From a virus: a stretch of 22,496 bases of DNA. Shown here one piece after another: positions 1 through 22,496 of this stretch. Within the stretch, counting starts at the first letter, position 1. Every line of letters begins with the position of its first letter. The translations under genes and the position numbers were made by a program. A model generated the notes under the pieces. It worked only from the letters and a program-made list of their open reading frames with translations. It was not told where the DNA came from and ran no database searches. The stretch is taken from positions 1 to 22,496 of the IMG/VR virus record IMGVR_UViG_3300042507_001049. One strand, 5' to 3'.

Positions 1-22
1 TTGCCTCTTATTGGAGTAAACC

Positions 23-358
23 ATGACAGTCACCGTCAAAGTCCTCGTACCGGCTAAATTTGCCGAAAACGCCCAAACAACCCAGTACACAGCGACTGGC
101 GTTACGGCCATCATCGATAAGTTCACAGCGACTAACATTAGCGGCTCTGCCGCCACAATCAGCGTGAACTTGGTTACTGTTGCTGGTTCTGCGGGTAACA
201 CCAACTTGATTACCAAGACCAAGACCTTGCAAGCGTCTGAGGTCTATACCTTCCCAGAACTGGTTGGCCAAGTGCTTGGCGTGGGCGACTTTATCAGTAC
301 AATTGCAGGCACAGCCAGCGCAATCAACATTCGCGTTTCTGGACGTGAGGTGACCTAA
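23..358 (+). CDS. Small beta-rich phage protein, probably virion-associated
   Basis: A 111-residue protein rich in Thr, Val, Ala and Ser with almost no aromatic or cysteine residues, alternating short hydrophobic strands with polar turns. This composition suggests an all-beta fold like head-decoration or fibre-base proteins. No catalytic motif is visible. The ATG follows GGAG at 12-15 with a 7-base gap. Its stop overlaps the next start as TAATG, so it is translationally coupled to the acetyltransferase. It sits upstream of putative ejection proteins, which supports a structural or assembly role. Function is inferred from composition and position only; I do not recognise a named family. Confidence 0.75.
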   Translation: MTVTVKVLVPAKFAENAQTTQYTATGVTAIIDKFTATNISGSAATISVNLVTVAGSAGNTNLITKTKTLQASEVYTFPELVGQVLGVGDFISTIAGTASAINIRVSGREVT

Positions 359-825
359 TGATCGTTCGCAAGGCCACTGAAGCTGATCTGCCTGAGTACA
401 TTAAGTTAGCGCAGGCGTTTCACGCTGCGTCACCGATGCACGGGTCAATTGGCTTTGATGTGCCTGGCTACTCACAGTTTTATTTGTCATCGCTACAAAA
501 CGACAGTATTGGTATTTGGCTTGCGGAGATTGAAAAAGAAGTTGTCGGTATATGCGGCGCTCTTGTGTACCCTCTTTACTTCAATCCTTCGGCGCTTGTC
601 GTACAAGAGCTATGGTGGTGGCTAACCCCAGCCTCCCGTGGTAGCGGCGCTGGCGGTCAGATGTTTAAGCAGATTGAGCAATGGGCAAAAGATAAAGATG
701 CGTCTGCATTATTTATGATTGCGTTAGAAGACAATCGGGCAAAAAAGATGGAAAATCTATACATCCGCGCTGGGTTTAGACCAATGGAGCGCACATTTAT
801 CAAAGAGGTCACATCATGGCAATAG
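358..825 (+). CDS. GNAT-family N-acetyltransferase
   Basis: A 155-residue protein, the usual size of a single GNAT domain, which transfers an acetyl group from acetyl-CoA to an amine on a small molecule or protein. It starts with the typical MIVRKATEADLPEYIKLA opening (strand 1 and helix 1). Motif A is visible around residues 82-105: a beta strand with ELWWWLTPASR followed by GSGAGGQMF, matching the R/Q-x-x-G-x-G/A acetyl-CoA pyrophosphate loop. The C-terminal half has the N-x-R-A-x-x-x-Y-x-x-x-GF segment (motif B). It overlaps the next gene by 10 bases and lies inside the virion block. Target unknown; modification of a capsid or host protein is possible. Confidence 0.85.
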   Translation: MIVRKATEADLPEYIKLAQAFHAASPMHGSIGFDVPGYSQFYLSSLQNDSIGIWLAEIEKEVVGICGALVYPLYFNPSALVVQELWWWLTPASRGSGAGGQMFKQIEQWAKDKDASALFMIALEDNRAKKMENLYIRAGFRPMERTFIKEVTSWQ

Positions 826-1562
826 GAACAGCAGCCGCAATTCTTGGAAGCGCAGTGTTGGGTGCAGCAGCGTCAAGAAGCGCATCTAAAACACAAGCTG
901 GTGCAGCGCAACAAGCCGCTGATGTGCAAAGAAGTCAATTTGAACAAACACGCGAAGACCAAGCGCCTTACCGTCAAGCTGGTTATAACGCACTAGCCAA
1001 TTTACAAAGCACTGCTGGTAATGTGCCTGCAGCGTTTAGATTTGGCGCAAGCGATTATCAAGCTGATCCAGGCTATGCATTCCGTTTGGCAGAAGGCCAG
1101 AAAGCGCTTGATCGCCAAGCGGCTGCCCGTGGTGGGTTGATCTCTGGCGGCGCTTTAAGAGCAGCGCAACGCTATGGTCAAGAGATGGGATCGCAAGAGT
1201 TTGGCAACGCATACAACCGCGCTTTAACTGGCTACAACACTGAAGTGGCGCGCGAAAACCAGTTGTACAACCGTCAAGCGGCGTTGGCTGGTATCGGTCA
1301 AACTGCTACTAATTTAGTTGGTCAAGCTGGTCAAAATTATGCTACCAATGTAGGCAATTTAATGACTAGCGGCGCAGCGGCTAACGCTGCTGGCCAAGTT
1401 GGTATGGCCAATGCACTTACTGGCGGTTTAGGCACTTATCTAAACTATACCCAAAATAATGCGCTATTAGAAGCGCTAAGAAATCGTCGTTCTACTTATG
1501 GCGGCCCGACTGCTAATTTTGGTGGAAGTGGTAGCGGTACATTTGGTGAAGGAGATTATTAA
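816..1562 (+). CDS. Putative internal virion / DNA-ejection protein
   Basis: A 248-residue Ala/Gly/Gln/Asn-rich protein. Residues about 2-22 form an Ala-rich hydrophobic segment (AAAILGSAVLGAAA) that could insert in a membrane; residues about 25-60 are Gln-rich and helical. The middle carries DPGYAFRLAEGQKALDRQAA then RGGLISGGALRAAQRYG, a pattern I associate with a widespread phage protein encoded beside ejection or tail-tip genes. The C-terminus is a flexible Gly/Ser tail. It is first of three consecutive large proteins of this character, like the set of three ejection proteins in podoviruses. Role (crossing the envelope with DNA) is inferred from composition and position. Confidence 0.7.
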   Translation: MAIGTAAAILGSAVLGAAASRSASKTQAGAAQQAADVQRSQFEQTREDQAPYRQAGYNALANLQSTAGNVPAAFRFGASDYQADPGYAFRLAEGQKALDRQAAARGGLISGGALRAAQRYGQEMGSQEFGNAYNRALTGYNTEVARENQLYNRQAALAGIGQTATNLVGQAGQNYATNVGNLMTSGAAANAAGQVGMANALTGGLGTYLNYTQNNALLEALRNRRSTYGGPTANFGGSGSGTFGEGDY

Positions 1563-1564
1563 AC

Positions 1565-2881
1565 ATGGCACTTGATCCAAACATCGCTCTTGGCGTTAGG
1601 CCACTTGAAGTCCCTAACCAGTTGGCGCAATACGCGCAGTTATCTCAAATTCAAAACGTTCAAAATCAAAACCGCATGGCTGACATGCAATTGCAGGAAT
1701 ACGAACGCGCGCGTGGAGAAGAAGAAGGCTTGCGTAACTATTTAACTAGAACTGATCTTACAAACCCAGAAAACCGCGCGGGTTTGTTAAAGTTTGGTAA
1801 AACTGGTCGGGAATATGTTAAAACTTTAACTGAGCAAGATACTGCCGCACTTACCGCAAAAAACGTACAGTCGCAAATAAACGAGCGTGATTTCGGACTT
1901 CAAAAAAAGAAACTTGATTTTGCGTGGGGTTCTGTTGGTTCTGCGCCAACACCTCAAGATGCCATTCAAAAAATTACCGAAGGTGTGCGAAACGGCGTTT
2001 TTGATATGAAGACTGCGACAGCAGATATTCAGAAACTTCAAAATATGACGCCTGAACAGTATCAACAATACAGAGTTCAAACAGTCATGGGCATTTTGGA
2101 CGCCAAAGACAAACTTGGGTTTATGTTGCCAAAGACACGCGATCGAGACACTGGCGGTGTGATTCAAGTTATTCAAGACAATCCTGCATTGCCAGGTTAC
2201 GGTTTGCCGATTGCTGGTGGGGCTATACCCAAAACAGCAACACCAGGCGAAAAACTGACCGATGCGCGCGCCAGAGAAAACATTGCGATTAGCCAAGAAA
2301 GATTAAGACGCGACAGCGATCCAGTGGTTCAACAAGCGTTGGCAAGCGCTAGAGCAACGGGTGAAGCGATCGCCAAAGGTGACGTGGCGGCTAGACAAGC
2401 ATTGCCTAAGATCATTAGCGACGCGCAATTGGCGCTTGACGTTGTTGATCAGATGGTCGGCAAACAAGAAGTGCGCGACAAGAACGGCAAACTTATTCAA
2501 GCGGCTACAAAACCCCATCCAGGCTTTCAAGATGCTGTGGGCGCCACGTATTTACCCGGCGCTCGCTTTGTGCCTGGTACAAATGCGGCCAGCTTCCAAG
2601 CATTGCAAAACCAAGTTGAAGGCACTGCATTCTTGTCAGCGTTTGAAGCACTTAAAGGTGGCGGCGCTATCTCTGAGAAAGAGGGCGAGAAAGCTACCGC
2701 TGCTCGTTTGCGTATGACGTTGGCTCAAAACGAGCAAGAGTACGTCAAGGCCGCACGCGAGTTCCAAGACATTGTTCGTACCGGCGTGCAAAATGCACAA
2801 CGTAAAGCTGGCGGCGGCGCGTCAAGCCCCGCGCCAACTAACGCTGCTAACATTGACGCGCTTCTCAAGAAATACGAGTAA
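1565..2881 (+). CDS. Putative internal virion protein (middle of three)
   Basis: A 438-residue, Gln/Ala-rich, mostly helical protein with no signal peptide. Residues about 10-60 carry many Gln and Asn (QLAQYAQLSQIQNVQNQN) and probably form coiled coil; the centre has a short Gly/Pro region; the C-terminal third is helical before a low-complexity Gly/Ser/Pro linker and a short Leu/Lys tail. No enzymatic motif is visible. It begins 2 bases after the previous stop and ends 2 bases before the next start, so the three large proteins are co-translated as a set. Likely part of the ejection apparatus; a tail-tube assembly factor is the main alternative. Confidence 0.65.
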   Translation: MALDPNIALGVRPLEVPNQLAQYAQLSQIQNVQNQNRMADMQLQEYERARGEEEGLRNYLTRTDLTNPENRAGLLKFGKTGREYVKTLTEQDTAALTAKNVQSQINERDFGLQKKKLDFAWGSVGSAPTPQDAIQKITEGVRNGVFDMKTATADIQKLQNMTPEQYQQYRVQTVMGILDAKDKLGFMLPKTRDRDTGGVIQVIQDNPALPGYGLPIAGGAIPKTATPGEKLTDARARENIAISQERLRRDSDPVVQQALASARATGEAIAKGDVAARQALPKIISDAQLALDVVDQMVGKQEVRDKNGKLIQAATKPHPGFQDAVGATYLPGARFVPGTNAASFQALQNQVEGTAFLSAFEALKGGGAISEKEGEKATAARLRMTLAQNEQEYVKAAREFQDIVRTGVQNAQRKAGGGASSPAPTNAANIDALLKKYE

Positions 2882-2883
2882 TC

Positions 2884-4869
2884 ATGGCCACACTTGAACA
2901 ACTCACGGCAGCGTTGGTCAAAGCCGATGCCGCAGGAAACACCGCAGACGCTAAAGCCTTTGCCGACGAGATTCGACGAGTGCAAGCCGCGCCAGCATTA
3001 CCTACGGCTTTGCAGCCTTCAATGCGCGCTGACACAGGCATACCCGTTGAACGCAAGCCACCTACAACATACGAGCGCGTTCGTGAGTTCATCACGCCTA
3101 CAGTTGAGATGCTGGGTGCGGCAGGCGGTGGTTTAGTTGGCGCTGGCGCGGGTACTATGGTATTGCCCGGCGTTGGTACAGCAACTGGCGCAGTAGGCGG
3201 CGCAGGACTTGGCTACGGCATGGCCAAAGAAGCGCTTAACCTAGCCGACATTTATATCGGCGGCAAAGCCCCACGCCAAGGCGCAGCGCAAGTTACTGAG
3301 CCAGTTCGTAATGTGCTTGAAGGCGCGACCTTTGAGGCTGGCGGTCGTGTTCTTGGCCCCGCCATTGGTTATGTGGCGGGTAAAGTCGCTGACTTGCGTC
3401 AGATTCCTCAACAGAAAGCCGCTAAGATTGTAAAAGACGCGCTTGGTTCTGACTTTGAACAAGTCACCAACGCCCTTCGCGCCGCCCAAGGCAAAGGTGT
3501 TAGCGCTGCACAAGCCACGGCTGAAATTAACAGCCCAACATGGCAAGCACTAATTGACCGCGCTACTGCACGCGACCCACGATTCCTTCGTGCGTTAGAA
3601 GACACCCAAGGCAAAGAGTCTGTAAACGCTCTTGCTAGGTTAGCAGGCGGTGCTACTGCGGCTGAAGCGCGCGGCACAGTTGAGCAAGCCAAGACTAACC
3701 TTAACTTATTGACTGGCCCGCAACGCGAAGCCGCATTGAAGCGCGCCAACTTAGGTAAGTACGTTGCTGACGAAGCAGCGGTTAGAGAAGCCAACGAATT
3801 GGCCACCTTAGCGGGATCAGGAACTAAAATTGATCCTGCTAAATTTGTTTCCCAAGCAACCGGCGCAGAAAAAGCGTTGCGCTCTGTTGGTATTAACCCG
3901 CTTGAAAGCGCATCGCTTATCCAGCGTATTTCTGCCACATCTCAAAACCCTGCGTTTGCTGGTAACGATCTAATCAGCGGCGCGGTTAAAAACGTGGCTG
4001 ACGACATCGCCAAGTGGACTAGCCAAGGCGGCGTGATTGACGCAGCGGCTTTAGAAGCTATTCGTAAAAATTCTGTCAACGCCGCTATTGCTAAACTACG
4101 TCCAGGTGCGGATGCAACGGCCCAGCGCAATCTAGCCGCAGGTGTGTTGGCCAAGATTAAGCCTGCGATTGACGACGCAATTGAAAGTGCGGGCGGCGCT
4201 GGGTGGCGCGATTATTTAACCGCCCACGCCAAAGGCATGAGCGCAATTGCTGAAAAGAAACTGACAGGCGAAGCCTTACGTTTATGGAAAACCGACAAAG
4301 ATGCGTTTGTGCGTCTGGTGCAAAACGAATCGCCTGAAGCTGTTGAGAAGATTCTTGGCCCAGGTAAATACAACATCGCCACTGAGTTGGCTGATGACGC
4401 TATGGCAGTTTTGCAAAACCAAGCAAAAAAGCGATTGACTGAAATTTCCGTTAAAGAACAAGTTAGCGCGGGTCAAGACGCATTGAAACAGCTGTTGCTA
4501 GACAACATGTCTAAGCTGCGTGTGCCGTCCTACTTGAGCGCTGTGGCCGCAACAACCAACAAGGCGTTGCAAATCTTGGAGAACAAGATTGGCGCTAAGA
4601 CAATGAGTACGCTGACCGAAGGTTTAAAAACGCCTGAAGGTGCGGCTAAGTTGCTTGAGACATTGCCTGCTGCGGAGCGCAACCGCGTGATCAAACTGAT
4701 TTCTGACCCGTCTATGCTGGGGCAGACAAGCGCTAAAAAAGCTGCTGAAGCAATTCGTACCGGCACGGTCACTACTGGCGTCAATATGTTGGCGCCCGAG
4801 CGCAACAATGAGAACGCGCTAAACAATCAGCCAGTGCGTAGGATTGAATTAACTGGAATGGCTAACTGA
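2884..4869 (+). CDS. Large putative ejection protein with a glycine-zipper segment
   Basis: A 661-residue Ala-rich protein. After a helical N-terminus, residues about 78-112 form a long Gly/Ala/Val segment with repeated G-x3-G spacing (GGGLVGAGAG and GAVGGAGLGYG), a glycine zipper typical of proteins that pack into or form pores in membranes. The remaining ~540 residues are predicted mainly helical, with many Ala/Lys/Glu heptad-like stretches. No transglycosylase or peptidase motif could be found. It closes the three-gene set and its stop overlaps the start of the next gene (TGATGG). A role in forming the trans-envelope DNA conduit is inferred, as for podovirus ejection proteins. Confidence 0.65.
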   Translation: MATLEQLTAALVKADAAGNTADAKAFADEIRRVQAAPALPTALQPSMRADTGIPVERKPPTTYERVREFITPTVEMLGAAGGGLVGAGAGTMVLPGVGTATGAVGGAGLGYGMAKEALNLADIYIGGKAPRQGAAQVTEPVRNVLEGATFEAGGRVLGPAIGYVAGKVADLRQIPQQKAAKIVKDALGSDFEQVTNALRAAQGKGVSAAQATAEINSPTWQALIDRATARDPRFLRALEDTQGKESVNALARLAGGATAAEARGTVEQAKTNLNLLTGPQREAALKRANLGKYVADEAAVREANELATLAGSGTKIDPAKFVSQATGAEKALRSVGINPLESASLIQRISATSQNPAFAGNDLISGAVKNVADDIAKWTSQGGVIDAAALEAIRKNSVNAAIAKLRPGADATAQRNLAAGVLAKIKPAIDDAIESAGGAGWRDYLTAHAKGMSAIAEKKLTGEALRLWKTDKDAFVRLVQNESPEAVEKILGPGKYNIATELADDAMAVLQNQAKKRLTEISVKEQVSAGQDALKQLLLDNMSKLRVPSYLSAVAATTNKALQILENKIGAKTMSTLTEGLKTPEGAAKLLETLPAAERNRVIKLISDPSMLGQTSAKKAAEAIRTGTVTTGVNMLAPERNNENALNNQPVRRIELTGMAN

Positions 4870-5090
4870 TGGACACTCAAGTTTTATTCAACATCGCAGT
4901 CAGTCTGGCGGGGTTCTTAGGTGGCTGGGTGCTGAACAACATCTACCGATCCTTGGAGCGCCTCGACACGGACGTGCGAGCCATGCCTTTGAACTACGTC
5001 ACACGCGATGACTACCGCGCCGACATGCGCGACATCAAAGACATGCTCGGCAAGATATTTGACAAACTGGATTCTAAAGTTGACAAATGA
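4869..5090 (+). CDS. Small membrane-anchored phage protein
   Basis: A 73-residue protein with one N-terminal hydrophobic helix (about residues 5-25, LFNIAVSLAGFLGGWVLNNI) followed by a charged helical tail with YVTRDDYRADMRDIKDMLGKI, probably an amphipathic coiled coil. The pattern matches a common phage protein of unknown function found beside lysis genes. Its start overlaps the previous stop and its own stop overlaps the next start (ATGA). It opens the membrane/lysis cassette. It could be a holin accessory or antiholin-like protein, but nothing in the sequence proves this. Confidence 0.75.
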   Translation: MDTQVLFNIAVSLAGFLGGWVLNNIYRSLERLDTDVRAMPLNYVTRDDYRADMRDIKDMLGKIFDKLDSKVDK

Positions 5091-5584
5091 TCATCGACCC
5101 CATCACCGCGCTCGAAGGACTACAAAGCGCGATTAGTGTAGTCAAAAAAGCAAGCAAGGTTGCTAACGACCTTGCGGGGTTAGCGCCGTCTATTGCCAAG
5201 ATGTTTGACGCTAAGAGCGTGGCCACCAAAGCCATGGTGGAAGCCAAACGCTCTGGCAACAAATCAAACTTAGGCGCTGCGCTACAGATCGAGATGGCGC
5301 TTGATGAGGCCAAACGCTTTGAGCAAGAGCTAATGATGCTGTTCCAAGCCACTGGCCGCGCTGATGTATGGGACAAGATTAAAAAGCGCCAGCAGCAGAT
5401 GGACATTGAAGACGCGCATCTGGCGCGTCAGGCCAAGGCCGAAGAAAAGAAGCGCAAAGAAGAAGAACAAGAGCAATTGGCATGGGCGTTTGGTGTCGTA
5501 ATCATTGTGATGCTCTTGGGCGCAGTTGGCTGGGGCATTGCTGAGATACAGGATTTCTGTGCCAAGACAAGGTGTGGTCGGTGA
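5087..5584 (+). CDS. Coiled-coil protein with a C-terminal membrane segment
   Basis: A 165-residue protein. Residues about 10-40 are amphipathic and moderately hydrophobic; residues about 60-130 are highly charged and helical, ending in a Lys/Glu/Gln run (KKRKEEEQEQ); residues about 131-152 form a clear transmembrane helix (AFGVVIIVMLLGAVGWGI). The short tail has two cysteines. A long cytoplasmic coiled coil plus tail anchor recalls spanin-like or lysis-accessory proteins, but there is no signal peptide and no lipobox, so a spanin call is not supported. Coupled by ATGA to the gene before it and by GTGA to the 49-aa peptide after it. Confidence 0.75.
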   Translation: MIIDPITALEGLQSAISVVKKASKVANDLAGLAPSIAKMFDAKSVATKAMVEAKRSGNKSNLGAALQIEMALDEAKRFEQELMMLFQATGRADVWDKIKKRQQQMDIEDAHLARQAKAEEKKRKEEEQEQLAWAFGVVIIVMLLGAVGWGIAEIQDFCAKTRCGR

Positions 5585-5730
5585 ATGAGTACCAGAAACA
5601 GTTTGACCTATTCCTTAAAGTCTTTGTCAGGCTGTGCGTTGCGTGGTGGGTGCTTGGCCTGCTTCAGTATCTGCCTGACGAGCTTGCAGGCAAAATTGTA
5701 AATAAACTTCTTGGAATGATTGGACTTTAA
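5581..5730 (+). CDS. 49-aa membrane peptide with GTG start, in the lysis cassette
   Basis: This small gene starts at GTG (5581-5583), overlapping the previous TGA by four bases (GTGA), and its TAA ends exactly one base before the ATG of the holin gene. The product begins with MNEYQKQFDLFLKVF and has one hydrophobic helix at about residues 10-30 (VRLCVAWWVLGLLQYL), then a polar C-terminus. It fills the only gap in an otherwise gapless cassette, which strongly supports that it is real. A competing frame from ATG 5585 gives a Ser/Cys-rich product that does not fit the packing. It could be an antiholin or accessory pore protein. Confidence 0.7.
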   Translation: MNEYQKQFDLFLKVFVRLCVAWWVLGLLQYLPDELAGKIVNKLLGMIGL

Positions 5731-6246
5731 ATGCTGACACTACTCTCAACCTTAATCTCATTCTTGATGGGCGGCTTGCCCAAGATTCTTGACTTTTTCC
5801 AAGACCGTTCGGATAAGAAACACGAGTTGGCGCTGGCGCAAATGCAGATCACCCGCGAACTAGAACTGCGTAAAGCTGGCTTTGAAGCGCAAGAGCGCAT
5901 TGAACACATCAAGTCAGAGCAGTTGGAAACAGAAAGCGCGGCCAGCACCAAGCAGGCTTTGATCGGCGCGCAGCAGGCTGAGATGCAAGCCGTCTACGCC
6001 CACGACACCGCGCTTAACGAAGGCACTAGCGAGTGGATGAAAAATCTGCGCGCCAGCGTGCGCCCCGTGATCACATACGGTTTCTTCTTTTTGCTAGTCT
6101 TCGTTGACGTGGGTCTGTTCGCCTACGGCTGGAACAGCGGCGTGTCGTTCACTGAGTTGGCCGAGATGCTGTGGGACTCTGACACCCAGGCGTTGTTTGC
6201 CAGCATCATCGCGTTCCACTTTGGCGGCAGAGCGTTTGGCAAATGA
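5731..6246 (+). CDS. Holin of the 3TM superfamily
   Basis: A 171-residue protein matching the layout of the 3TM holin family first described from gene transfer agents. A hydrophobic N-terminal segment (about residues 1-23) is followed by a long charged helical region (about 26-105) with repeated ELALAQMQITRELELRKAGF-type heptads. Two more membrane helices lie at about 108-130 (VITYGFFFLLVFVDVGLFAYG) split by a short turn, and 148-170 ending in FHFGGRAFGK. The terminal FGGRAF motif is typical of this family. It would form the inner-membrane hole releasing the endolysin encoded right after it; the two genes overlap by four bases (ATGA). Confidence 0.85.
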   Translation: MLTLLSTLISFLMGGLPKILDFFQDRSDKKHELALAQMQITRELELRKAGFEAQERIEHIKSEQLETESAASTKQALIGAQQAEMQAVYAHDTALNEGTSEWMKNLRASVRPVITYGFFFLLVFVDVGLFAYGWNSGVSFTELAEMLWDSDTQALFASIIAFHFGGRAFGK

Positions 6247-6719
6247 AAATATCAGCCAAGTGTTTACACATGATTCGCCATCACGAGGGCGTGAGGCAGA
6301 ATCCATATAAATGCCCTGCAAAGCTGTGGACTGTGGGCGTGGGTCACGTCATGTTCCCAGAGCAGGGCAAACTCAAGATAGACCAGCGCGACGCCTTTGT
6401 GCCCCCGCCAGAGGCCATGCGTAAGCACTCAATGGAGGAAGTCGATGCAATACTTAGGGCCGATCTTGCTCGCTTTGAGAAAGGCGTGGCTACTTATTGT
6501 CCTGTGCCTCTTACTCAAGGACAGTTTGACGCGCTGGTTTCATTTTCTTTCAATGTAGGGCTTGGCACACTCCAGAGGTCAACCATGCGGCAAAAGGTGC
6601 TGCGTGGTGACATGGAGGGCGCTGCCGAGGAGTTGCTGAAGTACTGCATGGCTGGCGGCAAGGTCTTAAAAGGCCTCCAGACGCGCCGAATTGACGAACG
6701 GGCACTATTCCTTAGTTAA
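6243..6719 (+). CDS. Endolysin, GH24 lysozyme (muramidase)
   Basis: A 158-residue glycoside hydrolase family 24 lysozyme that cleaves the MurNAc-GlcNAc bond of peptidoglycan. The catalytic signature E-x8-(D/C)-x5-T is intact: E15 in RHHEG, C24 and T30 in LWTVGVGH. The second half has the typical QFDALVSFSFNVG helix and the ending QTRRIDERALFL. The family's usual length is matched. There is no signal peptide or SAR helix at the N-terminus, so it should need a holin to reach the periplasm, consistent with the neighbour upstream. Its last 15 bases overlap the 3' end of the convergent gene, around a CCTTAGTTAAGG near-palindrome. Cys in place of the common Asp is a known family variant. Confidence 0.93.
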   Translation: MKISAKCLHMIRHHEGVRQNPYKCPAKLWTVGVGHVMFPEQGKLKIDQRDAFVPPPEAMRKHSMEEVDAILRADLARFEKGVATYCPVPLTQGQFDALVSFSFNVGLGTLQRSTMRQKVLRGDMEGAAEELLKYCMAGGKVLKGLQTRRIDERALFLS

Positions 6720-6866
6720 GGCGCGATACGCCTCAATAGCGGTCTTTAAATCGCATTGCAGATGCTGTATGCGGTCATCCTGTTCGCACAGTTTGGCGTA
6801 GGCTTCTTCAGCAAACTTGGCCAAGTTAGCTTGGCTCCATGTAGAAAAGTCTGGTCTGTTGGTCAT
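6705..6866 (-). CDS. Small helical phage protein, last gene of leftward block
   Basis: A 53-residue protein beginning MTNRPDFSTWSQANLAKFA, then a helix of charged heptads ending AIEAYRALTKE. A longer reading frame starts at 6893, but ATG 6866 is preferred: it has AAGGAGAG just upstream and overlaps the preceding stop as ATGA. The frame is a familiar type in phage accessory regions, without assigned function. It ends the leftward accessory operon, facing the lysozyme gene with overlapping 3' ends and no visible terminator between them. Confidence 0.75.
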   Translation of the reverse strand: MTNRPDFSTWSQANLAKFAEEAYAKLCEQDDRIQHLQCDLKTAIEAYRALTKE

Positions 6867-7492
6867 GCTCTCTCCTTGATGTCGTAAAACCAATCGTCAC
6901 CGGCTGACCACTTGCGTGTGCCGTCTACTGTCCACAGGCGCTGCGCCGCTTGGAAGTCAGGAAATTTTGTCTCGCTTGGTATTAGGCTCTGGTCATACCA
7001 CAGGCATCGGTTGTTGGGCTGGCAAGCAAACTGGCCGTTGTCCAGCGCAATCCAATTGAACGACTTGTGTTCTTCGGCCTGCTCGGTAAAGCCCGTGTCC
7101 AAGTCCATGCCCTCGGCGCAGAAGTCCACCGTAAACAAGTAGCGCCCAAAGTGCCACTCTTTGTCTTTGCCAAGGAACTTGACGCCCAGGTTACGCAAGC
7201 CAATCTTTTCAATGATCGTAAAGCGGTAGCCCATGCAGTCCCACAGTTGAAGCGTGTCAATAGGCAGATCGCCAGCGTCTTTGTGCCAGACGTAGGCGTG
7301 GATCGGCAGCTTGTCGTACAGGGCGCCGTAGTTGGGCAACAGCGACTCGATGCGAAACACTTGACCACGCAAGGCTTTAAGGCTGACCCAGATGGCAGGC
7401 TCCAGTTCGTTGTGGCCTTTGTGATCGTTGTACAAGAACTCGCGCTTGACAAAGCACTTCATGGGCGGCAGTGATGCCACGATATAACTCAT
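6863..7492 (-). CDS. Conserved-looking phage protein of unknown function
   Basis: A 209-residue soluble protein, rich in Trp, Tyr and Phe, with mixed alpha/beta character and no signal peptide. Notable segments are NELEPAIWVSL near residue 30, GLRNLGVKFLGKDKEWHFGRY in the centre and CLWYDQSLIPSETKFPDFQAA near the C-terminus. I see no nucleotide-binding, metal-binding or nuclease motif. The ATG has AAGGA six bases upstream. It is the largest gene among the small accessory genes of this block and is followed by an ATGA-coupled gene. I do not recognise the family well enough to name it. Confidence 0.75.
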   Translation of the reverse strand: MSYIVASLPPMKCFVKREFLYNDHKGHNELEPAIWVSLKALRGQVFRIESLLPNYGALYDKLPIHAYVWHKDAGDLPIDTLQLWDCMGYRFTIIEKIGLRNLGVKFLGKDKEWHFGRYLFTVDFCAEGMDLDTGFTEQAEEHKSFNWIALDNGQFACQPNNRCLWYDQSLIPSETKFPDFQAAQRLWTVDGTRKWSAGDDWFYDIKERA

Positions 7493-7501
7493 GTGTTTTC
7501 C

Positions 7502-7693
7502 TTAGTCATTGATTTCTTTCTTTGAGGGTGCGTCTAGTTCAAGACGGTAATACTTGGCGGGCATCTTGGCGCTCTTGTCCAAGTGCTTACGCAGCCAGTC
7601 AATGCCGCCAAGTTCTTGGAAGATCATCATGTGACGATCTGTGAGCCTGATCTGGCGGCCTTTAAGGGGTTCGGGTGGTTTTGGGCGTGGCAT
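7502..7693 (-). CDS. Small basic phage protein, possible nucleic-acid binder
   Basis: A 63-residue protein starting MPRPKPPEPLKGRQIRLTDRHMMIFQ, then ELGGIDWLRKHLDK. A basic Pro-rich arm followed by a strand (RQIRLTD) and two helices looks like a small DNA-binding fold, but this is only a visual impression. The open frame continues upstream to 7819, but that extension is Arg/Cys-rich nonsense overlapping two better small genes. ATG 7693 is preferred because it overlaps the stop of the upstream Cys-rich ORF as TAATG. The SD is weak, which fits coupled translation. It is followed by a nine-base gap to the next gene. Confidence 0.65.
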   Translation of the reverse strand: MPRPKPPEPLKGRQIRLTDRHMMIFQELGGIDWLRKHLDKSAKMPAKYYRLELDAPSKKEIND

Positions 7694-7839
7694 TATTTCT
7701 GAAGTGATATGGGCATGTATATACACGCCTTGGACTTGCTGTTCTGCACAACAAGAGGGGCGGCTGGCGCGCGCCGCTTGCAGTTCATGCACTTGGCGCA
7801 TGGCTGGACGGGCGCGCACTTGAGATAGTTAAAAAGCAC
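7693..7839 (-). CDS. 48-aa cysteine-rich mini-protein, GTG start
   Basis: This ORF runs from GTG at 7839 to TAA at 7695-7693. The product starts MLFNYLKCAPVQPCAKCMNC and has a Cys pattern C8-x5-C14-x2-C17-x2-C20 plus C39, suggesting a bound zinc or another metal. It ends IYMPISLQK. Supporting evidence: its stop shares a base with the next start (TAATG), it overlaps the upstream gene by 11 bases as is usual in this operon, and it fills what would otherwise be a gap. Against: there is no ATG and the SD (AGAGAAA) is weak. The frame is open further upstream and encodes another CCHHC cluster. Existence is likely but unproven. Confidence 0.5.
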   Translation of the reverse strand: MLFNYLKCAPVQPCAKCMNCKRRAPAAPLVVQNSKSKACIYMPISLQK

Positions 7840-7993
7840 GGGCTTTCTCTGGGGGCAGTGGTGGCAACAACTCAGACGGCGGTGTCCAGCCGTACTTGCG
7901 CCAGATGGCTTGTACGTCAGAACCTGTTGTCCACTTGAAGTCTTTCAAGGGGACAGAAGGGTAACTGATTTTAGAGTGGGGTGGCAGTGTCAT
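7829..7993 (-). CDS. 54-aa phage protein of unknown function
   Basis: Starts MTLPPHSKISYPSVPLKDF and continues KWTTGSDVQAIWRKYGWTPP, ending in a Pro-rich tail. The ATG overlaps the upstream stop as ATGA and has AAGGAG ten bases upstream. The aromatic/basic centre (IWRKYGW) resembles short phage proteins that bind a host or replication protein, but no family is recognised. It is too short for many gene-callers. A CCCCCA run near its end could be a +1 slippery site leading into the Cys-rich frame; this is speculative. Confidence 0.65.
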   Translation of the reverse strand: MTLPPHSKISYPSVPLKDFKWTTGSDVQAIWRKYGWTPPSELLPPLPPEKARAF

Positions 7994-8181
7994 GGTTGTA
8001 TTGCTCCTTTGAGTAGTTCTAGTCTCTCCCGCGCAACGCGCAGGGTGTTGTAGCGCTGGTGAAGGCGCTGAAGCATGGAGACACGCTTGGCGCCTTCACG
8101 TTCTTCGTTGAGCAGTCTGAGGACTTCTTCCTCTGTCAAACTGCTTAATTTGTTATTCAGGCTGCGCCAGGTGTCGTTCAA
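7990..8181 (-). CDS. Small coiled-coil phage protein, probable TTG start
   Basis: A 63-residue, strongly helical protein: MNDTWRSLNNKLSSLTEEEV, then LRLLNEEREGAKRVSMLQRL and a C-terminal LRVARERLELLKGAIQP. Leu/Arg/Glu heptads suggest a dimeric coiled coil. The open frame reaches 8307, but the upstream part overlaps a better gene in another frame. The TTG at 8181 has GGAGAG five bases upstream, the best initiation site in the region. The stop is ATGA-coupled to the next gene. It overlaps the preceding 54-aa coiled-coil gene by 29 bases. Confidence 0.6.
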   Translation of the reverse strand: MNDTWRSLNNKLSSLTEEEVLRLLNEEREGAKRVSMLQRLHQRYNTLRVARERLELLKGAIQP

Positions 8182-8317
8182 TTTTTCTCTCCAGTTCGTA
8201 GATTTCTTTTTTACAATTAGCGTAGGCGCGGGTGCTGGCGTTAAGGTTGCGCTCTCTGATACGCAGTTCAGCCTTGGCCGTCTTAAGTTTGGCCTTCCAT
8301 AAGTCAAGTCTTTTCAT
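8153..8317 (-). CDS. 54-aa charged coiled-coil protein
   Basis: Starts MKRLDLWKAKLKTAKAELRI and continues as a continuous charged helix with KEIYELERKIERHLAQPE at the end. The ATG lies 14 bases inside the end of the preceding gene and has AAAGAGA just upstream. The alternation of Leu/Ile/Tyr with Lys/Arg/Glu predicts an uninterrupted coiled coil, possibly partnering the next coiled-coil protein encoded downstream. It fills the space between two otherwise separated genes and fits the operon packing. No function is assigned. Confidence 0.65.
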   Translation of the reverse strand: MKRLDLWKAKLKTAKAELRIRERNLNASTRAYANCKKEIYELERKIERHLAQPE

Positions 8318-8537
8318 TTTTCTCTTTCAGTTTGGCTTCGATGGCTCGGACACAATCTTTTCTAGTTATTAAAGATTCCCAATCAATCATGGCGATGTCC
8401 ATATCCGTCAGACCGACCCACTCACGCTTTTCAAAATGGTACGGTTGGCCAATCTCACGCAAGATTTGCTTGCCAAGGTTGCTGTGCTTCTCGACGTCGT
8501 TAAAGGCTTCGTCTTCCTCTTGTGTCCAGTCGGTCAT
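8304..8537 (-). CDS. Small acidic phage protein with WVGLT domain
   Basis: A 77-residue protein starting MTDWTQEEDEAFNDVEKHSN, with a C-terminal half REWVGLTDMDIAMIDWES and ending AIEAKLKEKNEKT. ATG 8537 is preferred over an in-frame GTG four codons upstream: it overlaps the preceding stop (ATGA) and has GGAAGA in place. The WVGLT...AIE-x-KLK-x-KN layout is shared with the gene just upstream, suggesting duplication. The W-V-G-L-T-D/Y-E-E-I motif recurs in phage accessory proteins without known function. Confidence 0.75.
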   Translation of the reverse strand: MTDWTQEEDEAFNDVEKHSNLGKQILREIGQPYHFEKREWVGLTDMDIAMIDWESLITRKDCVRAIEAKLKEKNEKT

Positions 8538-8857
8538 GTGTTCTTCCACTTAAGTTTGGTTTCAATGGCATAACAAAGCCAATTCACAGACTTGCCCCCT
8601 ACAACCATCGTGCGAGAAAGTTCGTCAATTTCTTCATATGTCAGCCCTACCCATGCACGCTTTGATGCGGATTCAGCAAAGCATTTATCAAAGTAATCCT
8701 CAAGCATTGCCTTCAATTGTGGGTGCATGGGTTTATTTTGTGTTTCTAGTGAGGCTTTAATGGCGGTGATGGCGTTGCGTTGAAACTCTGAATTTGTTTC
8801 TAATTCATACATCTCCAACGCCTCCAATGCGAGGCGTAATGCTTCATCTTTAGTCAT
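8534..8857 (-). CDS. Phage accessory protein with WVGLT domain
   Basis: A 107-residue acidic protein beginning MTKDEALRLALEALEMYELE, a helical opening frequent in Ea22-like phage accessory proteins. A linker leads to a C-terminal module RAWVGLTYEEIDEL ending AIETKLKWKNT, which matches the same module in the next gene downstream. The ATG overlaps the stop of the 31-aa upstream ORF as ATGA. Its role is unknown; modular accessory proteins of this kind are usually dispensable host-interaction factors. Confidence 0.75.
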   Translation of the reverse strand: MTKDEALRLALEALEMYELETNSEFQRNAITAIKASLETQNKPMHPQLKAMLEDYFDKCFAESASKRAWVGLTYEEIDELSRTMVVGGKSVNWLCYAIETKLKWKNT

Positions 8858-8949
8858 ATCGGTGCGTCCTCAAAGTTGTCAGGGTTAAACTTGGGCTGTT
8901 TAGTGCCCTTGTCCTTGGGGTTTGGGAATGGTGGGAATGGCCAGTTCAT
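8854..8949 (-). CDS. 31-aa Pro-rich mini-protein, coupled on both sides
   Basis: Product MNWPFPPFPNPKDKGTKQPK followed by FNPDNFEDAPI. The ATG overlaps the helicase stop (ATGA) and has a strong GGAGG SD seven bases upstream; the stop overlaps the next start as ATGA. Such exact packing and the SD are strong evidence of a real gene despite the length. The Pro/Asn/Phe content predicts an extended unstructured peptide, perhaps a binding tag for another protein. No family recognised. Confidence 0.65.
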   Translation of the reverse strand: MNWPFPPFPNPKDKGTKQPKFNPDNFEDAPI

Positions 8950-10268
8950 TTAAGTTCCTCCATAGCAATGTCAGATATGGCGCGCTTGTCATGCAAGGCC
9001 GCCCAGATTTTCTCGTCAACCGTTTTATTGGTCAGCATTACATAGCACCACACAGGGTGTTTTTGCCCGCTGCGATGCAGACGGCCAATGGTCTGCTCGT
9101 ATAGTTCCAGACTCCACGGCAGTGACAAAAACACCATGTGACAGCCGCCGTGTTGGAGGTTAAGGCCGTGGCCTGCTGACTTTGGATGTACAGCGAGCAG
9201 TTGTATTCCGCCTTTATTCCATCGCTCGATGGCGTCTGGGCTGTCAAGGGTTTGCAAACGTCCGAAGCGCCTTGTGAGTTCGGCAAGTTCTTCTTGGTAG
9301 TTGTACACAATGATGGTGTTGGCATGCTGGTTCTCGTCTAGTAATTCTTCAAGGCGTTCAAACTTGTGCAGGCCGTACCAGATCGGGCGCTGGGTGGATG
9401 TGAACTTGCCAGGCGACGCAGACGGCGTGGTGGTCGTGTCGTACACAAACCCTGACGCCAGTTGTTGCAACTTGCCCGTGACAACAGCCGCGTTGACTGC
9501 CGTGATGCCGTCCAGCACGAAGTCTTTCTTCATCTTGTTGTAGGGTGTCAGATCCATGTCGCACTTGACTTCGACAGTATGCAAAGGCGGCAACTTGTCC
9601 TTATACTCACCTGCCTCCAAGACAAATGTGGCAGGCTTGATCACGTTCATAACCTTCTCAAGCGAGCCGACGCGGGGCGACCATTCGCCAAAGTCCTTGT
9701 TGATCAGCACAAAGTACTGCTGCATGAACGCGCCCTTGGAACGGCCAAGCAAAGACTGGTCAACGATCTTGCACTGACCGAAGACGTCCTCAAGGCCGTT
9801 GCTAGTGAACGAGCCAGTCAAGCCCCAACGTGTCGTCATGGGGTCAACTACTTTTAGAAACGCTTTGAAGCGTGTGCCGGACGGGTTCTTGAGTCGCGTG
9901 AGTTCGTCGAACACCACGCCGTCAAAATTTAATTTTTGTTCGGCCAGCCACTGCAAGTTGTCGTAGTTGGTCACGACCACTTGGGCGTTGGTCTTAAGGG
10001 CGTCTAGGCGCTGCTTAGGCGTGCCAACGCACAGAGCCATGCTCAGGCGCTCGCCCCACTTGGGGCGCTCAACTGGCCACACGTCGGTACAGACACGCTT
10101 GGGCGCCAGCACCAGCCAGCGCTTGACGTGGCCATCGCGGATCATCTCCCACATGGCTGTCAGCGTGATGGCAGTCTTACCAGCACCGACTGGCGCCAAG
10201 ATCATGGCGCGGTCATGCTCGTAGAGAAAGTCAGCGGCTGTCTCTTGATATGGACGCAATGAAAGCAT
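8946..10268 (-). CDS. SNF2/DEAD-like superfamily 2 helicase
   Basis: A 440-residue ATP-dependent DNA translocase/helicase. Motif Q-like region RPYQETAADFLYEH opens the protein; Walker A is APVGAGKT at 25-32; motif II is VVFDELT at about 118-124 (DELT instead of DEAH); motif III is GLTGSFTSN near 149-157; motif V is SAGHGLNLQ at 364-372; motif VI is QTIGRLHRSGQ at 392-402, whose R-x-H-R-x-G-Q form is typical of SNF2 enzymes. Small single-module enzymes of this type are common beside VRR-NUC genes in phages, probably acting in replication or recombination. ATG 10268 is used; an in-frame TTG one codon upstream sits closer to the AAGGA SD. It overlaps the nuclease gene by 38 bases. Confidence 0.92.
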   Translation of the reverse strand: MLSLRPYQETAADFLYEHDRAMILAPVGAGKTAITLTAMWEMIRDGHVKRWLVLAPKRVCTDVWPVERPKWGERLSMALCVGTPKQRLDALKTNAQVVVTNYDNLQWLAEQKLNFDGVVFDELTRLKNPSGTRFKAFLKVVDPMTTRWGLTGSFTSNGLEDVFGQCKIVDQSLLGRSKGAFMQQYFVLINKDFGEWSPRVGSLEKVMNVIKPATFVLEAGEYKDKLPPLHTVEVKCDMDLTPYNKMKKDFVLDGITAVNAAVVTGKLQQLASGFVYDTTTTPSASPGKFTSTQRPIWYGLHKFERLEELLDENQHANTIIVYNYQEELAELTRRFGRLQTLDSPDAIERWNKGGIQLLAVHPKSAGHGLNLQHGGCHMVFLSLPWSLELYEQTIGRLHRSGQKHPVWCYVMLTNKTVDEKIWAALHDKRAISDIAMEELK

Positions 10269-10518
10269 CAACTTGTTCCTTAGTCCAAAGACATGCGTAG
10301 TTTTGACGCAACATCATCATGTCGGTTTCAAATAATTTCTGGAGCGCAGACAGTCTGCCGCCCTTGGTTTTGACTTCCACAAACCATGTTTGACCATCGG
10401 GTAAACACGCAATGCGATCTGCTACACCTTTGCGTCCAGGCGAAGTAAACTTCCAAGTCCTGCCGCCGATGCGCTGCACCGCCCAGTCAAAATAAATTTC
10501 AATTTCTTTTTCACGCAT
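10231..10518 (-). CDS. VRR-NUC domain endonuclease
   Basis: A 95-residue single-domain nuclease of the PD-(D/E)XK fold, VRR-NUC family. It begins MREKEIEIYFDWAVQRIGG; the catalytic set is visible as GVADR (D34), EVK (E48 and K50) and a conserved S-x2-Q (Q60). Stand-alone phage VRR-NUC proteins are thought to cut branched DNA such as Holliday junctions. The frame is open upstream to 10584, but that part overlaps the promoter/operator region and is not protein-like; ATG 10518 matches the family start. No good SD precedes it, and a TATACT -10 box lies only seven bases upstream, so the mRNA may be leaderless. First gene of the leftward block. Confidence 0.88.
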   Translation of the reverse strand: MREKEIEIYFDWAVQRIGGRTWKFTSPGRKGVADRIACLPDGQTWFVEVKTKGGRLSALQKLFETDMMMLRQNYACLWTKEQVDAFIASISRDSR

Positions 10519-10525
10519 GCCGCAA

Positions 10526-10553
10526 AGTATACATGTAAAAAAGATTTGCACAA
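10526..10553 (-). promoter_or_regulatory. Leftward sigma70-like promoter
   Basis: Read on the minus strand: -35 TTGTGC at 10553-10548, a 16-base spacer, then -10 TATACT at 10531-10526. Predicted start is about 10519-10520, at or next to the ATG of the VRR-NUC gene (10518). The -35 coincides with one arm of the palindrome at 10548-10568. It would drive the whole leftward accessory block down to 6705. Confidence 0.5.
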
Positions 10554-10574
10554 CAATTATTTTTGTGCTACATT
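10546..10574 (+). promoter_or_regulatory. Rightward sigma70-like promoter with extended -10
   Basis: -35 TTGCAC (10546-10551), a 17-base spacer, and -10 TACATT (10569-10574) preceded by TGC, an extended -10. Predicted start is about 10581. A 5' leader of about 22 bases with AAGGA (10591-10595) leads to the GTG at 10603. It would drive the replication block. The spacer is filled by a palindrome, so it is probably repressible. Confidence 0.6.
10548..10568. promoter_or_regulatory. 21-bp palindromic operator between divergent promoters
   Basis: Arms GCACAACAAT (10548-10557) and ATTTTTGTGC (10559-10568) around a central T; the second arm's complement is GCACAAAAAT, so 9 of 10 positions match. The site overlaps the -35 of both divergent promoters and fills the spacer of the rightward one. 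This placement is typical for a dimeric repressor controlling both directions. No repressor gene was found in the window. Confidence 0.6.
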
Positions 10575-10602
10575 CAAAGCTCATTAACTAAAGGACAGTA
10601 AA

Positions 10603-10791
10603 GTGAAAAACGAACCAGCATTCCCCGCTATGCACTATGACTTAGCAGACAACGAACATGGCTTGACCATGCGTGACTACTTTGCGGCCAAAGCCATGCA
10701 AACACTTGCTGAGAAATACAGCCATGAAGGTGATGTTTCTCGTAACGCTTACAAAATTGCCGACGCCATGATGAAAGAAAGAGGTCAATGA
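10603..10791 (+). CDS. Small conserved phage protein (GLTMRDYFAAKAM motif)
   Basis: A 62-residue protein beginning MKNEPAFPAMHYDL and containing GLTMRDYFAAKAMQ, a motif seen in many small phage proteins near early or replication genes. Function unknown. It starts with GTG, seven bases after an AAGGA SD. It is the first gene of the rightward replication block and its stop overlaps the next start (ATGA). No metal or nucleotide motif is present. Confidence 0.8.
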   Translation: MKNEPAFPAMHYDLADNEHGLTMRDYFAAKAMQTLAEKYSHEGDVSRNAYKIADAMMKERGQ

Positions 10792-11918
10792 TGCAACACT
10801 CAAACATCGTCGGCGGCTCAACAGCCAAGCGCGTCATCAACTGCCCAGGCAGTGTGGCGTTAGTGCAGAAGATGCCCCCGAAGCCCTCTAGCAAATACGC
10901 TGACGAAGGCACACTCCTACACAACGTCATGGCTGAACTCATAATGAGCGAGGAGCCGCCAGAATATTACATTGGCACACGCTATGAAGATCAAATTCTC
11001 ACGTTTGAACTGGTGGAAGAAAAGATCCTGCCAGCCCTGCGCGCCCTCGACATCATCGACCCTGAACAGAAGATGGAAATTGAAGCAGAGACTAGAGTTG
11101 GTTTTGGTGATCTGCTTCCTGGCGTGTTTGGTTCTACTGATCTTATTGGCCGCCTTGGTAATCGCGCCGTCGTTCTTGATTGGAAATTTGGTGATGGTGT
11201 CATGGTCGAGGTGGAAGAAAACCCACAGTTGATGTTCTACGCCGCAGCGGCCATGCGTACACCAGAAGCGCAATGGGCGTTTGAAGGCGTGACTGAGATT
11301 GAATGCGTCATCGTGCAACCGCCTGAAGTGCGCCGCTGGGTGACAACACCTGAGCGCATTGCTAAGTTTGAGCTTGAGTTGGTGCAAGCAGTTAAGCAAG
11401 CAGAAAAGCCTGACGCAAAACTTTCCGTCGGTGACCATTGCCGTTGGTGCGCCGCCAAGCCAATCTGCCCCAAGATGACTGGCGCAGTAGACCGCGCATT
11501 GAAGGTGCAACTGGACAATTTAGATGCACCTAAGATCAGCGCTTACCTCAAGAACGCTGACATGCTAGAAGACTGGATCAAAGACCTACGCGCCCTTGCA
11601 TTACAGATGCTTGAGTCTGGCGCCAAGTTGCCCGAATACAAACTGGTGGCCAAGCGCGCCATCAGGTCATGGTCGGATGAGGAGAAAGCGAAAGTCGCTT
11701 TGTTCGCATACGGCCTCACAGAATCTGAAGTGATGGAGACTTCTGTCGTCTCCCCTGCGAAGGCCGAGAAGGCGTTGAAGAAACGCAAGATCGGCCTACC
11801 AGAAGACCTCGTGGTCGCCATCTCGTCAGGTAACACTTTGGCAAGCGTGGATGACCCACGACCCGAAGTGATGCTCTTGGGCAAACAGTTATCTGCTGCC
11901 CTTTCTAAAATCCAGTAA
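10788..11918 (+). CDS. RecB-like PD-(D/E)XK nuclease, DUF2800 type, with Fe-S cysteines
   Basis: A 376-residue nuclease of the Cas4/AddB/RecB-like group. Catalytic positions: H45 in GTLLHNVMAE, D118 in VFGSTDLIG, D131 and K133 in VVLDWKFGDG, Q147 and Y151 in ENPQLMFYAA. The cysteines C19, C218, C221 and C227 form the C-xn-C-x2-C-x5-C arrangement that holds a 4Fe-4S cluster in AddB and Cas4, so an iron-staple nuclease is expected. Residues after about 235 form a helical C-terminal region of unknown role. It probably processes DNA ends for replication or recombination together with the next gene and the polymerase. Two adjacent ATGs (10788, 10791) are possible starts; the first overlaps the previous stop. 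Confidence 0.88.
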   Translation: MMQHSNIVGGSTAKRVINCPGSVALVQKMPPKPSSKYADEGTLLHNVMAELIMSEEPPEYYIGTRYEDQILTFELVEEKILPALRALDIIDPEQKMEIEAETRVGFGDLLPGVFGSTDLIGRLGNRAVVLDWKFGDGVMVEVEENPQLMFYAAAAMRTPEAQWAFEGVTEIECVIVQPPEVRRWVTTPERIAKFELELVQAVKQAEKPDAKLSVGDHCRWCAAKPICPKMTGAVDRALKVQLDNLDAPKISAYLKNADMLEDWIKDLRALALQMLESGAKLPEYKLVAKRAIRSWSDEEKAKVALFAYGLTESEVMETSVVSPAKAEKALKKRKIGLPEDLVVAISSGNTLASVDDPRPEVMLLGKQLSAALSKIQ

Positions 11919-11927
11919 AGGAAAATC

Positions 11928-12560
11928 ATGTCTAGTTTAGTAACCTTCTCTCAAGCAAACCTCCCCGCCGTTTCAACCTTGTCTAGCGCTTTGCGTTCGA
12001 TCCAAGCCGAAGTCGGCCCAGCCGGTGTTGTCATCCTCAAGATGGACAAAACTGGTCACTGGGTCTTTGGTGCAGATCAAACCGAAGTCGAAGACGACGC
12101 TGTTTGGGCTGTCAATCCTTTCTCCTTTGTCCACGGCTTTATTGCTTGGGGCGATGGCGAAGTGTTGGGCGAGAAAATGACCAGCGTTAGCAACCCACTG
12201 CCTGCTTTGGATGAGGCACCCCCTCAAGCCAAGAAGGGCTGGGAGAGCCAAGTTGGCATGTCTCTGAAGTGCATTAGCGGCGAAGACAAGGGAATGGAAG
12301 CACGCTTCACCACCACGTCAGTGGGCGGCAAGCGCGCAGTACAAACCTTGGCTGTGGCTTTGGCCGAGCAAGTCGAGAAAGACCAAAGCAAGCCAGTGCC
12401 AGTCGTGCGTTTGAAGAAAGACCACTACGCTCACAAATCCTACGGCAAGATTTACACGCCAGTGTTTGAACTTGTCGAGTGGGTGAGCATGGATGGCGAG
12501 ACTCCTGAAGTCGCGCCTGAGCCAGAAGCAGCGCCTACACGCCGTCGCCGTAGCGCTTAA
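11928..12560 (+). CDS. Unassigned protein in SSB/recombination position
   Basis: A 210-residue soluble protein following AAAGGAAAATC. A helical N-terminus (FSQANLPAVSTLSSALRSI) leads to a beta-rich middle (GHWVFGADQTEVEDDAVWAV, KGWESQVGMSLKCISGEDKG), then VVRLKKDHYAHKSYGKIYTP, and a Pro/Glu-rich tail ending in RRRRSA. Lying right after a DUF2800-type nuclease and before the polymerase, it occupies the place where related phages carry a ssDNA-binding protein. A beta core plus flexible tail would fit an OB-fold protein, but the tail is basic, not acidic, and no family is recognised. SSB is only an inference. Confidence 0.65.
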   Translation: MSSLVTFSQANLPAVSTLSSALRSIQAEVGPAGVVILKMDKTGHWVFGADQTEVEDDAVWAVNPFSFVHGFIAWGDGEVLGEKMTSVSNPLPALDEAPPQAKKGWESQVGMSLKCISGEDKGMEARFTTTSVGGKRAVQTLAVALAEQVEKDQSKPVPVVRLKKDHYAHKSYGKIYTPVFELVEWVSMDGETPEVAPEPEAAPTRRRRSA

Positions 12561-12567
12561 CTTTCTG

Positions 12568-12589
12568 AAGCCCCGTGACAGGGGGCTTT
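12568..12589 (+). terminator. Weak terminator-like hairpin after 12560, with the next -35 in its loop
   Basis: AAGCCCC (12568-12574) pairs with GGGGCTT (12582-12588), loop GTGACAG, followed by only TTT. The U-tract is poor, so it would be leaky. The loop carries the GTGACA -35 box of the ncRNA promoter. A similar hairpin core recurs at 17365-17384. Confidence 0.45.
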
Positions 12590-12603
12590 GGAAAGTGTAT
12601 GAT
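12575..12603 (+). promoter_or_regulatory. Sigma70-like promoter of the structured RNA
   Basis: -35 GTGACA (12575-12580; one mismatch to TTGACA), 17-base spacer, -10 TATGAT (12598-12603; one mismatch to TATAAT). The predicted start is about 12610, exactly at the 5' base of the first RNA hairpin. It is among the best sigma70 matches in the window. Confidence 0.65.
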
Positions 12604-12609
12604 AGGGCT

Positions 12610-12710
12610 GTGCTTGGCGGCACATTCAAGGTAAGCCCTAGTCTGCATTCTGCTCGCACCTTGCGAGTCCGCCAACACCTTACGGTGAGAATGCAGTCTA
12701 GGGCTTTTTT
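12610..12710 (+). ncRNA. Structured ~101-nt RNA with three hairpins, pseudoknot and built-in terminator
   Basis: Hairpin 1: GUGC 12610-12613 with GCAC 12620-12623, loop UUGGCG 12614-12619. Long closing stem: 12633-12651 pairs with 12688-12706, 18 of 19 positions, single U-U mismatch at 12642/12697, then U6 (12705-12710), so it doubles as an intrinsic terminator. Enclosed hairpin 2: CUCGCA 12653-12658 with UGCGAG 12662-12667. Enclosed hairpin 3: CACC 12676-12679 with GGUG 12684-12687, loop UUAC. The junction strand CGCCAA (12670-12675) is perfectly complementary to the whole loop of hairpin 1, giving a predicted pseudoknot. A promoter ends seven bases upstream. It lies between an unassigned gene and the HNH gene. 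No known RNA class could be matched by eye. Leader/attenuator for the HNH gene is the main alternative to a free sRNA. Confidence 0.65.
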
Positions 12711-12720
12711 ATTGGTCTAT

Positions 12721-13107
12721 ATGGAAAAGATATGTTTAACCTGCAGTGTAGGGTTTAGTGCAAAACGTGGCTGGCAAAAGTTTTGCACGGCTAAATGCAG
12801 AAACAATTCGCCAACTAAAAAACTGGTAACGCAAGCGTTTCAACAATCGCGCAGAACTCTTATAGATAAAATTAAAGTAGAACGTGGGTGTTCTATTTGC
12901 GGATACAAAGCACATGCCGCCGCGTTAGATTTCAACCACATCATCGGCGACAAAAATTTCAGCATTAGCCAAGACCCCAAAGTAGCGTTGCATAAGTTAT
13001 TAGGCGAAATAAACAAGTGTGAAATTTTGTGTGCTAATTGTCATCGCGTGCATACGTACGAACACCGCCATTGGCAAACTAAACGCAAACTAAAGGCGGC
13101 CGCATGA
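12721..13107 (+). CDS. HNH homing-type endonuclease with N-terminal zinc finger
   Basis: A 128-residue free-standing HNH endonuclease. N-terminal zinc finger: C5-x2-C8 with C22-x3-C26 (CLTC and FCTAKC). A basic helical linker follows. The HNH core has C57-x2-C60 (CSIC), FNHI (N72, H73) and C104-x2-C107 with H108 (CANCHR), i.e. the zinc-stabilised beta-beta-alpha-metal fold that nicks or cuts DNA. ATG 12721 gives the natural family start but has no SD; the frame is open upstream through the RNA, with another ATG at 12691 inside the long stem after GGTGA. Its third positions are visibly more AT-rich than in the polymerase gene it is ATGA-coupled to, suggesting acquisition as a selfish or moron element. 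Confidence 0.8.
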   Translation: MEKICLTCSVGFSAKRGWQKFCTAKCRNNSPTKKLVTQAFQQSRRTLIDKIKVERGCSICGYKAHAAALDFNHIIGDKNFSISQDPKVALHKLLGEINKCEILCANCHRVHTYEHRHWQTKRKLKAAA

Positions 13108-15035
13108 GCATACTTTGGCTTGACTATGAGACAAAAAGCGCGTGCAACTTGTTGTCTAAAGGTGCGTATAACTACGCCCAGCACCCAAGTACTGAAATGT
13201 TATGCGCGGCGTATGCGTTTGACGATGAGGACGTTCAACTCTGGTGGGCGGATAGTCCAGTGCCAACACGTTTGGCAGAGTATTTTAAATCTGGTGGTCA
13301 GATACGCTGCCACAACGCGGGTTTTGACCGCCTCATAACTTGGTTTGTGGTTTGCGCAGATTATGCGTTGTCTGAGCCGTCATTAGACCGTTGGTACTGC
13401 ACGGCCACACAAGCCCGCGCCAACTGCGCGCCTGGCAGTCTTGAGGACGTTGGCCGTTTTGCTGGCGCTGACATGCGAAAAGATCATCGGGGCAAACAAC
13501 TTATTCGCTTGTGTTGCATTCCGCCGTTTAACGAAGACCAAAAAATCTTAGAAGAACTTGGTGAGTACGCCAAGCAAGACGTGCGCGCCATGCGTGCAAT
13601 CAGCAAGGCCATGCGTGACTTGTCTGCTGAAGAATTAGAAGACTACCACGTCAACGAGCGCATCAATGATCGCGGCGTGTTGGTCGATGTGCCGCTGTGT
13701 CAAGCAGCCGTGAAGTTCGCCTCCGATGAACTCATTGAGATCGAGCAGATCGTCAAGGAAGTCACGGGCGGCGCAATTACTTCCGTTCGCTCGCCTCGCA
13801 TGCGTGAGTGGGTGCTTGAGCGCGTGGGTGACGAAGCCAAGAAGTTAATGGAGAAGGATGGCAAGTACTCCATTGATAAGACTGTACGAGCCAATCTTTT
13901 ACTGATGGAGAACCCCGATGAAGTCCCTGCCGATGTCCAAGAAGTTATTCAATGCGCCGACGACCTCTGGGCGTCGTCTGTGGCGAAGTTCAACCGACTT
14001 AGCTGTCTGGCGGACGAGGAGGATCAGAGGGTACGCGGAGCGTTCGTATTTGCTGGCGGTTCAGCAACAGGCCGCGCATCATCCTACGGCGCCCAAGTTC
14101 ACAACTTCACACGCAAGTGCGCTGACGAACCAGAAGACGTCAGGCAAGCAATGGTCAGAGGACACGCAATCGTCCCTCGGTATGGAAAGCGCGTTACCGA
14201 TGTACTTAAGGGAATGCTTAGACCAGCGCTCATCCCTGCAACAGGCAAGCACTTCGTCGTGGCAGACTGGGCGGCCATCGAAGCCCGTGTCAACCCGTGG
14301 CTCTCAGGGCGAGGCGCCGATAAACTGGAACTATTCCGAACTGGGGAAGACGTCTATAAAGTCAACGCCGCCGCGACATTCAATGTTCGCGTGGCAGACG
14401 TCACCAAAGATCAGCGCCAGATTGGCAAGGTTCAAGAGCTTGCCTGCGGATTTGCTGGCGGCGTGGGCGCTTTTGCTGCTATGGGTCGGGCTTATGGGAT
14501 CAGTCTTCCTGAGCCAGTTGCCAAACGCATGGTGGATGGCTGGCGGCGTGCTAATCCTTGGAGCGTGCCTTATTGGGCGGCGCTTGAGGAATCCTATACC
14601 CGTGCAATGAGAAACAAGGGGCGTGAGTTTAAGGCTGGCCGTATCACATATTTGTTTGACGGTCAACACCTATGGTATGCCCTACCCTCTGGCCGCATCT
14701 TGTGCTATCCCTATGCCAAACTGGAATCAGAGGGTGTCAGTTATGCCAAAGCGGCATGGAAGCCCGCGCAAGATGCAAAAGAATGGCCGCGCGCGCGCCT
14801 TTGGAAAGGCTTGGCATGTGAAAATGTGACGCAGGCGGTCGCCAATGACTTACTCCGACATTCCCTTAGACAACTCGATGACGTTGTGCTTCATGTGCAT
14901 GACGAAATCGTCGTCGAAACAGCCGACCCAGAAGCGGCAGAGAATTTAAAACGTGTGATGTGTACAGCGCCAGCGTGGGCAGATGGCCTACCCTTGGCCG
15001 CTGAAGTTGAAACTATGAAAAGGTATGGCAAATGA
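13104..15035 (+). CDS. DNA polymerase, family A, with 3'-5' exonuclease domain
   Basis: A 643-residue replicative Pol I-like enzyme. Exonuclease domain: LDYET (D7, E9), CHNAGFD (N71, D75) and YAKQD (Y155, D159) are all present, so proofreading should be active. Polymerase domain: motif A VVADWAAIEAR (D388), motif B R438-x3-K442-x3-L446-x3-F450, motif C HVHDEIV (H599, D600, E601). By the Pol I spacing, L446 corresponds to Phe762 and F450 to Tyr766 of the E. coli enzyme. No 5' nuclease domain is present. It overlaps HNH upstream and the primase-helicase downstream by four bases each, forming the phage replisome core. Confidence 0.96.
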   Translation: MSILWLDYETKSACNLLSKGAYNYAQHPSTEMLCAAYAFDDEDVQLWWADSPVPTRLAEYFKSGGQIRCHNAGFDRLITWFVVCADYALSEPSLDRWYCTATQARANCAPGSLEDVGRFAGADMRKDHRGKQLIRLCCIPPFNEDQKILEELGEYAKQDVRAMRAISKAMRDLSAEELEDYHVNERINDRGVLVDVPLCQAAVKFASDELIEIEQIVKEVTGGAITSVRSPRMREWVLERVGDEAKKLMEKDGKYSIDKTVRANLLLMENPDEVPADVQEVIQCADDLWASSVAKFNRLSCLADEEDQRVRGAFVFAGGSATGRASSYGAQVHNFTRKCADEPEDVRQAMVRGHAIVPRYGKRVTDVLKGMLRPALIPATGKHFVVADWAAIEARVNPWLSGRGADKLELFRTGEDVYKVNAAATFNVRVADVTKDQRQIGKVQELACGFAGGVGAFAAMGRAYGISLPEPVAKRMVDGWRRANPWSVPYWAALEESYTRAMRNKGREFKAGRITYLFDGQHLWYALPSGRILCYPYAKLESEGVSYAKAAWKPAQDAKEWPRARLWKGLACENVTQAVANDLLRHSLRQLDDVVLHVHDEIVVETADPEAAENLKRVMCTAPAWADGLPLAAEVETMKRYGK

Positions 15036-17329
15036 ACTTTCTTGAATTTTTAATGTCCTTGGCTCCAGAGGGTGAGACTGCGCTGATCGTGCGCCAGAAG
15101 CCCCAACTCAAAGACGGGCAGATGCAGTTCCACGCAGACGGCGCTATCAAATGCACATGGCCCGCCATGCTGCCAACCGCACAGATTAAAAAAAACTGGG
15201 CGATATACGGCAACACGGCCAGCTTCATCATCGACCGCTTTAAAGACGGCCATCCAAGCGCTGGCGTGGCGTGTTGTGAGTACGTGCTTGTCATGGTGCT
15301 GGACGACGTGGGCACCAAGGCCAAGGTTCCCCCTATCGAGCCAACTTGGAAAATTGAGACGTCGCCAGGTTCGTACCAGTGGGGCTATGCATTCTCTGAG
15401 CAGCCGACCAAAGCCGACTTCGCGGCGGCCATCAAATCCATCGCCGACGCGGGCTACACCGACAAGGGCGCTATCAATGCCGTGCGTAACTTCCGCCTGC
15501 CCGGCTCGATTAACCTCAAGCCTGGTCGTGAAAACTTCGCCGCTGAGTTGGTCGAGTTTCACCCCGAACGTGACTTCACCCTTGAGCAAATCTGCAAGGC
15601 CCTTGACGTGGTGCCGGCGCCTGCCGACTCTATCGGTGTGCGCCCGATCCGATTGTCAGACGACGGCGCTGACGACGTCATGGCGTGGCTTAGTGGCCAA
15701 GGTCTGCTGCTGTCGCATCCCAATCAAGAAGGCTGGGCTGGCATCATTTGCCCCAACTCAGCCGAGCATACCGACGGCAACCCAGAGGGCCGCTACATGC
15801 CCGCCAACCGCGCGTACCGCTGCCTGCACAGCCATTGCATTGACTTTGACTCTAATGCGTTTTTGCAATGGGTGTCAGATCAAGGCGGCCCGAAGCATGC
15901 TCCAGGTTTACGCGAGGAATTGCTGACGTTTGCAATGGATCAAGCACTCTCCAAACTTACGCCTAATGAAGCGTACCCTGACGCGGCTGCGGCTATCGTT
16001 GCCGAAGTTGAGCGCAAGGAACTAGGCCGCATTGAAAAGGATGGCTGGTGGGAGCGCTTCGCTTACATTCAAGACGATGACGCTTACTTTGACATGCAAG
16101 ACCGCCGCGAAATCGGGCGCAGTACTTTTAACGCTCTGTTCCGTCACCTAGATTGCAAGTCAATCAACAACGTCAAGCGCAAAATTGAGGCGTCTGTCTG
16201 TTTTGATGAGAATCGCCAAGCCAAGGGCGCGAAAACCCTTGTCGGTGTGACCTACGCCCCAGGCGAAACTATCCTTTGCGCTCGTGAAGGTCTGGTGTAT
16301 GGCAACCGTTGGCGTGACGCTCGCCCAGCCGTAGCCGCCGGTGCTGACCCTACACCTTGGCTTGAACATGTCGAGCGCATGATCCCTGACGCTATGGAGC
16401 GTAACCACGTTTTAGATGTGATGGCCTTTAAAATCCAGCACCCCAACGTCAAGATCAATCACGCCGTGTTGCATGGCGGTCATCCAGGCTCAGGCAAGGA
16501 CACCATGTGGGCACCGTTCTTTTGGGCGGTCGGCGGCGATTCGCTTGCCAACGTCAAGAAGCTAGATAACAAAGACTTGTCAACCCCTTGGGGCTATCAC
16601 CTAGAGTGTGAGGTGCTGATTATCAATGAGCTGCGGCAACCCGAAGCGGCTGACCGCCGCGCCCTTGAGAATAGTCTAAAGCCCGTGATCGCCGCCCCGC
16701 CTGAATTCTTGTCAATTCAGCGTAAGGGTCTAGCACCGTATGAGGCCGTCAACCGTTTGCAAGTGGTCGCCTTTTCTAATGAGCGTATGGCGATCACCAT
16801 CCCATCCAATGACCGCCGTTGGTTTGTTTTGTGGTCTGATGCGCTTTGCATGGATGCTGACGTGTCATCGCGTTTGTGGGCGTGGTACAAGTCGGGCGGG
16901 TTTGCGGCGGTGGCGGCGTGGCTTGCGTCCCGTAACGTGTCGGCCTTTAACGCGGGCGCTGCCCCTCCGATGACTGAGGCCAAGGCCATCATGGTCGAAA
17001 CCGGCATGAGTGGCGCTGAGTCGTTCCTTGTTGAGATGATGCGTGCGCGGCTGGGTGAGTTTGCGTCTGGTGTGCTGGGTGGCCCGTGGCAGTCAACGTG
17101 TGACCGTCTCACTGGCGTGGCCCCTGCCGGTATGAAATTGCCCGTGGCGGCTTTGTTGCATGCGTTCCGTGAGGCGGGTTGGGTTGATATGGGCTTGCTC
17201 AAGTCGCGGGCGCATACGACTAAAAAGCACGTTTTCTGCGCGCCTGATATGGTCAACCGCAGCAAGTCAGAACTAAGGGACGCTTGCGAGCCTGACGGCA
17301 AGTCACCGCTAATGAAGTTGGTGAAGTAA
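15032..17329 (+). CDS. Primase-helicase: RepB-like AEP primase fused to DUF5906-type helicase
   Basis: A 765-residue fusion. N-terminal archaeo-eukaryotic-type primase: LVMVLDDVG (D91, D92) and RLPGSINLKPG near 155-165, as in RepB-like primases. A zinc-ribbon-like segment follows, with CPNSAEH (C240, H246) and CLHSHC (C264, C269). The C-terminal helicase resembles SF3/D5-like phage helicases: Walker A GHPGSGKDT at 483-491, Walker B EVLIINEL near 527-534, FSNE at 581-584 and an arginine-containing NDRRWFVLW near 593-601. It would unwind DNA and lay primers for the adjacent polymerase. Last gene of the rightward block; no good + strand terminator follows. Confidence 0.92.
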   Translation: MNFLEFLMSLAPEGETALIVRQKPQLKDGQMQFHADGAIKCTWPAMLPTAQIKKNWAIYGNTASFIIDRFKDGHPSAGVACCEYVLVMVLDDVGTKAKVPPIEPTWKIETSPGSYQWGYAFSEQPTKADFAAAIKSIADAGYTDKGAINAVRNFRLPGSINLKPGRENFAAELVEFHPERDFTLEQICKALDVVPAPADSIGVRPIRLSDDGADDVMAWLSGQGLLLSHPNQEGWAGIICPNSAEHTDGNPEGRYMPANRAYRCLHSHCIDFDSNAFLQWVSDQGGPKHAPGLREELLTFAMDQALSKLTPNEAYPDAAAAIVAEVERKELGRIEKDGWWERFAYIQDDDAYFDMQDRREIGRSTFNALFRHLDCKSINNVKRKIEASVCFDENRQAKGAKTLVGVTYAPGETILCAREGLVYGNRWRDARPAVAAGADPTPWLEHVERMIPDAMERNHVLDVMAFKIQHPNVKINHAVLHGGHPGSGKDTMWAPFFWAVGGDSLANVKKLDNKDLSTPWGYHLECEVLIINELRQPEAADRRALENSLKPVIAAPPEFLSIQRKGLAPYEAVNRLQVVAFSNERMAITIPSNDRRWFVLWSDALCMDADVSSRLWAWYKSGGFAAVAAWLASRNVSAFNAGAAPPMTEAKAIMVETGMSGAESFLVEMMRARLGEFASGVLGGPWQSTCDRLTGVAPAGMKLPVAALLHAFREAGWVDMGLLKSRAHTTKKHVFCAPDMVNRSKSELRDACEPDGKSPLMKLVK

Positions 17330-17358
17330 GGCAATGCCGCCGCCTACGGCGTCAACAT

Positions 17359-17384
17359 AAAAAAAAGCCCCTGTGAAGGGGCTT
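17359..17384 (-). terminator. Intrinsic terminator of the leftward accessory block
   Basis: On the minus strand AAGCCCC pairs with GGGGCTT around a short loop (17384-17365), followed by a run of eight T (17366-17359). On the + strand the hairpin is followed by GTGAGG with no T-run, so it serves the leftward transcript only. A weaker CGCCG-CCTA-CGGCG hairpin lies just left of it. Confidence 0.8.
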
Positions 17385-17402
17385 GTGAGGTGTGGCAACT
17401 GC

Positions 17403-17462
17403 TTACAGATCGAGGAGAACCGCTAACAGCGCACCCAGTATAAGCGCAATTAGTAAAACCAT
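17403..17462 (-). CDS. 19-aa hydrophobic mini-protein
   Basis: Product MVLLIALILGALLAVLLDL, almost entirely a membrane helix. The ATG shares its first base with the stop of the upstream gene (TGATG), and GAGGG lies seven bases upstream, inside that gene. The stop is 18 bases before the terminator hairpin, so the peptide is the natural last gene of the operon. Very short length makes this uncertain, but coupling, SD and composition agree. It may modulate a membrane protein. Confidence 0.5.
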   Translation of the reverse strand: MVLLIALILGALLAVLLDL

Positions 17463-17659
17463 CAATATGCCCTCGTCATGGCCTCTAACGCACCCCGATT
17501 CATAAGGCGGCGGGCTTCCGGCCCCTCGGCATGCGCTTGTTTATATTCGTATTCCTCGGCCTTGCCTAGTTCGTGCCGGTATCCAAGGTCGATGTAATAA
17601 TGTTCGGTATAGGTGAGGGGGCGGAATGGTGCCAATGCCTCGGCAATAGTCGGGTTCAT
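17462..17659 (-). CDS. Small phage protein, unknown function
   Basis: A 65-residue protein starting MNPTIAEALAPFRPLTYTEH, then YYIDLGYRHELGKAEEYEYK and a C-terminal helix ending MTRAY. It is Tyr- and Glu-rich, soluble, with no metal or nucleotide motif. The ATG overlaps the previous stop (ATGA) and has GGAGG upstream; the surrounding 18 bases nearly repeat those at the start of the 31-aa gene at 8949. Its stop couples to the tiny hydrophobic peptide. No family recognised. Confidence 0.7.
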   Translation of the reverse strand: MNPTIAEALAPFRPLTYTEHYYIDLGYRHELGKAEEYEYKQAHAEGPEARRLMNRGALEAMTRAY

Positions 17660-18066
17660 TTAAGTGCCTCCGTCAGAATACATTGCGCCGTGTCGATGTC
17701 ACCCGCCTTGAGCGCGTCGAGGGCTTGAATAATGGCCTGCTTAGGTGTGATCTTGCGCGCCTTAGCCGTAGGCACATAGTCGGGGTCTAATTCCTCTAGC
17801 ACTTCCGGCAAGCTGCCGTCATACATGGCGGGCGTTTGGTCATAGTTGGCGCATGCGTGAGAGCACTCAATCATCCGGCGGCGGTCATTCAGGCGGATAT
17901 AGGCGCGCAAATAGTCGCCCGTGGTCATTGTAGGATTCCACTTCGGATAATCGCGCTTTTCGCTGACGGCTTTGGCCTTTGGCGGCTTGTCCATCAAACG
18001 CCGATATTCAATGGCGCGCTCAGGCTTGCATTTTACGGTTATGCCGTGGTGTTCAAAAGTAATCAT
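17656..18066 (-). CDS. Phage protein, unknown function
   Basis: A 136-residue basic protein starting MITFEHHGITVKCKPERAIE. The centre has YPKWNPTMTTGDYLRAYIRL and the C-terminus is a helical module (ITPKQAIIQALDALKAGDID, then CILTEALK). The frame is open upstream to 18162, but ATG 18066 is one base after the preceding stop and fits the operon spacing; an ATG three codons earlier is the alternative. The C-terminal helix pair resembles short repeats in phage proteins that control copy number or bind peptides, but this is only an impression. Confidence 0.7.
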   Translation of the reverse strand: MITFEHHGITVKCKPERAIEYRRLMDKPPKAKAVSEKRDYPKWNPTMTTGDYLRAYIRLNDRRRMIECSHACANYDQTPAMYDGSLPEVLEELDPDYVPTAKARKITPKQAIIQALDALKAGDIDTAQCILTEALK

Positions 18067-18067
18067 G

Positions 18068-18283
18068 TTATACATCCCAGTCTTCGGTTGAAATTTTGAT
18101 ATTGCAAAAATCGGCATGTGCCGCGTGTACATGGTCACGCATAAGCGTACAAATAGACTCAATTAGCTCGCGGCCTACAATGTCGTTAATGGTCACCGTA
18201 GCGAACGGCTCGGCCTCAATGCCCTCAGGCGTAAAAGCGTTGCCACGGTGAAATGTTATTTTTGTACGGTCATAATGAGTCAT
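18068..18283 (-). CDS. Small phage protein, unknown function
   Basis: A 71-residue protein: MTHYDRTKITFHRGNAFTPE, then FATVTINDIVGRELIESICT, and a C-terminus with HVHAAHADFCNIKISTEDWD. Several His residues could bind metal but there is no clear motif. The start overlaps the previous stop (ATGA) and follows a weak AT-rich leader that repeats the one 200 bases upstream. Soluble; no family recognised. Confidence 0.7.
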   Translation of the reverse strand: MTHYDRTKITFHRGNAFTPEGIEAEPFATVTINDIVGRELIESICTLMRDHVHAAHADFCNIKISTEDWDV

Positions 18284-18486
18284 ACTTTTTTAATCCTATA
18301 AGCTGAATTGTCAAAATCGGTTGCAAAGCCTTGTTTGACGGCGTAGGCTAACTCGCGCAAATAATCCGCTAACTCTTCGGCTGCGGCTTCGTAGGTGTCA
18401 AACTGTACGGGCGTGTCGCCCAATGAGTCTGACCATGTGTTCTCCCATGTATCGGGATAACAGAGGGTTTGTACTTCGTAGGTCAT
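18280..18486 (-). CDS. Small acidic phage protein, duplicate of upstream gene
   Basis: A 68-residue acidic protein: MTYEVQTLCYPDTWENTWSD, then DTYEAAAEELADYLRELAYA and a terminal AYRIKKV. N-terminal strand (TYEV), central Glu/Ala-rich helix and the YRI(K/E)KV end match the gene just upstream, and the junction DNA is nearly identical, so the two look like a tandem duplication. ATGA-coupled on both sides. The layout recalls small DpnD/PcfM-like phage proteins, whose function is not established. Confidence 0.7.
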   Translation of the reverse strand: MTYEVQTLCYPDTWENTWSDSLGDTPVQFDTYEAAAEELADYLRELAYAVKQGFATDFDNSAYRIKKV

Positions 18487-18683
18487 ACTTTTTCAATCCT
18501 ATAGTCTTCGGGGTTTGTCACCTCATCCACTTCTAAACATTCCCATTCGCCTAAACTCATAGCGTGATCAGGGTCTGAGTTGACGTCTGCCCATGCTTGC
18601 CTCTCCGCGTCTTCGGGGCTTTCGGCCTCAATGACGTAATTCGCATATGCGGTGTACCTAATTTCAATTTCGTAGGTTTTCAT
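18483..18683 (-). CDS. Small acidic phage protein, DpnD/PcfM-like layout
   Basis: A 66-residue protein starting MKTYEIEIRYTAYANYVIEA, followed by ESPEDAERQAWADV and ending DYRIEKV. The strand-strand-(E/D)A-rich helix layout is like the DpnD/PcfM-type proteins; that assignment is tentative. The ATG has a strong AAGGAG SD six bases upstream and overlaps the preceding stop. It has an apparent duplicate directly downstream. Confidence 0.75.
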   Translation of the reverse strand: MKTYEIEIRYTAYANYVIEAESPEDAERQAWADVNSDPDHAMSLGEWECLEVDEVTNPEDYRIEKV

Positions 18684-18868
18684 AAAGTCTCCTTTTGTAC
18701 ATAAGTGCGTGAGGTTTCGTCATAAACCATAACGGGGCCAATGGCGTGGTCAGTCATGCCATCGTTGCCTGTGCCCAGCTTTTCATAAGCGGCGTAAGCG
18801 GCCTCATAAGTGGCATAAGTGCCAACAACCTGCCCAGTCTCTTTGTGGATTATTTCGTGAGGTTTCAT
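18680..18868 (-). CDS. Small phage protein, unknown function
   Basis: A 62-residue protein starting MKPHEIIHKETGQVVGTYAT, with an Ala/Tyr-rich helix (YEAAYAAYEKLG) and a C-terminal strand (GPVMVYDETSRTYVQ). The layout strand-helix-strand suggests a small alpha/beta domain that binds a partner. ATG 18868 is chosen over an ATG four codons upstream because it overlaps the methyltransferase stop (ATGA) and follows GGAGC at good spacing. No family recognised. Confidence 0.7.
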   Translation of the reverse strand: MKPHEIIHKETGQVVGTYATYEAAYAAYEKLGTGNDGMTDHAIGPVMVYDETSRTYVQKETL

Positions 18869-19482
18869 AAGTTGCTCCATTGGTTTGCCATAGCGTTTGC
18901 CATGCCTTTAAAAAATTTACTTCGGTTTTTTGCGTCATCGCCCCTTTTTGCTGCGCCCAGCGTTTTGCCGCCTAATTTGCGGCTTGTCCCCGATGGACAA
19001 AAAGGCACAATGCCCTCAGTCACAATGTCAGACGGCACAAGCGGCGGTAAACCCTTAAGCCATAGCAGAGTTTTCTTGGTGTACGGCTCACCAAACATCC
19101 ACGGCTGAATTGTTTGCGTCTCAGTAGGCAAGCCCACAATGTTTAGCGGCTTTGGGTTTTCTACGCAAATGCGCGGAATGGGCGCGTCAAGTAAGGCCAT
19201 AAAGAATTCTTTGGCCTCCATTGCTTTTGCAAGCCTCTCAGGGTCAACAACCCCCTTTTGAGGGTACATCCGGCACGCGCCCGCGTTTGACATGTAAGTA
19301 CATGGCGGGTGTGCAATCATTAAATCCCAGCCATGATCTATTATGTCCATGACGTTGCATTGGTAGTGATCGCCCAGCGGCGACTCACTAGGCAAAATGT
19401 CGCATGACGCGGCGTAATGCCCCGCCCTGATAAAAGCATCCCTGACCGTGCCGGAATACTCGCAAGCAATTAAGACTCGCAC
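18865..19482 (-). CDS. DNA C5-cytosine methyltransferase, small phage type
   Basis: A 205-residue methyltransferase. Motif I: VLIACEYSGTVRDAF (residues 3-17, SAM binding). Motif IV: HPPCTYMS with catalytic C61. Motif VI: VENP (E108). A downstream segment QPWMFGEPYTKKTLLWLKGL is typical of the phage subgroup. At 205 residues it is much shorter than restriction-system enzymes (often 300-450), with little room for a target-recognition domain. It starts with GTG after an excellent GGAGGTGA SD. There is no restriction enzyme beside it, so it probably protects phage DNA against host restriction. A base-modifying role on a different substrate cannot be excluded. Confidence 0.85.
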   Translation of the reverse strand: MRVLIACEYSGTVRDAFIRAGHYAASCDILPSESPLGDHYQCNVMDIIDHGWDLMIAHPPCTYMSNAGACRMYPQKGVVDPERLAKAMEAKEFFMALLDAPIPRICVENPKPLNIVGLPTETQTIQPWMFGEPYTKKTLLWLKGLPPLVPSDIVTEGIVPFCPSGTSRKLGGKTLGAAKRGDDAKNRSKFFKGMANAMANQWSNL

Positions 19483-19793
19483 GCTGTCACCTCCTCACAT
19501 TGCCCACATTGACCATCAAACTGTGAAGCGTATTGCTCCATCATGGCGTACTCTTTAAACTCCCACTCCTCGCCACATTCAGGGCATGAGTACACCCAGA
19601 ACACATCAAAGCCAATAGAGCAAGCCACAGCCCCCGCCCAATCCTCAGACCACACCCAGACATTGCCTGAGTTTTGATTGACACCCGCCATAGTGTGTCG
19701 GTCAACTTTCAAGCCCGCCTTGCGGATGGCTTGCAAACAGTCGGTCAGGCGGTCAATGTCCGCGCCTTGGAAATTTTCAAAAAGATCGGTCAT
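19470..19793 (-). CDS. Zinc-ribbon-containing phage protein
   Basis: A 107-residue protein. The N-terminal half is helical (DRLTDCLQAIRKAGLKVDRH); the middle has a Trp-rich strand region (GNVWVWSEDWAGAVACSI); the C-terminal half has a CPEC and CGQC pair separated by about 20 residues (SCPECGEEWEF and FDGQCGQCEE), a probable zinc ribbon. Such domains bind nucleic acid or protein. It overlaps the methyltransferase start by 13 bases and contains that gene's SD. The exact role is unknown. Confidence 0.75.
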   Translation of the reverse strand: MTDLFENFQGADIDRLTDCLQAIRKAGLKVDRHTMAGVNQNSGNVWVWSEDWAGAVACSIGFDVFWVYSCPECGEEWEFKEYAMMEQYASQFDGQCGQCEEVTACES

Positions 19794-19796
19794 GAT

Positions 19797-19889
19797 TTAA
19801 CCCCAAAGAATGTCAAAGTAGGCCAATGCGCCCACGGTTAAAAGTAAGCCGATAACTACGGCGGTGAGAATGTCATACAGTTTGTTCAT
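19797..19889 (-). CDS. 30-aa single-pass membrane mini-protein
   Basis: Product MNKLYDILTAVVIGLLLTVG followed by ALAYFDILWG: a short polar start and one membrane helix at about residues 7-25. The ATG overlaps the stop of the 47-aa gene upstream (ATGA) and has GGAG eight bases upstream; its stop lies three bases before the next ATG. Packing and SD support a real gene. It is the second membrane mini-protein of this operon, with the 19-aa one at its end. Function unknown. Confidence 0.65.
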   Translation of the reverse strand: MNKLYDILTAVVIGLLLTVGALAYFDILWG

Positions 19890-20029
19890 ACTGTTTGCTC
19901 CACATATTTAGCGAGACGCGCTTGCGCCGTTGACAATTTCTTAGCGCGGAAGCGCTCCACAATCGCGCCGTTGTTCCAGATAACCCATTGGTTTTGGGCA
20001 GACCAAAAAGTGAGTGTGTACCAGTTCAT
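19886..20029 (-). CDS. 47-aa basic phage protein, first gene of leftward block
   Basis: Product MNWYTLTFWSAQNQWVIWNN, then GAIVERFRAKKLSTAQARLA and a short tail. The first half is aromatic-rich beta hairpin (tryptophans 3, 9, 15, 18); the second half is a basic amphipathic helix. The ATG has AAAGG upstream and lies about 50 bases after the predicted transcription start. Being first in the operon, it is probably an early, highly expressed protein. No family recognised. Confidence 0.65.
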   Translation of the reverse strand: MNWYTLTFWSAQNQWVIWNNGAIVERFRAKKLSTAQARLAKYVEQTV

Positions 20030-20085
20030 ATGCTTGCCTTTACTGTAGTTGAGTGTTTACCGGCGTTTTGTCGCGCGGTGAATGT

Positions 20086-20113
20086 ATTGTAAAAGAATTC
20101 TTTGCATTGTCAA
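20086..20113 (-). promoter_or_regulatory. Leftward sigma70-like promoter for the methyltransferase block
   Basis: On the minus strand: a perfect -35 TTGACA (20113-20108), a 16-base spacer and -10 TACAAT (20091-20086). The predicted start is about 20079, giving a ~50-base leader before ATG 20029. It is the best -35 match in the window. A palindrome lies about 67 bases upstream of the start. Confidence 0.7.
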
Positions 20114-20136
20114 CACCTTTTTGCAAATATTTGTGG

Positions 20137-20155
20137 TTATGCAAAAGTTGCATAA
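20137..20155. promoter_or_regulatory. 19-bp perfect inverted repeat upstream of the leftward promoter
   Basis: TTATGCAAAAGTTGCATAA: 8-base arms TTATGCAA and TTGCATAA are exact complements around AAG. Its centre is about 67 bases upstream of the predicted start, where an activator would sit. Related TTGCA elements flank it (20120-20127 and 20102-20108). A dimeric regulator site is the likeliest reading; the regulator is not identified. Confidence 0.55.
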
Positions 20156-20351
20156 TTTGTGTGTGGTTGTGTGCGCGTGTGTGTGGCGTAAACGTGCTTC
20201 AATGACCTACGGTTAAAGCCTTGTGGCATATAGATAAAAGCCTATTGTGTGTTAATGTGAGTTATCAATATCTTCATCTATAAAAATATGTCTGTGTTAT
20301 GTTAAGTCGCAATACGCCGTGGAGCCGCCGCGATTGAAAAGTGCCTTCACA

Positions 20352-20530
20352 ATGACTCACATGACCCACAAACCGCGCGCACAAAGTTCGCGCCTTTTCC
20401 GCGTGTCATGACTGTGGGTCAACGTGAGTCATGACCCACAATGACCCACAATGACCCACAAACTATGCGGGCCATGCAAGCCACGCGACACCATGACGCA
20501 TGCAAAAGTCATGACCCACAATGACTCGCA
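20352..20530. repeat. Cluster of ATGACYCACA repeats (iteron-like)
   Basis: Ten-base units on the + strand at 20352-20361, 20361-20370, 20431-20440, 20441-20450, 20451-20460 (three in tandem), 20511-20520 and 20521-20530 (ATGACTCGCA). Inverted units lie at 20413-20422 (one mismatch) and 20423-20432 (one mismatch). A partial unit ATGACGCA is at 20493-20500. So two, five and two units form three groups. Spacing is too irregular and units too short for CRISPR. Candidate binding array for a replication initiator, TerS, or a repressor. Confidence 0.75.
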
Positions 20531-20568
20531 GCTAAAACCCTACTGGCAGCAAGGGCATTTTTGGCCAA

Positions 20569-20598
20569 GGGGGAGGGGGTAGGGCCGAGCGCAAAGGG
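20569..20598 (+). other. G-rich tract before terS, possible G-quadruplex
   Basis: Runs GGGGG, GGGGG, GGG and GGG, with loops of 1, 2 and 11 bases, preceded by TTGGCC. It is about 80 bases before the terS start. Could form a G-quadruplex or mark the packaging cut region; neither can be proven from sequence alone. Confidence 0.4.
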
Positions 20599-20679
20599 CC
20601 AGCAAAAACGTAGCGTTCACGAACAATTTTTTATTTTTTGTTGTAAACTCGCACCACGTGCAAAAAGCATGGAGAACAC

Positions 20680-21126
20680 ATGTTCCATTCGATTCCATTT
20701 ACACCGCGCAAGGTCGAAGCGACAGAGTCGCGCTTGAAGGCGGTATATGACGCGGCCAAGCTGGGCCTCAAAGGCGACGCACTGGCGTTAGCCGCAGGCA
20801 TGCTGCCTATTGAATACAGACAACTCACGCAACTTGACCCCGTGGTGGAACTTGCCGCGCAAAAGGGCAAAGCTGATGGTGAGATCGAGTTGTCCCGCAC
20901 TCTCCACCAAGCCGCCCTCAATGGCGACGCTAAGGCGGCGTTAGAAATCCTCAAACATCAACACGGCTGGGTGGCTAAGCAGGCCATATCTGTCGAAGTG
21001 GATCAGCGCATCTCAATCACTGGCGCGCTGGCTGAAGCACAGAAGCGTGCGTTGGAAGTTATTGATGTGAGCGATGCACAAGTACTAGAGACCCAAATAA
21101 ATGCAATCGACCATATACAGCGCTGA
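20680..21126 (+). CDS. terS: Terminase small subunit
   Basis: A 148-residue DNA-recognition subunit of the packaging motor. N-terminal helices (residues about 15-50, ESRLKAVYDAAKLGLKGDAL then AAGMLPIEYRQL) resemble the helix-turn-helix domain; the middle is a helical oligomerisation region (IELSRTLHQAALNGDAKAAL then EILKHQHGW, a typical TerS segment); the C-terminus is helical and may contact TerL. The ATG follows GGAGAACAC. It directly precedes and overlaps terL by 26 bases. The repeat cluster upstream could be its target. Confidence 0.85.
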   Translation: MFHSIPFTPRKVEATESRLKAVYDAAKLGLKGDALALAAGMLPIEYRQLTQLDPVVELAAQKGKADGEIELSRTLHQAALNGDAKAALEILKHQHGWVAKQAISVEVDQRISITGALAEAQKRALEVIDVSDAQVLETQINAIDHIQR

Positions 21127-22496
21127 AGACGAACAAGAGTTGATGGCCAGATTATGGGCGCCAGCGATCAAGGACAACCCTTTGGCGTTTGTGATGTTTG
21201 CGTTTCCTTGGGGTCAGCCTGGCACACCGCTGGAGCATTTCAAAGGCCCACGCAAATGGCAACGTGAAGTCCTCACTCATATTGCCGACCACATCACCCA
21301 GAACAAAGGCCAACTAGACTTCAACACCCTACGCCATGCGGTCAGTTCTGGCCGTGGTATTGGTAAGTCGGCGTTAGTCAGTTGGATCACAATCTGGATG
21401 CTCTCAACCCGCATCGGCTCAACAACCATCATTTCGGCTAACAGTGAGTCACAGTTGCGAAGTGTCACATGGGCCGAGATTACCAAGTGGCTAGCAATGG
21501 CGCTTAACAGCCATTGGTTTGAGGTGTCAGCCACACGGCTGATGCCAGCCAAGTGGCTCACGGAGTTGGTCGAGCGTGATCTTAAGAAGGGCACACGCTA
21601 CTGGGGCGTTGAGGGCAGGCTCTGGTCAGCGGAGAATCCCGACGCTTACGCGGGTGTTCACAACTTCGACGGTGTGCTAGTCGTGTTCGACGAGGCGTCT
21701 GGTATTGACGACAGCATCTGGGCAGTGACGAGTGGTTTCTTTACAGAGAACACGCCTAACCGTTTCTGGATGGCGTTCTCTAACCCACGGCGCAACACTG
21801 GGTACTTCTACGAAGCATTTAACAGCAAACGGGAGTTCTGGACAACCAAGGTAGTAGACGCCCGCACGGTCGAAGGGACGGACAAGCAGGTCTACCAGCA
21901 GATCATCGACGAATACGGCGCTGACTCTAGTCAGGCGCACGTTGAGGTGTACGGTCAGTTCCCATCCGAGGGCGACGATCAGTTCATCTCGGCCAGTCTG
22001 GTTGACGAAGCTATGAAGCGGCCTAAGTACCAAGATCAATCAGCACCGATTGTGATCGGTGTAGACCCTGCCCGCTTTGGCGCGGATGCAACAGTCATCG
22101 CTATCAGGCAAGGGCGGGACATTATTGCTATTCAGCGCCACAGGGGCGACGACACCATGACCGTGGTTGGCCATGTCATTGAGGCGATTGAGGAATACAA
22201 GCCCGCACTGGTTGTGATCGACGAAGGCGGCCTTGGGGCTGGTATTGTTGACCGTTTGAAAGAGCAAAGGTACAAAATCAAAGGTGTCAACTTTGGCAAT
22301 AAATCATCAAATCCGGTCATGTATGGCAATAAAAGGGCCGAAATGTGGGGCAAAATGAAGGATTGGCTGAAAACTGCTTCAATCCCGCTTGACAGGTTTC
22401 TTAAAACTGATTTAATTTCGCCTATGATGAAGCCCGACTCCAAAGGGACTATCTTTTTGGAGTCGAAAAAGGACATGAAGGCACGCGGATTGGCCT
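21101..22496 (+). CDS. terL: Terminase large subunit, partial (runs off the window)
   Basis: At least 465 residues are present, with no stop before the window end. ATPase domain: Walker A SSGRGIGKSAL (about 82-92), Walker B VVFDEAS (about 194-200) with catalytic E198, and a coupling SNPRRNTG motif (227-234). Nuclease domain (RNase H-like): IGVDPARFGADAT with D322, and VVIDEGGLGAGIVDRL with D374/E375. It packages DNA into procapsids and cuts concatemers. ATG 21101 overlaps terS by 26 bases but has a weak SD; a second ATG at 21143 follows AAGAG and is possible. The C-terminal end of the nuclease domain is missing from the window. Confidence 0.93.
   Translation, partial: MQSTIYSAEDEQELMARLWAPAIKDNPLAFVMFAFPWGQPGTPLEHFKGPRKWQREVLTHIADHITQNKGQLDFNTLRHAVSSGRGIGKSALVSWITIWMLSTRIGSTTIISANSESQLRSVTWAEITKWLAMALNSHWFEVSATRLMPAKWLTELVERDLKKGTRYWGVEGRLWSAENPDAYAGVHNFDGVLVVFDEASGIDDSIWAVTSGFFTENTPNRFWMAFSNPRRNTGYFYEAFNSKREFWTTKVVDARTVEGTDKQVYQQIIDEYGADSSQAHVEVYGQFPSEGDDQFISASLVDEAMKRPKYQDQSAPIVIGVDPARFGADATVIAIRQGRDIIAIQRHRGDDTMTVVGHVIEAIEEYKPALVVIDEGGLGAGIVDRLKEQRYKIKGVNFGNKSSNPVMYGNKRAEMWGKMKDWLKTASIPLDRFLKTDLISPMMKPDSKGTIFLESKKDMKARGLA

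Follow-up and report, generated by a model that had tools for sequence, protein, structure and literature searches.

A widespread, doubly pseudoknotted phage RNA family positioned before replication and endonuclease genes

The window, the whole 22,496-nucleotide stretch of viral DNA analyzed here, contains a structured RNA element at 12610–12710 and raises the question of what kind of RNA this is and what it does for the phage. A sequence-only reading had described a compact RNA with its own promoter and terminator and with one pseudoknot, belonging to no recognized class. The sequence elements it named are all present in the window: a 17-nt spacer separates GTGACA from TATGAT, hairpin 1 is followed by a long stem forming 18 of 19 pairs with a single U·U mismatch (12633–12651/12688–12706), two further hairpins lie inside that stem, and a U6 run closes the element. 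A second pseudoknot, pairing 12627–12632 with 12658–12663, was missed by that reading. The features are as follows.

12575..12580, + strand: −35-like hexamer GTGACA, assigned by sequence; the same GTGACA hairpin occurs in relatives without the RNA, and the hexamer is not conserved with the RNA
12598..12603, + strand: −10-like hexamer TATGAT, conserved across members; the start site is expected at ~12610
12610..12623, + strand: P1 (hairpin 1), with which the RNA is predicted to begin, loop UUGGCG at 12614–12619; 3 of 4 stem pairs covary, and pairing is 100% across 101 members
12614..12619, + strand: PK1 5' strand UUGGCG, partner 12670–12675; intact variants all compensated in a PK1-unbiased sample
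12627..12632, + strand: PK2 5' strand CAAGGU, in the linker, partner 12658–12663; own versus swapped pairing
12633..12651, + strand: P2 5' arm, long stem and also the 5' arm of the putative terminator; covariation
12652..12668, + strand: P3 (hairpin 2), whose loop holds the PK2 3' strand; of 4 pairs counted, 3 covary
12658..12663, + strand: PK2 3' strand ACCUUG; own versus swapped pairing
12670..12675, + strand: PK1 3' strand CGCCAA, in the three-way junction; covariation, compensated variants
12676..12687, + strand: P4 (hairpin 3); covariation in 4 of 4 pairs
12688..12706, + strand: P2 3' arm; covariation
12705..12710, + strand: U6 run, intrinsic-terminator-like end, its first two U paired in P2; assigned by sequence
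12711..12720, + strand: ribosome-binding region of the next gene, 10 nt from U-run to ATG; start within 20 nt in 186 of 192 members
12721..13107, + strand: HNH endonuclease gene (PHROG 2255 HNH endonuclease, E = 2.2e-25), inserted together with the RNA

All six helices (P1, P2, P3, P4, PK1 and PK2) are mutually compatible. The predicted fold of 12610–12710 has an energy of −48.9 kcal/mol against −27.9 ± 3.0 kcal/mol for dinucleotide shuffles (z = −7.0, 0 of 200). A descriptor combining the hairpin, the complementary junction, the long stem and the T-run, composed once the structure was already known, matches once in the window and never in 200 Markov-resampled sequences of equal length. Comparative data point the same way. 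Across an alignment of 102 members, compensatory, both-side changes occur at 33 of 37 pairs (PK1 included), with P2 changing in this way at 19 of 19 pairs. Paired cells amount to 97.5%, versus 74.8% in shuffles and 35–44% in slid versions, for an alignment fitted to the nested part of the fold with PK1 outside the model. Conserved bases are almost all paired. The earlier judgment that such a combination is improbable by chance is thus borne out, and compensatory change at 33 of 37 pairs removes doubt about the structure itself.

The two pseudoknots were evaluated separately. PK1 looked invariant in the first sets because the search pattern itself had selected for it; samples retrieved by way of P2 took their place. 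Among members fetched through P2 only, with both PK1 strands present, 120 have the canonical UUGGCG/CGCCAA and 23 have variants; by inspection, all 23 keep the pairing (18 UUGGCA/UGCCAA and 5 UUGACG/CGUCAA). One further record fetched this way is truncated at the 5' end. Compensatory changes between 12614–12619 and 12670–12675, which the sequence-only reading had singled out as decisive, are therefore found. Further PK1 types are UUGGCC/GGCCAA (L565), UUGGUC/GACCAA (L570) and CUGCAA/UUGCAG (L207/L566). For PK2, pairing with the molecule's own strand averages 6.24 bp, versus 4.26 bp when hairpin-2 loops are swapped among members (maximum of 300 swaps, 4.58 bp). These comparisons show a conserved fold with both pseudoknots; the first observation is real and was understated. 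A coding reading was also considered. A frame is open through the RNA in the window, but the reading was rejected because hairpin-3 loop lengths among members differ by non-multiples of three.

The class is large. The structural descriptor recognizes the RNA at 241 places, mostly on viral contigs, which between them hold 170 distinct sequences; a few of these places (for example L335 and L412) are likely chance matches. Members were collected by scanning once with a pattern of the pseudoknot strands, twice with P2 only and once through bacterial genomes. A covariance model (R1) built from 13 members finds, at E < 1e-7, 101 matches from 100 sources; the window scores 108.2 bits (E = 8.4e-26), being itself among the model-building sequences. 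Nearly all members lie on viral contigs, whose phages are likely those of Burkholderiales. Members in bacterial genomes lie on contigs assigned to Paraburkholderia (L339, L389), and other members in metagenome-assembled genomes belong to Burkholderiales and Betaproteobacteria (L387, L368), with one in Rhodospirillaceae (L391). Of 399 genomes from the order to which the Paraburkholderia hit belongs, only 2 have the RNA, as expected for a phage element. Only two of 50,697 deposited phage genomes match; these records are of the same length and both come from one spring. In one of them (L102, MW202462.1), a hypothetical protein is annotated across the RNA on the opposite strand (817–1059) and is probably spurious. 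The family has escaped notice because it is carried by freshwater phages that are not in culture.

Does the fold correspond to a known RNA? The supposition that it belongs to no described class agrees with our searches. Against Rfam 15, neither the window nor eight loci with diverged members gave a family match at the gathering threshold, and at a permissive threshold the RNA alone returned only chance-level microRNA and leader models. Literature searches found no description of the RNA; subscription papers lay mostly outside these searches, so novelty with respect to the literature is unproven. The pistol ribozyme likewise begins with a hairpin, and the loop of that hairpin base-pairs to a strand of the junction enclosed by the following stem. 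The likeness is one of topology only, as the RNA here has an extra hairpin, a second pseudoknot and a terminator-like end; moreover, it has no Rfam ribozyme match and no conserved unpaired catalytic core of a self-cleaving ribozyme. The lambda pR'–tR' leader (6S RNA) and oop RNA are short terminated transcripts before or beside a phage operon, as is predicted for the present element. Neither is known to have a conserved double-pseudoknot fold, and oop is an antisense RNA. Leaders of free-standing phage homing endonucleases are alike in placing structured RNA before HNH or NUMOD4 genes; unlike them, the present RNA is followed by a replication-protein cluster in 121 of 231 downstream ORFs.

A similar layout is that of AbiF and type III toxin–antitoxin units, with a promoter, a structured RNA, a terminator and then a gene (PMC12373285). 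In the RCd22 AbiF unit, a structured noncoding RNA with its promoter and Rho-independent terminator precedes a co-transcribed gene, and transcription mostly ends at the terminator (PMC12373285). Unlike these systems, the RNA described here has no repeated motif and no Rfam abiF match, its fold occurs only once at each site, and the genes that follow it encode proteins of many families, replication proteins and endonucleases among them, rather than one toxin. What is new, as far as these searches reach, is the RNA family; its mode of action may be familiar attenuation.

Comparison with relatives reveals how the element came to lie at its present site. The upstream gene in the window (11928–12560) has many relatives in IMG/VR; its closest PHROG is annotated as a nucleotidyltransferase, and it has no Pfam match. 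In most of its close relatives, the stop codon and a hairpin are followed by ...GGAAAGGAGACGCCAATG of a DNA polymerase gene (or by another gene), without the RNA. In the window and in L027, ...GGAAAG is instead joined to the promoter–RNA–HNH block. The RNA and the HNH gene, whose start codon lies 10 nt past the U-run, form one block, and both are absent from the close relatives. The block was thus inserted at a ribosome-binding site in the window's relatives. Other relatives have the same RNA before NUMOD4-HNH-like genes (L091, L096, L097, L100 and L101), and in L280 it lies directly before a polymerase-like gene.

The older hairpin, CUUUCUGA-stem-UUGGAAAG(GAG), occupies window positions 12561–12595, 3' of the upstream gene, and overlaps the ribosome-binding site of the next gene. 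It is kept in relatives with a varying stem (GCCCC/GGGGC, GGGCG/CGCCC, GCCGC/GCGGC) and could be a translational operator. Insertion of the new RNA took place at the 3' foot of this hairpin.

The transcription signals are predicted from consensus and placement. A −10 element with no more than one mismatch to TATAAT is found at a consistent distance in 153 of 221 members, compared with 37 of 221 when the upstream sequence is shuffled. It is the −10, and not the GTGACA −35, that is conserved with the element, because GTGACA forms the loop of the older hairpin in relatives that lack the RNA. Conservation of GTGACA as a −35 is unsupported. At the other end, the U-run is kept in nearly all members, and the G+C-rich base of P2 (GCCCUAG/CUAGGGC) followed by U6 has the sequence form of an intrinsic terminator, so that termination is predicted at P2 and the U-run. 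Next comes a short stretch rich in G and then a start codon, which falls within 20 nt of the U-run in 186 of 192 members but at only 104 of 706 other terminator-like sites on the same contigs. This tight spacing could partly reflect the compactness of phage genomes.

The genes on either side of the RNA are varied. Downstream ORFs fall into about 30 clusters, some probably spurious. The commonest of these is a replication initiator/primosomal protein cluster, and the other ORFs among the 231 include NUMOD4-HNH (25), ParB-like (12), GIY-YIG-like (6, PHROG 'endonuclease'), HNH, DNA polymerase and others. An 84-residue protein (MLKFQATEGCEAFINDAGCL...), which has no Pfam or PHROG match, is encoded directly after the RNA in 20 members; in L252, its gene follows the RNA at 6210–6313 (minus strand). 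Upstream, the commonest neighbor is a Cro-like regulator (39 of 158), and the window's own upstream gene type accounts for 15 of 158. A role as an HNH-specific accessory RNA was rejected, since 64%-identical HNH relatives (L084–L088) have no RNA and most members precede other genes.

With slightly better than even confidence, we regard the family as new phage leader RNAs, in which an abundant terminated RNA forms and leaky or regulated read-through expresses the next gene. Transcription from a sigma70-type promoter would begin at the first base of hairpin 1, and the nascent RNA would fold into a compact body of hairpin 1 and a long P2 around two hairpins. PK1 would tie the hairpin 1 loop into the three-way junction and PK2 the 5' linker into the hairpin 2 loop. 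With P2 and the U-run acting as an intrinsic terminator immediately before the ribosome-binding site, most transcripts would end at the U-run as a stable RNA of ~100 nt, and the read-through fraction would give the replication or endonuclease gene downstream a set level of expression. Covariation, both pseudoknots, the conserved −10, the placement, the insertion, and the Cro-like and replication-initiator neighbors are points in favor of this leader. Action in cis is favored because placement just 5' of the ribosome-binding sites of varied genes is near-invariant; placement and consensus likewise suggest that read-through is controlled. The RNA is present as a single copy in 96 of 98 viral records, as for the leader of one operon. 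The family is widespread, and its fold is both intricate and rich in covariation; since it heads replication and homing-endonuclease genes, it may be a general phage means of metering early gene expression, a question directly testable with a 100-nt element.

With its mutually compatible helices the leader is unlike a classic switch, and a comparison of members turned up no conserved alternative antiterminator structure. Pairing between the 3' end of P2 and the ribosome-binding region is weakly above controls (own 11.2 versus swapped 9.7, maximum 10.9). A hairpin between these segments was rejected as a universal antiterminator, being missing in about one-third of members, the window included. 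No internal switch was found in the full fold, which makes a riboswitch less likely and would allow for control that depends on a protein or on the polymerase. No ligand is suggested, because the downstream genes have no common metabolic theme.

The same placement bears on the earlier suggestion of a free-standing regulatory, decoy or anti-defence RNA. The compact, pseudoknotted phage RNA of that proposal is confirmed, and its free-standing nature is not favored by the position 5' of so many different genes. In its general form, the RNA would act in trans as a protein or nuclease decoy, an anti-defence RNA or an inhibitor of the host polymerase, and gene adjacency would be incidental to compact genomes or to hitch-hiking with homing endonucleases. 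Promoter-like and terminator-like ends of its own, the usual single copy per phage and the pairing of nearly every conserved base, as in RNAs recognized by shape, are consistent with this. Two records have several copies, three in that of L471 (L565; PK1 UUGGCG, UUGGCA and UUGGCC) and two in that of L207 (L566; UUGGCG and CUGCAA). Within each record all copies differ in PK1, as would be expected if copies must not cross-react; these two cases hint at selection against cross-pairing. A trans-acting RNA nevertheless gives no reason for the placement directly before the ribosome-binding site and offers no conserved unpaired stretch as an antisense seed, and we consider this main rival of the leader doubtful.

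Contact with RNA polymerase would be another way to use a nascent fold. HK022 put RNA (~70 nt, two stem-loops, no built-in terminator) suppresses termination through the zinc-binding domain of RNA polymerase (PMC9378689). The present RNA resembles put in being a structured, fold-conserved 5' RNA of phage early transcripts, a likeness of structure and position. If it worked as put does, its 5' fold would touch the polymerase and set read-through of its own and later terminators, in keeping with a 5'-terminal position at the head of early or replication operons, often after a Cro-like gene, and with conservation of structure rather than sequence. The architectures differ, as put has only its two stem-loops without a terminator and the put structure paper mentions no pseudoknot (PMC9378689); an RNA-only element that acts by antitermination or by binding the polymerase is unlikely here. 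A strong terminator, insulator or mRNA 5' stabilizer, with pseudoknots serving stability alone, would fit the terminator-like end and the burial of the 5' end in hairpin 1 and of the 3' end in P2. For such a role, neither the two pseudoknots nor the fixed three-way junction conserved across ~170 distinct sequences would be needed, and it is very unlikely. A broader and tentative view, which we hold possible, is that of a trans-acting or polymerase-touching regulator whose active shape is locked by the two pseudoknots, with the PK1 sequence as the specificity that keeps copies orthogonal; at least two further pseudoknotted classes in these phages would then point to a larger superfamily of phage RNAs that are borne on terminators.

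One such class, mostly located away from start codons and to that extent in line with action in trans, is found at L468:9291-9425, L468:9985-10087, L475:9266-9400, L435:3335-3466, L465:2872-2978 and L433:4791-4878. It has a promoter-like start and a hairpin, CUAUG-loop-CAUAG, inside a terminator-like stem, and the 6–7-nt loop of this hairpin is complementary to a downstream hairpin loop (for example UGACGG/CCGUCA, UGCGGU/ACCGCA and UGUGGG/CCCACA). It gave no Rfam match in three of its records, and once it lies directly before the start of a NUMOD4-like endonuclease. A third class (L441:2348-2507, L304:10402-10554 and L463:4020-4177) has a TTGACA/TATAAT-like promoter and complementary strands that vary among its members (CCAAAC/GUUUGG, CAGUAC/GUACUG and CAGGGA/UCCCUG). 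In L304, this RNA lies just before the Rfam Betaproteobacteria-1 RNA (RF02932) at 10563–10680.
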